NCBI GenBank assembly: GCA_016860845.1
Contig: BOKF01000044.1
Location: forward strand, 7,802-71,801
Origin: Chloroflexota bacterium
GTDB lineage: Bacteria > Chloroflexota > Anaerolineae > 4572-78 > J111
DNA length: 64,000 bases
Direction: 5' to 3'
Below are positions 1-64,000 of this stretch, piece by piece. The notes beneath the pieces were generated by a model, which was not told where the DNA came from, did not search any database, and saw only the letters and a program-made list of their open reading frames with translations. The position numbers were made by a program, and so were the translations under genes. Within the stretch, counting starts at the first letter, position 1, and each line of letters begins with the position of its first letter.

Positions 1-870
1 ATGGTCCATATAAGTGGAAGCCTTGACAAATTTGCGATTGCGCTGGACCCGCGGGCTGTGAAATTCGATCTTGATTTTTTCGGGGTTTCTTTTGCCGCTT
101 TTGGCCGGATCAAATACAAAAAGGTCAGCCCCGGCGCGGTAGACAATCCGCCGGCCATCACCGGCCAGGTTGCGGACGTAGTAATCTTCGTGATGGGTGT
201 GGCGCTGGATGTCCTTGCCGTCGAGGGTACAGGAGTAGAGGTTGCCAATGCCTTCGTGATCCGATAGGAAGTAAATCCGCTCGCCCAGCCAGATGGGGCT
301 GATAACATGGCTCAGGGTTTTGAGCAGCGGCTTGAACTTGCCCTTGCCTTTGGGGTCAAGCCAAATCTCCCCGGCCGTGCCGCCGCGGTAGCGCTTCCAG
401 TTAGCCAGTTCGTTTGTCCGCCGGCCAATGACCACGCCACCATCCGGCCCAAAAGAAACGGAGCGAGCCGGGCCGTAAGGCAGTAATTCCGGCTGGCCAC
501 CGGAGGGACTGACGGTGTAGACGGGGGTCAAGTGGGCAAAGGGTTGGCCGGCGTTGCTGGCGAAAACGATTTTCTGGCTGTCGGGCGTCCAGCCCTGGAC
601 GATGGTCTGGCTGCCCAGGTAGGTCAGGCGGGTGGCCGGGCCGCCCGCAGCGGGCATCACGTAGACTTCGCCCTCACCTTCCTCCCGGCCAATAAAGGCC
701 AGCCACGCACCGTCGGGCGACAGGGCCGGGTGGGAGACCATGCCCAGGTTGGCTGTCAGCCGCCGGGCCACGCCGCCCTTGGCCGGCACGGCCCACAGGT
801 CATCTTCACAGACAAAGACGACATTATTTTTGTGGATCGTGGGGTAGCGATAGTAGCCGTTGGGTTTCAT
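1..870 (-). CDS. Tricorn protease homologue, N-terminal part (runs off the left edge)
   Basis: The minus-strand frame opens with ATG at 868-870 and stays open for 290 codons to the window edge. The protein starts MKPNGYYRYPTIHKNNVVFV and then shows repeated beta-propeller blades of the TolB/tricorn type, for example LSPDGAWLAFIGREEGEGEV and ISPIWLGERIYFLSDHEG. Early phrases such as DDLWAVPAKGG are typical of the first propeller of bacterial tricorn proteases, large cytoplasmic peptidases that degrade peptides released by other proteases. The PDZ and serine-protease domains of the family (about 1,050 residues in all) would lie outside the window, so catalytic residues cannot be checked. A stand-alone TolB-like or S9-type propeller protein is less likely, because the N-terminal wording fits tricorn well. 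An AGGTG element lies about a dozen bases upstream of the start. Confidence 0.85.
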   Translation of the reverse strand, partial: MKPNGYYRYPTIHKNNVVFVCEDDLWAVPAKGGVARRLTANLGMVSHPALSPDGAWLAFIGREEGEGEVYVMPAAGGPATRLTYLGSQTIVQGWTPDSQKIVFASNAGQPFAHLTPVYTVSPSGGQPELLPYGPARSVSFGPDGGVVIGRRTNELANWKRYRGGTAGEIWLDPKGKGKFKPLLKTLSHVISPIWLGERIYFLSDHEGIGNLYSCTLDGKDIQRHTHHEDYYVRNLAGDGRRIVYRAGADLFVFDPAKSGKRNPEKIKIEFHSPRVQRNRKFVKASTYMDH

Positions 871-1034
871 GGGTTGTGAGCACCTAAGAAGGTATTTGAA
901 TGTCTAAGGTTTTCAGTCGGGATTTAGGGATTAGAAGATTTGGTCTCTTGTTCATCCTCAAATTCCCTAAACTGGAAACATTGAATGATTAATGTGTGAC
1001 GTACTCCGGCGGTGAGGTGAGAAGTTCACTACTC

Positions 1035-1457
1035 TTATACGGACGCTCCAAGCAGTGCCCATTTATCTTTGTACGGTTCTGCATCTGTCAAGAAGAAAGA
1101 ATACCATTCGGAGTTTGGTCTTGGGCTATAAACCATTTTTCTCGCTACGATTATGCTAGGAACGACATAACAATCAATCGTTTCACCAGATTTTCGAGTC
1201 CGAATATTTACAAATACATAAATATGGCTTTCGGACACCTGTTCTTTTGCTTTTTTATTCAGAAGCCAAAAATTAAAGATTCGGGCATTAGTTTTTACTT
1301 GAATAGAATAAGCTCTTTGACAAGCTTGATCGGTTACCAAAATATCGGCCCCAATGGCGCTACGAGATGTGGGGGATGCAATAAATCCAAGTTTCGATAA
1401 TTCAGCCGCTACAAGATAAACTCCCCTCATCCCCGTCAGTTGGTTAGTCAATGCCAT
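1035..1457 (-). CDS. PDDEXK-nuclease-like protein of unknown role
   Basis: This 140-residue protein is read from the ATG at 1455-1457, which has a GAGG element 8 bases upstream; an upstream in-frame extension lacks such a site. The N-terminal half reads GMRGVYLVAAELSKLGF, then GADILVTD and SIQVKT. A helix carrying an acidic residue, then D-I-L and Q-V-K, is the usual arrangement of small PD-(D/E)xK nuclease-fold proteins, often annotated as DUF4365-like or group I intron endonuclease-like proteins. The predicted catalytic residues are therefore the Asp of GADIL and the Gln/Lys of QVK. Base composition is more AT-rich than the neighbours, which suggests recent acquisition. It sits just downstream of a toxin-antitoxin-like pair but is not overlapped with it. 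Function and substrate are unknown. Confidence 0.6.
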   Translation of the reverse strand: MALTNQLTGMRGVYLVAAELSKLGFIASPTSRSAIGADILVTDQACQRAYSIQVKTNARIFNFWLLNKKAKEQVSESHIYVFVNIRTRKSGETIDCYVVPSIIVARKMVYSPRPNSEWYSFFLTDAEPYKDKWALLGASV

Positions 1458-1523
1458 CTGGTTTTCCTCTATCCTAGTATCGGGTTCTCGTAGCAAAATT
1501 CAGTTTGACACCAGCCATTACAA

Positions 1524-1787
1524 TTACCCCACCGAAACAATATATTCAGTCAGCACCGAACGCCGCTGCTGAGCGCGTTTGGCAATTTCAAGCAGTTCGC
1601 GCACGGTGGCGATAAGTTCATCCACTGTTTCGGGGGTGAAGGAGGCTTCACCATCCTCCGGGCAGACCCAGGCGTAAACATCAGGCACTTGAATGACAAT
1701 ACCATTGTCTCGATACTCAAACACAGCTTTACGCCATTCTTTTAAGGTGTGGTGTTCGCCACACGTCGGGATAGGTTGATTTGTCAT
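1524..1787 (-). CDS. YgiT-type zinc-finger-like protein, putative antitoxin
   Basis: An 87-residue protein whose ATG (1785-1787) follows the stop of the DUF4258 gene by only 6 bases, so the two are almost certainly co-transcribed. The order DUF4258 then YgiT-type protein is a common MqsR/MqsA-like arrangement in which the second gene is the antitoxin. Family members normally have two CPxCG-type knuckles. Here they are degenerate: PTCGEHH at residues 8-14 and WVCPEDGEASF around residue 41, so only one cysteine remains in each. The C-terminal part (ETVDELIATVRELLEIAKRA) is helical. No separate DNA-binding HTH is visible, so autoregulation cannot be argued. The family assignment rests on context plus the central CPEDGE segment. 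Confidence 0.6.
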   Translation of the reverse strand: MTNQPIPTCGEHHTLKEWRKAVFEYRDNGIVIQVPDVYAWVCPEDGEASFTPETVDELIATVRELLEIAKRAQQRRSVLTEYIVSVG

Positions 1788-1793
1788 AGATTA

Positions 1794-2114
1794 TCACTTT
1801 CTTCTTCGTCGTCTAAAGGGAGGGTTCTCCCATTGAGTTTGATCTGGGATGTAGGCAGTAATAAATTCAACGTAGACTGGATCGGCATACTCACAGACTA
1901 CGTGCAAGTAAATTGTTGATGTTTGCGAGAAGCTAAAACGACCGCAGATAAGTAGACGCTGATCATCTGGATACACTTCTATAATTTTTCCATTAAGTAC
2001 AGCTTCAACAATATGTCTACGTTCAAACCCTTCTTTAATGGCATGTTGCACAGCGTGACTTCTGGTCAAATAGTGTCCGGCCTGTATTCGTTTCTGGATG
2101 GTTTCGATGTTCAC
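1794..2114 (-). CDS. DUF4258 domain protein, putative RelE/MqsR-like toxin
   Basis: A 106-residue protein starting at GTG (2112-2114). The segment TRSHAVQHAIKEGFERRHIVEAVLNGKIIEVYPDDQRLLICG matches the DUF4258 pattern: an [ST]xHA motif, a helix before an I-x-x-a-l-x-G-x-I-I-E-x-Y-P-D-D turn, then a strand with L-I-C-G. The C-terminal strand reads YLHVVCEYADPVYVEFITAYIPD, also typical. DUF4258 proteins are small, RelE-like in fold and are often linked to YgiT-type antitoxins, as here with a 6-base gap. A role as an mRNA interferase is inferred from this linkage and was not tested. The very basic tail (FRRRRRK) is unusual but short. The start codon is uncertain because only a weak AGGAC precedes it. 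Confidence 0.7.
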   Translation of the reverse strand: MNIETIQKRIQAGHYLTRSHAVQHAIKEGFERRHIVEAVLNGKIIEVYPDDQRLLICGRFSFSQTSTIYLHVVCEYADPVYVEFITAYIPDQTQWENPPFRRRRRK

Positions 2115-2154
2115 GTCGCTTGTCCTGGGAAGGTGGTGTAACTTAATGAGTAAG

Positions 2155-2913
2155 TTATAGTGTTACCTTGCTCCCTGCCATCCCATTCCGCACCGCCACA
2201 ATCTCGGCCATAATGCTCAGGGCAATCTCTGCCGGGGTGCGCCCGCCGAGGTCGAGGCCAATCGGCGCGTGGAGGCGATCAATCTGCGCTTGGGTCAGTC
2301 CGCTTTCTAATAAACGCTTAACCCGCTGGGCGTGCGTCTTGGGGCTGCCCAGGGCGCCCACATAACCAGCCGGGCTGGGCAGAGCGACCAGCAGCGCCGG
2401 GTCGTCCAGCTTGGGATCGTGCGTAACGACCACCACGCTGCTTTCACGGGTCAGGCCGATTTCGGGCAGGGCTTCGTCGGGCCAGCGTTGGATCAGGTGG
2501 TCGGCGTGGGGGAAGCGTTCCGGCGAGGCAAAGGCGGTCCGGGGGTCTACCAGGTAGGTGCTAAAGCCCAACGGCTTGGCAAAGTGAATCAAGTCGCTGG
2601 CAATATGCACCCCGCCGACAATAATCAGCCGGGGAGCAGGCCGGTGGACGTCAAAAAAGACCTCGATTTCTTCACCGCCTGCGGCCAAGGGGGGATAACG
2701 GCGCGTGGCCGAAGTACGCTCAGCCATCAACTGTTGGGCGTCTCGCCGGATAGACTCGCCCCAAGGTGTTTCCAACAGCGGGCCGGCCGGCTCACCTTCC
2801 GCCGGAACCAGGGCTTTGACCCCCAACAATTCTGCCGGCCCGCGCACCACCACCGCCAGGGTCACACTTTGATCTTTTTGCAAATACTCTTTTAATTGGG
2901 GAAGAAGGGACAT
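2155..2913 (-). CDS. XdhC/CoxI family protein, C-terminal (Rossmann) part
   Basis: A 252-residue protein with the XdhC C-terminal Rossmann-like domain. RLIIVGGVHIASDLIHFAKPLG is the dinucleotide-like loop, followed by VDPRTAFASPERFPHADHLI, VVVVTHDPKLD, YVGALGSPKTHAQRVKRLL and GLDLGGRTPAEIALSIMAEIVA, the hallmark end of XdhC proteins. XdhC binds molybdenum cofactor and helps its sulfuration and insertion into xanthine-dehydrogenase-type enzymes. In many bacteria one polypeptide carries this domain and an N-terminal XdhC_CoxI domain. Here the N-terminal domain is a separate gene 91 bases upstream on the same strand (3005-3319), with a hairpin repeat between. No molybdenum hydroxylase genes are in the window. 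Confidence 0.88.
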   Translation of the reverse strand: MSLLPQLKEYLQKDQSVTLAVVVRGPAELLGVKALVPAEGEPAGPLLETPWGESIRRDAQQLMAERTSATRRYPPLAAGGEEIEVFFDVHRPAPRLIIVGGVHIASDLIHFAKPLGFSTYLVDPRTAFASPERFPHADHLIQRWPDEALPEIGLTRESSVVVVTHDPKLDDPALLVALPSPAGYVGALGSPKTHAQRVKRLLESGLTQAQIDRLHAPIGLDLGGRTPAEIALSIMAEIVAVRNGMAGSKVTL

Positions 2914-2928
2914 ATCTGTACACCTGAA

Positions 2929-2998
2929 GTAGGGAGTAGGGAGTAAGGAGTAAGGAGTAAAAAGATTTTCTACTCCCTACTTCTTACTTCTTACTCCC
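2929..2998. repeat. Hairpin repeat between the two XdhC halves
   Basis: The left arm is made of GTAGGGAGTAGGGAGTAAGG-type units and the right arm (from 2971) of the complementary CTACTCCCTACTTCTTACTT units. They form an imperfect inverted repeat of about 30 bases per arm around an AAAAGATTTT centre. It fills the gap between the two xdhC genes. It belongs to the class of degenerate short-unit hairpins seen repeatedly in this window. Confidence 0.8.
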
Positions 2999-3004
2999 GG
3001 CATT

Positions 3005-3319
3005 TCACCAATCTAACCGCTCTACAAACACTTCAATGGTGCCGCCGCAGGCCAGGCCGACTTCCCAGGCATTCTCGTCGGCCACGCCGAAATGGAGCAG
3101 CTTGGGCCGGCCCGTTTTGATGACCCGCATAGCTTCTTCGACGACTGCGCCCTCGACGCAGCCGCCGCTGACGGAGCCGATCATCTCGCCTTTTTGATTG
3201 ACCGCCATTTTTGAGCCGGGCGCGCGGGGCGACGAACCCCAGGTATTAATGACCGTGGCCACGGCGATTTTGTCACCACGGGCTTGCCAGGCTTCGACGT
3301 CTGCCAGAATTTCCTTCAT
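3005..3319 (-). CDS. XdhC/CoxI family protein, N-terminal domain only
   Basis: A 104-residue protein matching the XdhC_CoxI domain. It has AVATVINTWGSSPRAPGSKM, then VSGGCVEGAVVEEAM (the conserved GGC-V-E core) and LACGGTIEVFVE at the end. These motifs are those of the N-terminal half of XdhC/CoxI molybdenum-cofactor chaperones, and the length equals that single domain. The second half is the next gene on this strand. Because both halves keep intact starts and conserved motifs, this looks like a functional two-gene version and not a simple broken gene, although a past fission by repeat insertion is possible. The next upstream gene on this strand is the acyl-CoA ligase, 80 bases away. Confidence 0.85.
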   Translation of the reverse strand: MKEILADVEAWQARGDKIAVATVINTWGSSPRAPGSKMAVNQKGEMIGSVSGGCVEGAVVEEAMRVIKTGRPKLLHFGVADENAWEVGLACGGTIEVFVERLDW

Positions 3320-3399
3320 GGTTAGGACCCCTCCAATGAATGCAGGCTGATGCTGATATTATGCTTAATTTTTGAATTTATGCCAAGAATATTAAGAGG

Positions 3400-5091
3400 T
3401 CAGAGGGCTTCGGCTGAGTCAGCCGGTGTGACCAGGGCTTCTTCCCGCAACTGGCGGCGCAGAATTTTGCCGGTCAGGGCTTTGGGCAAATCATCACGGA
3501 AGACAATGGTGCGTGGTTGTTTGTACTGGGCCAAGCGTTCCCGACAAAAGGCCCGAATTTCGGCAGCGGTGGCAGTCTCGCCGGGTTTGAGGACCAGGTA
3601 CGCGGTGATTTTTTCACCCCGCATGTCATCGGGCAAGCCGATGACGGCGGCTTCTAAAACTTTGGGATGCTGGTACAGCACTTCCTCGACTTCGCGGGGG
3701 TAGACATTGTATCCGGCGCTCAGGATCATGTCTTTTTTGCGGTCCACAATGTAAAAATAGCCTTCCTCGTCCATGCGGGCCACATCGCCGGTGCGCACCC
3801 AGCCATCCAGCATGGTCTGGGCGGTTTCATCAGGGGCGTTCCAGTAGCCTTGCATCACTTGCGGCCCCTTGACCATCAGTTCACCCACTTCGCCCTGGGG
3901 CAGTTCCCGGGTGGGGTCTTCCGTATCCACAATTTTGGCGTCGGTGCCAATAATGGGCACGCCGATACTACCGAACTTGCGCTGGCCCTTGAGCGGGTTG
4001 ACATGGGTGACGGAAGAAGCCTCGGTCATGCCATACGCCTCGGCGATACGGGCGCCAGTACGGGCCTCAAACTTTTCCATCACCTCGACCGGCAGGGGGG
4101 CAGCTCCACTGAAAACAGCCTTAATCGAGGTCAGGTCAACTTTATCAATGTCATGATAACTGTTGAGCGCGACAAACAAAGCCGGTATGCCGGTAAAAAA
4201 CGTGGGCCGCTCGGCCACAATGGCGTCAACAATGGCTTTAATATTGGGCTGAAGAATGAGGACCAGGGTAGCTGCCAAATGGATGCCCAGATTCATCAAC
4301 CCATTCATCCCATAGACATGGAAAAAGGGCATAATCCCCAGGCCAATATCTTCCGCGTCGCCGTGATCGTACAGTAAAAAAGCCCTGATCTGGGTTAGGC
4401 TGGCAACCAGGTTGCGATGACTGAGCATAGCCCCTTTAGGCAGGCCTGTGGTGCCGCCGGTGTACTGCAAACAGGCCAGGTCGGTGGGGCTTAAATCAAC
4501 CGGGGGGAGCTTGGAACGCTGCCGGTCAATCAGCTTTTTAAAGGCATGCACGGTGTCGGCGTAGGATACATCAACCCACTTGCCCTGGCGGCGAAGCTCC
4601 AGCGGGGCCAGCAATTTCTTGGCAATGGGCATATAATCCTGGATGCCGGTCAAAATGAGATGTTCAACGGCCAGTTTGGGCCTGATCGCCTCAATGCGCG
4701 GCCAAAAGATATCAAGGCTGATCACCACCTTTGCCCCGGAGTTACCCCATTGGTACTCCAGTTCGCGCTCCACATAGAGCGGGTTGGTCATGACTGTTAC
4801 AGCCCCCAGGGAGAGGGTGGCGTAATAGGCGATGATAGTTTGCGGGCAGTTGGGCAGCATAATCGCCACCCGGTCGCCCTTACGAACGCCCAAATCATGT
4901 AGAACCGCTGCCAGCTTGTCAACCTGCTGTTTCAACTGGCTGTAATTCATCCGCGCACCCATAAAAACGGTGGCGGTATGTTTGGGGTACTTTTCGGCGG
5001 CGTGGCGCAGCAAATCGGGGATGGTCAGCGGCGGAATGACCAACTCTGCCGGAACGTCAGGATCATAGAATTTTAACCAGGGTTTTGACAT
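3400..5091 (-). CDS. fadD: Long-chain fatty-acid--CoA ligase
   Basis: A 563-residue acyl-CoA synthetase of the ANL superfamily, which forms acyl-AMP and then acyl-CoA. The ATP/AMP signature YTGGTTGLPKGAMLSHRN is near residue 215. It is followed by the GYGMTEAS-like motif (AEAYGMTEASSVTHVN), the hinge/ATP-binding WVRTGDVARMDEEGYFYIVD and the C-terminal catalytic lysine region PKALTGKILRRQLR. The N-terminal GDRVAIMLPNCPQ motif is also present. Length is normal for FadD. The ATG at 5089-5091 begins MSKPWLKFYDPDVPAEL, as in close family members. It is the first gene of its strand here, with an extended -10 promoter about 100 bases upstream. Substrate chain length cannot be read from sequence. Confidence 0.93.
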   Translation of the reverse strand: MSKPWLKFYDPDVPAELVIPPLTIPDLLRHAAEKYPKHTATVFMGARMNYSQLKQQVDKLAAVLHDLGVRKGDRVAIMLPNCPQTIIAYYATLSLGAVTVMTNPLYVERELEYQWGNSGAKVVISLDIFWPRIEAIRPKLAVEHLILTGIQDYMPIAKKLLAPLELRRQGKWVDVSYADTVHAFKKLIDRQRSKLPPVDLSPTDLACLQYTGGTTGLPKGAMLSHRNLVASLTQIRAFLLYDHGDAEDIGLGIMPFFHVYGMNGLMNLGIHLAATLVLILQPNIKAIVDAIVAERPTFFTGIPALFVALNSYHDIDKVDLTSIKAVFSGAAPLPVEVMEKFEARTGARIAEAYGMTEASSVTHVNPLKGQRKFGSIGVPIIGTDAKIVDTEDPTRELPQGEVGELMVKGPQVMQGYWNAPDETAQTMLDGWVRTGDVARMDEEGYFYIVDRKKDMILSAGYNVYPREVEEVLYQHPKVLEAAVIGLPDDMRGEKITAYLVLKPGETATAAEIRAFCRERLAQYKQPRTIVFRDDLPKALTGKILRRQLREEALVTPADSAEAL

Positions 5092-5192
5092 AGCCCTCTC
5101 TTTGGCGACGCTTTTTTTCCGGTTCCCAACCTGAGCTTGGGAATCAGAAAACCAGAAAATAAGGCATTAATGTTCGCCTGTGGTTCTGCTAT

Positions 5193-5201
5193 ATTATAAC
5201 A
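5193..5201 (-). promoter_or_regulatory. Probable extended -10 promoter of fadD
   Basis: The minus strand reads TGTTATAAT, a perfect extended -10 element about 100 bases upstream of the fadD start. TTGAAA and TTGATT lie upstream at suboptimal spacing. The same TGTGTTATAAT string recurs before two other loci in this window. Confidence 0.5.
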
Positions 5202-5409
5202 CAATACCTTATTTTTCAATCAACCTTTTATCCTGTTGGCAGCACGATCACCGACCGGCGGCCGCGGCCAATCTCCGAACCGCTGAGGTCAGTGAACACC
5301 CTGAAAACGCTGAATCAATCATCCAGTTCAGTGGATTCAGCCTTATGGCAGTGATTCAATATTTAGTTATGAAAACTTCGCTCCAAACAGGACAAAATTT
5401 GTCAAGTCG

Positions 5410-5418
5410 TGGTATAAT
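5410..5418 (+). promoter_or_regulatory. Extended -10 promoter upstream of the SIR2-like gene
   Basis: TGGTATAAT is a consensus extended -10 element. It lies about 180 bases before the SIR2-like start, so the transcript would carry the repeat element at 5484-5589 as its leader. The rest of 5202-5483 shows no gene. Confidence 0.5.
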
Positions 5419-5483
5419 CGGGTAGTTTGAATGTTAAGGCAAGGGTTGTACCTGAAGATAAAGGAAACTAAAGGAACTTGAGT

Positions 5484-5589
5484 AAAAAGGTAGCAAGGCA
5501 GCAGAGTTGCAAGGTTGCAGAGCCGAAGCCCCCTGTGGGTAATTCCCCTGTCTGCCGTCTACCGTCTACTATTTTCAAGGGAGCGGAGG
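5484..5589 (+). repeat. Leader repeat (copy 1) ending at a ribosome-binding site
   Basis: This stretch starts AAAAAGGTAGCAAGG and ends CTGCCGTCTACCGTCTACTA followed by a GGAGCGGAGG purine run just before the SIR2-like gene. A related stretch, with AAAAAGGTAGCAAAGG at its start, CTACTGTCTACCATCTACTA near its end and a GAGGAGG run, precedes the methyltransferase at 18681. Confidence 0.6.
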
Positions 5590-5599
5590 TTAGCCAGCG

Positions 5600-6601
5600 A
5601 TGCCCAGAATTAGAATCAGCCAGGTTGCTGAAAGAAAGGAAGCTGCTACTTGGCAGCAAACCATCGTTGACCGCATTAAGGCGGGTAAAGTTGTGCCCAT
5701 TATCAGCCATGTGGTGGATCATAATTTGATCCTGGGAGGAAATACAGCCCTGGTCGAAGCCTACGCGGACTATGTTCAGTATCCCCTGGCCGATAAACAC
5801 AATCTGCCGCAGATGGCCCAATTCAAAGGCGTCACCGACGAAACTATTAGCGATGCCTGGGCGCTCAAAACCGATTATATCAACTTTATTAAGAACCGCC
5901 TGTTTGACCTGGCCGAAACAGAAGGGGCGGGCGAGGAAATCTTGGCTGAGGTTGAGGAACTTTTCGACGATGTGAGTTTCTCCGAGTTTTCCGGGCGACT
6001 CGGCTATCCCCGCTTTAACCAGGGTCCCTCTGATCCGCTGCTGATTTTGGCCGAATTACCCCTGCCGATTTACCTGACCACCAGCTATCATGGCTTTATT
6101 GAAGCTGCCCTGAAACGCGCGGGCAAAGAACCTCGCACCGAGATTTGCCGCTGGCACAAGGGCCTGGAAGGCATTCCCTCCGTTTTTGAAAGCGACTACC
6201 AGCCCAGCAAAGAAGCCCCGCTGGTCTACCATTTACATGGCCTGGACGCCTACCCCGAGTCGCTGGTTTTGACTGAAAATGATTACCTGGAATTCCTGGT
6301 CGCTACTTCTCAGGAGATGGGCCGCGGCACCGATCCCATTCCCAAACGGGTGCGCCAGGCGATGGCCGATTCCTCCCTTATCCTCATGGGGTACAGCCTG
6401 CAAAGCCTGGAGTTTAAGGTTGTCTTTTGGGGCTTGATCAGACCCCGACCCTTGCAGCATACCAGCGTTTCAATCCAACTACTGCCCAGCGACGATGAAC
6501 GAAAATTCCTCCAGGAATATCTGCGGCGCGAAGCCAAATTCGAGGTTTACTGGGGCGATATTCAGGAATACGTGCAGGAACTGCGCCAGGCACTGGAGTA
6601 A
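5600..6601 (+). CDS. SIR2-like domain protein
   Basis: A 333-residue protein with features of the SIR2_2 family used as NADase or NAD-binding effectors in bacterial conflict systems. LPIYLTTSYHGFIEAAL (about 155-171) corresponds to the TTNYD segment. VYHLHGLDAYPESLVLTENDY (about 209-229) is the H-x-H-G motif with its following strand. SSLILMGYSLQSLEFKVV near residue 270 corresponds to the GYSLxDxxFR motif. An N-terminal stretch PIISHVVDHNLILGGNTALV replaces the usual GAGxS loop, so NAD binding is not certain. The ATG at 5600 follows a GGAGCGGAGG purine run. The nSTAND1-WD40 gene starts 114 bases downstream on the same strand, so the two are likely a functional pair. Confidence 0.75.
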   Translation: MPRIRISQVAERKEAATWQQTIVDRIKAGKVVPIISHVVDHNLILGGNTALVEAYADYVQYPLADKHNLPQMAQFKGVTDETISDAWALKTDYINFIKNRLFDLAETEGAGEEILAEVEELFDDVSFSEFSGRLGYPRFNQGPSDPLLILAELPLPIYLTTSYHGFIEAALKRAGKEPRTEICRWHKGLEGIPSVFESDYQPSKEAPLVYHLHGLDAYPESLVLTENDYLEFLVATSQEMGRGTDPIPKRVRQAMADSSLILMGYSLQSLEFKVVFWGLIRPRPLQHTSVSIQLLPSDDERKFLQEYLRREAKFEVYWGDIQEYVQELRQALE

Positions 6602-6715
6602 TTGTGAATTGTGAATTATGAATAGTGGATTGTGAAGTAATTTTGTAGAAGGCAAAATTATGGCTAAAGGTGATGATATTGAAGATCACGATTCACAATT
6701 ATTGGGGGGAACATT
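6602..6715. repeat. Hairpin repeat between the SIR2-like and nSTAND genes
   Basis: The left side contains TTGTGAATTGTGAATTATGA and GTGGATTGTGAAG. The right side contains GATCACGATTCACAATTATT. They form an imperfect inverted repeat made of GTGAATT-like units. The GGGGGGAAC before the next ATG supplies its ribosome-binding site. Confidence 0.65.
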
Positions 6716-8830
6716 ATGACCTCTAACAGCAACAACCCCTACGTCGGGCCGCGTACTTTTACCCGGCAGGAGAGCGACCGGTTTTTTGGCCGGGAGCGGG
6801 AAGCCAGAGAGCTGTTTTCGCTGGTTGTCTCGGAGCGGCTGGTGCTTTTTTATGCCCAATCCGGTGCGGGCAAAAGCTCGCTGTTAAACACCCGCCTGAT
6901 CCCACAGTTGCAAGCGGCAGGATTCGCCGTACTGCCGCCGGGTCGCGTCAGCGGCGAACTGCCCCCGGGCATGGCTGAGGTTGGCAACATTTTTGCCTTT
7001 AACCTGATGCTCAGCCTCGACCAAAGCAACAGCGACCCTCAACAATTCGCACATCTGCCGCTAACCGATTTTTTGGCCGGCCTGGTCAGCGATGATGGCG
7101 AGCATTACCGGTACGAGTCTGAGGCTACCCTAAAGGGGGCTGGCGCTCAGGCTGAGGCTGAGGGTTATGTCCCGGTTCCGCATGTCTTGATCATTGATCA
7201 GTTTGAGGAAATTACCACGACCCATCCCCGGCATTGGCCGCAGCGAGAGGATTTCTTTCGCCAGCTCGACCGGGCGATGGCCGACGATCCCCTGTTATGG
7301 GCCGTGCTCACTTTCCGCGAGGATTACCTGGCCGCACTTGAGCCTTACGCCCCACTGCTGGCCGGTAATATGCGCGCCCGCTTCTACATGCAGCGCATGG
7401 AATGCGATGCGGCCCTGGAAGCTGTCAAAAAGCCCGCGCAACAGGGCGGGCGTCCCTTTGCGCCCGGTGTAGCCGAAAGTTTGGTGGATAACCTGCGCCA
7501 GATTCGGGTTGAGGATCAGACCCGGCCTCAACTGGGCCAGTTTGTCGAGCCGGTGCAACTACAGGTTGTCTGCTACCAATTGTGGGAAAATCTCAAGACG
7601 CGTCCGGCGGGCGAAATCACTCAGGCTGATTTGCAGGAACTCGGCAATGTTGACCGCGCCCTGGCCGATTTTTACGAGCAGGCGCTGGCCAAAGCCATTG
7701 CTGCCACCGAGCAATCTGAGCTGGAGTTGCGGGATTGGTTTGAGCGTAAGCTCATTACAGAGGCCGGGACACGCGGCAGCGTTTACCGGGGCAAGGACTC
7801 GGCCGGCGGTATCCCGACCCGCACCACAGATTTTCTGGTTAATCAATTTGTCCTCCGGTCCGAGAGCCGAGCGGGCGGCATCTGGTACGAATTGGTCCAC
7901 GATCGCTTTATCGAGCCGATTTTGCAAGCGAATAAAGCGTGGCGCGCGCAGCAGCCGCTGCTGGTGCAGATGGCCGAAGCCTGGATAAGCTCAGGCGAAA
8001 GCATGTCGAATCTGCTGGAAGGCCAGCAGTTGCAGGAGGCGTTACGGACCAACCGGCCGGACATCCAGCGGTTGGGATTCGTCAAAAAATTTATAGAAGC
8101 CAGCCAGACGGCCCAGCAAGCCAAAGAAGCGGCTCAGCAGGCCGAAAAATTGCAGCAGGCTCAAACCCTGGCCGAGGCTGCGCACCGGCGCGCTGAAGCC
8201 GAGGCTAAGGCAGCCCGGCGGCTGCGCTGGATTATCGCGGCACTGGCGGTTACGCTGGCAGTTTTGCTTGGCCTGGTAGGGGTGGCGGTTTATGCCTTTG
8301 TCCAACGCCAGGAGGTGATCATCAGCCATGAGGCTATTACGACCTTACTCTCCCTGGACGGGCGGCTTTATATCTCTGTAGCGCCCGATGACCGCACGGT
8401 GAAGCTGGTGGATACGGCGAACCGGGAGGTGATTCTTACCTTAACCGGTCATACCGCCGAAATCAGTAAAATCACTCTGAGTCCTAATGCTAACTATTTG
8501 GCCACAGCCGATCATGGGGGTACGACCATCATTTGGGACTTGAACACGGGCCAGGCTATCGCCAGGTTAGCCGGTCACAGCGATACTATTCGCTATATGG
8601 TTTTTTCGCACGACGGGCGGTGGGTAGCCACCGGAGGGGATGATGGCACAACCCGCCTTTGGGATACTTCCACCTGGCAGCAAACCCACGTCTTCAACAG
8701 CGGTGGGGCCTCTATCATCAGCGTCGCTTTTTGGCCCGACGATTCCTTCCTGGTTACAGCCACAACCGATAAAAAATACACTATTTGGGATCCTCAAACC
8801 GGCGAGAAAGTTCTAGATGGCAACCAGTAG
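6716..8830 (+). CDS. nSTAND1 ATPase with a transmembrane segment and WD40 repeats
   Basis: A 704-residue protein that opens NPYVGPRTFTRQESDRFFGR, the signature start of novel STAND NTPase 1. Walker A is AQSGAGKSSLLN (Lys about 53) and Walker B is HVLIIDQFEEI (Asp about 161). A winged-helix region and the sensor-like ELVHDRFIEPI (near 400) follow. A coiled coil rich in Ala/Gln/Glu covers about 455-500, and one hydrophobic segment, IIAALAVTLAVLLGLVGVAV, covers about 507-526. The last 170 residues hold about four WD40 blades (LTGHTAEIS, ISPNANYLATAD-like and WDLNTGQAIARLAGHSD). This is fewer than a full propeller, so the ring may be completed by oligomerisation, or the gene may be shortened at its 3' end. 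STAND proteins sense a trigger and oligomerise. The SIR2-like neighbour would be a plausible effector. Confidence 0.85.
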   Translation: MTSNSNNPYVGPRTFTRQESDRFFGREREARELFSLVVSERLVLFYAQSGAGKSSLLNTRLIPQLQAAGFAVLPPGRVSGELPPGMAEVGNIFAFNLMLSLDQSNSDPQQFAHLPLTDFLAGLVSDDGEHYRYESEATLKGAGAQAEAEGYVPVPHVLIIDQFEEITTTHPRHWPQREDFFRQLDRAMADDPLLWAVLTFREDYLAALEPYAPLLAGNMRARFYMQRMECDAALEAVKKPAQQGGRPFAPGVAESLVDNLRQIRVEDQTRPQLGQFVEPVQLQVVCYQLWENLKTRPAGEITQADLQELGNVDRALADFYEQALAKAIAATEQSELELRDWFERKLITEAGTRGSVYRGKDSAGGIPTRTTDFLVNQFVLRSESRAGGIWYELVHDRFIEPILQANKAWRAQQPLLVQMAEAWISSGESMSNLLEGQQLQEALRTNRPDIQRLGFVKKFIEASQTAQQAKEAAQQAEKLQQAQTLAEAAHRRAEAEAKAARRLRWIIAALAVTLAVLLGLVGVAVYAFVQRQEVIISHEAITTLLSLDGRLYISVAPDDRTVKLVDTANREVILTLTGHTAEISKITLSPNANYLATADHGGTTIIWDLNTGQAIARLAGHSDTIRYMVFSHDGRWVATGGDDGTTRLWDTSTWQQTHVFNSGGASIISVAFWPDDSFLVTATTDKKYTIWDPQTGEKVLDGNQ

Positions 8831-8859
8831 GTCATGCTTAAAGCGTGACCTACTGGTTG
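8821..8859. terminator. Perfect 14-bp inverted repeat over the nSTAND stop codon
   Basis: CAACCAGTAGGTCA (8821-8834) pairs perfectly with TGACCTACTGGTTG (8846-8859). GCTT and AAGC inside can extend the stem. The gene's TAG stop lies in the left arm. There is no U-run, so it may be a bidirectional barrier between convergent genes or a mobile hairpin that fixed the 3' end of the gene. Confidence 0.55.
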
Positions 8860-8867
8860 TAGATAAA

Positions 8868-9464
8868 CTATCCCAAATCCGGCTGAACCATCTTGATCCG
8901 GGCCACCTTGGCCTGCCGGACGATTTCGGCGATCTGAGGGAGGTGGCTGTCTTCGTGGGAGAGACCGCGCACAAAGCGGGTCAGGGCATTGGTTGGGCCA
9001 GACCCGGGCGCAACCTCATAACTGTTATCCAGGTCAGGCGGGTCGGGCCACATGGCCAGGCTGGCCAGGCGCATCCGCCGGCTTTCTTCCAAGCGCTGCC
9101 GGCATTGAGCAATGGTCGTGACCGTCTGCCAGGGCACTTCAGCCCGAGAGCGGCCGTGAAACACTACCCCCCGGGCCAATTCTGCGGCTAAAAAGGCCGA
9201 CTCCTCGGATGAGGCGGTCGTATGGACGATAACATGGCCGAGAGTCCAGGATAAATTAACCTCGTTGGGATTGACGGCGTAGGTATCGTTGGCCTGGGGA
9301 TCGTTGGGGACAAAGGTCACGTCGGCATCGGTACACCCGGCGATCAAGCTCAGCATGGTATCAATCATCTCGTTGGTGAGACGGGCCAGGTCAGCCGGGG
9401 TCAGGTTAGCGGCCAATTGGCTGATTTTTATCTCTTTATTGCGAACAGGGGTGAAGTCGAGCAT
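8868..9464 (-). CDS. DinB-like superfamily protein
   Basis: A 198-residue protein read from ATG 9462-9464 ([20 protein letters not shown]). The longer frame upstream only translates a C/G-rich repeat, so I reject that start. The protein shows a four-helix DinB/YfiT pattern: helix 1 [18 protein letters not shown], then [18 protein letters not shown] with a conserved His, and near the C terminus [20 protein letters not shown] with a further His pair. DinB-fold proteins use three histidines to bind a metal and act in thiol transfer or unknown stress roles. The candidate ligands are His of GHVIVH and His of HEDSH. The gene is convergent with the nSTAND gene and independent of it. Confidence 0.65.
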
Positions 9465-9502
9465 GATGAAAAGAGTCTCCTTTGGAAATAGACCGCCGAC
9501 GG

Positions 9503-9550
9503 CACCCCCTCCCTTCCCTCCCCCTAAGAGGGGGAGGGTTAGGGTGGGGG
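9503..9550. repeat. C/G-rich hairpin repeat (CCCTCCCCCT-AAGAGGGGGAGGG type)
   Basis: A CCCTCCCCCT arm and its complement AGGGGGAGGG flank a short centre and are followed by TTAGGGTGGGGG. Related copies occur at 30,600-30,684, 47,206-47,262, 47,392-47,445, 50,041-50,085 and 50,839-50,881. Confidence 0.8.
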
Positions 9551-9561
9551 TCTGCCGTTTG

Positions 9562-10107
9562 CTATTCAACCGTATCGTAATCCACAAAATCTTTGCCTTT
9601 TTCTGCGGCTAAAATGTCCAGGGCAGCCACTGCGCCCGTGCCGGCAGAAATAACGGCCTGGCTGCGGGTCAACCGGGTGCTGCGGCCGACGACGTACAGC
9701 CTGTCAATTGCGCTGCGATAATTGGGGTCAACTTCGACACCGCGGCTGGTGATCGTCAGGCCCATGCTCTGGGCAAGTTTGATGGACTTGCCTTCGGCAA
9801 TGATCAAATATTTGCCCTCGTGACGTTCACCACTCTCGGTAGATACAGCAAAGCCGCCGGCAGTTTTCTCAATGCCAGTAACCTGCTGATCCTGAATTTT
9901 GGCCCCAAATTCCTGCACCTGGGCGCGGGCGACTTTTTGAAAGTCGCTGCCGGTGATCTCCGGGATACCCAGATAGTTGTGCAGCTTGGCCGAATGCATG
10001 GCCGTTTTGTTCACTCCAAAAACGGTCACATTTTGCCCATTCTTGGCCAAAAACAAGGCTGCGCTCAATCCAGCCGGGCCATCGCCGACGATAATAACGT
10101 CGCTCAT
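9562..10107 (-). CDS. FAD-dependent pyridine nucleotide oxidoreductase, thioredoxin-reductase-like
   Basis: A 181-residue flavoprotein started at ATG 10105-10107, which has a strong AAGGAG about 8 bases upstream. It begins [20 protein letters not shown], the FAD-binding GxGxxG Rossmann motif. It ends with [20 protein letters not shown], the second FAD motif of thioredoxin-reductase-like enzymes. The protein is much shorter than thioredoxin reductase (about 310 residues): the NAD(P)H-binding domain and CxxC redox pair are missing, so only one FAD domain remains. Such short forms exist in bacteria as uncharacterised oxidoreductases. It lies divergent from the TetR gene with about 107 bases between starts, so that regulator may control it. 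Confidence 0.8.
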
Positions 10108-10214
10108 CTTGAATTTCTCCTTAGGGTCTGATTCCCATTGACGGAATTGATTATCTCGTTTATAATAAAAACGGACTACAGTCCAATTTTTCATGGGCAA
10201 TTATAACGGCTTAT

Positions 10215-10904
10215 ATGTACCTGTCAAGAGTCAGGATGAGCTTCGATAAAAGTGATACAATTCCTTTAATTCCCACTGAAAGCGCTCAACTCCCCAAACG
10301 GGCCAAGCGAGCCGATGCGCTTGCCAACCGCGAGCTTATCCTGGCCACAGCCCAGCGTTTGTTTGCCGAGCGGGGGATTGCTAATATCTGCATGGCGGCC
10401 ATCGCCGAGACTGCCGGGGTGGGCAAAGGCACATTGTACCGGGGTTTTGCCAATAAAGGCGAGCTATGCCTGGCGCTGCTCGACGAAGATATGCGCGCCT
10501 TTCAGGATCAGACCCTGCAAACGCTGCGAGAGAATTACCATCAACCGGCGCTGAGCCGGCTCGACGCATTTTTAAATAGTCTGGTCTATTTTGTCGAGCG
10601 GCAGGCCCCTTTGCTGCGTGAAGCAGAAATACATGGGGTTCTGCAAAGTGAGACGGTAGCCGCTAATGTCTCACCCCATCGCTGGCTGCCCTGGCTGCAC
10701 CAAACCATCGGGATTCTGTTGCAACAAGCGCAGCAAAATGGGGAGACCCATGAGCTGGACATTCCTTACCTGGTTGACGCTATTTTAGCCCCTCTCAGCG
10801 CCGACCTGTTCCTTTACCAGCGGGAAACCCTGGGATTTGATTTACAGCGAATGAGTCAGGGACTGCGGCAGTTGGTACTGGAAGGATGCCGGAAACGCGA
10901 GTAG
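10215..10904 (+). CDS. TetR/AcrR family transcriptional regulator
   Basis: A 229-residue regulator. The N-terminal HTH is clear: ANRELILATAQRLFAERGIANICMAAIAETAGVGKGTLYRGFANKGEL (about 37-84), with the GVGKGTLYRGF recognition helix. The C-terminal ligand-binding region is all-helical and diverse, as usual. ATG at 10215 is used here; the internal ATG at 10236 is also possible because neither has a convincing ribosome-binding site. The gene is divergent from the flavin oxidoreductase and followed by a good rho-independent terminator, so it forms a single-gene unit. Binding to the shared intergenic region is the likely mode of control, inferred from gene orientation. Confidence 0.9.
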   Translation: MYLSRVRMSFDKSDTIPLIPTESAQLPKRAKRADALANRELILATAQRLFAERGIANICMAAIAETAGVGKGTLYRGFANKGELCLALLDEDMRAFQDQTLQTLRENYHQPALSRLDAFLNSLVYFVERQAPLLREAEIHGVLQSETVAANVSPHRWLPWLHQTIGILLQQAQQNGETHELDIPYLVDAILAPLSADLFLYQRETLGFDLQRMSQGLRQLVLEGCRKRE

Positions 10905-10934
10905 AACAGACAACCCAGGACGTCCAGTGATAAC

Positions 10935-10970
10935 AAATCCACCGGGGCTTGTTTTAGGTGGATTTTTTTA
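10935..10970 (+). terminator. Rho-independent terminator after the TetR gene
   Basis: AAATCCACC (10935-10943) pairs with GGTGGATTT (10957-10965), followed at once by a T-run. The stem is 9 bp with a 13-base loop. Confidence 0.85.
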
Positions 10971-11095
10971 TTTATGAACTACCGGTTAAAATAATTGAGG
11001 ATACATGTGTTCTTGTGAGCCGGGTTCCACATCAAATTGGCTTTCTTCATCAAGAATAGAAGTCTAACGAGCAGAACTTCTTTTTGGAGAACCTT

Positions 11096-13282
11096 ATGGC
11101 AGACAGCTCAAAAAAACAGAAACCCCTCACGCTGCGCGTTGCCCCCTTTAGGATTACCCTCATTTATTTACTGGTCGGCGGGCTGTGGATTATATTTTCC
11201 GACCGCCTGGTGGCCGCCCTCGTCACCGATCCCGTTGCTCTGACCCAAATGCAGACATACAAGGGCTGGTTCTACATTGTGGCGACGGCCTTACTCCTCT
11301 ACCTGCTCATAAGGGGCAGTCTGGCGGCGCTCTCCAATTCCGAGGCGGAACTGCGGGCCATTTCCGCCGAGTTACAGGCAGCGTTGCAGCGGTTGACCTT
11401 CCACGTAGAGAACTCGCCGTTGGGGGTGATAGAGTGGGATAATCAATTCCGGGTCCAGCGCTGGTCGCGCCAAACCGAGCAGCTTTTTGGCTGGAGAGCT
11501 GAGGAAGTATTAGGCAAGCACCCTAAAGAGATAGGCTTTATCTATGCTGAGGATGCCGAGGCGGTCAATAGGGTTATTGCAGCTTTGCTTGAGGGCAGCC
11601 GCTCGCGCAGTGTAAATCGAAATCGGAATTACACTAAAAGTGGCGCCGTGATTGATTGTGAATGGTACGAGTCGGCGTTTTTTGATGAGGCAGGTTGCCT
11701 CATCTCAATCCTGTCTCTAGTTCAGGATGTGACAGCCCGTGAACAGGCCAAACAAGCTCTGCAGGAGAGTGAAGAACGTTTCCGGGCGACGTTTGAACAG
11801 GCGGCCGTCGGCCTGGCTCACCTGGGGCTGGATAACCGCTGGCTGCGAGTCAACCAAAAGTTTTGCGATATTATCGGTTATAGCTTTGAAGAGTTGGGCC
11901 AACTTACCCTGCCCCAACTTATCTACTCAGATGATGTGGATATTAATCGTGAACAGGCCCGGCGTTTGGTAGCAGGTGAGATTCAAACGTATTCCCTGGA
12001 GCAGCGCTATATCCGCAAAGACTTCTCCCTTGTTTGGGTCAATGTGACCGTTTCTCTGTTGCGCGATGCTTCCGGGCAGCCGAAGTATTTTATTGGCGTC
12101 GTCCAGGATATTACTGAGCGCAAGCAGTTAGAGGAGCAGTATCGCCATGCCCAAAAAATGGAAGCTGTGGGTCGCCTGGCCGGCGGCGTAGCTCACGATT
12201 TCAACAACCTGCTGACGGTCATTAATGGCTACAGCGAGCTGGCTTTGCACGGCCTGACCGAGCTTGATCCGCTGCAAAAATCCATCCGAGAAATTCGCAA
12301 GGCCGGCGAACGGGCGGCCCGATTGACCCATCAACTCCTCGCCTTCAGCCGCCAGCAGGTTCTTCAGCCCGAAATCCTGGATTTGAACGAGGTCATTACC
12401 GATATCAGCAGGATGCTCACCCGGTTAATTGGTGAAGATATTGAGCTGGTGATAATTACCAAAGCCGGTCTGGGCCGGATCAAGGCTGATCCTGGCCAGA
12501 TGGAGCAGGTCATTATGAATTTGGCCGTTAACGCCCGTGATGCCATGCCCCACGGCGGTAAACTGACCATTGATCTGGCTAACGTCGAGTTAGATGAGGA
12601 CTTTGCCCGCCGGCACCTCCGTGTAGCGCCCGGTGCATACGTGCGCCTGGCCATCAGCGATACCGGGGTAGGCATGGATAAAGAAACCCTCAACCGCATT
12701 TTTGAACCCTTCTTTACGACCAAAGAGCAAGGGAAAGGCACAGGACTGGGATTGGCCACTGTCTATGGAATTATCAAACAGAGCGGCGGCTCAATCCTGG
12801 TCTACAGTGAGCCGGGTTGGGGGACCACGTTTAAAATCTACCTACCCCAAATCAAGGAGGTGAGCCGACCGTCTCCGGTAAGCCTGCCCCGGGAGCATCC
12901 ATCTCAGCGGGGGGGAACGATTTTATTAGTCGAAGATGAGCCGGGTGTGCGTAACCTGGTGCGTGACACCCTGAAAGAGGACGGTTATACCGTCTTGGAT
13001 GCAAGTAACAGCGCCGAAGCTCTGCTGCTGAGCGAGCAGCATCCTGACCCGATCCACCTTCTCTTGACGGATGTCGTTATGCCCGGCCTGAGCGGCCGCC
13101 AGTTGGCTGAGCGTCTGCTGCTGGAGCGGCCGAAATTAAAAATCCTTTATATGTCGGGCTACACCGACGATGCAATTGTGCATCACGGGGTACTAGAGCC
13201 GGGAGTCGCCTTTCTGCACAAGCCCTTTACCCTGCAAATGCTCGCCCAAAAAGTGCGCGAAGTGTTGGATGAAATCACTTAA
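11096..13282 (+). CDS. Hybrid sensor histidine kinase with PAS domains and a receiver domain
   Basis: A 728-residue membrane kinase. The ATG at 11096 has GGAGA 5 bases upstream. Two hydrophobic segments, about residues 17-35 and 55-76, enclose a short extracellular loop. Two PAS domains with PAC tails follow (about 100-220 and 225-345, including VGLAHLGLDNRWLRVNQKF). The kinase core has RLAGGVAHDFNNLLTVI with phospho-accepting His near 367, and an ATPase domain with DTGVGM and GTGLGLATVYGI. The C-terminal receiver has VEDEPGVRNLV, the phospho-acceptor Asp near 659 in LLLTDVVMPG, and the Lys of LHKPF. This is the phosphorelay-type kinase common in Chloroflexota. No partner response regulator is adjacent, so its output is unknown. 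Confidence 0.93.
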   Translation: MADSSKKQKPLTLRVAPFRITLIYLLVGGLWIIFSDRLVAALVTDPVALTQMQTYKGWFYIVATALLLYLLIRGSLAALSNSEAELRAISAELQAALQRLTFHVENSPLGVIEWDNQFRVQRWSRQTEQLFGWRAEEVLGKHPKEIGFIYAEDAEAVNRVIAALLEGSRSRSVNRNRNYTKSGAVIDCEWYESAFFDEAGCLISILSLVQDVTAREQAKQALQESEERFRATFEQAAVGLAHLGLDNRWLRVNQKFCDIIGYSFEELGQLTLPQLIYSDDVDINREQARRLVAGEIQTYSLEQRYIRKDFSLVWVNVTVSLLRDASGQPKYFIGVVQDITERKQLEEQYRHAQKMEAVGRLAGGVAHDFNNLLTVINGYSELALHGLTELDPLQKSIREIRKAGERAARLTHQLLAFSRQQVLQPEILDLNEVITDISRMLTRLIGEDIELVIITKAGLGRIKADPGQMEQVIMNLAVNARDAMPHGGKLTIDLANVELDEDFARRHLRVAPGAYVRLAISDTGVGMDKETLNRIFEPFFTTKEQGKGTGLGLATVYGIIKQSGGSILVYSEPGWGTTFKIYLPQIKEVSRPSPVSLPREHPSQRGGTILLVEDEPGVRNLVRDTLKEDGYTVLDASNSAEALLLSEQHPDPIHLLLTDVVMPGLSGRQLAERLLLERPKLKILYMSGYTDDAIVHHGVLEPGVAFLHKPFTLQMLAQKVREVLDEIT

Positions 13283-13406
13283 AAACCAACACCATCCCAC
13301 TTTCAACTCAGATACAATTCGGCGGAAATGTTGTTTAACTGCCTCTGAGATTTTCACACCCCCGCTATCGGGAGCAAAGACCCATTGTTTTTGTGGCATA
13401 ACAAAT

Positions 13407-14087
13407 TTACTCCTCACCCTCGTCATCTTCGAATGTCTCGTCGTCCATAAAAACCTCAGTATCGGGCGCTAGCGGCATCAAATAGTGGAAACCATCTCGC
13501 CCTACGGCCTTGATGAGCTTGGCCATGATCCTGTCAACATTGTCGTAAGGTCCGGCGACAAAGAAAGGTTTACCCTCCGAGCTGCCCAGTGGAATAGGGT
13601 CAAGGCAGGCACTTGGATTGGCCTCGCCCAGAACCCACATAGCTTCGCGAGAATCAGGATGCGGTTCAAAACCAAACTGACGGGCATAAGCAATGCCCTC
13701 TTGAATAATCTTGGCCGCCAAATTTAGATCAGCCGAAACAAAGGGTTCACTGGATAGAATTTTCTGGCGCTGCGTTTGGTATTCGGTATAAGAACTGAAA
13801 AGGCGGGCAAAAGCATTTTTGACGCCAAGGCAGCCAAGGTCAACCAAAAATACTCCAACTGCGATTTGGCCCAGAGAAGACTGGCGGGCAATCAATATCT
13901 GGACCAAGGCTGCTTCCTTGTTCCACTCCTTTGATAACAGAACCTCCCGTAAAGGCCAGTCGCTCGCTTGGCGTAATAAAGCGCGGGTATTCATTTGAAA
14001 TAACGGTTTAACCTTGGCCAGCTTTTGTTTACGCTTGGCCGCCTTCCGTTGGACTGCCTTTTGACGTTTCTTGGGATCTTGAGCCAT
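13407..14087 (-). CDS. Conserved-looking hypothetical protein with a basic N terminus
   Basis: I do not recognise this 226-residue protein. It starts with a highly charged stretch (MAQDPKKRQKAVQRKAAKRK) that could bind nucleic acid. It continues with a mixed helical domain (ALVQILIARQSSLGQIAVGV, then VDLGCLGVKNAFARLF) and a second part with IIQEGIAYARQFGFEPHPDS, GPYDNVDRIMAKLIKAVG and a very acidic tail (FMDDETFEDDEGEE). Basic head plus acidic tail is a charge layout seen in some nucleic-acid-associated factors, but that is only suggestive. It has a purine-rich GGGGTAAA before the ATG, good codon structure and no overlap with neighbours, so it is very likely a real gene. It is convergent with the histidine kinase. 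Confidence 0.7.
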   Translation of the reverse strand: MAQDPKKRQKAVQRKAAKRKQKLAKVKPLFQMNTRALLRQASDWPLREVLLSKEWNKEAALVQILIARQSSLGQIAVGVFLVDLGCLGVKNAFARLFSSYTEYQTQRQKILSSEPFVSADLNLAAKIIQEGIAYARQFGFEPHPDSREAMWVLGEANPSACLDPIPLGSSEGKPFFVAGPYDNVDRIMAKLIKAVGRDGFHYLMPLAPDTEVFMDDETFEDDEGEE

Positions 14088-14163
14088 ACTGTTTACCCCT
14101 TTTTTGCTAAAAACCAGTCTAAATGCGCCTAGATGTACAAGAAAAATGTCTCTACAGATAATC

Positions 14164-15978
14164 TTAACCCAACCTATAGATAAAAGCCAACATTGACATT
14201 AATGCCACCGTTTGCAGGACAAAAATTGGCAAGCCATTGATTACATAATCGCGCATGGTGTACTGCCCCGGCTCGCGGACCAGCAGGTTGTCCCCATCGG
14301 TCAGCGGGGTTACATAGCCGGCCAGCACCGCAAAAGCGGTAGCAATGGCAAACGGCTCCGGCGGCGCACCCTGGGCGACAGCCAGGCTGAGCGCAATCGG
14401 CGTGAATAGAGCGGCGCCCACCGCCCCTCCAATGACCTGGGCGATGAGACTGGTTAGCAGGTGAAAAATGACCAGTGACCCCAACACGCCCATATTCTGG
14501 CTCAGGCCGACAATCACCTGGGCAATCATCTCAGCCGCCCCGGTTTTTTGCAGGGCCATGCTCAAAGGCAGCATTCCACCGATCAAAACCAGTAAACTCC
14601 AATTAACGCTTTGATAGGCCCGCTCCGGGCTGAGACACTTGCTCAAGATCAACACGACCGCCGCCAGAACGCTGGCTGTCCCCAAAGAAGCTAACCCGGA
14701 AACGACCAAAATGAGCATCACGCCCAGAACAGCCAGGGTCAAACGGGCTTTGCCGGTAATCAGATCACCCGGCTGCGGCCCCAAATCTGTTACGGGTACC
14801 AGGCTCAAGTCTCGGCCTATATCGCGCAGATCACTGAGCAGCCCTTGCACCAACAAAGTATCGCCAGCAGCCAGGGTCAGCGTAGACAGGCCATCGCGGA
14901 TAACCTGTCCCTGGCGGTGAACAGCCAGGATATTTAGCCCATAACGATGACGAAAACCAACTTGGGCCAGGCTCTTGCCAACCAACGGCGAGCGAAAAGG
15001 AACCATCACCTCGGCCAGCCGTAAGGTCCCGTGTTGGAGCTGGTTGAATTCATCCAGCTCCATCGCCCCCTTCGACTCTAGTTCGTGGGCGCTGGCTACT
15101 TGCAAGATACGGCCAACGTCGCCTTCGACAATCAACAGGTCATCCTGTTCCAGCACGCACTCAGGCCGGGCCGGTTCCAACTTTGCTCCCTTTGCCTGTA
15201 TGGCCATCACTTTTATCCTGGCTGCGGTCCAAACCTTACCGCTGGCTTCAAGGGATTGGGCAATTAAATCAGAATTGGAACGGACCCGCAGCCGGTAGAG
15301 CTGCTTATTTAGTTGGTAACTCTGCTGCACTTCAGCCAGCGAAGGGCGCTGTGGCTCAGAGGGGAGTTCACGGCGCAAAAAGCGGCGGCCCATCAGCATG
15401 TACCAGACCATCAGAATGCCCACTGAAACCAATGCATAGGGGGTCAGGCTGAACAGTCCCAGCCGGGTCTGGCTGTGTCCGGCCAGGATGTCACTGACAA
15501 CCAGGTTCGACGTTGTGCCGATGAGCGTCAATTGATTACCCACCGTCGCTGTCATTGCCAGCGGCATCAGCAGCCGCGAGGGGGCCAGATTCGCCTGGCG
15601 CGCGACTCGTAAAACCGCCGGCAGGAGCAAAGCCACGACCAGCAGTCCATCTAAAAAGGCCGTCAAACCCGCCGCCGCAAGGATAATGATGAACAGTAAC
15701 ATCGTTTCGCCCCGGCTGCCAAAGCGCAGTATCTGGTTGGCAATCAAGGTCGCCACCCCTGTTTCAAACAGGGCTGCCCCGATGACAAACACACTGGCCA
15801 CAATCAAGATGACCGGCTGGCCAAAGGCGCTGAACGCTTCGGCTGGGCTGAGGATGCCGCTGATAATCAGGGCTAACATCACCAGCAGGGCCGTCAAATC
15901 AGCTCGTAACCATTGGGCCGAGAGAACCACCAGGGTGGCAATGAGCAAGACGAGGGTGAAAATCGCTTCTAGGGGCAT
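14164..15978 (-). CDS. SLC13 (DASS) family permease with TrkA-C domains
   Basis: A 604-residue membrane transporter read from ATG 15976-15978 (MPLEAIFTLVLLIATLVVLS). A longer in-frame extension upstream translates the 16,056-16,136 repeat and is rejected. The first half has about five membrane segments with LPAVLRVARQANLAPSRLLM and the ATVGNQLTLIGTTSNLVVSD motif, the SNLV/SNT-type substrate loop of SLC13 carriers. Two cytoplasmic RCK_C (TrkA-C) domains lie between about residues 200 and 390. The C-terminal half has the second membrane bundle with a matching IGGMLPLSMALQKTGAAEMI and a final loop GYVTPLTDGDNLLVREPGQYT. Family members carry sulfate, dicarboxylates or citrate; the TrkA-C type is often annotated as a sulfate or sodium-coupled anion permease. 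Confidence 0.9.
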   Translation of the reverse strand: MPLEAIFTLVLLIATLVVLSAQWLRADLTALLVMLALIISGILSPAEAFSAFGQPVILIVASVFVIGAALFETGVATLIANQILRFGSRGETMLLFIIILAAAGLTAFLDGLLVVALLLPAVLRVARQANLAPSRLLMPLAMTATVGNQLTLIGTTSNLVVSDILAGHSQTRLGLFSLTPYALVSVGILMVWYMLMGRRFLRRELPSEPQRPSLAEVQQSYQLNKQLYRLRVRSNSDLIAQSLEASGKVWTAARIKVMAIQAKGAKLEPARPECVLEQDDLLIVEGDVGRILQVASAHELESKGAMELDEFNQLQHGTLRLAEVMVPFRSPLVGKSLAQVGFRHRYGLNILAVHRQGQVIRDGLSTLTLAAGDTLLVQGLLSDLRDIGRDLSLVPVTDLGPQPGDLITGKARLTLAVLGVMLILVVSGLASLGTASVLAAVVLILSKCLSPERAYQSVNWSLLVLIGGMLPLSMALQKTGAAEMIAQVIVGLSQNMGVLGSLVIFHLLTSLIAQVIGGAVGAALFTPIALSLAVAQGAPPEPFAIATAFAVLAGYVTPLTDGDNLLVREPGQYTMRDYVINGLPIFVLQTVALMSMLAFIYRLG

Positions 15979-16055
15979 AGTATTGGGAGTATAATCCCAA
16001 CCCGCTGTGAGAGGCAATCCTTCGAGATGGGTTTGTTTGTAAATACTCAACCTCA

Positions 16056-16136
16056 CGTCATTTCGAGGCCGTAGGCCGAGAAATCCCTGGAGCAACACAT
16101 AGGCATGAGGGATTTCTCCCTTTGGTCGAAATGACA
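16056..16136. repeat. Dispersed inverted repeat (CGTCATTTCGAGG type)
   Basis: CGTCATTTCGAGGCCGTAGG... with GAGAAATCCCT on the left is matched by AGGGATTTCTCCCTTTGGTC and GAAATGACAT on the right. The two arms are about 30 bases. It sits in the intergenic region between the divergent SLC13 and STAND genes. Confidence 0.75.
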
Positions 16137-16212
16137 TGATTTTTATACCAATTACCCAATTTGCCCGGATTGCGCTATCATGACTGGCGTAACACAGTCC
16201 AGGGGGGACCAT

Positions 16213-18324
16213 ATGGCCGCAGCAAATTCCTCTACCGAGCCAACTTTTCGGCTGGCCGACCGGCTGGCCGCAGCCCGGCGCGGGCGTTTTGTCGGGCGAG
16301 AGGCTGAGCTTGAACTGTTCCGCTTGGCTCTCCTAGCCGCCGAACCTTCCTTTGCCGTGCTTCACCTCTACGGACCCGGCGGCGTGGGCAAAACCACCCT
16401 GCTGCGGGAGTATGCCCTCATCGCGGCGGAAGCCGGCCGGCCCGTCATTCGCCTGGACGGGCGAAATCTCGAACCATCACCGCCGGGGTTTCTCCTGGCT
16501 CTGCGCCAAGCCTTGGGGTTTAAGGAAAACGACTCAACCCTTGACGGATTGAACTGGCCCGCTGAGGGCATGCTGCTCATTGACACCTATGAAAGCCTGG
16601 TTTCCCTGGACACTTGGCTGCGTGACACCTTTCTGCCCCAACTGCCCGGACGCAGCCTGGTCGTGACTGCTGGGCGCAATCCGCCCGATCCGGCCTGGCG
16701 CACCGATATTGACTGGGCCGACTTGACCCAGGTAATACCGCTGCGCAATCTCCGCCCCAAAGAAAGCCAAACCTACTTGACGGTGCGGGGCATCCCTGCC
16801 AGCCGGCACCAGGAGGTACTGGGCTTTACCCGGGGACATCCGTTAGCCTTATCACTGGTGGCTGATTTGCTCAACCAGGGGGAACCGGGGGCAGCCTTCA
16901 GCTTTCAGACCGAGCCAGATGTGGTCCGGGTCCTGCTGCAACGCTTTGTGCATGATGTACCCAGCCCGCAGTACCGCCTGGCCCTGGAAACCTGCGCTCT
17001 GGCCTGGGCGACCACCGAAGCGCTCCTGGCCGAGGTGTTAGGCGAGGCAGACGCCCCCACCCTTTTTGCCTGGCTGCGTGGGCTTTCCTTTATCGAGTTT
17101 GGCCCCTACGGGCTTTTCCCCCACGACCTGGCCCGAGAAGTTTTAGAGGCCGACTTGCGCTGGCGCAACCCCGACAACTACCGGCAGATTCATCAGCGGG
17201 TGAGGAGTTATCTGCGGGCCAAGTTTCAGCAGGCCGGCGGCGTTGAGCAGCAGCGCATCCGGCTTGAATTGATGTACGTGAGCCGGCGCAGCCCCATCCT
17301 GAAAGAATTTTTCGATTGGAATGGCATCGGCGGTGCCTATGCCGAACCGGCCACAGCGGCGGATCACCCGGCCATTATAGACATGGTTCGCCAGCACGAG
17401 GGCGATGCTTCGGCTGAGATTGCCCGCTACTGGCTGGGTCGCCAGCCACAAGCCTTTTTGGCCTATCGTGCTCAGGATAAGCTGCTCGGCTTTTCGGCCA
17501 ATCTGGCTCTGCACGAGGTTAGCCCGGCGGATATAGCCGCCGATCCGGCCGTGTCGGCAGCCTTGAATTTTACCCGGCGCTACGGCCCGGCCCGGCCCGG
17601 CGAGGAAATGGTTCACCTGCGCTTCTGGATGGGCAAGCAGACCTACCAGGACGTGTCGCCCTTTCTTAACCTGACCGCCAGCAATGTCACCATTTATTGG
17701 CTGACCCATCCCAAACTGGCCTGGGCTTTTGTCAGCATAGCTCATCCTGATTTTATGCAGCCTCACTTTAGTGGGATTAGCTTTCAGCGCTCGCCTGAAG
17801 CCGATTTTGAAGTCGGCGGGCGGCGGTACGGCGTCTTTAGCCACGATTGGCGGGTCGAACCGGCGTCAGCCTGGCAAGATAACATCACCGAACGCTACAG
17901 TATGGCCGACTTCAAGCCGGACCAGCCGGAAAGCCTGTCCTCACCCCCTTTGCTGGTTCTCTCGCAGCCGGAGTTTGAAGAAGCGGTGCGCCAGGCCCTG
18001 CGCGATTACACCCGCCCCGACCTGCTGGCCGCCAATCCGCTTATGCGTTCCCGGCTGGTCATCGAAGCGGCTGAACCGCTGCCTGGCCCGGCCGCCCTCC
18101 AGTCGCTTTTGCAGCAAGCCGCGGCTACCCTTACCGGCAACCCCAGGGATGAAAAACTTTACCGGGCCATCTACCACACTTATCTGGAACCGGCCCCCAC
18201 CCAGGAGCAGGCCGCCGAACGGCTCGACCTGCCCTTCAACACCTACCGCTACCACCTGGCCAACGGCCTCAAACGCATCGTCGAGTGGCTCTGGCAGCGC
18301 GAACTCCACGATGTAGTCCATTAA
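16213..18324 (+). CDS. STAND-type ATPase with GNAT-like middle and C-terminal HTH
   Basis: A 703-residue protein. The ATG at 16213 has AGGGGGGA 5 bases upstream, better than the upstream ATG at 16180. The N terminus is an AAA/STAND module: RFVGREAELELF, Walker A LYGPGGVGKTTLL (Lys about 60), Walker B GMLLIDTYE and a sensor region TRGHPLALSLVADLL. Residues about 370-560 (ADHPAIIDMVRQHEG, then QAFLAYRAQDKLLGFSANLA) look like the start of a GNAT acetyltransferase fold, an unusual central insert. The last 60 residues (LYRAIYHTYLEPAPTQEQAA, ERLDLPFNTYRYHLANGLKR) form a sigma-70-region-4-like HTH. It is probably a ligand-sensing transcriptional regulator. No target is apparent; the divergent SLC13 gene is the nearest candidate. 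Confidence 0.75.
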   Translation: MAAANSSTEPTFRLADRLAAARRGRFVGREAELELFRLALLAAEPSFAVLHLYGPGGVGKTTLLREYALIAAEAGRPVIRLDGRNLEPSPPGFLLALRQALGFKENDSTLDGLNWPAEGMLLIDTYESLVSLDTWLRDTFLPQLPGRSLVVTAGRNPPDPAWRTDIDWADLTQVIPLRNLRPKESQTYLTVRGIPASRHQEVLGFTRGHPLALSLVADLLNQGEPGAAFSFQTEPDVVRVLLQRFVHDVPSPQYRLALETCALAWATTEALLAEVLGEADAPTLFAWLRGLSFIEFGPYGLFPHDLAREVLEADLRWRNPDNYRQIHQRVRSYLRAKFQQAGGVEQQRIRLELMYVSRRSPILKEFFDWNGIGGAYAEPATAADHPAIIDMVRQHEGDASAEIARYWLGRQPQAFLAYRAQDKLLGFSANLALHEVSPADIAADPAVSAALNFTRRYGPARPGEEMVHLRFWMGKQTYQDVSPFLNLTASNVTIYWLTHPKLAWAFVSIAHPDFMQPHFSGISFQRSPEADFEVGGRRYGVFSHDWRVEPASAWQDNITERYSMADFKPDQPESLSSPPLLVLSQPEFEEAVRQALRDYTRPDLLAANPLMRSRLVIEAAEPLPGPAALQSLLQQAAATLTGNPRDEKLYRAIYHTYLEPAPTQEQAAERLDLPFNTYRYHLANGLKRIVEWLWQRELHDVVH

Positions 18325-18344
18325 AACCCTCCTCCTTGTCTGAT

Positions 18345-18443
18345 GTCATTCTGAGCGACCAGAGGCTTCGTCGTGAGCTCAGCCGAACGGGAGCAAAGAA
18401 TCCTTCGAAGCCTGGCTTAAAGTCAAGATTCCGGGGATTCTTC
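18345..18443. repeat. Dispersed repeat (GTCATTCTGAGCGACC type)
   Basis: This sequence begins GTCATTCTGAGCGACCAGAG, contains GCAAAGAATCCTTCGAAGCC and ends with CCGGGGATTCTTC. AGAATC/GATTCT segments give weak dyad symmetry. I recognise it as a generic intergenic repeat style; it has no coding potential. The remaining 18,444-18,587 shows no gene. Confidence 0.5.
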
Positions 18444-18587
18444 ATTATTATACCCTTTGGTACTCCACTTTGCTCCGTTCAGACATTTTCCCCGCCAATC
18501 TGGGTTGAGCTGTAATTTTCGGCAGAGATTCGGCATTTTCTTGGCTGGAAATGGGCACTGTCTTGCGTTATCCTGTGCTGCAATAAT

Positions 18588-18671
18588 AAAAAGGTAGCAA
18601 AGGAATAAGGTTGACCAGGGTAACCCCCTGTCTACTGCCTACTGTCTACCATCTACTATTTGCGAGGAGGC
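18588..18671 (+). repeat. Leader repeat (copy 2) ending at a ribosome-binding site
   Basis: It starts AAAAAGGTAGCAAAGG, contains CCCCCTGTCTACTGCC and ends CTACCATCTACTATT then GCGAGGAGG, 10 bases before the methyltransferase ATG. It parallels the stretch at 5484-5589 before the SIR2-like gene. Confidence 0.6.
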
Positions 18672-18680
18672 ACAGCGACG

Positions 18681-19529
18681 ATGCAAGCACAGGCAACCTT
18701 AACACAAAATCCCCCTTATATTCTGGGCCACGCGGAGACTGAATTGGATCGGCTGATCCACCAGTCCCGCTACTTTGGCGACCTGACCCGGCATGTTTTG
18801 AATTTAGCCGGCCTGGGACCAGGGATGCGCGTTCTGGATGCCGGCTGCGGCGCGGGCGACGTTTCATTTATGGCTGTCCGCATGGTTGGGGCGGAGGGCG
18901 AGGTCATTGGCATAGATAAATCGCCCGAAGCCGTGGCGCTGGCCTCCCAGCGAGCACAGGCTGCCGGGCTGACCAACGTCCATTTTGTAACCCAAGACCT
19001 GGCCGAAGTGCATTTGGATGAACCCGTTGACGGGCTGATTGGCAGCCGGATTCTGATGTACTTTGCCGACCCGGCGGTGGCGCTGCGCCGTTTGGCCGGT
19101 TTTGTTAAACCGGGCGGCCTGGTGGTTTTTCAGGATTTTGATATGGCAGCGGCCAAGTCCGAACCGGCCTGTGCCCTATTCGATACCACCGTCCGCCGGG
19201 TCAAGCAGACCTTTACCCGGGCCGGCTTTGATATTCAGTGCGGTCTCAAACTGTCCCGAATTTTCCGGGAGGCCGGACTGCCCGCCCCCCAAATGATTCT
19301 GGGCGCGCGCGTGGAAAGTGGGCCGGACGCGCTCGTCTACGACCAGCTTGCGCAAGTCACTCACTCCCTGTTACCGGTTATGGAACGCACCGGCATCGCC
19401 ACGGCCGCGGAAGTCGGCCTTGAAACCCTGGCCGACCGTATCCGGGACGAGGCGGTAGCCAACAAGAGCACGCTGGTATCCCCTGCGCTTATCGGCGCCT
19501 GGACGCAAAAAAACCCGGAAGTCAATTAG
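18681..19529 (+). CDS. Class I SAM-dependent methyltransferase
   Basis: A 282-residue methyltransferase. The ATG at 18681 has GAGGAGG about 10 bases upstream. Motif I is MRVLDAGCGAGDVSFMAVRM (about 51-70), followed by the acidic post-I motif VIGIDKSPEAVALASQRA, motif II IGSRILMYFADPAVALRRLA and motif III FVKPGGLVVFQDFD. It resembles the UbiE/COQ5-like and small-molecule methyltransferases. The C-terminal half, which usually defines substrate, contains GARVESGPDALVYDQLAQVT and is not diagnostic. Its leader is a repeated element, and the next gene (DUF1772) is 180 bases away across a repeat, so it is probably transcribed alone. The natural substrate is unknown. Confidence 0.88.
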   Translation: MQAQATLTQNPPYILGHAETELDRLIHQSRYFGDLTRHVLNLAGLGPGMRVLDAGCGAGDVSFMAVRMVGAEGEVIGIDKSPEAVALASQRAQAAGLTNVHFVTQDLAEVHLDEPVDGLIGSRILMYFADPAVALRRLAGFVKPGGLVVFQDFDMAAAKSEPACALFDTTVRRVKQTFTRAGFDIQCGLKLSRIFREAGLPAPQMILGARVESGPDALVYDQLAQVTHSLLPVMERTGIATAAEVGLETLADRIRDEAVANKSTLVSPALIGAWTQKNPEVN

Positions 19530-19610
19530 TCTAGCCAAGAAATGCAGCGCATCTGAGTAATTACGAAGGTGCCGTCACAAGCTACCGCACACCACCGATA
19601 ACGAATGTAG

Positions 19611-19690
19611 GATCCACAGATGCACACGGATTTGCGCAGATTTTCTTATTTTATCTTCTTCATCTGTGTCTATCTGTGTAATCTGTGGAC
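19611..19690. repeat. Dispersed inverted repeat (ATCCACAGATGCACACGG type)
   Basis: GGATCCACAGATGCACACGG and TTTGCGCAGA on the left are complemented by TCTGTGTCTATCTGTGTAAT and CTGTGGAC on the right. The arms are about 30 bases long and imperfect. The repeat ends shortly before the DUF1772 gene. Confidence 0.75.
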
Positions 19691-19711
19691 TATTTTTCAC
19701 CAGAAGGTTTT

Positions 19712-20200
19712 ATGGAAACTGTTGACCAGATCACATTTATTTTGACCCTTATCGCAGCGCTCACCTGTGGGCTGATCGGCGGAATATTCTATCCGTTCTC
19801 CACTTTCGTCATGAAGGCCCTCCGGCGGCTCCCGGCGGAAGCGGGCATTGCCGCCATGCAAACCATCAACATCACCGTTATTACCCCCTGGTTCCTGGCG
19901 CCGTTTTTGCTGGCGGCCGTAGCTTGTATTGCGGTCATGGCCGCGGCGCTCTTACGCTGGCACGAGCCAGACTCCCTATTTTTACTTAGCGGCGGCGCGC
20001 TCTATCTGATCGGCAGCTTTCTGGTGACGTTCATGTTCAACGTTCCCAGGAACGAAGTTTTGGCCGCAGTCGCCCCCGCAGATACAGACAGCGCCGCTTA
20101 CTGGGCCGAGTACCTCTCGAACTGGACGTTTTGGAATCACATTCGGACGGCCGCAGCCCTGGCCGCAGCGGCCTTACTTATTATCGCTCTCGTCTATTGA
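19712..20200 (+). CDS. DUF1772 / anthrone-oxygenase-like membrane protein
   Basis: A 162-residue integral membrane protein read from ATG 19712, which has AGAAGG 4 bases upstream; the upstream GTG at 19685 lies in a repeat. Four hydrophobic segments are visible: ITFILTLIAALTCGLIGGIF, WFLAPFLLAAVACIAVMAAA, LLSGGALYLIGSFLVTFMFN and AAALAAAALLIIALVY. The MQTIN segment near residue 52, the FNVPRNEVLAAV segment and the W-x-x-YLSNWTFWNHIRTAAA segment match the DUF1772 (anthrone oxygenase) family. Enzymatic members oxidise anthrones, but most bacterial members have no known role. Confidence 0.85.
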   Translation: METVDQITFILTLIAALTCGLIGGIFYPFSTFVMKALRRLPAEAGIAAMQTINITVITPWFLAPFLLAAVACIAVMAAALLRWHEPDSLFLLSGGALYLIGSFLVTFMFNVPRNEVLAAVAPADTDSAAYWAEYLSNWTFWNHIRTAAALAAAALLIIALVY

Positions 20201-20299
20201 GCCAGGCGATATAGGAGAATTACAATCTCCCCACGCTTTCCCCACGACGGAAGCGCCGGACAAGCGTCTCCTCCCCATTTATCCCCTCGCCTGAGATAA

Positions 20300-20308
20300 T
20301 GGTATAAT
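20300..20308 (+). promoter_or_regulatory. Extended -10 promoter upstream of the PBP1C gene
   Basis: TGGTATAAT lies about 105 bases upstream of the chosen start. No strong -35 is seen. The surrounding 20,201-20,413 holds no other gene. Confidence 0.5.
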
Positions 20309-20413
20309 GACAACGTGTTGCGTCCCAGGGGGAGGCTTCGCTCTGGTGCGTGTTCCGTTAATCTACATACTATGCTTAAAATCCATACATCCAAGGCTTT
20401 ACGTTTTAGGCTC

Positions 20414-23065
20414 ATGAAACCCATCTCACGCAAGCGCAAACTGGCGACTCTTTTAATCACCCTGGCTATTCTGGCCGGGCTGGCCCTAGCCGTCATCGTG
20501 GATCAATGGCTCCTGGTTGACCTGCCCCGGCCCGACGAACTGTACCAGTACACCACCGCCCCCTCGACCAAAATCTATGACCGGCACGGCACGCTGCTCT
20601 ACGAAATCACCGACCCGCACCAGGGGCTGCACACCCCCTTGACCCTGGAGGATATTCCTCAAGCCTGCCTGAACGCCACCATCGCTACCGAAGACGCCAG
20701 CTTTTACCGCAACCCCGGCGTGGACGCCTGGGCCATCCTGCGCGCCCTGTACATCAACTGGAAAGGCGGCGAGGTCTTGAGCGGCGGCAGCACCATCACC
20801 CAGCAGTTGGCCCGCAACCTGCTCCTCTCCCCCCAGGAACGCACCGAGGTCAGCCTGACCCGCAAGCTGCGCGAAGCCATCCTGGCCTGGCGGCTGGCCC
20901 GGACCTACACCAAAGATGAGATCCTGACCCTCTACCTCAACGAAACCTACTACGGCAACCTGGCCTACGGCATCGAGGCCGCCAGCCGGACCTACTTCGG
21001 CAAGCAAGCCGCCGAACTCGATCTGGCCGAGTGCGCCATGCTGGCCGGCCTGCCGCAAAGCCCGGCTAACTACAACCCCCTGGAAAACCCCGAAGCGGCC
21101 AAAACACGCCAGAGCATTGTCCTCGATTTGATGCTCAAGCAGGGCTTTGTCGCCGCCGACGAGGCCGGCAGCGCCCGCACCGAAAAACTCGGCTATGCCG
21201 CCATTCCCTTCCCCATCGAAGCGCCCCATTTTGTGATGTATGTCCGGGGCGAACTGGAGCGAAAATACGGCCTGGAGGCTATCTACCGCCAGGGTTTGCA
21301 GGTCTACACCACCGTGGATTTGAATGTGCAGAACGCGGCCCAGCGAATTGTCCGCTACCGGCTGGCCGAGTTGACCAAACAGAAGGACGGCCAGCCGCCG
21401 CGCAACATTCGCAACGCCGCCGTGGTGGTGATGGCTCCCCATACCGGCGAAGTTCTGGCCATGTTGGGCAGCCCCAATTACTTCGACCCGCGTATTGACG
21501 GCGCCGTCAACGCTACCATGGCCACCCGCCAGCCCGGCTCTTCGATCAAGCCGATCACCTACGCCGCTGCCTTCGACCCCGCGGTCGCCGCCAGCCACGG
21601 CTACGCCCCGCTCACCGCCGCTTCGATGATGGTGGACGTGCGCACCGCTTTTGTGACCCAGGAAGGCCAGCCTTATGTGCCCGAAAATTACGATCGCACC
21701 TGGCGCGGCCCGGTCTTATTACGCCAGGCGCTGGCCAGCAGCTACAACCTGGTGGCGGTCAAGGTGCTGGAGTACGTCGGGCTGGACAGCATGGTTGACC
21801 TGGCCCGCTCACTGGGCATTACTACCTTTGACAATAAAAACTTCGGCCTGGCCCTGACCCTCGGCGGCGGCGAAGTCCGGCTGCTGGAATTGACTGCCGC
21901 TTACGGCGCGTTTGCCAACGGCGGACGCAAGCTGGAGCCGGTCACCATTACCCGCATCACCGATCACGGCGGCCAGGTGATCTACCAGTCGCCCCCCCAT
22001 CTGAACCCCGGTCCACAGGTGCTCGACCCGGCCGCGGCCTACCTCATCACCTCGATTTTGAGCGACAATTACGCCCGCCGCTCCACCTTTGGCGCGGGCA
22101 GCCCGCTCAACCTGACCCGCCCGGCGGCGGCCAAAACCGGCACGACCCAGGACTGGCGCGACAACTGGACGGTCGGCTATACCCCGGATTTGGTCGTCGG
22201 GGTCTGGGCCGGCAACGCCGACAACGAACCTATGCGCCACATCTCCGGCGTTACCGGCGCCGCGCCCATCTGGCACGACCTCATGGAGGAACTGCACAAA
22301 ACCATCCCCGTCCACAACTTTGCCCGGCCCGCTGGACTGGTTGAAAAAACCATTTGCGCCGACAACGGCCTTGTGCCTGTGGAGCGTAGAGCGAGGAACG
22401 TAGAGCGTGAAGCAAACGACACTTTAGCTTCTCCGCTTCACGCCTCACGCCTCACTCCTCACGCTTCACAATTTCCCGTCCCCTGTCCTCACACCATGAC
22501 CGAACTCTTCATCGCCGGCACCGAGCCGCAGCGCCTTGACGACTGGCATCAGGGTATCGCCCTCGACCGGCGCAACGGCCTGCGGGCCGGCGTTGGCTGC
22601 CCCTTAGAATTTGTTACCATCCAGCCTTTCACCCTTTACCCCGCCGAAGCCCAAGCCTGGGCCAAAAAACATGCCATCCCGCAGCCGCCGGAGGCCTATT
22701 CGCCGCTCTGCCCCAATTCACAAACAGCGATTAGCGAATGGGCGAATGGCGAAGAACAACTCGCCTCTGCTCCCCTGCCCCTCCGCTCCCCGGCTCTTGT
22801 CTTCACCAGCCCCGACCAGGGCAGCACCTTCCGCCTAGTTCCCACCATCCCGGCCGAGAAACAGAAAATCCGGGTCAGCGTCCGCCCGACGGATGGCATC
22901 TCGCTGCGGCAGGTCAAGCTGCTGATCAACGGCCAACCCCTGGCCGAGGGCTCGGAAATCCTGTGGCAGATGTCGCCGGGAACGTATACGTTTGAAGCCG
23001 TTGGGGTGGATGCGGCGGGCAATCAGTTACGAGCCAATCAGGTGACGGTCAAAGTAGTGGAGTAA
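20414..23065 (+). CDS. pbpC: Penicillin-binding protein 1C-type peptidoglycan synthase
   Basis: An 883-residue bifunctional class A PBP. The start at 20414 (MKPISRKRKLATLLITLAIL) precedes one membrane anchor; 20372 is an alternative. The glycosyltransferase (GT51) domain has IATEDASFYRNPGVD (Glu about 93), GGSTITQQLARNLL and YLNETYYGNLAYGIEAAS. The transpeptidase has SSIK (Ser about 376), SSYNLVAVK and AAKTGTTQDW. The C-terminal BiPBP_C domain (KIRVSVRPTDGISLRQVKLL onward) is diagnostic of PBP1C. Two low-complexity stretches between these domains, at 22,381-22,490 and 22,722-22,761, translate inserted hairpin repeats in frame, so the linker has grown by repeat insertion. Acts outside the membrane in wall synthesis. 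PBP1C genes are typically next to an alpha-2-macroglobulin gene, as at 24748 here. Confidence 0.93.
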   Translation: MKPISRKRKLATLLITLAILAGLALAVIVDQWLLVDLPRPDELYQYTTAPSTKIYDRHGTLLYEITDPHQGLHTPLTLEDIPQACLNATIATEDASFYRNPGVDAWAILRALYINWKGGEVLSGGSTITQQLARNLLLSPQERTEVSLTRKLREAILAWRLARTYTKDEILTLYLNETYYGNLAYGIEAASRTYFGKQAAELDLAECAMLAGLPQSPANYNPLENPEAAKTRQSIVLDLMLKQGFVAADEAGSARTEKLGYAAIPFPIEAPHFVMYVRGELERKYGLEAIYRQGLQVYTTVDLNVQNAAQRIVRYRLAELTKQKDGQPPRNIRNAAVVVMAPHTGEVLAMLGSPNYFDPRIDGAVNATMATRQPGSSIKPITYAAAFDPAVAASHGYAPLTAASMMVDVRTAFVTQEGQPYVPENYDRTWRGPVLLRQALASSYNLVAVKVLEYVGLDSMVDLARSLGITTFDNKNFGLALTLGGGEVRLLELTAAYGAFANGGRKLEPVTITRITDHGGQVIYQSPPHLNPGPQVLDPAAAYLITSILSDNYARRSTFGAGSPLNLTRPAAAKTGTTQDWRDNWTVGYTPDLVVGVWAGNADNEPMRHISGVTGAAPIWHDLMEELHKTIPVHNFARPAGLVEKTICADNGLVPVERRARNVEREANDTLASPLHASRLTPHASQFPVPCPHTMTELFIAGTEPQRLDDWHQGIALDRRNGLRAGVGCPLEFVTIQPFTLYPAEAQAWAKKHAIPQPPEAYSPLCPNSQTAISEWANGEEQLASAPLPLRSPALVFTSPDQGSTFRLVPTIPAEKQKIRVSVRPTDGISLRQVKLLINGQPLAEGSEILWQMSPGTYTFEAVGVDAAGNQLRANQVTVKVVE
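22381..22490. repeat. Hairpin repeat inserted in frame in the PBP1C gene
   Basis: GAGCGTAGAGCGAGGAACGT and GAGCGTGAAGC on the left face GCTTCACGCCTCACGCC and CTCACTCCTCACGCTTCAC on the right. The encoded peptide (ERRARNVEREAND, then SPLHASRLTPHASQFPVP) is not domain-like and sits in the linker after the transpeptidase domain. Confidence 0.75.
22722..22761. repeat. Second repeat insert in the PBP1C gene (GCGAATGGCGAA units)
   Basis: AACAGCGATTAGCGAATGGG and CGAATGGCGAAGAAC are built from GCGAATGG units. The same units appear inside the alpha-2-macroglobulin gene at 29,155-29,193. The frame is preserved. Confidence 0.65.
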
Positions 23066-23069
23066 TTTT

Positions 23070-23648
23070 GTGATCGCCACCCCTAAATCCAGCCGCCTGA
23101 TCAAAGCCACGCCCTTCTTCTATGGCTGGGTCATCCTCGTCGTGGGGACCATCGGCATTGCTATGATGGGCCCCAGCCAGACCTTCACCATCAGCGTCTT
23201 TATTGATGACTTCATCAAAGACCTCGGCATCTCGCGGGCCAACATTTCCCTGTTGTACGGCCTGGCCACCTTTGCTGCATCGCTGCTTTTGCCGCTGACC
23301 GGCCGCCTGGTGGACCGCTACGGCCCCCGGCTGACGACGCCCCTGATCGCCCTGGGCCTGGGTCTGGCGGCCATGGGCGCGGCCCTGGTTCAGGGGCCGG
23401 CGACGCTGCTCATCGGGCTACTGGCGCTGCGATTTTTGGGCTTTGGCTCGCTGCAACTGGTCAGCAATAATCTGATCGCCCAGTGGTTCATCCGCCGGCG
23501 TGGGCAGGTGATGGGCCTGGCTGGGCTAAGCCTGCCCATCGGCCTGCTCATTTTCCCGGCGCTGACCGCGCTGCTGCTCTTGCCGGTCGGCCTTGGCCTG
23601 GCGGCGCTGCTGATCAAGCGTCCAGAGAGACAAACCAACCGGGAATGA
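23070..23648 (+). pseudogene. MFS transporter remnant (truncated, internally deleted)
   Basis: The frame opens with GTG 4 bases after the PBP1C stop and encodes 192 residues of a major facilitator superfamily transporter. PFFYGWVILVVGTIGIAMMG is the first membrane segment, GRLVDRYGPRL is the loop 2-3 signature, and LRFLGFGSLQLVSNNLIAQW with FIRRRGQVMGLAGLSLPIG is segments 4-5. After FPALT the sequence jumps to LLLLPVGLGLAALLIKRPER, the end of segment 6, so about 20-30 residues seem deleted. The whole C-terminal half (about 200 residues) is absent. No downstream fragment is seen. A 400-residue transporter cannot work in this form, so I call it a decayed gene, probably translationally coupled to PBP1C in the past. 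Confidence 0.7.
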
Positions 23649-23734
23649 TAAGGTAAAAACTCGGCTTCAAGTTTAGTTGAGGTTGTGGTAAAATTAGGGT
23701 AGCGTATAGGTAACAATTGCTGGAGATAATGTAA

Positions 23735-24055
23735 ATGAAGCCAACTACTGGTATTCAACAGTGGACGGAAAAAGAAATATTGAAAACATTGGCAATGCGC
23801 CGCCAGGAACTCCGAAGAATGGGTGTACATAAGCTCGGCCTTTTTGGCTCTTACTTGCGTGGCACAGCCAAAGCGGATAGTGATATGGACTTTTTGGTTG
23901 TGCTGGAGCGGCCTTCCTTTGACGATTATATGGATGTCAAATTCTTTTTGGAAGATTTGTTTCAAAGTCAAGTGGACCTGGTGATAGAAGAAAATCTCAA
24001 AGTGGGCTTACGCCCTTACATTTTGAATGAAGTGAAATATGTCGCGGGATTATAA
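23735..24055 (+). CDS. mntA: MntA-like nucleotidyltransferase antitoxin
   Basis: A 106-residue minimal nucleotidyltransferase. The active-site motif is LGLFGSYLRGTAKADSDMDF: Gly38-Ser39 and Asp50-x-Asp52 bind metal and nucleotide, and VDLVIEENLK carries the third acidic position. MntA antitoxins add AMP to the HepT toxin to block it. Here the partner hepT overlaps the 3' end by 17 bases, the usual arrangement. The pair lies between the decayed MFS gene and the alpha-2-macroglobulin gene. A GGAGATAA element lies upstream of the ATG. Confidence 0.9.
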   Translation: MKPTTGIQQWTEKEILKTLAMRRQELRRMGVHKLGLFGSYLRGTAKADSDMDFLVVLERPSFDDYMDVKFFLEDLFQSQVDLVIEENLKVGLRPYILNEVKYVAGL

Positions 24056-24383
24056 GCTCTACTTGGCCGACATCTTGGAAGCAATCCGCAAGATTGAGAG
24101 TTATACGCAAGGCCTGTCTCTTCTGGAGTTTGGCCAAGATGAAATGCGGGTGGATGCCGTCATGCGAAACCTGGAAATAATTGGTGAGGCGACCAAGAAC
24201 ATCCCGGTGGGGGTGAGACAAAAATATCCGGCAGTTGAATGGCGCAAAATTGCCGGACTGCGGGATGTGGCGATCCATGCCTATTTTACCATTGATTTGA
24301 GAATTATCTGGGACATTGTCGAAAATAAGCTGCCAGGTCTGCAACATGATGTAGCCACCATGCTTGAGCAAGAAAATGGCTGA
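24039..24383 (+). CDS. hepT: HepT-like ribonuclease toxin
   Basis: A 114-residue all-helical HEPN toxin. The catalytic RX4HXY motif is RDVAIHAYF, with Arg75, His80 and Tyr82. The preceding segment RNLEIIGEATKNIP is the conserved family helix. HepT toxins are ribonucleases that are neutralised by MntA through AMPylation near the RX4HXY tyrosine. It overlaps mntA, so translation is coupled. All catalytic residues are present, so the toxin looks functional. The pair may act in phage defence or plasmid-like maintenance; the context here does not say which. Confidence 0.92.
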   Translation: MSRDYKLYLADILEAIRKIESYTQGLSLLEFGQDEMRVDAVMRNLEIIGEATKNIPVGVRQKYPAVEWRKIAGLRDVAIHAYFTIDLRIIWDIVENKLPGLQHDVATMLEQENG

Positions 24384-24455
24384 TAATCACCCTTAGCAAC
24401 TTGGCAATCAAACATCTCCCGTAAGGCAACTCCAAGAAAATAATTATCCAAAGTC

Positions 24456-24525
24456 CGTGATACGTAATGCGTGATGCGTGATGGTATCCGGGCAAGATTT
24501 CTTACGCATCACGTATCACGCATCA
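24456..24525. repeat. Hairpin repeat of GTGATGCGT units (copy 1)
   Basis: CGTGATACGTAATGCGTGAT and GCGTGATGG face TTACGCATCACGTATCACGC and ATCA. It is one of two copies of this type in the gene-free stretch 24,384-24,747. Confidence 0.8.
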
Positions 24526-24666
24526 AGCCGGTGAGAACAATTGGATGATTTAAATCTTGGAACTGCCTAAGTGCCTACAGATTAAAATTACGCTTCTCCC
24601 ACGCTCAACCGTCGCCTGGCCCGTCAGCCGGAAACGGGTTGATGGTTTAGCAAAACGACCTCCCTT

Positions 24667-24726
24667 GTGATACGATAGATGATACGTGATGCGTGAAGTT
24701 TTACGCATCACGCATCACGCATCACG
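24667..24726. repeat. Hairpin repeat of GTGATGCGT units (copy 2)
   Basis: GATACGTGATGCGTGAAG faces TTACGCATCACGCATCACGC and ATCACG. It ends about 20 bases before the alpha-2-macroglobulin ATG and therefore fills its leader, where a hairpin could affect translation. Between the two copies I see nothing coding. Confidence 0.8.
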
Positions 24727-24747
24727 TTTCATTCCAAGAGGTGTTCA

Positions 24748-27700
24748 ATGAAAAAAGTAATGGCCCTTATTACGCTCATCCTTGCCCTTTTTCTCGCCAG
24801 TTGCAGCCCTACGGCGACGCCTCCGCCGCCGGCTCCCAGCCAACCGACCGGCGAAGCACAGACAACCGCCGAACTAGCCGGCACTCCGGCTGTCGAAGCG
24901 GCCACGCCAACTGTAGAAGTTCCTACGAGCACCCCCGTTCCACCTACCCCTACCCCCGAACCGCTGCCGCCGCTGGTTCTGCGGACTTCGCCGGAACAGG
25001 GGCAGGAGCAGCCGCTCGACGCGCCCATCGAGCTGACCTTTGACCAGCCCATGGATCGCGACAGCGTGGAAAAAGCCTTTGCCATCGAGCCGGGGGCGAG
25101 CGTGGATGGTACGTTCACCTGGAAAGACGACCGGACCGTGCAGTTCGCCTTCAAAGAGGGCTTCAAACGGGGCGAACGCTACCGGGTGCGGGTCATCGAG
25201 TCGGCCCAGAGCCAGGCCGGGCTGGCCATGGAACGGCCCTTTGAGCTGCGCTTCAGCGCGGTTGGTTCCCTGGAAGTGACCAACGTCCAGCCCGCCGACG
25301 GCTCAACCGAGATTCTGCCCGACTCCATCGTCACCGTGCTGTTCAACCGCCCGGTCGTGCCGCTCAACGCCATCGGCGATGCGGGCAACCTGCCCGACCC
25401 GCTGACCTTTACCCCGCCGGTGACCGGCCAGGGCGAGTGGCTGAACACCTCCATTTACCAGTTTACCCCCGCTCAAGGCTTTGAGCCGGCCACGGAATAC
25501 AAGGCCCGCGTGAGCCAGGGGCTGCGGGATGCCCTGGGCCAGGCCGAGCTGGAGGATGATTACGAGTGGAACTTCAGCACCGTCAGCCCCGCTGCCATCG
25601 CCAGCCTGCCTGCCGCGGGTGATGTCTACGTCAGCCCGACGCCGGTCATCAGCGTCACCTTTAACCAGCCGATGGACCGCAGCAGCGTCGAGGAAAACTT
25701 CAAACTCGTCAACGATAATACCGGCCAGGCTGTCCCCGGCCAATTCGTCTGGGTGGAGCAGGGCCTTGTCCCTCCGCCCAACCCCGACGATTATGGCTAT
25801 GAATACCTCTATGACGAGGGCGCCGGGCCGGAAGAAGTCGGCGTGGAGACGGTCGAATTTACCCCCAACATAGCCCTTGAGTTTGAGACGGTCTACCGGA
25901 TTGAACTGCCTCAAGGGGTCAAAGGCACGGTGGGCAACGCCGCAACTCAGGCGGATTTCAGCGCCAGCTTCACCGTTATCCCCTACCCGGCCATTGTCAG
26001 CACCTATCCCGCCAACGGCGACGAACTGGTGGACCCCTACACGACCCTGCAAGTCACCTTTAATTCCCCCATGAACCCGGACAGCGTGGTCATTGGCGAA
26101 AATATCATCATCCAGCCGAGCGTGGCCGTGACCCAGGTTTATACCTACTGGTGGAGCAGCAACACCAACCTGGAAATCAATATTGACGCCACTCTCCGCA
26201 AGCCCAGCAGCCGCTACCGGGTTACGCTGGGGCCGGACATCGAGGGGCGGTACGGCCAGCAGCTCGGCAGGACGACCACGATTGCCTGGGAAACGGCCGC
26301 CGCCGCGCCGCTCATCTACATGCACTCGCCCGGCCGCATTGCCACCTACAACGCCTACACCGACACCCTGACCTACCTCACCGTCCGCAACCTGAACGCG
26401 GTGGACTTTGCCCTGTACCGCCTGCCACTGGACGACTTCGTCGAACTCAACGGCAACAATTGGTGGGACGCCTGGGACCGGTACGTCCCCAGCGAGGATA
26501 ACCTTATCAGCGACTGGCAGCTCGAAAATGCCTCGGACCTGGATTCCAGTGTTATCTACCGGGTAGACCTGGGGGCGCGGAGCGGCCTGGGCGGCCGCCT
26601 GCCGCCTGGCCTCTACTACCTGGAGGCAACTGCCGACGCTGATGCAGTCTACCCGGAGGCCGATACCGGCAGCTTTGTCAATGCCCGCGAGCGGCAAATG
26701 CTGGTGGTCAGCAAAAACAACCTCACCCTCAAATCTTCCATCAACGAGGCCCTGGCCTGGGTGACTGACCTGCAAAACGGCCAGCCCGTGCCCGGCCTGC
26801 CGCTGACCTTTATCGCCGGCGGCGCTTACGATTACAACACCGGCCAGACCTCCGCCTCCGAAAACCTGGGCCAGGCGACAACCGGCCGGGACGGCGTCGG
26901 CCTGCTCACCTACGACCCGCGCTCCGACGCCTACGAAGTCCGCATCGCTATCGCCGGGGATGCCAACGAGCCGGACGACAACTTTGCCGTGACCGTCAGC
27001 AACTGGACCGACGGGATTGACCGCTACAGCTTCAACAACGTCAGCGTTGAGGATTATTTGCAGCCCTACAACGCCCAGTTCTACACCGACCGCAACATTT
27101 ACCGCCCCGGCCAGACGGTCTATTTCAAGGGCATCCTCCGCGCCGACGACGACGCCCGCTACAGCCTGCCCACTGCGGCCGAAACCATCACTATCCTTAT
27201 TACCGACTCGCAGGGTAAAGAAGTCTTCAACGAAGAGTTCCCCCTGAGCGAGTTTGGCACGGTCAACGGCTCCTTTGACCTCGACGAAAACGCCGCCCTG
27301 GGGTCCTACTCCATCCAGGCCACCTATGACGAAGACAACACTTTTTACGACGACTTCCAGGTGGCGGCCTACCGCAAGCCGGAGTACCTGGTCGAAGCGG
27401 CCACCGACAAGTCCGAATACGCCCAGGGTGAGAAGATCAAAGTGACCACCAGCGCCCAGTTCTTCTTTGGCGGGCCGGTCTCCAACGCCCAGGTCAAGTG
27501 GACCGTCCTGTCCGACGACTACAGCTTCACCTACTCTCCCCCCCTTGGAGGGGGCGCGAGCGGGGGCTGGTACGACTTCACCGACTACGACTTCAGCCGC
27601 AGCGACTCTTACACCTACGGCGTCTACGGCGAGCAGATTGCCCAGGGCGAAGGCGTGACCGACAAAGACGGCCGCTTCACCTTTGAAGTGGACGCCGACA

Positions 27701-30700
27701 TCGCCGAGCGCCTGGCCAGCCAGCGCTTCACCTTTGACGTGACCATCACCGACGTCAACAACCAGGAAGTCGCCGCCCAGGCCGAGGCCGTGGTCCACAA
27801 GGGCGACTTTTACATCGGCCTGCGCCCGGAGCGGTACGTCGGCCGGGTCCAGCAGGAAAATGAGGTCAATGTGATCACGGTAGATTGGCAGAGCCAGCCC
27901 TTCCCTGACCAGGACGTACAGCTCGTTTTCTCCGAGCACAACTGGTACAGCGTCCAGAAGCAGTACGAAGACGGCTCTTACTACTGGGACAGCGTCGTCG
28001 AGGATATTCCCGTTTTCACCACCACCGTCACCACCAGCGGGGACGGCCTGGGGACCGCCGGGTTCACCCCTGCCAGCGGCGGCATCTACAAAGTGACTGC
28101 CACCGGCGAGGACCCAAAAGGCAACGAGGTCCGCTCGTCCACCTACATGTGGGTCAGCGGCGCGGAGTACGTCAACTGGCGGCAGGAGAACAACGACCGG
28201 ATTGACCTGGTCGCCGACAAGCGCGAGTACAACGTCGGCGACACCGCCACCGTGCTCGTGCCCCATCCCTACAGCGGCACGGTCCAGGCGCTGGTCACGC
28301 TGGAGCGCGGCCACATCTACGAGCATTACGTGACCGAACTGGAAACCAACAGCGAGCAGCTTGAAGTTCCCATCACCGAGGAGATGATCCCGAACATGTA
28401 TGTCTCGGTGGTTGTCGTCTCCCCGCCCGCCCTGATCGAGGTCGGCGACGGGCAGCGGGTCAGCGGCGAGCTGCCCAGCTTTAAATTAGGCTACGCCAGC
28501 CTGCCGATCAACACCGCCGAGAAACAGCTTCAAATCACCCTGACCCCCAACAAGCCCGCCGGCGAGACCTACCAGCCCGGCGAAACCGCCGAGTACAGGG
28601 TTAAAGTGACCGACGTCCAGGGCCAGCCGGTCAAGGCCGAACTCTCCCTGGCCCTGGTGGATAAGGCCGTGCTGACCCTGGCCCCGGAGACGCCGGGACA
28701 ACTGTTGAGCACCTTCTGGCGCACCCGGGGCCTGGGCGTGCAGACCGCCGGCGGCCTGACCCTGGCCATTGACCGGATCAACCTGGCCGTCGCGCCCGAA
28801 GCTAAAGGCGGCGGCGGCGGCTTTGACCAGGGCTTTGGCAACATTCGCGGCGAATTCAAAGACACGGCCCTGTGGGAGGCCACTTTCACCACCGACGCCA
28901 ACGGCGAAGGCACGGTCCAGGCCAAGCTGCCCGACAACCTGACCACCTGGACTCTGACCGGCAAGGGCGTCACCGGGGCCGATACCCTGGTGGGCGAAAA
29001 TACGGTCGAAATCGTCAGCGCCAAGCCGCTGCTGGTGCGCCCGGTCGCGCCGCGCTTCTTCGTGGTCGGCGATGAGGCGGTGCTGGGCCTGATTGTCCAG
29101 AACAACACTAAAGACGATCAAGAAGTTGAAACGCGCTTTGAAGGAACGGGGTTGGAGATTGGGGAATGGCGAATAGCGAATGGCGAATGGAACAACGAAG
29201 GTGTACCGGAATTGACGGTGGGGGTTGGGGAGCGAGTCAAGGTGGAGTACAGAGTGACGGTCAGCGACGCCGAAACGGCCAGCCTGACGATGGGCGCGAA
29301 GTCCGCCGATTACGGCGACGCCCTGACCTTTGACCTGCCGATCTACCGCTACAGCACGCCGGAAACGGTCGCGACCGCCGGGGTGCTGGACACGGACGGC
29401 ACGCGCACCGAAGGCATTGCCCTGCCCACGAGCTTCGACCCCAGCCAGGGCGATTTGACCGTGAGCATTGATCCCAGCCTGGCCGCCGGCATGCGCGACG
29501 GCCTGACCTACCTGGAGCATTTCCGCTATGAGTGTACCGAGCAAACGGTCAGCCGCTTTTTGCCCAATGTCTTTACCTACCGGGCCTACCAGCAGTTGAG
29601 GATGAACAACCCGGAATTGGAGGAGAAGCTGCCGGGGCTGGTCAGCGTCGGCCTGCAGCGGCTCTACAGCCAGCAGCACGTGGACGGCGGCTGGGGCTGG
29701 TGGGTTCTGGACGACAGCAACCCCGTCCTGACCGCTTACGTCCTGTTGGGGCTGGTCGAGGCCAGGCGGGCCGAGTTCCCCGTGGACGACTACGTGATCG
29801 AGCAGGCGATTTCCTACCTCGAGGGCAGTCTCGTCGCGCCCAAGGATGTCGAGGAGGCGTGGCAGGCCAACCGGCAGGCCTTTGTCCTCTACGTGCTGGC
29901 CGAAGCCGGTTCCGGCGACCTGGGGCGGAGCGTGGCCCTGTTTAACGAGCGGCAGAAGCTGGACACGTTTGGCAAGGCTTACCTGGCCATGGCCATCCAC
30001 CTGCTGGACGAACAGGCCAGCCAGGTGAGCACCCTGCTCGACGACATCACCAGCGCGGCCATCACCAGCGCGACCGGCGCGCACTGGGAAGAGGCCCAGG
30101 TGGATTACTACTCAATGAACACCGACACCCGCAGCACGGCCATCGTCATCGCCGCCCTGGCCCGCATCCAGCCCGATAACCCGCTGGCCCCCAATGCCGT
30201 GCGCTGGCTGATGAGCGTCCGCGAGAACGGCGGCCACTGGGAAACGACCCAGGAAACGGCCTGGGCCATCATCGGCCTGACCGATTGGATGGTCGGCACC
30301 GGCGAGCTGGAAGGCAATTACGCCTGGAACGTCAGCCTCAACGGCAAAGGGCTGGGCGAGGGCACGGTTGACCAGGAGAACGTTGACGAAACGGTCAAGC
30401 TGCGCGCCGAGGTCGGCGACCTGCTGGCCGATGCCGTCAACCGCCTGGCCGTCGAGCGCGACCCCATCAGCGGCGACGTGTCCGAAGAGTCGCCGGGGCG
30501 CCTGTACTACGCCGCCTACCTGACTTACTACAAGCCGGTGCAGGAGGTCAAGGCATTGGACCGGGGCATCATCGTTTCGCGGCAGTACTTTTTGGAGACC
30601 CCCTCCCAACCCTCCCCCTCTGAGGGGGAGGGCGAAGAAGAAACTCCCTCTCCCTCGGAGGGAGAGGGCCGGGGTGAGGGTCAGCCAATCACCGAGGCCA

Positions 30701-31098
30701 AAGTCGGCGACATCATCCGGGTCAAGCTGACGATCATCGCTCCCAACGACCTGCACTATGTCGTCGTCGAAGACCCCTTCCCCGCCGGAACGGAGGGCGT
30801 TGACGCCAGCCTGGCCACGACCAGCATCGTCGGCGAGCCGCCGGAGCTGACCCGCACCGATAGGCGCAATCCCTGGGGCGGCGGCTACGGCTGGTGGTGG
30901 TTCTCTCACAGCGAGCTGCGCGACGAGAAGGCGGCCCTGTTTGCCACCTACCTGCCCGCCGGCACCTACGAATACACCTACTCGATCCGCGCCTCCGTCC
31001 CCGGCGAGTTCCGGGTCATCCCCACCCACGCCGAGGAGATGTACTTCCCCGAGGTCTTTGGCCGGGGCGATGGGGCGTTGTTTAGAGTGACGGAGTAG
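24748..31098 (+). CDS. Bacterial alpha-2-macroglobulin lipoprotein
   Basis: A 2,116-residue protein. It opens with a lipoprotein signal (MKKVMALITLILALFLASC, lipidated Cys19) and a Pro/Thr-rich linker. Several Ig-like (Big_5) domains follow, such as PPLVLRTSPEQGQEQPLDAP, then macroglobulin domains with YNAQFYTDRNIYRPGQTVYF and a terpenoid-toroid thioester domain. The thioester motif is Cys1596-Thr-Glu-Gln1599 (YECTEQTVSRFLPN), so the covalent protease-trapping site is intact. LTTWTLTGKGVTGADTLVGE is the conserved strand before it. Two low-complexity inserts come from repeats, at 29,155-29,193 and 30,600-30,684. It should be anchored on the outer face of the membrane and trap attacking proteases next to PBP1C, which makes and repairs the wall. 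The ATG at 24748 follows an AGAGGT element. The Tn7-like element begins 7 bp after the stop. Confidence 0.93.
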   Translation: MKKVMALITLILALFLASCSPTATPPPPAPSQPTGEAQTTAELAGTPAVEAATPTVEVPTSTPVPPTPTPEPLPPLVLRTSPEQGQEQPLDAPIELTFDQPMDRDSVEKAFAIEPGASVDGTFTWKDDRTVQFAFKEGFKRGERYRVRVIESAQSQAGLAMERPFELRFSAVGSLEVTNVQPADGSTEILPDSIVTVLFNRPVVPLNAIGDAGNLPDPLTFTPPVTGQGEWLNTSIYQFTPAQGFEPATEYKARVSQGLRDALGQAELEDDYEWNFSTVSPAAIASLPAAGDVYVSPTPVISVTFNQPMDRSSVEENFKLVNDNTGQAVPGQFVWVEQGLVPPPNPDDYGYEYLYDEGAGPEEVGVETVEFTPNIALEFETVYRIELPQGVKGTVGNAATQADFSASFTVIPYPAIVSTYPANGDELVDPYTTLQVTFNSPMNPDSVVIGENIIIQPSVAVTQVYTYWWSSNTNLEINIDATLRKPSSRYRVTLGPDIEGRYGQQLGRTTTIAWETAAAAPLIYMHSPGRIATYNAYTDTLTYLTVRNLNAVDFALYRLPLDDFVELNGNNWWDAWDRYVPSEDNLISDWQLENASDLDSSVIYRVDLGARSGLGGRLPPGLYYLEATADADAVYPEADTGSFVNARERQMLVVSKNNLTLKSSINEALAWVTDLQNGQPVPGLPLTFIAGGAYDYNTGQTSASENLGQATTGRDGVGLLTYDPRSDAYEVRIAIAGDANEPDDNFAVTVSNWTDGIDRYSFNNVSVEDYLQPYNAQFYTDRNIYRPGQTVYFKGILRADDDARYSLPTAAETITILITDSQGKEVFNEEFPLSEFGTVNGSFDLDENAALGSYSIQATYDEDNTFYDDFQVAAYRKPEYLVEAATDKSEYAQGEKIKVTTSAQFFFGGPVSNAQVKWTVLSDDYSFTYSPPLGGGASGGWYDFTDYDFSRSDSYTYGVYGEQIAQGEGVTDKDGRFTFEVDADIAERLASQRFTFDVTITDVNNQEVAAQAEAVVHKGDFYIGLRPERYVGRVQQENEVNVITVDWQSQPFPDQDVQLVFSEHNWYSVQKQYEDGSYYWDSVVEDIPVFTTTVTTSGDGLGTAGFTPASGGIYKVTATGEDPKGNEVRSSTYMWVSGAEYVNWRQENNDRIDLVADKREYNVGDTATVLVPHPYSGTVQALVTLERGHIYEHYVTELETNSEQLEVPITEEMIPNMYVSVVVVSPPALIEVGDGQRVSGELPSFKLGYASLPINTAEKQLQITLTPNKPAGETYQPGETAEYRVKVTDVQGQPVKAELSLALVDKAVLTLAPETPGQLLSTFWRTRGLGVQTAGGLTLAIDRINLAVAPEAKGGGGGFDQGFGNIRGEFKDTALWEATFTTDANGEGTVQAKLPDNLTTWTLTGKGVTGADTLVGENTVEIVSAKPLLVRPVAPRFFVVGDEAVLGLIVQNNTKDDQEVETRFEGTGLEIGEWRIANGEWNNEGVPELTVGVGERVKVEYRVTVSDAETASLTMGAKSADYGDALTFDLPIYRYSTPETVATAGVLDTDGTRTEGIALPTSFDPSQGDLTVSIDPSLAAGMRDGLTYLEHFRYECTEQTVSRFLPNVFTYRAYQQLRMNNPELEEKLPGLVSVGLQRLYSQQHVDGGWGWWVLDDSNPVLTAYVLLGLVEARRAEFPVDDYVIEQAISYLEGSLVAPKDVEEAWQANRQAFVLYVLAEAGSGDLGRSVALFNERQKLDTFGKAYLAMAIHLLDEQASQVSTLLDDITSAAITSATGAHWEEAQVDYYSMNTDTRSTAIVIAALARIQPDNPLAPNAVRWLMSVRENGGHWETTQETAWAIIGLTDWMVGTGELEGNYAWNVSLNGKGLGEGTVDQENVDETVKLRAEVGDLLADAVNRLAVERDPISGDVSEESPGRLYYAAYLTYYKPVQEVKALDRGIIVSRQYFLETPSQPSPSEGEGEEETPSPSEGEGRGEGQPITEAKVGDIIRVKLTIIAPNDLHYVVVEDPFPAGTEGVDASLATTSIVGEPPELTRTDRRNPWGGGYGWWWFSHSELRDEKAALFATYLPAGTYEYTYSIRASVPGEFRVIPTHAEEMYFPEVFGRGDGALFRVTE
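29155..29193. repeat. Repeat insert in the alpha-2-macroglobulin gene (GCGAATGG units)
   Basis: GGAGATTGGGGAATGGCGAA and TAGCGAATGGCGAATGG encode EIGEWRIANGEWN in frame. The unit matches that at 22,722-22,761 in the PBP1C gene. Confidence 0.6.
30600..30684. repeat. C/G-rich hairpin inserts in the alpha-2-macroglobulin gene
   Basis: Two hairpins are tandem: CCCTCCCCCT facing GAGGGGGAGGG, then CTCCCTCTCCCTC facing GGAGGGAGAGGG. They encode the low-complexity QPSPSEGEGEEETPSPSEG peptide in frame. This is the same family as the intergenic C/G-rich hairpins. Confidence 0.8.
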
Positions 31099-31105
31099 AC
31101 GACCT

Positions 31106-31188
31106 TGACTGCGGACAATAAAGAAGTGAACTGAACAATAAAAAAGTACACTGGGCGACAATGGACGGACAATAGAAAAGTACACTGG
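31106..31188. repeat. Left (tnsA-side) transposon end with three TnsB-like sites
   Basis: The sites are at 31113-31133 (GGACAATAAAGAAGTGAACTG without its first base), 31134-31154 (AACAATAAAAAAGTACACTG) and 31167-31188 (GGACAATAGAAAAGTACACT). Spacing is near head-to-tail for the first two, then 12 bases. Confidence 0.8.
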
Positions 31189-31189
31189 C

Positions 31190-31282
31190 TTTTGCCTCCT
31201 ATGGCTTTTCGTTGCTCGCTGAGATATAGTCAGCGAGCAACGTTAAATCATTTAATGGACAACCGATCAATAGGAGGCAAAA
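31190..31282 (+). promoter_or_regulatory. Structured tnsA leader that can sequester the ribosome-binding site
   Basis: TTTTGCCTCCTAT (31190-31202) is a perfect 13-base complement of ATAGGAGGCAAAA (31270-31282), which contains the tnsA Shine-Dalgarno AGGAGG. Nested inside is a perfect 13-bp hairpin, CGTTGCTCGCTGA (31210-31222) with TCAGCGAGCAACG (31230-31242). A transcript starting before 31190 would fold with the ribosome site hidden; one starting inside would not. Confidence 0.7.
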
Positions 31283-31283
31283 A

Positions 31284-32135
31284 ATGTCCAAAAGAAAGCG
31301 TGTCTTTAGTCGCAAAATATTCAATGAATGGATCAAAGAGGGCCGGGGCAAAGGAGACGGTCCAAGCTACCAACCGTGGTATCGGATTCAGGATGTGCCC
31401 TCGCACGGGACGTGCCATCGTATCAAAAGCGTCTGGACGACCGGTCGAGAAACCCATCTGTTGAGTAATCTGGAGCGCGACTGGTTCTTTGTGTTCGATT
31501 GGGCGTCCCATGTCGTCGATATTCGGGAACAATTTCCGCTCCTGCCCCTGGCTGAGACCCAGGCGATTGCGGTTGAATGTGGGATCAGCCATCCCTTCGA
31601 ACGTCGCAGCGGAGAGAAACAAGCCATTGTCCTGACCAGCGATTTTCGGATTACGCTGGTTGAGGGTGATCGAACCGTGGATCAAATCCGAACGGTCAAA
31701 TATGCCAAGAGCCTATCCAACAAACGGGTGATGGAGAAATTTGAGATCGAGCGGCGTTACTGGGAACGGCGGGGCATCGCCTGGGGGATCGTGACCGAAC
31801 GAGAGTTGCCCAAGCAGTTGGTTCGAAACATTGAATTACTGCACGGGAAATGCTGCCTCAGCGAGCGGTTGAATTTGAGGGCAGAGCAATTGTACCTCAT
31901 AGCCCAAAGCTTAACCAAGGCCGTCATCAGCGAGCATCTGTCCTTGAAAGAGGCTGGGACTAGCTGTGAGCGACAATTTGGTCTGGACAAAGGCGCAGGC
32001 TTGACCATTGCCTACTACCTGTTGGCTAACCGTTATTGGAACGTGGATATGTACCACCCAATTGACCCCAGGAAGCGGATTACCCTGTTGGATCATGATC
32101 TTGAGAAGTTGCAGTCCACAGGCGGGAGGAGCTGA
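31284..32135 (+). CDS. tnsA: TnsA-like transposon endonuclease
   Basis: A 283-residue protein of Tn7-type TnsA, which cuts the 5' ends of the element during cut-and-paste transposition. The catalytic PDDEXK set is visible: Glu64 in LLSNLERDWFFVFDW, Asp120 in IVLTSDFRITL and Lys139 in RTVKYAKSL. The C-terminal half (ERRYWERRGIAWGIVTEREL and the winged-helix-like part with LSLKEAGTSCERQFGLDK) matches the TnsA C-terminal domain that contacts TnsC. It begins MSKRKRVFSRKIFNEWIKEG. A strong AGGAGG precedes the ATG but may be masked in the leader helix. tnsB follows after 2 bases. Its presence predicts clean cut-and-paste movement and not copy-in co-integrates. Confidence 0.93.
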   Translation: MSKRKRVFSRKIFNEWIKEGRGKGDGPSYQPWYRIQDVPSHGTCHRIKSVWTTGRETHLLSNLERDWFFVFDWASHVVDIREQFPLLPLAETQAIAVECGISHPFERRSGEKQAIVLTSDFRITLVEGDRTVDQIRTVKYAKSLSNKRVMEKFEIERRYWERRGIAWGIVTERELPKQLVRNIELLHGKCCLSERLNLRAEQLYLIAQSLTKAVISEHLSLKEAGTSCERQFGLDKGAGLTIAYYLLANRYWNVDMYHPIDPRKRITLLDHDLEKLQSTGGRS

Positions 32136-32137
32136 CC

Positions 32138-34321
32138 ATGCTACTCCTGAAGAATACCCTCATCAAGTGGCTAAATGAGGAAGCCGAGGTGGAGCGGGTT
32201 GACCGCATTCTGTGGATCGATCCGGCCAGAAGTTACGTATATACCCTTGATATGGCAGACAAAAGAGCCTTGCCCATTAAGAGAAGTTACGCCCAGATCA
32301 TCGCCGCCCTCAACCAAGCTGAGGCCCTGGTCGTCACGCGAGATCAGCGCTACCTGCTCCAACCTGAAGAGCAGTTTAGCCAGAAACAGCGTCAACGCCG
32401 GGAGGCAACCTGGGTCTTAATCGAGCCAATTGTGCGGGCTGAAGGTGAGGCCGCCTTCATTCCCCAGCAACGAGGTCAACTGATTGAAGCGGTCGCTCAA
32501 CAGACGGGCCGGGCAAAGCGCCTTATTTATGAATACTTACGGCGCTATTGGCGGGAAGGACAGGTGAAGAATGCCCTCATTCCGCGCTTCGACCAGTCAG
32601 GGCTGAAGCCGGGGCCAGAGCTTGAGCCAGCAACGGTTAAACGAGGGCGACGGAGAAGCCGGGATGAACAGGCGGGGATGAATATTGACGGGGTCACCAA
32701 AAAGTTATTGGAAAAAGGATACAAGCGCTTTTACCTGAGTGGCGAGTGCAAAACGCTGACAGAGGCGCACCGCCGTACTTTAACCGCCTTCTTCCGCATT
32801 GAAGAAAGGGTAGATGAAGATGGGGTCACGCAGCCTATCCTGCCGCCCAAAAGTGCCCTGCCCACGTTGAGACAATTTAAGTATCACTGTCATCATCAAG
32901 GTCAGCGCGAGACGGTGCTCGCCTCACGGGAAGGGGAGAGCCGGATCAAGGCCAATTATGGTCCCAAGTTAGGGAGTGCCCGGTTAATGGCTTTTGGGCC
33001 GGGGGTCTGGTATCTGATCGACTCGACCCCGGCGGACTGTTTGTTAGTCAGTGCGCTCAACCGAAGTCAAGTTCTGGGCAAGCCCACGCTCTATTTTGTC
33101 AAAGATCTGTTCAGTATGATGATCGTCGGGGTTGAAGTTTCGCTGGAAGAAGCCAGTTGGGTGACGGAAGTGTTAGCCCTTCAAAATGCGCTGACGGACA
33201 AAGTGACGTTCTGCCAAAATTACGGGATTACTATCAGCCCGGAACAATGGCCGTGTCATTATGCGCCGGAGTTTTTGCTGGGTGATCGCGGCGAAACCGA
33301 GAGCGTGCAGGCCAGCAACCTGGTGAATACCCTGGGCATTCAGGTCTCCAACACCCCGCCCTACCGTCCCGACCTCAAAGGTCCGGTGGAGCTTGATTTT
33401 CACCTGGCCAACCATTATGCCATCCATCAATTACCTGGCGGTGGGGCTGGCCCGCAACATCGCGGGGACAAAGATCGGCGGGGCTTACCCTGTCTGACCC
33501 TCTATGAATTCAGACAGAGTGTCATCAGTTACATTCTGTTTTACAACCAGGCGCACATCCTGGCCAATTACCCTTTTGACGAATTCATGCTGGCCGATGG
33601 GCTCAAACCGGTGCCGCTACAGGTGTGGAACTGGGGGATCGAGAACCGAAGTGGACAACTGCGCCGCATTGATCCGGAGGTGGCTTACCGGAATTTGCTG
33701 CCCCGCGTCCAGGCCACCGTCACCCATCAGGGCATCGAATTCAAGGGGTTGCGATATTTCTCGGCTTATGCGGCTGAGCAGCAGTGGTATCTGAAGGCCG
33801 GCAAACAGACGGGTCGCAAAACCAGAAAAGTCAGCGTGGCCTATGACCCTCGCACCACCAACGCCATCTTTCTGTGTTTGCCGGATCAGGTTTTGGAACG
33901 TTGTCCGCTCCTGGAAAAGGACCAGGGGTACGCCCATCGAGAGTGGGTCGAAGTCGAGGCGCAGAAAGCCTTTGAGGCAGCCCAGCGGGTTGAGTTAGAA
34001 AATGACCGGTTTCAGGCTCTGGCCGAATTACATGCTCGGTTAGAACACATTTCGGGTCCAGCCCAGCAGGCCGCTGCAGCCGCTGACCCGGCGAGCCAAT
34101 CCAGGCGGGTTACGACCAAAAGCAAGCGCGAACACAAACAGCGCGAAAGAGTCCTGGAACGCCAACGGGATATCGAACCAGGGGTGGTCGAGTTGGTTCA
34201 GCCAGCAACAACTCAGAGCATTGATCAAAGAGCCGCCCCACCTAAACATCGGTACATTCCTCGGCCAGACTACAGCGACCTGATCCAAGAAGTGTGCGCA
34301 GCGGAGGCCAACCATGCGTAA
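32138..34321 (+). CDS. tnsB: TnsB-like DDE transposase
   Basis: A 727-residue DDE integrase of the Mu/TnsB class that cuts and joins the 3' ends. The catalytic triad is Asp295 (YLIDSTPADC), Asp383 (LLGDRGETES) and Glu418 (PDLKGPVELDF), with the D-x35-E spacing of retroviral-type integrases. N-terminal HTH segments (about 100-180, including TGRAKRLIYEYLRRYWREGQ) bind the end repeats. The Mu-type C-terminal beta domain is near 520-610, and the end is a charged helix that contacts TnsC. It starts 2 bases after tnsA and overlaps tnsC by 8 bases. All catalytic residues are intact. Confidence 0.94.
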   Translation: MLLLKNTLIKWLNEEAEVERVDRILWIDPARSYVYTLDMADKRALPIKRSYAQIIAALNQAEALVVTRDQRYLLQPEEQFSQKQRQRREATWVLIEPIVRAEGEAAFIPQQRGQLIEAVAQQTGRAKRLIYEYLRRYWREGQVKNALIPRFDQSGLKPGPELEPATVKRGRRRSRDEQAGMNIDGVTKKLLEKGYKRFYLSGECKTLTEAHRRTLTAFFRIEERVDEDGVTQPILPPKSALPTLRQFKYHCHHQGQRETVLASREGESRIKANYGPKLGSARLMAFGPGVWYLIDSTPADCLLVSALNRSQVLGKPTLYFVKDLFSMMIVGVEVSLEEASWVTEVLALQNALTDKVTFCQNYGITISPEQWPCHYAPEFLLGDRGETESVQASNLVNTLGIQVSNTPPYRPDLKGPVELDFHLANHYAIHQLPGGGAGPQHRGDKDRRGLPCLTLYEFRQSVISYILFYNQAHILANYPFDEFMLADGLKPVPLQVWNWGIENRSGQLRRIDPEVAYRNLLPRVQATVTHQGIEFKGLRYFSAYAAEQQWYLKAGKQTGRKTRKVSVAYDPRTTNAIFLCLPDQVLERCPLLEKDQGYAHREWVEVEAQKAFEAAQRVELENDRFQALAELHARLEHISGPAQQAAAAADPASQSRRVTTKSKREHKQRERVLERQRDIEPGVVELVQPATTQSIDQRAAPPKHRYIPRPDYSDLIQEVCAAEANHA

Positions 34322-35795
34322 AGGTAATCGCTTGTTGACCCTGGATTGGACACCCAACGTAGACACCTGGGCGGAAACGGCCACCTATCGAGACCCGGAG
34401 AACCCCCTCTACCAGGGCAACCCACTCATTGAAGCTTTACCCAGCCCCCGCTCCACCCCAGAAGTGATCAATTTACTGAAACATTATCCTGACTTTGATC
34501 CAGCTCACCGGGCCTATCCTGAAGAAATCCGGCTGGATATGATCGAGAATGTGGCCCAGGTCTTTCAACCGCTCAATGAACATCTAACCCTGGAACGCCG
34601 CTTCGCGAGGGCAATTCGGGGTGGCTATGTTGGCCGTGACCTGTTTGAGATCCCCAGCGTGGCCAAGACGGCCAAAAAGCTGCAAGCCGATGAGCCCCAA
34701 AACCGGGAGCGCGCCCTGGCCAGAGGGTTCTATCTCATCGGCATGAGCGGGATGGGCAAAACAACTTCCACCGAAGCCATCCTGAGCCTCTATCCGCAAG
34801 TCATCTGGCACAGTGACTACAACGGCCAGGTCATTATGCGAGCCCAAGTGACCTGGCTCAAGCTAGAATGTCCTCACGATGGCTCAACCCGCTCCCTCTG
34901 TTTCGCCTTTTTCGCCGCCCTGGACAAGATATTGGGCACGAATTACTACACCGCCTATGCCGAGAATGGTCGGGCGACCGTGGCCAAAATGCAGATCTAC
35001 ATGGCGTTTCTGTGTGAGTTGTTGAATATCGGCATCCTGGTCATTGACGAAGTGCAACATCTCAATCGGGCCAAAAGTGGTGGGGCCGAGACCATGCTCA
35101 ACTTTTTTGTCGGGTTGTCCAATACCATCCGCATTCCGATGGTGTTGATTGGGACCTATCACGCCTTTGATATCTTCACCAAAGAATTTCGCCAGATGCG
35201 GCGGGGGACCCGACAGGGTAATTTCATCTGGCAGCGCATGCAAAAGGAAGACCCCTCCTGGGAAACCCTCTTGAAGGGGATTTGGAAATATCAATATGTG
35301 CGCCAGCCCGTGCCCCTCACCCCTGAATTGGGCGAGGCCTTGTACTATGTGACCCAGGGGGTAACCGACCTAGTCATCACCGTCTTCATTTTGGCCCAGG
35401 AGCGGGCCATTACCGATGGGATGGAAACCATTGAGCCCAGCACGATTTACTCGGTGGCGGCAGACAGTATGGAACTGGCCTACAAACCCCTGCAAGATTT
35501 GCGGACCAACGCGGCGACCTTGCAGGAGTATGTAGATGTAGTCATGCCCATTGAACTCCAGGATGCCTATGTCCGCCAGGCCAGGAAGTCAGAACCTCAG
35601 CCTTTACCTCGAGGCACCGGGTCGCCTCAACCCCATCAATCCGAACCCCCACCAGATCAGGTACCTTCAGCGCAAGATCTGCGGCAACATTTATCCCTGG
35701 TCGAAACCGAAACCACACTCTATGAGACCTTGAAAGCAGTCGGGCATATCGCCCAGGCTGGGGACTATATCCCACCGGGAGGTGGCCCATGTTAG
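34314..35795 (+). CDS. tnsC: TnsC-like AAA+ transposition regulator
   Basis: A 493-residue AAA+ ATPase that links target choice to the transposase. Walker A is LIGMSGMGKTTSTEAI (Lys149) and Walker B is GILVIDEVQHLN (Asp245-Glu246). The following sensor-1 stretch is IPMVLIGTYHAFDIF, and the later MRRGTRQGNFIWQRM is the arginine-rich sensor region. The N-terminal 100 residues (RSTPEVINLLKHYPDFDPAH onward) are TnsB/TnsA-contacting in family members. The Pro/Gln-rich C-terminal tail (about 430-460) may contact TnsA. It overlaps tnsB by 8 bases and tniQ by 7, so the proteins are made at coupled levels. Confidence 0.93.
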   Translation: MRKGNRLLTLDWTPNVDTWAETATYRDPENPLYQGNPLIEALPSPRSTPEVINLLKHYPDFDPAHRAYPEEIRLDMIENVAQVFQPLNEHLTLERRFARAIRGGYVGRDLFEIPSVAKTAKKLQADEPQNRERALARGFYLIGMSGMGKTTSTEAILSLYPQVIWHSDYNGQVIMRAQVTWLKLECPHDGSTRSLCFAFFAALDKILGTNYYTAYAENGRATVAKMQIYMAFLCELLNIGILVIDEVQHLNRAKSGGAETMLNFFVGLSNTIRIPMVLIGTYHAFDIFTKEFRQMRRGTRQGNFIWQRMQKEDPSWETLLKGIWKYQYVRQPVPLTPELGEALYYVTQGVTDLVITVFILAQERAITDGMETIEPSTIYSVAADSMELAYKPLQDLRTNAATLQEYVDVVMPIELQDAYVRQARKSEPQPLPRGTGSPQPHQSEPPPDQVPSAQDLRQHLSLVETETTLYETLKAVGHIAQAGDYIPPGGGPC

Positions 35796-38749
35796 CCTAC
35801 TTTCCGACCGCCTATCCCGACGAATTGCTTTTCAGCGTGGTCTCCCGCTTGGCCGAGATGATGGGGTATCCTCGCAGCAATGACTTGTCCCGGGCCGTCT
35901 ATGGCCAAGACAGACCGATGGTAGAGATGGGGTTGCCCAGCCATATGGAGGAGGTGGTGGCTGCTTTACCAAGGGGGCATCGCTTGACCGCCGACAAACT
36001 CATCCATGAACAGACGCTGTATCCCTTTTACCAGCCTTTCTTGCTGGCCAAAAGTGCTCAAACCCTGAAAGCGTTGCTGTGTAGCCGGGATGGTTCAAAA
36101 GTGCCGGCCTATACGGGACTTTCCCTGAAATCGATCCGGCCTTCACCCTGGCTGCGCTTCTGCTATGACTGTGTTCAGACGGATCGGGCTCAGTATGGAG
36201 CGTGTTATTGGCATCGGCTGCATCAACTGCCTGGCGTCAAGATTTGTCCCCAGCATGGGGCCATTATTCAGGACAGTCAAGTCCCAACCTATCATCGGAC
36301 CGTCAAACATCGCTACATTTCCGCCGAACAGGCCCTGACCCAGGCCGCGCCTTGTCCAAACCCCCTAACCCAGGCTGCCTTTCAGGAATGTCTGTGGATT
36401 GCCCAGGATGCGGCCTGGCTGCTGAACAACCTTCAGCCTCAGCTGACACCCGAAGCCTTACAGACCAAACTCTACCAGGTTCTGGCCGAGCAAAGCCTGG
36501 CCAGTTACAACAGGGGGATGATCCGAGCGGCGATGTTCTTGCGGGCCTTTGCCCACCATTATGCAGCGGACTTACTCAACTTGCTAGAGTGCCCCCTTGA
36601 TTACGGCAATGCGCAAGCCTGGCCCATCCAGGTCATTACCAGAGCGGGTCGCAAACATCCCTTACAATATCTGCTGGTCATTCACTTTCTGGGATACAGG
36701 GCCGAAACCTTTTTGACCTTGCCTGAACCGGCCTCCTATTTTGGCCAGGGACCCTGGCCTTGTCTGAACCCGGCCTGTCTATCCTACCAGCAACCCGTCA
36801 TCGAAACATGTCAAATTGACTTCCGGGGAGCAGATACCCGCCCGCGGGGCACCTTTGCCTGTTCGTGTGGCTTTGTATATCGCCGGGTTGGACCCGACCA
36901 GGAAGCGGCCGACCGCTTCCGCATTGGGCGGGTCGTGACCTATGGCCCCGTCTGGGACAACCGCTTTCAACAATTGGGGGCTGACCCAAGGGTGAGTACC
37001 GAGGAAATGGCCCAGCAGCTTAACATCGAGCCAACCACCCTGATGGCCTATGCGGCTCGACAAAACCAGGTCGCGCCGGAGCAGCCCCTGCCCCTGGAAA
37101 CACGGACCTATCACCGAAACCGCTGGCTGGCGGCCCTTGAACAATTACCAACCAGGAGCCTGCGTGAACTCAGAAAGGATCCAGCCTTGAATGAGACCTA
37201 TCGCTGGCTTTTACGCCATGATCGGGCCTGGTATGAGGCCCACCGGCCTGCTTTCTCTAGAAGAACAGGGACGAGAAAGGAAAAGTCCATCTATCCGGAT
37301 CATTACTGGCGAAATCGGGATGTTCAACTGGCTGAGGCAATCCGTTTAGCCGCGCGCCAACTCTTGAAACAACCGGGGCGTCCCCTCAAGATCAGCCTGA
37401 CGGCACTTTGCAACTACTTGAACCAGGGCAGTTTTACTTCACGGCGGGCAAAACTACCGCTTACCACACGGACTCTGGCCGCCGTGGTGGAACCTTATGA
37501 GGTTTTTGTGATCCGCCGTTTGGAATGGGTGCTTCAGCAGTATCGGGCAAAAGGGATCACGCCCACCAAAAGAGTTTTGACCCAAGAATCAGGGCTGGCT
37601 TGCTTCGGAGAACCCAAATGGCAAGATTTTGCCAACCAGATCTTGGCTCGCCTGACTTCTCAGGATGACCTTGAACCGTCCCTGGTGCATGACTTTCTAC
37701 CCTGCGGTCAGCAAGATTGGCCAACACTCGACGCTGAATTGTCCGAGTTGGTGCGACAAGCGGCGCGGCAACTCAAGGCCAAATCTGGTTACCCCACCTG
37801 GGTGACTATCTGTACGATTGGCGCCGAGCTTGACCAGTTGGAGGTCTTACTCTGTCACCTGGATTTACTGCCCCGCACGGGCCAAACGTTGACCGAGGTG
37901 GTGGAACCGGTCGAGGTTTTTGTAACCCGGGTGATGGCTTGGATGGCTAACGCTGGCCCGGATGCCTTTTCTCATCGCGCCCGGTTGATCAGGCTGGCTG
38001 GCTTAAAACCGTATCTGCACCTGCCAGCGGTGTCCCAGATCATTGATGATGCCTGCGCCCGGTTACAAGCACCATCGCCGCCATCCTCTCGGCGGGTTGA
38101 TTGGATCACCCGTGATCAAACCCTGGCTTCAGCCATCACCGAGGCGGCTGACCTGATCAGAAATCGCTTGAACCCGCCCCAGCGGGTAACTAGGGGCTCC
38201 CTCGCTCAAGTTGTTGATTCATTTGGCCTGATCAAGACCAAAACGTGGCACGTACTGGTCCGCTGCCTGGATCGACTCCCGGAAACCAGGCAAGCCTTTG
38301 AACAAGTCCAGGAAACCCACGAACAATTTGCTCAACGTCGCTTGTATATCGTGGCTAATCGCTTCCGGCCTCAGAGTTTGCGGCCCACCCGAACCCAATT
38401 GCTGCGGCAGGCCAATGTAGAATACCTGGCAACCTGTCCCTTGATCCAGGCAACCATCGAGGAAATTTTGGAGGCTACGGCTGCGCTTCCTTCCGCTTCT
38501 GAAGTGGCGACCCGGAGAAAATGGGCAGAGCTTGACCAGCGCTTATCACGGCAAATTGAATCGACAGCTGGGCATTTGAAAGCCCTCACAGATCCGCCCG
38601 TCTGGGTCAGTACCGCGGCCATTGCCAAACATATCGGCTACCAACTCCAGCCCAGCAATCTGGAAAATTTGCCCCAGACCGCCAAAATTTTGGCTCAGGC
38701 CGTTGAGACACGGGAGGAGTTCGCTATCCGTCAGAGACAATATCGATGA
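35789..38749 (+). CDS. tnsD: TniQ/TnsD-like target-selection protein
   Basis: A 986-residue protein. The N terminus (FPTAYPDELLFSVVSRLAEM) is the TniQ signature. The TniQ zinc-binding residues are Cys125, Cys128, Cys139 and Cys153-x-x-His156 (FCYDCVQTDR, GACYWHRLHQLPGVKICPQH). A second Cys-rich patch (CLNPACLSYQQ, then FACSCGFVYRRVGPDQEA) is near residue 330-370. The rest has repeated helical units ending in PVEVF or PYEVFVI-like strings, such as LAAVVEPYEVFVIRRLEW and LTEVVEPVEVFVTRVMAW, which suggests tandem DNA-binding modules, consistent with a sequence-specific TnsD-type selector of a chromosomal site. It is about twice the length of E. coli TnsD (508 residues). Only one TniQ is present and there is no Cas partner, so homing to an attachment site is the likely mode. 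Confidence 0.9.
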   Translation: MLAYFPTAYPDELLFSVVSRLAEMMGYPRSNDLSRAVYGQDRPMVEMGLPSHMEEVVAALPRGHRLTADKLIHEQTLYPFYQPFLLAKSAQTLKALLCSRDGSKVPAYTGLSLKSIRPSPWLRFCYDCVQTDRAQYGACYWHRLHQLPGVKICPQHGAIIQDSQVPTYHRTVKHRYISAEQALTQAAPCPNPLTQAAFQECLWIAQDAAWLLNNLQPQLTPEALQTKLYQVLAEQSLASYNRGMIRAAMFLRAFAHHYAADLLNLLECPLDYGNAQAWPIQVITRAGRKHPLQYLLVIHFLGYRAETFLTLPEPASYFGQGPWPCLNPACLSYQQPVIETCQIDFRGADTRPRGTFACSCGFVYRRVGPDQEAADRFRIGRVVTYGPVWDNRFQQLGADPRVSTEEMAQQLNIEPTTLMAYAARQNQVAPEQPLPLETRTYHRNRWLAALEQLPTRSLRELRKDPALNETYRWLLRHDRAWYEAHRPAFSRRTGTRKEKSIYPDHYWRNRDVQLAEAIRLAARQLLKQPGRPLKISLTALCNYLNQGSFTSRRAKLPLTTRTLAAVVEPYEVFVIRRLEWVLQQYRAKGITPTKRVLTQESGLACFGEPKWQDFANQILARLTSQDDLEPSLVHDFLPCGQQDWPTLDAELSELVRQAARQLKAKSGYPTWVTICTIGAELDQLEVLLCHLDLLPRTGQTLTEVVEPVEVFVTRVMAWMANAGPDAFSHRARLIRLAGLKPYLHLPAVSQIIDDACARLQAPSPPSSRRVDWITRDQTLASAITEAADLIRNRLNPPQRVTRGSLAQVVDSFGLIKTKTWHVLVRCLDRLPETRQAFEQVQETHEQFAQRRLYIVANRFRPQSLRPTRTQLLRQANVEYLATCPLIQATIEEILEATAALPSASEVATRRKWAELDQRLSRQIESTAGHLKALTDPPVWVSTAAIAKHIGYQLQPSNLENLPQTAKILAQAVETREEFAIRQRQYR

Positions 38750-38756
38750 GTAGCGC

Positions 38757-38788
38757 TGGCGCAAGGCATCAGTTGACGCCTTGCGCCA
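38757..38788 (+). terminator. Hairpin after tniQ
   Basis: TGGCGCAAGGC (38757-38767) pairs with GCCTTGCGCCA (38778-38788) around a 10-base loop, 7 bases after the tniQ stop. No strict U-run follows, but ATATTTTTATTT is 12 bases further. It probably ends the tns operon. Confidence 0.65.
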
Positions 38789-38792
38789 TGTT

Positions 38793-38930
38793 CAGTGTAT
38801 ATTTTTATTTATCGCAAATGATTCGAAATGAAGGCTCAGTGTAGATTTTTATTGTCTGTTGCCTGTTCAAACAGGCAGATATTCGGCCCAAAATGGGCCT
38901 GCCAGTGTATTTCATTATTGTCCGCATACA
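38793..38930. repeat. Right transposon end with three TnsB-like sites
   Basis: Inverted sites: 38793-38814 (starts CAGTGTATATTTTTATTT), 38837-38856 (CAGTGTAGATTTTTATTGTC) and 38903-38923 (CAGTGTATTTCATTATTGTC). Two small hairpins lie between the last two: GCCTGT/ACAGGC at 38861-38876 and GGCCCA/TGGGCC at 38885-38899. Confidence 0.8.
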
Positions 38931-39496
38931 CCCAGCCGCAGCCGGAGCCGACCGGCTTCCCCTCGATCCTGCCCGGTTCAGACTCCGGGACTGCGCGGCC
39001 ACTACCCGTCCCGCCAGCACCAACCCCACTCCCTGACAGCCCACTCATCGGGTTACCGGTCCAGGGCCGGATCACCCAGGGCTTTGGCTGCTCCCCGTAT
39101 TACACTGGCATCGCCGGGCCGGGTTGTTCCGCCGAGCGGCCGTGGTTTCACGATGGCCTGGATATTGAAGCCGTGGTGGATACTCCGGTCGCGGCGATGA
39201 TGGCCGGAGTGGTAATTTTCGCCGGAGAGGACACGAGCGGGCCGAAGTGCGATGATGATCGCGGCTATGGGCTGGCGGTGGTCGTGGACAGCGGCAGTGG
39301 CTGGCGGGCACTGTACGCGCATCTGGCGAAAATCAATGTTACTGCCGGCCAGGTGATCAGCCCTGAAACCATTATCGGGGCGGTGGGGGCGAGTGGTTGT
39401 GTCACCGGGCCTCATCTTCATTTTGGCCTGCGTCATAACGAGGGTTTGGTAGATCCGTCCACGGTCATTGCCGGTGAGAGAGGGCTAATGAATTGA
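38931..39496 (+). pseudogene. M23 (LytM-type) peptidase cut off by the transposon end
   Basis: The reading frame continues from inside the transposon end (an ATG at 38828) into a Pro-rich linker and an M23 metallopeptidase domain of about 140 residues. The zinc ligands are intact: His and Asp in WFHDGLDIEA and HxH in GPHLHFGLRH. SGWRALYAHLAKINVTAGQV is the usual central motif. M23 enzymes cleave peptidoglycan cross-links and need a signal peptide. Here everything before the linker is missing, replaced by about 34 codons from the transposon end (MKAQCRFLLSVAC at their start) that form at best a weak signal. No ribosome-binding site is seen. The missing 5' part is not to the left of the transposon either, so I call it a 5'-truncated gene. 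Expression by chance from the transposon end is possible. Confidence 0.75.
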
Positions 39497-39529
39497 CAGG
39501 GGTGAAACAGAGGTTTCACTTGCTAAAAT

Positions 39530-39548
39530 AGAACAAATGTTCTATAAT
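39530..39548 (+). promoter_or_regulatory. SOS-box-like palindrome overlapping a -10 box
   Basis: AGAACAAATGTTCT (39530-39543) fits GAACnnnnGTTC, the Gram-positive LexA/DinR box core. TATAAT (39543-39548) overlaps its last base. It lies 66 bases before the topoisomerase B-subunit start. LexA control is inferred from the motif only. Confidence 0.45.
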
Positions 39549-39613
39549 AAAACAACTTTTCGACGGCAGATTACTTTGTTCCTAATTCGGATAGAAAATT
39601 TTGGAGAATAGCT

Positions 39614-41773
39614 GTGGTAACAACGATGTACAGTGCACAAAACATCAAACGCCTGGAAGGGCTGGAGGCAGTGCGCCGCCTGCCGGGAATGTATATTGGC
39701 AATAACGGAATCTATGGCCTCCACCATATCCTAATGGAGCCCATCGACAACGCCGTTGACGAGATTCTTAATGGGCACGGCAATACCATTAAAGTAAGCA
39801 TTCACGGCGATGGCTCGGTTGTTGTTGAAGACAATGCCCGGGGTATCCCAGTTGAGTACAAACCTGAAGCAAAAATGTCGGCGTTGACCGAGGTCTTAAC
39901 CGTCCTCCACGCTGGCGGCAAATTTCGCGAAGCCGGTCAGCAAGACGCCTACTTGAGTGGTTCAGGGGGCCTGCACGGCATTGGGGTCAAGGCGACCAAC
40001 GCCTTCTCGCGCTGGCTTCAGGTAGACATAAGGCGGAACGGAGTTATCTACCGGCAGAGATTTGAGAACGGCGGCAAGCCAGTCAATGGTGTTCAGATTC
40101 TCCCAGCGGGTAGTAACCAGGCGATCGGCGAAGTCAACGCCGAGACTACGCTTCTCATTGATCGTAAAAGCGGTCTGCTCACTGCGGTGAAAGTGCCTGG
40201 CAAAACTACGGCGGTACAGGCCGATCCCGACCTGGGCACTGGGACAACGATCCATTTCCGACCGCATCGGCCCTGGTTCGACTCAGAAATGGACTGGCCG
40301 CAGCCAGATAAAGGCGTGCCCTGGGACTTCAACCGGTTGGCCAACCGTCTGGAGCAGGTAGCCCATCTCCACCCCGGCGTTCGGATTGAGCTGCGTGACG
40401 AGCGCGGTCCCAAAAAAGAGCACAAAAAGCGAATCTTTCAATCCCAGAGAGGATTATGGGATTACCTTGTCGCTTTGAACGAAGGGCTGGAGACACTCCA
40501 TAAACCGATCCAATTCAAAGATAGCAGTAGCGATGGAGCCATTACGGTGGAAGTGGTGTTGCAATATGCCGGCGAGGAAACAACCATTTACAGCTTCGTT
40601 AACTCGATCCCGACGCCCCAGGGCGGCACGGCCGTAAGCGGCTTTCAAGCCGGTTTGACGAAGGCCCTAAATCAGTTTGGGGCGGACAAGAAACTGCTCA
40701 AAGAGGGTAACATCCGCGGGGAGGATTTGCTCCTGGGGCTGACCGCCATTGTTAACGTGACGATGACCAAAACGCCCCAGTTTTCCAGCCAGACCAAGGA
40801 AGCGCTGACCACGACAGAGGTGCAGGGGGTGGCTACATCGGTCACTTACGAAAACTTGCTGGCGTACCTGAACAAGAATATCCCGGTAGGTAAAATCATC
40901 CTCAATCAAGCTCTGGCGGCACAGCGGGGCCGGGAGGCCGCCAAAGCCGCCCGCCAACTGGTCATCCGTAAATCGGCCCTGGAGGTCTCGGAACTGCCCG
41001 GCAAGCTCGCCGATGTGAGTCGAGGCGCCCCGGTCGAACAGACGATGTTGTTCCTGGTCGAGGGAGACAGCGCCGGCGGCAGTTGCAAACAGGCTCGCGA
41101 CCGGCGCTACCACGCCATCCTGCCCCTGCGCGGCAAAATCCTCAATACTGAGCGGATTCCGGTGACAAAAGTGCTGTCCAATGCCGAAGTCAAGGCGATT
41201 GTGGCGGCCATCGGTGGGGGTATGGGCGCGGACTTCAAGGTCGAGCAGATGCGCTACGGGGGGATTTCTATTATGACCGATGCGGACGTTGATGGCGCTC
41301 ACATCCGCACCTTGCTCCATACCCTGTTTTGGCGGCATATGAAAGCGCTGGTCCAGGCCGGGAAGTTATATATCGCCGTGGCTCCGTTGTATCAACTGCA
41401 TAAGGGCAAGGAGACACGCTATGCCTACTCCGAGGAGGAGCGAGACACCCTCTTGACGAAGTGGGGTCGGGAGGGGGTTACGATCCAGCGCTACAAAGGT
41501 CTGGGCGAGATGAATCCGGAGCAACTGCGGGAGACGGTTTTTGCACTGAACAAAAGCGAAGGCGCGAATCCGGTGATAAACGAGCACCTGCTGCAGGTGG
41601 CGGTGGAGGATGCCCACCAGGCCGGGCAGGTGATGTCAGTCCTGATGTCGTCTGATGTGGCTCCCCGGAAACAGTGGCTGCTTAAAAAGTGGGCCGGTGA
41701 GGAAGCGGATTGGGGCGGGAATGGAGACGCAGCCGAAAGTAAGAATAATGAGAATGGAGCAGAAGAGCAATGA
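39614..41773 (+). CDS. parE: Type IIA DNA topoisomerase, B subunit (ParE/GyrB)
   Basis: A 719-residue ATPase subunit that starts at GTG with GGAGAA upstream. The GHKL ATPase has [16 protein letters not shown] (the usual E-x-x-D-N-A), [15 protein letters not shown] and [15 protein letters not shown]. The transducer region has [20 protein letters not shown]. The TOPRIM domain has [20 protein letters not shown] and [15 protein letters not shown], with the catalytic Glu and Asp pair. [20 protein letters not shown] is the conserved end. With the A-subunit gene it forms a heterotetramer that relaxes, supercoils or decatenates DNA. The glutamate ATPase position reads as MEPIDNA instead of the usual E-x-x-DNS, a small variation. 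It overlaps the A subunit by 4 bases. Confidence 0.93.
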
Positions 41774-44217
41774 AAACTGTCGAACTAACCACCGATTTAG
41801 AGCGAGCCTATTTCGACTACGCGGTCGAAACCCTGGTAGACCGGGCCTTGCCCCGGGTCGAGGATGGCTTAAAGCCGGTGCAGCGGCGTATCCTGTACGC
41901 CATGCACGACATGGGGCTGGCCTGGAACAAGGCCTATAAGAAATCGGCCCGCGTCGTCGGCGAGGTGCTGGGCAAATACCATCCTCACGGCGATTCATCC
42001 GTCTATGGAGCCTTGGTGCGCCTGGCCCAGGATTTTTCGCTGCGCGAACCGCTGATTGACGGTCAGGGTAATTTTGGCAGCGTGGATGGCGATGGGGCGG
42101 CCGCCATGCGCTATACCGAAGCCCGCCTCTCGGCGATTGCCGATTTGTTAACCCAGGATATTGAGCGCGATACGGTCAACTGGGTGGATAATTTCGATGG
42201 TTCGCTGCAGGAGCCGGTCATTCTGCCCACCGTTTTGCCGAATCTGCTGATCAACGGCTCGTCCGGGGTGGCGGTGGGGATGGCGACCAATATCCCGCCG
42301 CATAATGTGGGCGAGGTCTGCGATACCTTGATCTACGTGGCCAAGCACTGGGAGAAACGCGCGGAACTGAAAGTAGAGGATCTGCTCAAGCTCATTCCCG
42401 GTCCGGATTTTCCCACCGGCGGAATTATCTACCGCTATCGGGTCGAATCCGGCGGCAATGGTGGGGGGGATATGGTTGTAGACACGATTCGCTCGGCCTA
42501 TGAGACCGGCAAGGGCCGGATCGTCACCCAGGCCCGGGTGAATATTGAGCAGACCAAGGGGGGCAAGGCCGATATTGTCGTGACCGAGCTGCCCTATGCC
42601 GTCCAGAAAAGCACAGTCCTGGAAAAGATTGCCAAAGAGGTGCGGGAGGGGCGCATTGCTGGGGTGAGCGACCTGCGGGACGAGTCGGATTACACCGGGA
42701 TGCGGGTCGTCGTCGAGGTGGCCCGTGGGGCTGATCCGCGCCAGGTGCTGGAGTCGCTGCTCACCTACACTCAACTCCGCCAGACGTGTGGCGTGACTAA
42801 CCTGGCCCTGGTGGACGAGGGTGAGGGCGAAGCGATCCCTCGGATTCTCTCCCTGCGGGAGATGTTGGTTTACTTTGTCAGCCATCGTCTGAATGTGGTC
42901 GAACGGCGCAGCCGTCACGAACTGGCCGAGCGGGAGGCCCGGTTGCACATTATCCAGGGCTTGCTCAAGGCGCTCGAGGTGATTGATGAAGTGATTGCCA
43001 CGATCAAGAAATCTAAAACCACCGACACCGCTCGCGAGAATCTAATCAAGCAATTTGGCTTCAGCGAGGCCCAGGCCAGAGCGATCCTGACCATGCAACT
43101 GAGCCGGCTGGCAGCGCTGGAACAGGCCAAGCTCAAAGAGGAAGGCCGGGATCTGCGGCAGCGGATCAAATATCTCAAAGCGCTCTTAGCATCAGAGGCC
43201 AGACGGCTGGAAGTGGTCATCGAAGAGACAATGGCACTCAAGGCGCAATTTGCCACGCCCCGCCGGACGGTTATTATTGACCGGGAAGACCAGGCGGCTG
43301 GGTTGGTGGTGACGACGGAGGCTGACCTGGTCGTACCGGACAAACCGCAAGTGGTGGCGATTACGACCCGGGGTATCCTCCGGGCGGACGCCGATCGTTT
43401 CACCTATAAAGTCAAAGGGGGCCCATCGGCCAGGGCGGTCGAGGCCCATCTAAAGCAGCTTTGCTTGCAGCCAGAGGATACCTTGCTGCTCGTTTCCAAC
43501 CGGGGCCGGGCCTGGCAAGCGCCGGTGGGGCGGGTGCCCGCAGAAGCGACCTTCGCCGATTTGGGGTTGACCAAGGGTGAGTATTTGATCGCTGGCGGCG
43601 TGTTGACCTCCGATCACTACCTGACCATCGGGACGCGACTCGGTAATATTAAACGAACGAAAGTGGCAGATCTGAGGATGAGTGAAGCTTCGTGGGCCGC
43701 CATCATCGGCTTGAATGGCAAAGATGAAGCGCTGTTCGCCGCGGTGGCCAGCGATAAGGCCACGGTAATGTTTTTTACGACGGGTGGAAAGGCCATCCGC
43801 TTCGCTGCCGCTGAAGTCAACCCGCAGGCGACGGGTTCGGCGCGGGGTACGGTAGGGATCAAGCTGGGCAAAGATGACAGCCTTGTTGCGGGAGTAGTCA
43901 TCGAGCCGGATGAGCAGGCTCAAGTTGTGATCGTGAGCCAGACCGGCTTTGTGAAACGGGTGCCGCTGACCGAATTCCCAACCCAAGGGAGAGGTGGTCA
44001 AGGGGTACAGGGTCTTGAGATTACCAAAGTGACGGGCAAAGTGGCAACAGCGGCTGTCGCTGCCGGTCAGGCTAAGATTTGTGATGTGCTTTCGGCGAAA
44101 GGATTGCGGCATCGGTTGGAAATAGACAACATTCCGGTCACTGACCGGCGCAAACGAGGCGAGAAATTAGTAGATTTTGGGGCCGATGATGCGATTATAG
44201 GGTTAGTCGGGCTTTAA
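41770..44217 (+). CDS. parC: Type IIA DNA topoisomerase, A subunit (ParC/GyrA)
   Basis: An 815-residue subunit that starts in an ATGA overlap with parE. The quinolone-resistance region is [20 protein letters not shown], and the DNA-cleaving tyrosine is Tyr115 in [14 protein letters not shown]. The tower and coiled coil include [20 protein letters not shown]. The C-terminal propeller has several blades ([20 protein letters not shown], and [20 protein letters not shown] near the end). The classical gyrase box QRRGGKG is not obvious in the first blade; the last blade carries a GRGGQGV variant. Paired order and lack of a clear gyrase box favour topoisomerase IV or an accessory gyrase over the housekeeping gyrase, but sequence alone does not settle this. 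Confidence 0.9.
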
Positions 44218-44229
44218 TAAGCTTACTTT

Positions 44230-44420
44230 TGGTCGTTGGTCTGGCAACTCTGGGAACAGTTGGCGGTTTTAGCTTAGGTTTGGCTATAAAGCTGTTACCT
44301 TGAACATATACAAACGTATACATTCGTCCCCAACGCTTTAGTCCTTTATTCAAGGGATTGACGTTGGGCGTTTTGCGCTCCGTTGATAACGTCCCATCGG
44401 GTTTGGGAGATGTTGCAACT
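44230..44420 (-). ncRNA. Candidate omega/reRNA at the 3' end of tnpB
   Basis: TnpB proteins usually use a guide RNA that overlaps the 3' end of their gene and extends to the element's right end. Here the minus strand continues about 120 bases past the tnpB stop without another gene. It contains a short dyad (TATACGTTTGTATA), then GGTAACAGC. The exact right end and guide start were not found, so the borders are approximate. Confidence 0.3.
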
Positions 44421-45929
44421 GGAGTCCCTGCCCGCAACAGTCCTCGCTTCACCTTTCGGCTCCACGATTTCCAAAACGGCAGGCCGCTTTTGAGCGGCAA
44501 ACCTGGCCAGCAAGATAGTCTTCACCTGCTCCTTGGGCGTCCAAAGGGTAATTTCAGGATCAGTAAGTCTTGCTTTGAGGTTCATGGCGGCAACCCAGTC
44601 TGCGGACGCCTCGTACAGACACATCCTGCACTTAAACCTGTCCCCGTTGCGGTTCTGCCCGTCAACGAACCAGCAGCGAGGGCAGGTTTGAGACGTATAG
44701 GCTGGATTGACCTGCCTGTGACGGCAACCTGCCGCCGACGCCTTGAAATCCGTTCGATCGGCCAATGTCCCGCGCGGCCAGAGACTGACCTGGCGGGACA
44801 TGTGCTTACTTTTGGCTTTGCCCCGGATGTCGAGCTTTTCAGTGACCAGAGTTTTCGGTTTTCTTTTACCCAGCATCTGATTGAGGGCCGTATTGATCTG
44901 GCGTTCCAGCTCGATCCGGTTCTTGCGTTTCTTTTTAGTCTGCTTCTTTTTGCCCAGGTTGAATTTACGAATATGCCACGCTTTCTTGTGCCGCCCTTTG
45001 CGACTATGCTTTTCAGCCAGTTGATACAGCTTGTTGCGTTTGCGGTTCTTTTTCAGAATGCGCTCGGACTCATCGTAAATCAAGTGACCCAGACCGGTGC
45101 CGTAGCGCTCGCCGGTTTCATCGGTAAAGACTTCGCTCAACCCGGCATCAGCGGCCATCACTTCCTCACCTGGTATGTCGGGGATGCTGACCCTGGCGGT
45201 GTAATGGATCTCAACTCGCTGCCGCTCGACCTCAAGGACGACCCGGATATTGCCGGAAATGACCGTGTAGCCAGTCAGAGGAATTCTGATCCGTTTGCGT
45301 GGGGTTAGCCCAGTCACGGCGATAATCTGCGTGCCAGCTTTGGTCATTTCGATGTCGTACATATCCGGGTCCAGGGCAAAGGAGCGTTCTACTTTGACCA
45401 GCGGCGGGCGACCACGTTTGCGCCGGATGACCCGACGTAAATAGTTCCGCACCGCTCGTCGCTCACACGGGGTAATGTCGAAATGCTTGGGCAGCGGCGC
45501 TTGACCGGCAACCAATTCAGCCGTGCGCCGAGGTGTGTAAATCAACCAATAAGCATAGCGCAGTTGGCTTTCGGTCCAAACCGTCCCACACGGCGCTTTG
45601 CCATCCTTATCCGCTTGATGGGCGCCAATCAGCGGCTTAAGCTCTTCTGCCAGCGCTGCCCACCCCTTTTCGACCATTTCATAGGCATCTTTTTGGGCCA
45701 GCTTCCACATCCGGCCGGAAACGCCGTAAGGACTCTTGTATTTGTCCTTGACCAGGACATCCCGACGGATACGCTCGCTGGAATGTGAGCCAAATAGGGC
45801 GTCGTCGTGATAGACCAGCCCGTGTTCCTGCTTTTCTCTGGCATAGGCCGAGGCAATCTCACGCAAGGCGTCAAACTTGCCCCGATTGAGACGACGGCTG
45901 ATCCGGCGAATGGTGCGTATCAGAGTCAT
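44346..45929 (-). CDS. tnpB: IS200/IS605-type TnpB RNA-guided nuclease
   Basis: A 527-residue TnpB, longer than the usual 400. RuvC-like catalytic residues are present: Asp in EEVMAADAGLSEVF, Glu in KTLVTEKLDIRGK and Asp in ASADWVAAMNLKA. The zinc finger is CPRCWFVDGQNRNGDRFKCR, followed by the second Cys pair. A basic stretch (RKGRHKKAWHIRKFNLGKKK) lies between the first and second RuvC parts. TnpB is the RNA-guided nuclease ancestral to Cas12 and helps its element persist by cutting empty donor sites. No Y1 transposase (TnpA) is next to it, so this is a standalone element moved in trans. The extended N terminus (about 150 residues before the usual core) is unusual. Confidence 0.85.
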   Translation of the reverse strand: MTLIRTIRRISRRLNRGKFDALREIASAYAREKQEHGLVYHDDALFGSHSSERIRRDVLVKDKYKSPYGVSGRMWKLAQKDAYEMVEKGWAALAEELKPLIGAHQADKDGKAPCGTVWTESQLRYAYWLIYTPRRTAELVAGQAPLPKHFDITPCERRAVRNYLRRVIRRKRGRPPLVKVERSFALDPDMYDIEMTKAGTQIIAVTGLTPRKRIRIPLTGYTVISGNIRVVLEVERQRVEIHYTARVSIPDIPGEEVMAADAGLSEVFTDETGERYGTGLGHLIYDESERILKKNRKRNKLYQLAEKHSRKGRHKKAWHIRKFNLGKKKQTKKKRKNRIELERQINTALNQMLGKRKPKTLVTEKLDIRGKAKSKHMSRQVSLWPRGTLADRTDFKASAAGCRHRQVNPAYTSQTCPRCWFVDGQNRNGDRFKCRMCLYEASADWVAAMNLKARLTDPEITLWTPKEQVKTILLARFAAQKRPAVLEIVEPKGEARTVAGRDSSCNISQTRWDVINGAQNAQRQSLE

Positions 45930-46198
45930 AAGCCAAGTTTAGCACGGATGTTCGATAATCGCAAACAGATTCTCTCGCTTTAAGATGATAATATTGACCC
46001 TATTCACGTATGTTTTAATACAGTTCTTCGGACCTAATAATTCTCTTTATTCAGGCGAAGGTTTTGCCATGCGCTACCCTTAATCTTAGCGCTGGTTGAT
46101 TTTGCTGGTAAGGCATGACGAGAATGTCCTGTGGATGTTCTACGAAAGGACCCGAGGAAATGAACCTGCTGTAATAAGTATATGCGTGCAAGGTCAAC

Positions 46199-46510
46199 AT
46201 GGGCAGATATCTGAAAGCTGTACGCTTCATCCTTTTTTGGGGACTGGGAAGTGCCTTGGTTGCCTGGCTGCTATTGCCTCACTGGGCTGTGAGTTGTGGC
46301 GTAGCCGGGGCCATATTTGCGGTTGTTATTCTGCTCAGCTTTGCTGGTCGAGAACAAGAAGCTCGAATTTTCTTTGATGAAATCCCGGACGAGCCGATTT
46401 CTCGTCTGGGGCTGCTGTGGTCAATCATCGGTTGTATCGAAATGATCCCCATCTTGCTAATACTCGTCGGATTAATTCTAACCGGGTTGAAATTATGGGG
46501 GATCTTTTAA
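46199..46510 (+). CDS. Small membrane protein of unknown function
   Basis: A 103-residue protein with two or three hydrophobic segments: FILFWGLGSALVAWLLLPHW, VAGAIFAVVILLSFAG and MIPILLILVGLILTGLKLWG. A short cytoplasmic-type acidic loop, REQEARIFFDEIPDEPI, separates them. I know no family for it. It has an AAGG 8 bases before the ATG. Its 3' end overlaps the convergent gene by 4 bases, so the pair may be a small locus, but no partnership can be proven. Confidence 0.5.
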   Translation: MGRYLKAVRFILFWGLGSALVAWLLLPHWAVSCGVAGAIFAVVILLSFAGREQEARIFFDEIPDEPISRLGLLWSIIGCIEMIPILLILVGLILTGLKLWGIF

Positions 46511-47058
46511 TTTTGACGTTGCTGCGAAGAATGGGGCTGGCCAACGGGGGAGTTTTTTTGCGTGAGATCAAAGCGAACGTAATGCGTGTAGAGCGCCAGC
46601 GGGGGTGTTGAAAGCAGGATAAAGAAAAGAGGGACGAAAGGCAGCGTTGGCTGATACAATCGGGCGAGATAGACGGCGATACCAATCTGTATCATCCAGC
46701 CGATTCCCAGGATGAAGAGAGGTAGGAGCTTACTGACCAAATGTTGTGATCGGGTGGTCGGTTTCAGTGGTTCGACGCCAAATGCACCAAACTCATAACG
46801 ACACGGGATGCCACTTAGGCGGTAGCCTATCATTTGCAAGTACTGATAGGGCAAAATTAAGAGGCCGTAGATTTTTTCAGCCATCACATTTTCTCCTTCA
46901 AGTTGCTGTTTGTCTTCCAGAATACCACTAAATTGATATTTGTTCAAGATTTTCTCGGCTAACTCACTCGGCGCGTAAAGTCTGTATCGATTCCTCATTC
47001 CAGGAAAAATCACCAATTTAAGTGAAGCCACTTCTTGCCGGAAGATATATGTCCACAT
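46507..47058 (-). CDS. Membrane protein of unknown function
   Basis: A 183-residue protein. The first 75 residues are polar and include MRNRYRLYAPSELAEKILNK and YLQMIGYRLSGIPCRYEFG. Two membrane segments follow: LLPLFILGIGWMIQIGIAVY and LPFVPLFFILLSTPPLALYT. The tail is charged (FDLTQKNSPVGQPH). No family is recognised. It is convergent with the small membrane gene. A plausible role is in the envelope, but that is only topology-based. The start at 47056-47058 is not strongly supported by a ribosome-binding site, and the internal ATG of MRNRY (about 20 codons in) is an alternative. Confidence 0.5.
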   Translation of the reverse strand: MWTYIFRQEVASLKLVIFPGMRNRYRLYAPSELAEKILNKYQFSGILEDKQQLEGENVMAEKIYGLLILPYQYLQMIGYRLSGIPCRYEFGAFGVEPLKPTTRSQHLVSKLLPLFILGIGWMIQIGIAVYLARLYQPTLPFVPLFFILLSTPPLALYTHYVRFDLTQKNSPVGQPHSSQQRQN

Positions 47059-47205
47059 GACACTCCGCGGAACCTAAAGGTTGGCGACTTCTTCTGGCAC
47101 CCCTGTATACACTTCTCTGGGAGCATCTGCGACGTGGCAGCTCGGTTTTGCTCAGTCTGAAGGACACTAGTGCAGAAATAGGAGACCTTTTCGGATTAGC
47201 CCTCA

Positions 47206-47295
47206 CCCCGTCGCTACGCGACTCCCCGCTCCCAGAGGGAGAGGGGCTGGGGGTGAGGGCTATCCCTCAAAAATTTTAAACCCCTGCGGGGTTTT
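47206..47295. repeat. C/G-rich hairpin and a CCCC-GGGG hairpin
   Basis: 47206-47262 is a CTCCCCGCTCCCAGAGGGAG-type hairpin with flanking CACCCC/GGGGTG. 47278-47295 is AAACCCC-TGC-GGGGTTTT, short but followed by T residues, so a possible weak terminator. The gap 47,059-47,718 contains no gene that I can support. Confidence 0.6.
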
Positions 47296-47391
47296 GCCGT
47301 GCCCTGCCTGAATGGGGCTGCTGCTGCCCTCAGCCCTGGCCTTAAGTGAGCCGGGTTACTGCCCCGGCCCGGCCTCGCGCCGAGCTTCGTT

Positions 47392-47630
47392 CCCTCCCCC
47401 TTCGAGGGGGAGGGCTGGGGAGGGGGTGAGGTCTCTGATTCACCCCCCTTGCCCACCGAGCAATATTGGCCTCAAATTATAAGGTTTTTTTCTCCATTTC
47501 TGTGTTATAATGATCTTAACGCCTCAATTTAATTCCTCAAAGGGGGATCCCCCTTTTTGTCGAAGTGATTGCTGAACGCCGGTTCACTCCCCAGCCGTTG
47601 CTCCTCCTCTGCCGATCTGTCCTAAATTTT
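47392..47630 (+). repeat. Duplicated promoter/leader block, copy A
   Basis: A C/G-rich hairpin, then GATTCAC, CCTTGC, AATATTGG, TTTCTGTGTTATAAT (-10 at 47506-47511), a CCTCAAAGGGGGATCCCCCT hairpin and GCTGAACGCCGGTTC. The same order and wording appear at 50,041-50,270. It lies upstream of the delta-60 gene and probably carries its promoter. Confidence 0.65.
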
Positions 47631-47718
47631 CACCTAAAAATCTAAGCTTGAGAATTTCAATTAAAGACTTGGACCAGAAATTTGACCGGCTCATAGCCGC
47701 CAGGAGTAAAACTTCCTC

Positions 47719-49971
47719 ATGCACCCGAAAAAACTATTATTATGCTTCGCCTTCCTCTTAGGTTTCACCTTGATTTCCGGAAATATTGTACGGGCCGACG
47801 GTCCCGGCGACCTTGATCTTTCCTTCGGTACGGCAGGTAAAGTTACCACCAGCTTTAGTGATTACGACACGGGGAACGCCGTTGCTATTCAGGCCGATGG
47901 AAAGATTCTGGTCGGCGGATCAGGGGTCGGGAACAAATTTGTGCTCGCCCGTTACAACCCCAATGGCAGTCTGGATACCTCCTTTGAGGGCGATGGCAAG
48001 GTCATTACTGACTTTGGAAGTTCCATTGCTCTAGCTGATATTACGGGTCTTGCTATTCAAACCGATGGTAAGATTGTAGCCACGGGGTATATCACGCTAG
48101 GCGGGAATCAAGGGGATTTCGCCTTAGCCCGTTACAATACCGATGGCAGCCTCGATACCTCCTTCGACGGTGATGGTAAAGCAACGTTCAGCTTCAACGA
48201 AGACGATCGTAGTTTTGGTGTCGCCATCCAGCCCCATGGAAAAATCGTCGCCACTGGATATACCCTGAGCTACCCTTCTGACCTCGTGTCAATTCGCCTT
48301 AATAGTAATGGCAGCCTGGATACGTCTTTCGATTATGATGGTATTATCATCGCCAATTTCGGCAACGAAGAGAAGGGATCTGATGTTGTCATTCAGCCTG
48401 ATGGCAAGATTGTTGTCGCATCCAAATATTCGGGTACCTTAATGTTAGTTCGTTATAACAGCAATGGCAGTCCGGATACTTCATTCGATGGGGATGGCTC
48501 GGTCCTGACTTCAATTAGTTGCAACCCTCCCCGCTGTGATGTGGCTATTCAAAGTGATGGTAAATTTGTAGCCGTAGGATTCAGTGCTTATAACGACTTC
48601 TTGCTGACTCGTCGTAATAGTGATGGCAGTCTGGATACTTCATTTGGCACAAGTGGTAGAGTCTTGACCGATTTTGGGGGGTATGACCAGGCTCACGACG
48701 TAGCGCTCCAGCCCAATGGCAAGATTCTCGTAGCCGGTACTACCGCGAATACGAATTTCGCCCTGGCCCGTTATCACAGCGACGGCACGTTGGATACTTC
48801 ATTTAGTTTCGATGGCAGGGTCATTACCGATTTTGGAGCCGAGGAGTTTGGCAACGCCTTGGCCATCCAATCGGATGGCAATATCGTCGTGGCCGGGGAT
48901 ACCCGAGTAGGAGGGCAACGTGATTTTGCCGTGGCCCGTTACCTCGGCTGTACCAGCCCTTCGCCCTGTCTCACCCTGACCAAAACCGTGCAGGTAAGCC
49001 AGACGCCCCTTCAGCCCGGCGACCCGCTCACCTACACGCTGGTCTTAGCCAATCAGGGAGCCGGGAACGCCGCCGGCGTTGTCATAACCGACACTCTCTC
49101 CTCGTATGTGATTGGCCCCGCTCTTAACCAGACAGTCAATGTTGCCGCCGGCGAGAGCCTGACCTTCACCCTGGCAGCCACCCTGTCCGACACCGCCCCC
49201 TTTGGTCAGATGATCACCAACACCGCCTACTATTCGCACACCTCAGCTACCGGTCAGGCCAGCACTGCTTTCAGTGTGGCCGGACCGCCTCAACTGGCTC
49301 TTACTAAAACGGTGCAGCTAAGCCAGACCCCCCTTCAGCCGGGCGACCCGCTGACTTATACCGTTGTCATTGCCAACCAGGGGACCGGGAACGCCACCGG
49401 CGTGGTCATAACCGACACTCTTCCCTCGTATGTGATTGGCCCCGCTCTTAACCAGACAGTCAATGTTGCCGCCGGCGAGAGCCTGACCTTCACCCTGGCA
49501 GCGACCCTGTCCGCCACCACCCCCTTTGGCGAAGTGATCACCAACACCGCCTACTTTTCGCACCTCTTGACTGCGGGCCAAGCCAGCACTGCTTTTACTG
49601 TAGCCGGACCGCCTCAACTGGCTCTTACTAAAACGGTGCAGCTAAGCCAGATCCCCCTTCAGCCGGGCGACCCGCTCACCTACACAGTTGTCATCGCCAA
49701 CCTGGGGACCGGGAACGCCACCGGCGTGGTCGTGACCGACACCCTCCCTGCGTATGTGCTCGGTCCTGACCTTAACCAGACAGTCAATGTTGCCGCCGGC
49801 GAGAGCCTGACCTTCACCCTGGCAGCCACCCTGTCCGACACCACCCCCTTTGGCGAAGTAATCACCAACACCGCCTACTTTTCGCACCCCTTGACTGCGG
49901 GCCAGGCTAGGGCCGCTTTTTTAGTCCAAGAAATGAAGCCTGTTTACCTCCCAATTATCTCCAAAAATTAG
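47719..49971 (+). CDS. Exported delta-60 repeat / DUF11 protein
   Basis: A 750-residue protein with a signal peptide (MHPKKLLLCFAFLLGFTLIS, cleavage near Ala26). Residues about 28-410 are seven delta-60 beta-propeller-like repeats, each ending in a D-T-S-F core such as GSLDTSFEGDGKV, with ARYNxxG strings. Then come three DUF11 domains of 108 residues, almost identical in DNA (48976, 49300, 49624). The end (QEMKPVYLPIISKN) resembles the C-terminal P-x-Y-L-P-x-I/L tail common in exported Chloroflexota proteins. It is probably a cell-surface or secreted adhesion/structural protein. AGGAG lies about 13 bases before the ATG. The DUF11 repeats are close enough to recombine, so copy number may vary between strains. 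Confidence 0.85.
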   Translation: MHPKKLLLCFAFLLGFTLISGNIVRADGPGDLDLSFGTAGKVTTSFSDYDTGNAVAIQADGKILVGGSGVGNKFVLARYNPNGSLDTSFEGDGKVITDFGSSIALADITGLAIQTDGKIVATGYITLGGNQGDFALARYNTDGSLDTSFDGDGKATFSFNEDDRSFGVAIQPHGKIVATGYTLSYPSDLVSIRLNSNGSLDTSFDYDGIIIANFGNEEKGSDVVIQPDGKIVVASKYSGTLMLVRYNSNGSPDTSFDGDGSVLTSISCNPPRCDVAIQSDGKFVAVGFSAYNDFLLTRRNSDGSLDTSFGTSGRVLTDFGGYDQAHDVALQPNGKILVAGTTANTNFALARYHSDGTLDTSFSFDGRVITDFGAEEFGNALAIQSDGNIVVAGDTRVGGQRDFAVARYLGCTSPSPCLTLTKTVQVSQTPLQPGDPLTYTLVLANQGAGNAAGVVITDTLSSYVIGPALNQTVNVAAGESLTFTLAATLSDTAPFGQMITNTAYYSHTSATGQASTAFSVAGPPQLALTKTVQLSQTPLQPGDPLTYTVVIANQGTGNATGVVITDTLPSYVIGPALNQTVNVAAGESLTFTLAATLSATTPFGEVITNTAYFSHLLTAGQASTAFTVAGPPQLALTKTVQLSQIPLQPGDPLTYTVVIANLGTGNATGVVVTDTLPAYVLGPDLNQTVNVAAGESLTFTLAATLSDTTPFGEVITNTAYFSHPLTAGQARAAFLVQEMKPVYLPIISKN
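48976..49947 (+). repeat. Three tandem 324-bp DUF11 repeats
   Basis: Copies begin at 48976, 49300 and 49624, each with CAGCCNGGCGACCCGCT near the start and ACAGTCAATGTTGCCGCC in the middle. The exact 324-bp period equals 108 codons. Confidence 0.9.
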
Positions 49972-50040
49972 TTTCGCGGTTTTGATTTTTAATACCCTAA
50001 CCCCACCTCCACCTCAAAACATCCCGACTGCATCCATCTT

Positions 50041-50270
50041 TCCCTCCCCCTCAAAGGGGGAGGGAAAGGGAGGGGGTCTTTGATTCACTAACCTTGCAAT
50101 CCGAATAATATTGGTCACAAACCGAAAGGTTTTTTGACCTATTTCTGTGTTATAATTTTCACAACACCTTAAATTCTTCCAAGGAGTATTCCTTTTTTGC
50201 CGCAGACACGCTGAACACCCGTTCGGCCCCCGCCGATTGCCCTTCCCTGCCGAGCTGCAACAAAACGTTC
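50041..50270 (+). repeat. Duplicated promoter/leader block, copy B
   Basis: The same order as copy A: C/G-rich hairpin, GATTCAC, CCTTGC, AATATTGG, TTTCTGTGTTATAAT (-10 at 50151-50156), a CCAAGGAGTATTCCTTTTTT stretch, then CGCTGAACACCCGTTC. It lies before the small membrane protein at 50387. CCGTTT/AAACGG at about 50300-50320 forms another small hairpin in its leader. Confidence 0.65.
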
Positions 50271-50386
50271 GACCCTAACTCTTGGGGCCGACAATCCCGG
50301 TACCGTTTAGCGCCAAACGGTTGGCCCCCAATTGGTGGGCCGGCCGATTTCAAATCGAAACTCATCTTCAGGTAAGGAGTACGGCG

Positions 50387-50815
50387 ATGAACGTTGAAGT
50401 TGCCTTGGCCATCCCCTTAATCATTCTCCTGTTACTTGTTATATTGAGGCGAGAGAGTGATATAGACGTAACCGTAAAAAGGAGCAAAATACTTGAAAAT
50501 CGGCTAAAACGGGAGTTCAACGCCCAAGGAGAAGGGTTGGGCCAACTGGCCAAAAGTGTAAAAGGTAAGCTGCCCCCTGGGGTCAACGAAGCTTTGGAAA
50601 AAACAATTGTGCCCATGAGAAATGATGTTGTTCATAAATTAGGCCATGATAACCTGACGCCCCGTCGCAAATTCATCCAGGATTGTGATTATGTCGAAGC
50701 CAGATTGGACGGACTTAACCCGCCCCGGCGGGCACGGAACTACAGTTTAGGCTGCCTGTTCGTTTCTTCTATGCTTGCCGCTTTCGCCTATGTTCTTTCT
50801 CAAACCCTGGACTAA
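50387..50815 (+). CDS. Small two-segment membrane protein of unknown function
   Basis: A 142-residue protein read from ATG 50387 with AAGGAG 9 bases upstream. Residues 4-20 (EVALAIPLIILLLLVIL) form one membrane segment, and the C terminus (SLGCLFVSSMLAAFAYVLS) another. The polar middle (about 110 residues) includes REFNAQGEGLGQLAKSVKG and TIVPMRNDVVHKLGHDNLTP and could be cytoplasmic or external. I do not recognise a family. It follows leader block B, so it is likely expressed together with the same signals as the delta-60 gene. Confidence 0.6.
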   Translation: MNVEVALAIPLIILLLLVILRRESDIDVTVKRSKILENRLKREFNAQGEGLGQLAKSVKGKLPPGVNEALEKTIVPMRNDVVHKLGHDNLTPRRKFIQDCDYVEARLDGLNPPRRARNYSLGCLFVSSMLAAFAYVLSQTLD

Positions 50816-50838
50816 AGCTAGGTGTAGCCTCGTCCCGG

Positions 50839-50881
50839 CTCTCCCCTCTCCCAGAGGGAGAGGGGCCGGGGGTGAGGGCTG
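50839..50881. repeat. C/G-rich hairpin repeat
   Basis: CTCTCCCCTCTCCCAGAGGG and AGAGGGGCCGGGGGTGAGGG, of the same class as at 47206 and 9503. Confidence 0.7.
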
Positions 50882-51000
50882 ACACCCCACCGTTTTTTCC
50901 CGAATATCTCTTCTGAGACTGCACTAGCGACCAATCCCGGGCTGGACCCGGCTGCCCTAGCGACCGATCAGGTCGTCGCTGTGCCGGTTATTTTCGCCCC

Positions 51001-51353
51001 GCCCTGGCCCTGCTTGTGCCCCGGCAGACACCTACGGTGATACCCTTGCCGCCCGGGTTGGACGAATTAGAGCAGCAGATGGCGGCTGGGATCAATGCCG
51101 AGGGGCATAGCCCGGGCTGCCGCCTTACAGGGTCGACCAGGAGCTTGGCGCGGTAGTCCTGGCCCATTCCCCGGATATGACGGTCCGCGGCTATTTTGGC
51201 CATGTTACGCTGGATAGGCTAAATCTGCGCGGCAGGCAAGCCGGCCGCACCGGACTAACATCCTTCGCCCCCGACCACAACCGGATTGGGATCGGCATGT
51301 TCGAAAGCCCGCCCAGCCGGTTCAGCTTCGTTCTGGATTTCGCCCACCGCTGA
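51001..51353 (+). pseudogene. CAP (SCP/PR-1) domain remnant with a frameshift
   Basis: Two frames join to give a CAP domain. Frame 1 (through about 51131) encodes LDELEQQMAAGINAEGHSPG, the first helix with its N-A-E motif. Frame 3 (51132 to the TGA at 51351) encodes VDQELGAVVLAHSPDMTVRG, then YFGHVTLDRLN and, near the end, RIGIGMFESPPSRFSFVLDF. These are the AHSxDM, YFxHxxxDG and final strands of bacterial CAP proteins. The expected conserved His of AHS is present. The frame break near 51,131 and no good start make it a pseudogene unless the sequence contains an error. CAP domains of this type are secreted proteins of unknown enzymology. Confidence 0.7.
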
Positions 51354-51471
51354 AACGTTAAAATTTTAACATTTAAAGTTGAATTTTAGGCAATATAAGG
51401 TTAAGATTAACAATGTTAAGATTTTTTGGGCCGCCTTAAAAAGGGGGAAGGCGGTGAATGGAGGCTTTGTA

Positions 51472-52257
51472 ATGCGAAAAATAGCGGTTGTCGGCTTCAA
51501 GGGAGGCATCGGCAAGACCACAACTTCAATCAACCTGAGTGCGGCTCTGGCTCTACGAGGACACAAAGTCCTGCTGGTGGATACCGACACCCAGGCCAAT
51601 GTGGTGATTGCACTAGGGATAGATAGGCCCAAAAAGTCCCTGGCGGATGTGCTGGCCCGTAAAGCCACTGTCACGGACTGCCTGCTGCCGGCCCGTCGTA
51701 ACCTGGATTTGCTGCCCAGTGACATCAGTTTGTTCAAAACGCAGCAACGGATGGTGCTGGAAATGGCTCGGGAGGAATTGTTTAATGAGCTGTTTGCTGG
51801 TTCTAACTCGTATGATTTTCAAATCTTCGACTGTGCCCCCTCGGTCAGCCTGCTCACCGTGAATGTGATTTCGTACGTTGATGAAATCCTTGTGCCGATT
51901 TCCATGGAGTCATTGGCCCTGACCGGCGCCTACCAATTTGTAGATTACCTCAAAAGCACGACCCGTATCCTGGGCCGGGGCGGCAGCATCCGGCTCATCC
52001 TGCCGACCTTCTATGACCCACGCCGGCGGGTAAGTGAAAGAATTTTAAAGGCCATCCAGAAAGGTTTCGGTAAGATAGTTGCTCACCCCATTCACATTGA
52101 CACGAAACTTTCGGAAGCGCCAGGTGTGGGTAAGTCCATTTTTGAATATGCCCTTAAAAGCCGGGCCGCCGTTGATTATGCCCACTTGACCGAGCGGGTG
52201 GCTGCTATGGAGCCGGTCGAAGAAACCCGTCTCGCGCCCATGCTCGTCACTTCGTGA
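51472..52257 (+). CDS. Orphan ParA-family ATPase
   Basis: A 261-residue P-loop ATPase read from ATG 51472 with GGAGG 6 bases upstream. The deviant Walker A is VVGFKGGIGKTTTSINLS (signature Lys10 and P-loop Lys15), the Walker A' is LLVDTDTQANVV, and Walker B is FQIFDCAPSVSLLT. ParA proteins bind DNA non-specifically and position plasmids, chromosomes or protein complexes. No parB gene or parS site follows, so this is an orphan member, which may position something other than DNA. It is a single-gene unit. Confidence 0.9.
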   Translation: MRKIAVVGFKGGIGKTTTSINLSAALALRGHKVLLVDTDTQANVVIALGIDRPKKSLADVLARKATVTDCLLPARRNLDLLPSDISLFKTQQRMVLEMAREELFNELFAGSNSYDFQIFDCAPSVSLLTVNVISYVDEILVPISMESLALTGAYQFVDYLKSTTRILGRGGSIRLILPTFYDPRRRVSERILKAIQKGFGKIVAHPIHIDTKLSEAPGVGKSIFEYALKSRAAVDYAHLTERVAAMEPVEETRLAPMLVTS

Positions 52258-52529
52258 ACCGGACTCCCAAGGAACAGGACCAACGCCGGCCTGTCAAATC
52301 TCCATTTTACCAAACTGTGAACTCATTCAAAAAACTCAGTTAGTGACTGTTGGCCGTATAGCACATATGACGGCTAGTTTCAATGTTGATATAATTGCCA
52401 CCAAAAACAAAAAGTCTAGACGGGCAGCTCCCTTTGGTAATCATCTACTGGAATAGTTCCGGACTAACCTTTCCAGCGTGCTTCTTCAGACGAGGACGAA
52501 TTAGGCCGGCTTGAGCCTAGGCTCAGCCA

Positions 52530-55500
52530 CTAACTGAACTGTTGGACTTCTGGTAAAAATGTGTCAGCCCGCGAATCTTGATTGGCCTGGAGCACCTGGT
52601 AGCAGGTCAGATAAAGCTGCTCCGGTGCTTCGGCCCCAGCCAGCCTGTACCCCGAACAGGTTCCCGTCTGTCCAGCGAGGTAGGCCAAAATCTCCTCGAC
52701 CTCGGCCAGAGCTTGAGGCAGGCAGCCCTGAGCCAGGAACACCCGCGCCAGCCCAGCCTGAGCTTCACAAGCTAGGTGCAGCTGGCGCAATTCGTGCCGC
52801 AGTGCCTCGGCCTGACGATATATTTCCTCAGCCTTGTCCAGATATCCCAAGCCAACCAAGATATGCCCCAGGCAAGTCAGAGCGTGCGCCTGGTTGGGAC
52901 GCGCGCCGATCTGCTGGGCGATACGTATCGCTTCTTGGCCATATTCCAACGCCCGCTGTGGCTCTTCCAAATAATGGTAAACCAGCGCCAGGTGAGCCAG
53001 GGTTTTGCCCTCTCCCCGCTTATAGCTGATCTCCCGCCGAAACTTTAGCGCCCGTTCCAGGTAATTTCTGGCTTCGGCATACTCGCCGCGCCGCCGGAGC
53101 AGCACGCCCAGGCTGTGGTAGGTCTGGTGCTCGCCGGTGCGGCAGCCTATATCCAAAAAGAGCTGTAGGGCTTGTTCAAAGTAAGCTGCGGCAGTCGCCC
53201 TGTCATCCGTGTCAGCGGCGACCAACCCCAGGTTGTGGGTGGCCCAGCTCTGGCCAAAATGCTCGCCCAACTCGCTAAAGAGGTGCAGCGCCTGGGCAAA
53301 AGAGGCGCCAGCCTGATCGTACTGGCCCCATTGGCGGTGGAGCCGCCCTAGATTATAAATCAACCAACCTTCGCCGCGCCGGTCGCCCAACTCCCGGTAA
53401 ATCGAGAGGCAGCGCGCCCACTCGGTTTCAGCCTGGGCAAAATCGCCCAAGGGCAGGTAGGCTGTGCCGAGATTATAATGCGCCCAGCCTTCGCCGCGCC
53501 GGTTGCTGCCTTCGCGACAAACCCGCAGCGCTTGCTCCAGATAAGCCAGCGCCTGCTTGAAATCACCCAGCTCTATGCAAGCATAGCCAAGACCATTAAG
53601 AGCGTAACCCTGGCCAAACCGGTCGCCCAACTCTTGAAAGAGCTGCAGCGCCCGCTCAAAGTAGTGCTCATCTTCGCTCTGGCCGCTTAAGTACCAACTG
53701 GCCAGGCCCAGGTCAAACAGCCCTTGGGCCTCCAGCCAGCGCAAACCCGTAGCCTGAGCCAGACTGAGACTCTGCCGAAAATGAGTTTTGGCCTCTTTGA
53801 ACTGCCCTAATTTGACCGCCAAATCCCCAAGGTTATACAGCAGCCGGGCCTGAGCCGGCGCATCCCGGCCGGCCTCGGCCAGGGTGTGAGCCTGGCGGAG
53901 AAGCTGCGCGTCGAGCGGGTATAAGCCGCGCATCTCCAGAAAAGAATGGAAGGCATTGACGCCGCGCAGGTAGAGATCGGGCAGAGGCTGGTTAAAGGCG
54001 GCGGCCAGCGCGGCCAGAATATTTCCGAAGTCGCGATCCAGGAGGCTGTGTTGAGCGGCGTGAGCCTCGACGTGCTGCACAAAATAGGCTGCCAGTCGCC
54101 CAGGCGCGCCGGAGCTGGCCCCCAACAAGGCAGCATAATCGGCAATGGTCTGGTGCATGGAATAGCGCTCCGGCGGCAGACTTTCCACCAACCCGTGGTC
54201 CACCAAGATGTCAAGCACACTGACCGGCGCAGCCATCACGGCCAAGGCGGCGGCTTCGGAAAAGCTGTTGGGCTTGGGTGGGAAGAGGGACAGGTCGAGC
54301 AGGGCCTGGTGCGCCGAGGCATCCAGGGCGGCATCGTTGAGGCCAATACTGGCTTGCAGCGAGAGCGGTGTATTCAAGGGCAGGCTATTAGGGGACTCCA
54401 GCGGCGAATGGGGCTGGGCCAGCTGCAAACGGGTTGCCGCCGCCTGTAAGTGGGTCAGGGCCTGGCGCAGGCGGCGCGGTTGTCCGGCGTAACTCTGCTG
54501 GCGCAGATAGCGGCCCATCAATAGCAAGGCCAACGGCAGCCCCCCGACCGACTGGACCAAGGTGCGGGCCGCCTCCGGTTCAGCCGCGACAGACTGGGGA
54601 GAGAGCTGGGCCAGCAGATCAAGCCCTTCGGCCAGGTCGAGTTCGCGCACCGGCGCGACCTGCTCGCCTGCAAAATCCAGGGCCACATTGGGCAAGCGGG
54701 TAGTGAGCAGGTGGGCGCAGTTAGGCCCGCCCAGTTTGAAGACCAGGGCAGCCTCAATCTGCCAGGCATCGTCTATGACCAGCAGTATGCGGCGCAGCCC
54801 GATAGCGGCGTGAACAGCAGCAGCCCGGTCGTTGAGCGTGGTCAGTTTGGCAATCGCCTCGATGGGGATGCCGGCGGCGGCAGCCCAGATACCCAATAGC
54901 GGCATCACGTCTGGCTGGCGGCCCAGGCCGGCCCAGAGCAGGCCGTCGGCAAAGTGGTGACGCAGCTCCGGATCGTGGGCCAGCTCAATAGCCAGGGTTG
55001 TTTTGCCGACCCCCGGCAGACCATGGAGAGCTAGGCTGGCCCCCTTGTCCCCCGTTAAAAGCTGCTGTTTAAGCTCCGCCAGCAGCGCTGCCCGGCCGAT
55101 GAGGGGTTGAGGCGGGCGAGGCGGAGCCAGGAAAGGCAGGGGTGAGTTTAAGGTTGGGGGTGGCTCCGGTGAGCGGAAACGGCGCCGCTGCTCTTCCTCC
55201 CACTGCTGGAGCTTATCGGCCAGCAGGGTCAAGGCCCGCTTTTGCTCGCCGTAGTAGGTGCCCTTGGAGATATGTAACTGTTCGGCGACCCACTCCGGGC
55301 TGCGGTCCTGGATAAATTGTTCGGTCAAAATAAAGTATGGCCGCCATTCTTTTTCGGCTGGCGCGGGCGGGCCGGCGCCAGGTTTGAGCGTCTCCACAGC
55401 GGCTTGGAGCACTTCGCGCAGGGCCAGGCCGCGCCCGGCGGGGCTGTGGGTGTAGCCGGCCACCTGATGCCGGGCCTTGACGATCTCCAGGTTCGCCAGC

Positions 55501-55598
55501 GGCTGGCTGCCCAACCCTTTAAGCGAGGCCCACGCTTTGAGGACGTGGCGTAACCCTTGTTCGTTCAAACTGTCGGCTTGACCCTGATGGGCAGGCAT
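52530..55598 (-). CDS. NB-ARC STAND protein with C-terminal TPR array
   Basis: A 1,022-residue protein read from ATG 55596-55598 (a TTG 15 bases upstream is possible). The first 145 residues contain a HTH-like stretch (SPEWVAEQLHISKGTYYGEQ). NB-ARC follows: IGRAALLAELKQQLLTGDKG, Walker A LHGLPGVGKTTLAIELA (Lys about 199), Walker B RRILLVIDDAWQ, the GLPLALLLM motif and a winged-helix MHQ-type motif in YSMHQTIADYAALL. The C-terminal 400 residues hold about ten TPR-type units such as GYALNGLGYACIELGDFKQA and YEQALRVCREG-like strings. SARP/AfsR-like regulators share this HTH-NB-ARC-TPR plan, so it is likely a signal-dependent transcriptional regulator or a conflict-system sensor. No effector gene is adjacent. 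Confidence 0.85.
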   Translation of the reverse strand: MPAHQGQADSLNEQGLRHVLKAWASLKGLGSQPLANLEIVKARHQVAGYTHSPAGRGLALREVLQAAVETLKPGAGPPAPAEKEWRPYFILTEQFIQDRSPEWVAEQLHISKGTYYGEQKRALTLLADKLQQWEEEQRRRFRSPEPPPTLNSPLPFLAPPRPPQPLIGRAALLAELKQQLLTGDKGASLALHGLPGVGKTTLAIELAHDPELRHHFADGLLWAGLGRQPDVMPLLGIWAAAAGIPIEAIAKLTTLNDRAAAVHAAIGLRRILLVIDDAWQIEAALVFKLGGPNCAHLLTTRLPNVALDFAGEQVAPVRELDLAEGLDLLAQLSPQSVAAEPEAARTLVQSVGGLPLALLLMGRYLRQQSYAGQPRRLRQALTHLQAAATRLQLAQPHSPLESPNSLPLNTPLSLQASIGLNDAALDASAHQALLDLSLFPPKPNSFSEAAALAVMAAPVSVLDILVDHGLVESLPPERYSMHQTIADYAALLGASSGAPGRLAAYFVQHVEAHAAQHSLLDRDFGNILAALAAAFNQPLPDLYLRGVNAFHSFLEMRGLYPLDAQLLRQAHTLAEAGRDAPAQARLLYNLGDLAVKLGQFKEAKTHFRQSLSLAQATGLRWLEAQGLFDLGLASWYLSGQSEDEHYFERALQLFQELGDRFGQGYALNGLGYACIELGDFKQALAYLEQALRVCREGSNRRGEGWAHYNLGTAYLPLGDFAQAETEWARCLSIYRELGDRRGEGWLIYNLGRLHRQWGQYDQAGASFAQALHLFSELGEHFGQSWATHNLGLVAADTDDRATAAAYFEQALQLFLDIGCRTGEHQTYHSLGVLLRRRGEYAEARNYLERALKFRREISYKRGEGKTLAHLALVYHYLEEPQRALEYGQEAIRIAQQIGARPNQAHALTCLGHILVGLGYLDKAEEIYRQAEALRHELRQLHLACEAQAGLARVFLAQGCLPQALAEVEEILAYLAGQTGTCSGYRLAGAEAPEQLYLTCYQVLQANQDSRADTFLPEVQQFS

Positions 55599-55612
55599 GA
55601 ACACCAAATCCA

Positions 55613-55640
55613 AACTTTTTCTGAACTTTTTCTGAACTTC
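55613..55640. repeat. 11-bp direct repeats upstream of the NB-ARC gene
   Basis: AACTTTTTCTG occurs twice in tandem (55613-55623, 55624-55634), followed by a partial third (AACTTC). The period is one helical turn. It lies 15-42 bases before the NB-ARC start codon and could be an operator. Confidence 0.5.
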
Positions 55641-55672
55641 AAGCGACGCTAATGCCGTAAAATAAAGGTGTC

Positions 55673-55780
55673 CTGGCCGAGAAGGTGGGTGAAGTGGCCG
55701 GAAGCACCTCCTCGCGCGGGCCAGATTTTCCCCTCACGCGGCGGTGTAGAGCGCGGTGGGGCCGCTGCGTTTCTACACCG
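55673..55780 (+). promoter_or_regulatory. Structured leader upstream of the glycerol facilitator gene
   Basis: First hairpin: CTGGCC GAGAAGGTG (55673-55687) faces CACCTCCTC (55705-55713) and GGCCAG (55719-55724) with one mismatch and a GCGCG bulge. Second: CGGTGTAGA (55742-55750) with TCTACACCG (55772-55780). A third small one, TTTGCC/GGCAAA, follows before the start. I recognise no known riboswitch class. Confidence 0.5.
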
Positions 55781-55851
55781 TTGTCGTTTGCCTTGAGGGG
55801 CAAAGGGATGATTGTACTAAATTTCTCAATTATATACCAAAGGAGTAAAAA

Positions 55852-56679
55852 ATGAAACAAAGAGGTTTAATGGGTTTATTGGTGGCCGAAGCTTTTGGCG
55901 CCTTCATCCTGGTGTTGTTGGGTGATGGGGTAGTGGCTAACGTGGGCTTAGCCCCTCGCCTGGCCGCGCCTGCCTACAATTGGAACACCATCGCCATCGG
56001 CTGGTGTTTTGCGGTGGTTATTGCGGTATATGTCACCGGCGGGGTGTCGGCCCACCTGAATCCGGCCGTCACCATCGCTATGGCCGTTAAGCGCAATTTC
56101 CCCTGGTCGCGGGTGCTGCCTTACATTGTGGCGCAAATGATCGGGGCGTTCCTGGGTGCGTTGGGCGTCTACCTGGTCTACATGGAAGGATTGAAAGCCG
56201 CGGGCATGCCCAATGTCTGGAGCACCGGCCCCGGCTCAGTTTTTGGCGCTGCATTCTGGGGCGGCGCGGCGGGGACAGCCATTGGCAACTATTCACTGCT
56301 GAACGCCAGCGTGGCCGAGTTCTTCGGCACTTTTATCCTGCTGTGGGGTATCCTGGCCAGCGGCGACTCCAAGAACCTGGGCCTCAAACTCAACATGGGT
56401 CCCCTCCTGGTGGGTTTTGCCGTCTTGGCCGTCGGCCTGTCACTGAGCGGCCCCAGCGGCTACTCGATCAACCCGGCGCGCGATCTGGGGCCGCGGTTGT
56501 TTGGCGCGCTGGCGGGCACTCAGGGCTTATTTGACGGCCTGTACTGGCTGCTCCCGCCGGTGCTGGTTCCGGCTATTGCCGCCCCGATTGCGATCTTTGT
56601 TTATGACTGGCTGATCTCACCCTTCTTGGCGGGCGAAGCAGAAACAGCGCAGCCGCAAGCAGCCCCGGCAGCGAAATAA
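55852..56679 (+). CDS. glpF: Glycerol uptake facilitator (MIP/aquaporin family)
   Basis: A 275-residue membrane channel with six transmembrane segments and two half-helices. The two NPA motifs are intact: AHLNPAVTIAM (Asn70) and YSINPARDLGPRLF. Aspartate after the second NPA-Arg (NPARD) is the mark of glycerol-conducting GlpF-like members, not of water-only aquaporins. Hydrophobic segments include EAFGAFILVLLGDGVVANVG and FGTFILLWGILASGDSKNLG. AAGGAG lies 8 bases before the ATG. A strongly structured leader precedes it, so its translation may be regulated. The next gene on this strand is a 3-hydroxyacyl-CoA dehydrogenase 196 bases later, beyond a repeat. Confidence 0.92.
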   Translation: MKQRGLMGLLVAEAFGAFILVLLGDGVVANVGLAPRLAAPAYNWNTIAIGWCFAVVIAVYVTGGVSAHLNPAVTIAMAVKRNFPWSRVLPYIVAQMIGAFLGALGVYLVYMEGLKAAGMPNVWSTGPGSVFGAAFWGGAAGTAIGNYSLLNASVAEFFGTFILLWGILASGDSKNLGLKLNMGPLLVGFAVLAVGLSLSGPSGYSINPARDLGPRLFGALAGTQGLFDGLYWLLPPVLVPAIAAPIAIFVYDWLISPFLAGEAETAQPQAAPAAK

Positions 56680-56709
56680 TAACCTCGGTTCGGAGTTTTT
56701 GTTTCTCGA

Positions 56710-56777
56710 CAGGATCTACGGCAAGATTTACAGGATAAAAATTGGCCAAAAATCTCGTTAATCTTGCCGTAATCTGT
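56710..56777. repeat. Dispersed inverted repeat (ATCTACGGCAAGATTT type)
   Basis: CAGGATCTACGGCAAGATTT on the left is complemented by AATCTTGCCGTAATCTG on the right, around AAAAATTGGCCAAAAA. No coding potential. Confidence 0.7.
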
Positions 56778-56875
56778 CTATTTTGGGTAAAACATCGTAT
56801 GTGGGTTAGATGTTTGGGGCAAAAGGACGGAATACAGTCCGCCCTCATGTCCACAACTAATTGAGGACAGGGATC

Positions 56876-57865
56876 ATGAAAATTGAAGATATTCGACGGA
56901 TTCTTATCGTTGGGGCCGGCACAATGGGCCAGGAAATCGGCTTGCAGTGCGCTCGTTTTGGCTACGAGGTAATGCTGTATGACCTCGATCCGGCCCAACT
57001 GGATCGGGCGACGGCTCGCCAGCGGACGATTCTGACCCGGCTGGCCGCCGAAGGCCAGTTGACACCCGCCGAGGCCGAAGCGACGTTGAGTCGGATCACC
57101 CCCAGTGCCGATCCTACCACAGCCGCCAGCAGGGTAGATTTGTTGAGCGAGTCGGTGCCGGAAAACCCGGAGTTGAAGGCTAAGGTATTGGCTCAGTTCA
57201 ATACTTTGTGCCCGCCGCACACTATTTTTACTACCAATACCTCTACCTTGATTCCCTCGATGTTTGCCGCAGCTACAGGCCGGCCCGACCGATTTGCCGC
57301 CTTCCATTTCCACCACGAAGTCTGGGTGTCGAACGTGGTGGATATTATGCCCCATCCAGGCACGGCGGAGGAAGTGGTGGAATTACTTTATGCCTTGGCC
57401 CGGCGCATCGGCCAGATCCCCATTATTTGCCATAAAGAGCATCACGGTTACCTGTTAAATGCCATGCTGAACGCCGTGAACACCACGGCGGTCAGTTTGG
57501 TCGTGAATGGCGTGGCCGCCTTTAAAGATGTTGACCGGGCCTGGATGGGGGTGATGAAGATGCCTCTTGGCCCGTTCGGCATTCTGGATGGGGTGGGTCT
57601 GGATACAGCCTGGGATATTACCTCCTACTGGGCTAAATCCTTGGGCGACCCACAGCTCGAAAAGAACGCCGAATTTCTGAAAAGCTATGTAGATCGAGGC
57701 TATCTGGGGGTCAAAAGTGGTCAAGGATTTTATACCTACCCCAATCCGGCGTTTCAACAATCGGATTTCTTGACCGGTATATCGGATCACAGTAGCCTAT
57801 ACCTTAAAGGGCGGGACACAGTCCTACCTGGACCAGCACGCTATTTAGACAAAAAAGGATTTTAG
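56876..57865 (+). CDS. 3-hydroxyacyl-CoA dehydrogenase family protein
   Basis: A 329-residue NAD-dependent dehydrogenase read from ATG 56876, with an AGGACAGGG purine run upstream. The Rossmann fold opens with RRILIVGAGTMGQEIGLQCA (GxGxxG) and the acidic end of strand 2 is VMLYDLD. LLSESVPENPELKAKVLAQF and TIFTTNTSTLIPSMFA are conserved family segments. The catalytic His lies in AAFHFHHEVWVSNVVDIMPH, followed by HGYLLNAMLNAVNTTAVSLV of the C-terminal helical domain. It oxidises 3-hydroxyacyl-CoA esters, a fatty-acid breakdown step, so it could work with the acyl-CoA ligase at 3400, although they are far apart. The helical domain is single, as in monofunctional members. Confidence 0.9.
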   Translation: MKIEDIRRILIVGAGTMGQEIGLQCARFGYEVMLYDLDPAQLDRATARQRTILTRLAAEGQLTPAEAEATLSRITPSADPTTAASRVDLLSESVPENPELKAKVLAQFNTLCPPHTIFTTNTSTLIPSMFAAATGRPDRFAAFHFHHEVWVSNVVDIMPHPGTAEEVVELLYALARRIGQIPIICHKEHHGYLLNAMLNAVNTTAVSLVVNGVAAFKDVDRAWMGVMKMPLGPFGILDGVGLDTAWDITSYWAKSLGDPQLEKNAEFLKSYVDRGYLGVKSGQGFYTYPNPAFQQSDFLTGISDHSSLYLKGRDTVLPGPARYLDKKGF

Positions 57866-57983
57866 TCCTCAGATCGCTTCACCTTAGCGCCTCGCCTCCC
57901 CCTGGGGACCGCTTGGAGGATATCCCCGCCTTGATGAGACTTGATTTTCAAAATCGGTAAGGTCATAGGAAGCGAGCTATCTC

Positions 57984-58553
57984 TTAGCAATCCGTTGGAC
58001 CTACTTCCCATTGAGTTGCCGCCGCCCACAGCTCTGCTGCGTCGATAATGAGGTCGCAGACCGGGTCCTTGATCTCATAGTAAGCATCTTTATCGTGCGG
58101 ATGATACCTGGCCAGGGCTTTTTTTACCTGGGCATACGCCTGCGCGGCGGCCGGATTCGCTCGCAAGTAATCTCGAAACAACAGAGCATACCGTTGATTG
58201 GCCCGTCCCGCCAGCCGGACGTGGATATGAGTGGGACGCTGAGCCGCAGGCGGCATAAATACCCACTTGATCCAATCGCTTGCCGGACCCGTACTCCCCG
58301 GTGGAAGATGATCCTGGTTGAGATGTTCAAGGCGGCTGTAGCCAGCCCCATTGAGCGCCTGTTCGACGGCGGGGTCAAGGGTCGCCACTGTGACTTGAAT
58401 ATCAATCACGTCCTTAGCGGCCAGACCGGGAACAGAAGTCGAACCAATATGATCAATTCGCAGGGCCAGCTCATCGAGCGCCTGGCGCAAGATTTCACCC
58501 AGCGTCAGGAACTCCTGCGACCAGGTGGTTTGATAGGGCACGATTGTTATCAT
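57984..58553 (-). CDS. GrpB/UPF0157 family nucleotidyltransferase-like protein
   Basis: A 189-residue protein read from ATG 58551-58553 (MITIVPYQTTWSQEF). RIDHIGSTSVPGLAAKDVID is the UPF0157 signature, with GSTSVPGL and the D-V-I-D acidic pair of a nucleotidyltransferase-like fold. HIHVRLAGRANQRYALLFRD and LRANPAAAQAYAQVKKALA are typical C-terminal parts. Members have the fold of nucleotidyltransferases, but function is unknown for most. The gene lies 61 bases after the nitrilase-family gene on the same strand, so the two may be co-transcribed. Confidence 0.9.
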   Translation of the reverse strand: MITIVPYQTTWSQEFLTLGEILRQALDELALRIDHIGSTSVPGLAAKDVIDIQVTVATLDPAVEQALNGAGYSRLEHLNQDHLPPGSTGPASDWIKWVFMPPAAQRPTHIHVRLAGRANQRYALLFRDYLRANPAAAQAYAQVKKALARYHPHDKDAYYEIKDPVCDLIIDAAELWAAATQWEVGPTDC

Positions 58554-58614
58554 CACAGAGTTTAGCCTGCCTGAGCCAGGTGTCTCATCTGATCCAGACT
58601 GCTGAAAAATGCTG

Positions 58615-59598
58615 TCATTCTTCAAACTTAAGTTCTCGGGTATCCCGTTCCAGGCCGGTGCGCTGGGTCAACAATCCGTACAGCTCGGGCCGGCGGGCCG
58701 CGATCCATTCCCGCCCGGTGGCATGCTCTAATAAGGTTGCGTCAAGATCAGCGATCACCAGCTCATCCCCCGCTTTCCAGGTCTCGGTCAGAATCCGGCC
58801 ATAAGGATCAAGAATCATAGCGTTGCCAGTACGGACCTCGTCATCATCCACTCCCACCCCATTGGCAAAGATCAAGAAAACGCCATTGTCGTGGGCCCGG
58901 CTGGGCAGCCAGCGCATCAACCAACCCCGGCCTTTGTCGCCCCGAAATTCTCGCTCAATTGCCTCAGGCTGGCTATGGCGATTGTCCCAGAGGTGCCGCT
59001 CGATGTTTCCCAGCAGATGGGGGTTCCTGGTCCGGCAGCCGCCAGTTTGATGGGGGGCCAGGATAAGGTCAGCCCCCAGCAGGGCCGTCATCCGGCCGTT
59101 TTCGTTGACATTGTTATCATAGCAGATCAGGACGCCCAGCCGCCAGCCGTAAGGCGTGTCAAAGACGGTATACTCCGTCCCACTTTGGATCAGAGGATGC
59201 TCAAAAGCTTGAAGCTTGCGATGGCAATACATCTCACCATTGGGCAGGGCGACCACATAGCTGTTGTGAAAGTAGCCGCTCTCGCCTGCTTCTACCAGGC
59301 CCGCCCCGATGCTCAATTCATAGGTCCTGGCCAGTTGCCGCAACCGCTCCGAGCTGGGACCGTCAAAGACCGGTTCGGCCAGCTTTTCCAATTGCGGCCG
59401 GGTGAGGTTACGCATGAACCAGTAACCGCTGATGCAGCATTCCGGGAAGACCAGCAGCTGCACCCCCTGTCGGGCCGCTTGTTTCACAAAAGCTTCTATT
59501 TTGGCGAAGTTGGCTTCTTTGTCACCCGCCTGGCTTTCCATCTGCACCGCTCCGACCCGGAGCGGCGAGGAAGGCGATCCATATTTTCTGAGCTGCAT
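58615..59598 (-). CDS. Nitrilase-family carbon-nitrogen hydrolase
   Basis: A 327-residue member of the nitrilase superfamily, which hydrolyses non-peptide C-N bonds such as amides, nitriles or N-carbamoyl groups. The Glu-Lys-Cys triad is Glu53 (LLVFPECCISGY), Lys128 (MYCHRKLQAF) and Cys159 (GVLICYDNNVNEN). The region after the Cys and the end (GNAMILDPYGRILTETWKAG) are normal for the family. AGGAGG lies before the ATG (59596-59598). The MerB-like gene is the next gene upstream on the same strand, 75 bases away. The substrate cannot be assigned. Confidence 0.9.
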   Translation of the reverse strand: MQLRKYGSPSSPLRVGAVQMESQAGDKEANFAKIEAFVKQAARQGVQLLVFPECCISGYWFMRNLTRPQLEKLAEPVFDGPSSERLRQLARTYELSIGAGLVEAGESGYFHNSYVVALPNGEMYCHRKLQAFEHPLIQSGTEYTVFDTPYGWRLGVLICYDNNVNENGRMTALLGADLILAPHQTGGCRTRNPHLLGNIERHLWDNRHSQPEAIEREFRGDKGRGWLMRWLPSRAHDNGVFLIFANGVGVDDDEVRTGNAMILDPYGRILTETWKAGDELVIADLDATLLEHATGREWIAARRPELYGLLTQRTGLERDTRELKFEE

Positions 59599-59672
59599 AG
59601 ACTGTCTCCTCCTGGAGTTACATTAGTTCTGGCCCCTAATAATTACAAAGCCCGGTGACTTCCAGACTCAGC

Positions 59673-60359
59673 TCACCCTGCTGGACCCATGTACCAGAAC
59701 GGCGAGACCAAGCCCACTTGTTTGAAAATCGCCTCGACCTGGCTCAGGCTTCGGCCGTGATACTCAGGTGAAAGGCGATTGCCATACCACTGTTGGGACA
59801 GTTCCCACACTTGCCCCACGGAAAGGACTTCACCACGTTTCTGATGGTTTCCCTGACACCAGCGGTTGAGAGAAGCTTCCGACCGGAAGAGCAGGATCGT
59901 GGCTCAGGTGAAGACCAAATCGTCATACCAGTGGCGGAAGGGCACCAGGAAATGGATCAGCTCGCCGTGGTCAACCACTCGGCCTTGCTGTACCTCAAGG
60001 CTAACCGGCTGCCCGCTCTCAGCACATTGGGTTTCAATCCTGGCCCCGCTGTGAAGCGCTGCCGGAATACCCAACGAATCCCAGGCGCAGTTGGCCCAGT
60101 AGAGCTTTCCTTGAGCATGAACCTGAAATGGAGTGGAAATGGCCGAAAATGGGTTGGCCATGCGGATGGTCAGAGTATTCGGCTCGAGGAATAGGGCGTG
60201 GCGTTGATGGAGGTCCTGGTAGAGGGCAGCCACCTGATCCGGCCTCAGATGAAAATGGCTCGCTGTTTCCGCTACTGTCGGAGGCCGGGTCGTAGCTACA
60301 AAGTGTTCATAAACGAAGGCCCGCACGGCCCAAACAAGGTTTTCATCCCGTATTTCCAT
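59673..60359 (-). CDS. MerB-like organomercurial lyase with in-frame UGA (candidate selenoprotein)
   Basis: Read through one in-frame TGA (59904-59906), the gene encodes 228 residues; without readthrough it stops at 151. ATG 60357-60359 has GGGAGA just upstream (ATG 60371 is an alternative). The N-terminal part has a winged helix (PTVAETASHFHLRPDQVAAL). The MerB core follows: LYWANCAWDSLGIPAAL, with Cys91-x-x-Asp94 equal to Cys96-x-x-Asp99 of MerB. DDLVFT then leads to codon 152, UGA, followed by ATILLFRSEASLNRWCQG. MerB has its second catalytic cysteine (Cys159) at this position, and relatives read D-x-x-FTC-x-T there. After the UGA 76 codons stay open with normal family wording (VWELSQQWYGNRLSPEYHGR) and end at 59673-59675. 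Selenocysteine or a nonsense mutation are the two readings. MerB cleaves C-Hg bonds. Confidence 0.75.
59876..59906 (-). promoter_or_regulatory. Candidate bacterial SECIS element
   Basis: After the UGA (59906-59904), 14 bases lead to a CUUCC (59889-59885) / GGAAG (59880-59876) stem with a GGUC loop. The E. coli fdhF SECIS has a GGUCU apical loop at almost the same distance (18 bases from UGA to the GG there, 19 here). The stem is only 5 bp, so this is supportive and not decisive. Confidence 0.5.
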
Positions 60360-60444
60360 AGAGTCTCCCATAGTTTTTTGCGCGAGACACTTTTTTCTTG
60401 AAAGAAGTCAGGTCAGCCGAATTGACAGCTCCTCACGCAGTTCA

Positions 60445-60480
60445 GTAAACAGCCCCGATATGATGTCGGAGGTTGTTTAC
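60445..60480. promoter_or_regulatory. Long dyad upstream of the MerB-like gene
   Basis: GTAAACAGCCCCGA faces TCGGAGGTTGTTTAC with a TATGATG centre, 14 bp with one mismatch and one G-T pair. It lies about 85 bases before the MerB-like start. It could be an operator or a hairpin at the end of the upstream VOC transcript. The rest of 60,372-60,720 shows no gene. Confidence 0.45.
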
Positions 60481-60720
60481 CGCTATATCTCCTGCAAAAA
60501 AAGAGGCTGCAACCCGCTTTTTCGTTACAAGTCCCTGAGACAAAGCACCCCAACCAGGTTGAACTCTGCTTAAAGTTCCAGTCGGTCACAAAATTATACC
60601 CCATTTGGTTTGGTTACACACTTGGTTCTGAGTCTCAAAATCGAAATCTTGCCTCGTAGTCAATTGAGTTACCTCCAATTTGCCCATAATGTTTCCTGCA
60701 TAAACTACGCCCAACTGATC

Positions 60721-61128
60721 CTACGATGAAAACCGGCTCAACGGCGAGCGGTCGCCGACGAACCAGATGTGCCCAAAGGGATCAACGAACCCACCCTGCC
60801 GATGAGCTCCCCAGGGCATGGCGTGATCCTTGATATCATCAAGACTGCCCTGTGCCCCTGCTTCCAGGGCGCGGGCGATCAGGCTGTCAGGATCATCGCA
60901 GAACACTTCGACCCGGGCAGAGGTGATCCCAAGTTTACCGGGAGATTCCCAGCCATTATTGGCTGGCTCACCGAGGAAGAAGGGAGCCCCGGCGATTTCT
61001 AGGCCGGCGACTGATCCCAGGTTCCACAATTCCGTAGCCCCAAGAGCACGTTTGTACCACTCCATAGCCTGCGGCGTATTGGCGACCGCCAACATTACCG
61101 ATATAACCGGCCCATGTGATTGCGTCAT
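60721..61128 (-). CDS. VOC superfamily (glyoxalase/bleomycin-resistance-like) protein
   Basis: A 135-residue protein with the paired beta-alpha-beta-beta-beta plan of the vicinal-oxygen-chelate family. VISVMLAVANTPQAMEWYKR is the first unit and RVEVFCDDPDSLIARALEAG, then GGFVDPFGHIWFVGDRSP, the second. A PhnB-like YKRALGATELWNLG and DPFGHxW are present. Members act as glyoxalases, isomerases or drug-binding proteins, and PhnB-like forms have no assigned activity. AAGGAG lies upstream of ATG 61126-61128. It is upstream of the MerB-like gene on the same strand, with 361 bases and a strong dyad between. Confidence 0.88.
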   Translation of the reverse strand: MTQSHGPVISVMLAVANTPQAMEWYKRALGATELWNLGSVAGLEIAGAPFFLGEPANNGWESPGKLGITSARVEVFCDDPDSLIARALEAGAQGSLDDIKDHAMPWGAHRQGGFVDPFGHIWFVGDRSPLSRFSS

Positions 61129-61195
61129 CCTAAAAGTCTCCTTCCTTTTCAGGGGGCTTCCTTGGCTGCGCCTACAAAAACTAGGATTCCTGTTA

Positions 61196-62347
61196 TTATC
61201 TACAAAACACCTGGGCGACTGCGGTGTACACGTTGGCGCATTGTTGCACCGTATCTAAATCGACCCACTCTACCGGACCGTGTGCTCCAAATCCACGTGG
61301 CCCCAACAAAATTGTCGGCACGCCAGCCGCAGAAAATAACCCCGAATCGGCCCAATACGATACCCCACTCAGCTTCGCCGGAGACCCTGTCACCTGGGTC
61401 AGTTGCTGGCGGCAGAGCTGCACAAGCGGGGTATCTTCATTCAGCTCAAAGGCATCGCGGGCTAACCCAGGGGTCAACTTGGCTTTGAAGGTGCTGTCGG
61501 TGCTGGCACACCGGTCAAGGATGGCCTGCAACTGCGCCTGCACCCCCTCGGGTGTCTCGCCGGGCAGGGTGCGACGCTCGATTTGCAGCTTGCAGTAAGC
61601 CGGATAGGAGGACATCTCTTGCCCGCCTTGAATAATCGAGGCGTGCAGCGAACCGCTGCTCAGATAGGGATGAGTGGGGTTCGCTCTCAACTGGAGATCG
61701 TACTGCTCTAATTCAACCAACACCCGGCCCATCTTGGCAATGGCGTCCACGCCCAGGTGCGGACGCGAGCCGTGCGCGGCTACCCCCAAAGTCTCGATGT
61801 CAAACCAGACAAAACCTTTGTGGGCCACGGCAATTTCCATTTCGGTCGGTTCGGTCACAATTACGGCATCGGGCCGCCAGCGAGGTAAGTCACGGCAAAT
61901 AGCTTCGGTGCCGAGGCTGGCGACCTCTTCGTCGGCCACACAGGTCACCATAACGTCGCCGGATAGATGGAGCGACTTGGCCCGCTTAGCCGCCATCAAA
62001 CTGGCGGCAATGCCTGCTTTCATATCATACGTGCCGCGCCCGTACATCCGGTTGCCCTCAATCCGGGCGCTAAAGGGTTCATCCATGCCGGTTAAACCGA
62101 CGGTGTCGGTATGACCATTTAGCATCAGATTTTTACCGCCTCCCGACCCTCGGGCGATCACCATCACATTCGGTCGCCCTGGGGCAGCATCTTGCACGAT
62201 GACCTCCAGCCCGGCGCGGGTCGCCCATTCGGCGATGAACGCGGCCATGTCAGCTTCACCCTTTGCCCCCGCAATCAAGTTGGGATTGATGGAATCGATC
62301 CGAACGAGGTCGGCCAGTAAAGTGATCAGTTCCGTTGGGTTATTCAT
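61196..62347 (-). CDS. M20 family metallopeptidase (ArgE/DapE/CPG2-like)
   Basis: A 383-residue amidohydrolase read from ATG 62345-62347, with GGGGAGG 8 bases upstream. The zinc site is visible: LMLNGHTDTVGL (His and Asp), GRGTYDMKAGIAASLMA (bridging Asp), VADEEVASLGTEAI (catalytic and metal Glu) and VTEPTEMEIA. The dimerisation domain follows (HGSRPHLGVDAIAKMGRVLV), with the end ILLGPRGFGAHGPVEWVD carrying the last His. It matches acetylornithine deacetylase, succinyl-diaminopimelate desuccinylase and carboxypeptidase G2; these cannot be told apart here. The VOC gene follows 67 bases downstream on the same strand. Confidence 0.92.
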   Translation of the reverse strand: MNNPTELITLLADLVRIDSINPNLIAGAKGEADMAAFIAEWATRAGLEVIVQDAAPGRPNVMVIARGSGGGKNLMLNGHTDTVGLTGMDEPFSARIEGNRMYGRGTYDMKAGIAASLMAAKRAKSLHLSGDVMVTCVADEEVASLGTEAICRDLPRWRPDAVIVTEPTEMEIAVAHKGFVWFDIETLGVAAHGSRPHLGVDAIAKMGRVLVELEQYDLQLRANPTHPYLSSGSLHASIIQGGQEMSSYPAYCKLQIERRTLPGETPEGVQAQLQAILDRCASTDSTFKAKLTPGLARDAFELNEDTPLVQLCRQQLTQVTGSPAKLSGVSYWADSGLFSAAGVPTILLGPRGFGAHGPVEWVDLDTVQQCANVYTAVAQVFCR

Positions 62348-62392
62348 CAAAAGACCTCCCCTGCTCTCAAAAATTTATTTTTGATCCCCAGC

Positions 62393-63205
62393 CTAACCCG
62401 GCAGCCGCAGTCGGGCGACGAGGACCGGGGGAATTTCGCTGAAGTTGGCTCCCCACCCCAACGGGTTCTTTCCCGGGGGGTGATCCGGAGGAAAAGCCCG
62501 CTCTTCCAGACCATCCAGCACAAACCCGGCCTTGAAACCCGTCCCCAACAGCACTTGCAGCGGCCGGTGAAAGTAAAGTTGCGCCTGCGGTTGGCCGGCG
62601 ATAGCCACGCCGTGCGCCACGCTGGGCGTGATATAGCCGAATATTTTGACCGAGTACTCGGTGATAATCTCCCCGGCTTGATCCTCCATCTCGGCGACGT
62701 GAGCCACGTGCGGGCTGTTGAAGCAGGGATGGATCACCGAGAAGACAAAGCGGCCGCCCGGCCGCAGCAGCCGGGGCAGGACCTGCAGCAGCAGTTCAAT
62801 CTCGGCCATATCAAAGAGGGCCATATTGCACAGAGCGGCATCGAACTGGTTTTCGCCTAATCCAAGCAGTGCTGCCTCACCCGTCGCATCCAGCACCGTG
62901 TAGTGGATGCGTTCCCGGTGTTGCCTGGTCCGCTCCTGAGCGTGAACAATCATCTCCTCGGCAAAGTCGAAGGCCACGACCTCGGCTCCCAGGGCCGCCA
63001 GGCGTCGGGTGGTGAGGCCATTTCCGCAGGCGATGTCCAGCACCCGCTCACCTGGACGCAGGTCAAGCAACCGCTCGGTGGCCGGCCAGATCAGCACTTC
63101 GACGAAATCATTGCCCTCGCCCATCCATTCATCCCAGAAGGCTGCGTTGCGATTCCAGACTGCTTTGGTTTCTTCATTGGCTTGCTTCAGATTTTCAAGG
63201 GTCAT
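62393..63205 (-). CDS. Class I SAM-dependent methyltransferase
   Basis: A 270-residue methyltransferase read from ATG 63203-63205 (a GTG 6 bases upstream is equally possible). Motif I is RVLDIACGNGLTTRRLAALG, then VVAFDFAEEMIVHAQERTRQ, motif II FDAALCNMALFDMAEIELLL and motif III LLRPGGRFVFSVIHPCFNSP. AVWNRNAAFWDEWMGEGNDF at the start resembles UbiE-like and plant/bacterial small-molecule methyltransferases. It lies 45 bases upstream of the M20 peptidase on the same strand, so the two may share a transcript. The substrate is unknown. Confidence 0.88.
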   Translation of the reverse strand: MTLENLKQANEETKAVWNRNAAFWDEWMGEGNDFVEVLIWPATERLLDLRPGERVLDIACGNGLTTRRLAALGAEVVAFDFAEEMIVHAQERTRQHRERIHYTVLDATGEAALLGLGENQFDAALCNMALFDMAEIELLLQVLPRLLRPGGRFVFSVIHPCFNSPHVAHVAEMEDQAGEIITEYSVKIFGYITPSVAHGVAIAGQPQAQLYFHRPLQVLLGTGFKAGFVLDGLEERAFPPDHPPGKNPLGWGANFSEIPPVLVARLRLPG

Positions 63206-63229
63206 CGTCACAGTTCTTTGGCCAGGAAG

Positions 63230-63250
63230 CCCCTGGCTCGAAGCTAGGGG
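63230..63250. repeat. Hairpin near the left end of the second TnpB element
   Basis: CCCCTGGCT-CGA-AGCTAGGGG is a 9-bp stem with one G-T pair, 66 bases before tnpB. Subterminal hairpins are typical of IS200/IS605 ends, but the real end is not determined. Confidence 0.4.
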
Positions 63251-63315
63251 AGGAATGGTCCTAATACCTCCAATAAATGTTTGTCAACTGGTTGATAATA
63301 TAGTACAATTGTTCT

Positions 63316-64000
63316 ATGAAACTCACGGCTAAGGTCAAGTTACAAAGCAGTCCAGAGCAACACCAGGCGCTGCTTAAAACATTAGAACGAGCTAATGCGG
63401 CCTGTAACCATATCAGCAATGTTGCCTGGAACAATGGGATATTCGATAAGTTCAAGTTGCAAAAGTTGACCTATCAAGCGGTCAAAGACCAATTTGATTT
63501 GACGGCTCAAATCGTCATCCGCTGTTTGGGTAAAGTGGCTGATAGCTACAAACTGGACAAAAAGGTTAAACGAGAATTTAGACCCCTGGGCTCGATTGCT
63601 TACGATGACCGCATTTTGCGTTGGTACGTTGATAAGCAAGAAGTCTCTATCTGGTCGGTGAATGGCCGGTTGAGAATTTCGTTTTTGGCCGGACCCCGCC
63701 AACTTGAACTGCTCAGCTTCCAACGGGGTGAAAGTGACCTGGTGTTGATTGACAATACTTTCTACCTGTTTGTCACTTGCGAGATTGAAGAAGCCGAACC
63801 CCAGGACGTTGCAGAATTTCTGGGCGTAGACCTGGGCATCAAAAACATCGCGGCTGACAGCCTGGGTGAAATGTATGCCGGAAACCAGCTCAACCGTCTC
63901 CGCAAGCGACACGCCAAACTGAGAAAGAAGTTGCAAAGCAAAGGAACCCACCAGACCCGGCGACTGCTCAAAAAGCGGCGGCGCAAAGAGAGCCGGATGG
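63316..64000 (+). CDS. tnpB: IS200/IS605-type TnpB, N-terminal part (runs off the right edge)
   Basis: The frame opens at ATG 63316 (MKLTAKVKLQSSPEQHQALL) and runs 228 codons to the window edge. It starts with the TnpB N-terminal helical region (ERANAACNHISNVAWNNGIF). The beta-barrel part follows and then the first RuvC motif, EFLGVDLGIKNIAADSLGEM, with the catalytic Asp. RLRKRHAKLRKKLQSKGTHQ, the basic bridge-like helix, is last in view. It differs strongly from the TnpB at 44346, so these are two separate elements. No TnpA is visible on the left. The start has no clear ribosome-binding site but has an A/T-rich promoter-like stretch (TTGATAATATAGTACAATTG). Confidence 0.85.
   Translation, partial: MKLTAKVKLQSSPEQHQALLKTLERANAACNHISNVAWNNGIFDKFKLQKLTYQAVKDQFDLTAQIVIRCLGKVADSYKLDKKVKREFRPLGSIAYDDRILRWYVDKQEVSIWSVNGRLRISFLAGPRQLELLSFQRGESDLVLIDNTFYLFVTCEIEEAEPQDVAEFLGVDLGIKNIAADSLGEMYAGNQLNRLRKRHAKLRKKLQSKGTHQTRRLLKKRRRKESRM

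Follow-up and report, generated by a model that had tools for sequence, protein, structure and literature searches.

What becomes of a UGA codon that falls, within a MerB-like reading frame, exactly where a catalytic cysteine is expected? In textbook accounts the carbon–mercury bond is cleaved by the enzyme MerB. It is described as holding the metal by Cys96, Asp99 and Cys159 (PMC4525700). The frame in question lies in the window, by which we mean the whole 64,000-nucleotide stretch of DNA analysed here. A preliminary description of this DNA had reported a single UGA at codon 152 followed by 76 open codons; its coordinates all proved correct and both statements hold in a minus-strand frame, a strand that it had left out. 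The frame runs from the ATG at 60359 through 151 codons to the TGA at 59906–59904, and then through 76 codons to a second TGA at 59675–59673. An in-frame ATG at 60371 is an alternative but less likely start than that at 60359, upstream of which a GGGAGA is seen by eye at 60369–60364. Against the Pfam MerB profile (PF03243, cut-off 27) the piece preceding the internal TGA scores 60.2 bits and the frame with the TGA read through scores 98.3 bits. Alignment with solved MerB chains places the TGA on Cys159, Cys91 on Cys96 and Asp94 on Asp99, just as had been proposed: the UGA replaces one catalytic residue and the other two are intact. The features of the gene are these:

59673..60359, minus strand: complete MerB-like gene (228 residues) that includes a single candidate selenocysteine (Sec) codon, defined by the reading frame and Pfam MerB
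60087..60089, minus strand: codon for Cys91, equivalent to MerB Cys96 by alignment to solved MerB and invariant in a 45-row alignment
60078..60080, minus strand: codon for Asp94, equivalent to MerB Asp99 by the same alignment to solved MerB and likewise invariant in the 45 rows
59904..59906, minus strand: UGA, candidate Sec152, at the position of MerB Cys159; TGA in 79 of 79 relatives, Cys in the homologues P0010 and P0121–P0124
59876..59889, minus strand: putative SECIS hairpin core, CUUCC-GGUC-GGAAG, within codons L-F-R-S-E
59676..59903, minus strand: the C-terminal 76 codons past the candidate Sec codon, conserved in relatives (median dN/dS 0.16)
59673..59675, minus strand: terminating TGA, where relatives have TAA, TAG or TGA

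The UGA is a trait of the family. In public genome DNA, 79 of 79 relatives' loci (L001–L079, from the best 80 of 129 confirmed stretches) have TGA at the aligned codon, and none has TAA or TAG. This is far beyond chance. At all 79 the C-terminal half continues in frame, with no further stop for at least 72 codons; 78 of these 79 halves are distinct, L062 and L063 being alike after the UGA. Assigned from record titles, and from tree phylum labels for the rows in that tree, the carrier loci belong to Chloroflexota (most), Thermomicrobiota, Acidobacteriota, Gemmatimonadota, Verrucomicrobiota, Planctomycetota, Myxococcota and Pseudomonadota. Across 177 pairs of relatives at least 62% alike with dS of 0.2–1.5, dN/dS past the UGA has a median of 0.16 and a maximum of 0.67, indicative of purifying selection; the pairs are not independent and describe the relatives, not the window's own branch. 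That the gene is an ordinary MerB gene broken by a chance nonsense mutation or a sequencing error, as its internal stop and the absence of any named mercury gene among its eight neighbours might suggest, is refuted by the conservation of TGA across several phyla, and the selection on the relatives' frames past the UGA and the constraint on the hairpin described below leave this explanation practically no weight. Searches beyond cellular chromosomes returned little: none of 37 viral contig stretches was confirmed, and the 12 plasmid records obtained all lie below 60% identity, with merB or alkylmercury lyase as the annotation of 10. The 76 post-UGA residues, used alone as a protein query, gave one candidate and no significant match.

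Gene callers cut the protein at the UGA. Among the 120 homologues listed (of 1575, the window's own included), 118 end at the residue preceding the TGA; the two that run through the site are P0004 and P0010. These truncated products would be expected if a genuine 151-residue MerB-like protein ended here and the remainder were a remnant or a separately started polypeptide. We consider this very improbable, since the C-terminal half is in frame and conserved at all 79 loci from the best 80 of 129 stretches, Cys-containing homologues run straight through the site, the full read-through protein is predicted to fold like MerB and a hairpin stands at the place that SelB requires. AlphaFold models the read-through protein with a mean pLDDT of 96.5, and all 11 Foldseek matches of this model at E 0.001 or better are MerB, the solved chains at 20–22% identity.

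The preliminary description had proposed scoring the RNA downstream of the UGA for a bacterial SECIS element. A nearly invariant hairpin is indeed present there in the relatives. Its core, CUUCC-GGUC-GGAAG, starts 14 nt past the UGA, with the apical loop 19 nt past it, and occurs in 72 of 80 sequences, window included. With the TGA in place the core is found at 71 of the 79 MerB sites and at no other position in these loci, a total of 2.15 Mb with both strands counted. Codon choice within the hairpin differs from that elsewhere in the same genes: Ser is TCG in 76 of 76 cases (25% elsewhere), Arg is CGG in 60 of 64 (23%), Leu is CTC in 43 of 44 (30%), Phe is TTC in 79 of 80 (61%) and Glu is GAA in 64 of 80 (49%), the sequences being related and p-values accordingly not taken at face value. 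Two tested codons nearby but outside the stem are unconstrained in their choice.

Pairing in the stem was followed through 90 aligned elements, comprising the window, 78 loci and 11 sequences of a two-Sec family described below. Paired cells make up 96.9% of the total, and three of the six pairs have changed on both sides. One of these double-sided changes, C-G to U-A, is carried by the 11 two-Sec sequences and may be one event; C-G to G-C and U-A to C-G are found in one sequence each. None of 500 shuffles reached the observed value for either pairing or the covariation score. The number of further pair types does not favour the hairpin (142 of 500 shuffles were as high), and a control slid by +1 gave a covariation score of 0.169 against the observed 0.151, but with only 65.6% of cells paired. 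The published bSECIS rule (PMC13188914, section 5), applied to unconstrained 45-nt minimum-energy folds with the energy limit of the rule left off, describes 73 of the 79 loci; six do not conform, and in two, L038 and L053, the loop differs. The motif is present in the window, yet its own unconstrained 45-nt minimum-energy fold is a different structure. Judged by its sequence conservation and pairing across the family, the hairpin downstream of the UGA is a bacterial SECIS element.

The same description had suggested looking for the Sec machinery in the genome, and we did so in relatives. Fifty carrier genomes, chosen for spread from those of the 79 loci, were compared with 14 control genomes. 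A selB gene over cut-off is present in 47 of 50 carriers (the others have it in two pieces in G023, as a fragment in G030 and not at all in G032) as against 2 of 14 controls. For selA the figures are 47 of 50 and 1 of 14, with fragments in G024 and G046 and none in G006. These gaps may reflect incomplete bins. tRNA-Sec scores at least 62 bits in 44 of 50 carriers, a threshold set after the scores were known; this higher score was used because Rfam's own cut-off, reached in 47 of 50 carriers, also matched 5 of 14 controls. A UCA anticodon is present in all five of the tRNA-Sec checked with ARAGORN. One binned genome, G002, holds two tRNA-Sec of similar score (C347 and C435) and is possibly a mixed bin. 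Taken alone, selA in carriers is weak evidence because the gene is widespread in Chloroflexota (found in 122 of 151 genomes sampled), and selA by itself was dropped as proof of Sec use. Rfam and tRNA scans of the 64-kb window gave no match, so no selC was detected there; that the window's own organism makes Sec is something we infer from the genomes of its relatives.

Could the UGA be decoded as something other than Sec, through reassignment to Trp or Cys or through unprogrammed readthrough? P0004 does have Trp at the Sec column, possibly the product of translation under code 4. UGA also serves as the terminator of the gene, both in the window and in many relatives, and the terminators at the true gene end are a mixture of TAA, TAG and TGA, which implies that UGA is not simply reassigned. 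Together with the SECIS-like hairpin, the SelA, SelB and tRNA-Sec of carriers and the presence of Cys in five homologues of full length, themselves retrieved with a Cys query, this leaves decoding as another residue only a very slim chance of being correct.

The residues that replace Sec in relatives bear on the same point, and it had been proposed that the aligned column be examined for Cys or UGA. Beside the TGA of all 79 loci, Cys is found at the site in five full-length metagenome homologues (P0010 and P0121–P0124, obtained with the Cys protein P0010 as query) and in four copies from genomes that lack selA. In the Chloroflexota sample, relatives with both TGA and hairpin core are present in the selA-positive genomes G019, G022, G031, G095, G130 and G147, the first three of which were already among the 50 carriers and the fifth of which is a partial match. 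The three selA-less genomes (G071 with two copies, G090 and G133) have TGC in four of four copies, at 29–35% identity, and no hairpin core. G066, a selA-positive genome, has TGC at 25% identity in what looks like an ordinary MerB. This comparison leaves out the weak matches in G077, G190, G081, G086, G061 and G198, as well as G114, which is without the column. A tree of 61 proteins has the Cys forms at three places among the Sec forms, although only P0010 and P0121 lie inside a well-supported Sec group, the other two placements not being firm. On this tree, the three placements fit a repeated change from Sec to Cys. Because the UGA and its downstream frame are conserved, a SECIS hairpin follows, relatives have Cys at the site and carriers have the machinery, we conclude that the internal UGA is almost certainly read as selenocysteine.

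The likely course of events can be set out on the model of MerB. SelB loaded with Sec-tRNA(Sec) would bind the hairpin just past UGA-152, and insertion of Sec at that codon would yield a 228-residue enzyme with Cys91, Asp94 and Sec152 as its catalytic set. By its position Sec152 would be the second cysteine-type metal ligand. No row of the 45-row alignment departs from the Cys96 and Asp99 equivalents, and the Cys159 site is likewise invariant (as Sec) apart from the four Cys forms included. An organometal cation would then be held, as in MerB, between Cys91 and Sec152, with Asp94 relaying the proton that frees the hydrocarbon. A selenolate is more acidic, and a stronger ligand for mercury, than a thiolate, properties that would make it apt for alkylmercury when scarce, or for other soft organometals. 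The end point may be selenium- or thiol-bound metal and not Hg(0); we propose this because MerA is mostly absent from carriers, exceeding its cut-off in only 6 of 50 genomes. In two of the MerA-positive genomes (G005 and G027) a separate MerB-like gene, its frame uninterrupted, is found near MerA. Taken as a whole, a MerB-fold selenoprotein in which SelB and a SECIS element decode UGA-152 to complete a catalytic Cys91–Asp94–Sec152 is a highly probable account of the locus. Organometal cleavage as its function is the less secure part, though we think it probable.

Within 6.5 kb of 80 genes, the five largest of the neighbour clusters, which are the most recurrent ones and were annotated, are HMG-CoA reductase (22 loci), a histidine-kinase-like protein (19), HMG-CoA synthase (17), a thiolase-like protein (15) and DnaA (15). 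No mercury gene is among these five, and membership of a mer operon is unsupported. The mevalonate-pathway genes (HMG-CoA reductase, HMG-CoA synthase and the thiolase-like gene) surround the gene in 15–22 loci, for example L003, L005 and L016, a context of Anaerolineales and other Chloroflexota loci. For the eight neighbours in the window (52.5–63.2 kb) NCBIfam names no mercury family and none of the Sec-assisted organometallic (SAO) system, in agreement with the earlier remark that no other genes of such a system are near. Because mercury genes are missing from the five annotated clusters and MerA is found in so few carriers, the substrate is one that we can only infer. A Sec-containing MerB-fold protein that binds metal or selenium, or that cleaves a substrate other than an organomercurial, is favoured by the position among mevalonate genes in those 15–22 loci and by the 44 of 50 genomes that have no MerA over cut-off. 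The invariance of the Cys96 and Asp99 equivalents and of the Cys159 site, whether occupied by Sec or, in four rows, by Cys, argues against it, and we hold such a role to be a real but distinctly less likely possibility than organometal cleavage.

Other genes in the window deserve mention in their own right. An M20 peptidase gene (61196–62350) adjoins the MerB-like gene and has a homologue near it in seven other loci; its NCBIfam matches are all below cut-off, the YgeY selenium-linked hydrolase model being one of many. Further away, four consecutive genes at 31284–38749 resemble, by eye, tnsA, tnsB, tnsC and tniQ/tnsD of a Tn7-like transposon, and TnpB/OrfB-like genes of IS200/IS605 type are seen, likewise by eye, at 44346–45929 and 63316–63999.

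Besides the gene described so far, four of the 50 carrier genomes (G001, G037, G047 and G048) have another, divergent MerB-like gene whose reading frame holds two TGAs. One TGA is at the Cys96 column, within AAUxxD so that Asp99 is kept, and the other is at the Cys159 column. A profile of the four genes matched 11 of 297 genomes of G047's phylum (Acidobacteriota by record). These are G047 itself and G457, G319, G401 and G302, with at least two TGAs (the matched stretch also holds a TAA in G401 and a third TGA in G302); G362 and G461, which are fragments with one TGA; and G213, G224, G272 and G480, whose matches fall short in strength or in length or are of another kind. The two-Sec loci are thus L138–L141 and L175–L178 (G001, G047, G037, G048, G457, G319, G401 and G302). 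All eight family members that extend over the Cys96 column have TGA there, as do all 11 at the Cys159 column, one of the 11 being a second fragment in G047.

Hairpins follow both codons. Past the second TGA, CUUCU-GGUC-AGAAG is present in the 45-nt fold of 11 of 11 sequences, differing from the single-Sec hairpin by a compensated closing pair. Past the first, CCCUU-CGUGC-AAGGG, or a variant of it in which both partners of a pair have changed, is recognizable by eye in eight of eight, and is the minimum-energy fold in only five of the eight (not in L141, L176 and L177). selA exceeds its cut-off in five of the six additional Acidobacteriota genomes, G302 being the exception, and in the four two-Sec genomes found first. 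In G401 (L187, 1–5744) the merB-like gene with two UGAs is a direct neighbour of selA, selD and selB, which share its strand and all exceed their NCBIfam cut-offs; the SelD encoded there has a C-terminal AhpD-like domain. Two other divergent loci depart from this pattern. L143 (G187) has TGA at the Cys96 column, Glu instead of Asp99 and, as placed by the 17-nt spacing to the hairpin core and not by BLAST alignment, TGA at the Cys159 site. The MerB-like gene of L142 (G147) has TGA at the Cys159 site only, and Glu at the Asp99 position.

As read from binned genomes, the two-Sec genes appear to carry Sec at both metal-binding positions. On balance we favour the view that several phyla possess stand-alone MerB-fold selenoenzymes outside mer and SAO operons, with Sec at Cys159 or at both Cys96 and Cys159, annotated as truncated proteins and with Asp99 kept in the main two-Sec family. 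If so, the two-Sec form would present an organometal with a site of two selenolates and one carboxylate, and a single active site that occurs naturally in Cys, Sec and two-Sec forms would offer a test of why selenium is used. Moreover, a family that annotation cuts at the UGA, found among mostly uncultured bacteria from several phyla, could change the counts of demethylation genes in environmental surveys.

How does the family compare with known systems? With MerB (PF03243; solved structures 3f0o and, for MerB2, 5c17) it shares the fold and the catalytic Cys96 and Asp99 equivalents. It differs in having Sec instead of Cys159, in a protein family whose Cys96, Asp99 and Cys159 a 2021 survey describes as strictly conserved (PMC8261052). 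It also lies below the NCBIfam MerB equivalog cut-offs (45.6 against 193 and 40.8 against 200), and for this reason we do not file the gene as MerB proper; MerA, the usual companion of MerB, is over cut-off in just the six carriers mentioned above. Among the matches listed for literature searches on Sec-containing MerB, SaoL, organomercurial lyase and Chloroflexota, neither the family nor a two-Sec MerB appears in any title or opening of an abstract, and a term look-up found no mention of MerB in the main texts of PMC2398784, PMC5029168 and PMC12013277.

The closest case is SaoL (NF040728, motif CU), described as a MerB-like, Sec-containing lyase of the SAO system, whose operon has six selenoprotein genes (PMC13188914); an alkylmercury lyase MerB-like selenoprotein is given under the same accession elsewhere (PMC9312934). 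The preliminary description's remark that Sec-dependent organometal systems with MerB-like members had been proposed is therefore borne out by the record. The window protein, however, scores 48.7 bits against an NF040728 cut-off of 140, none of the 50 carrier genomes exceeds that cut-off and the motif here is TU where SaoL has CU. SaoB is found in none of the 50 carriers, a weak test as the control genomes are also without any match. With L142 the SaoL profile matches weakly (24.4 bits), the match stopping at the Sec residue, and the Sec of SaoL may well occupy the same site as that of the family described here. Double selenoproteins, among them MbdU and MduS, are also listed in PMC13188914. 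The two-UGA proteins would likewise contain two Sec residues, but they match no NCBIfam model of that kind, only the MerB and SaoL models and these below cut-off. Hence, Sec-containing relatives of MerB are already on record, and the single-Sec family is, by its NF040728 score, not SaoL but a family distinct from it.
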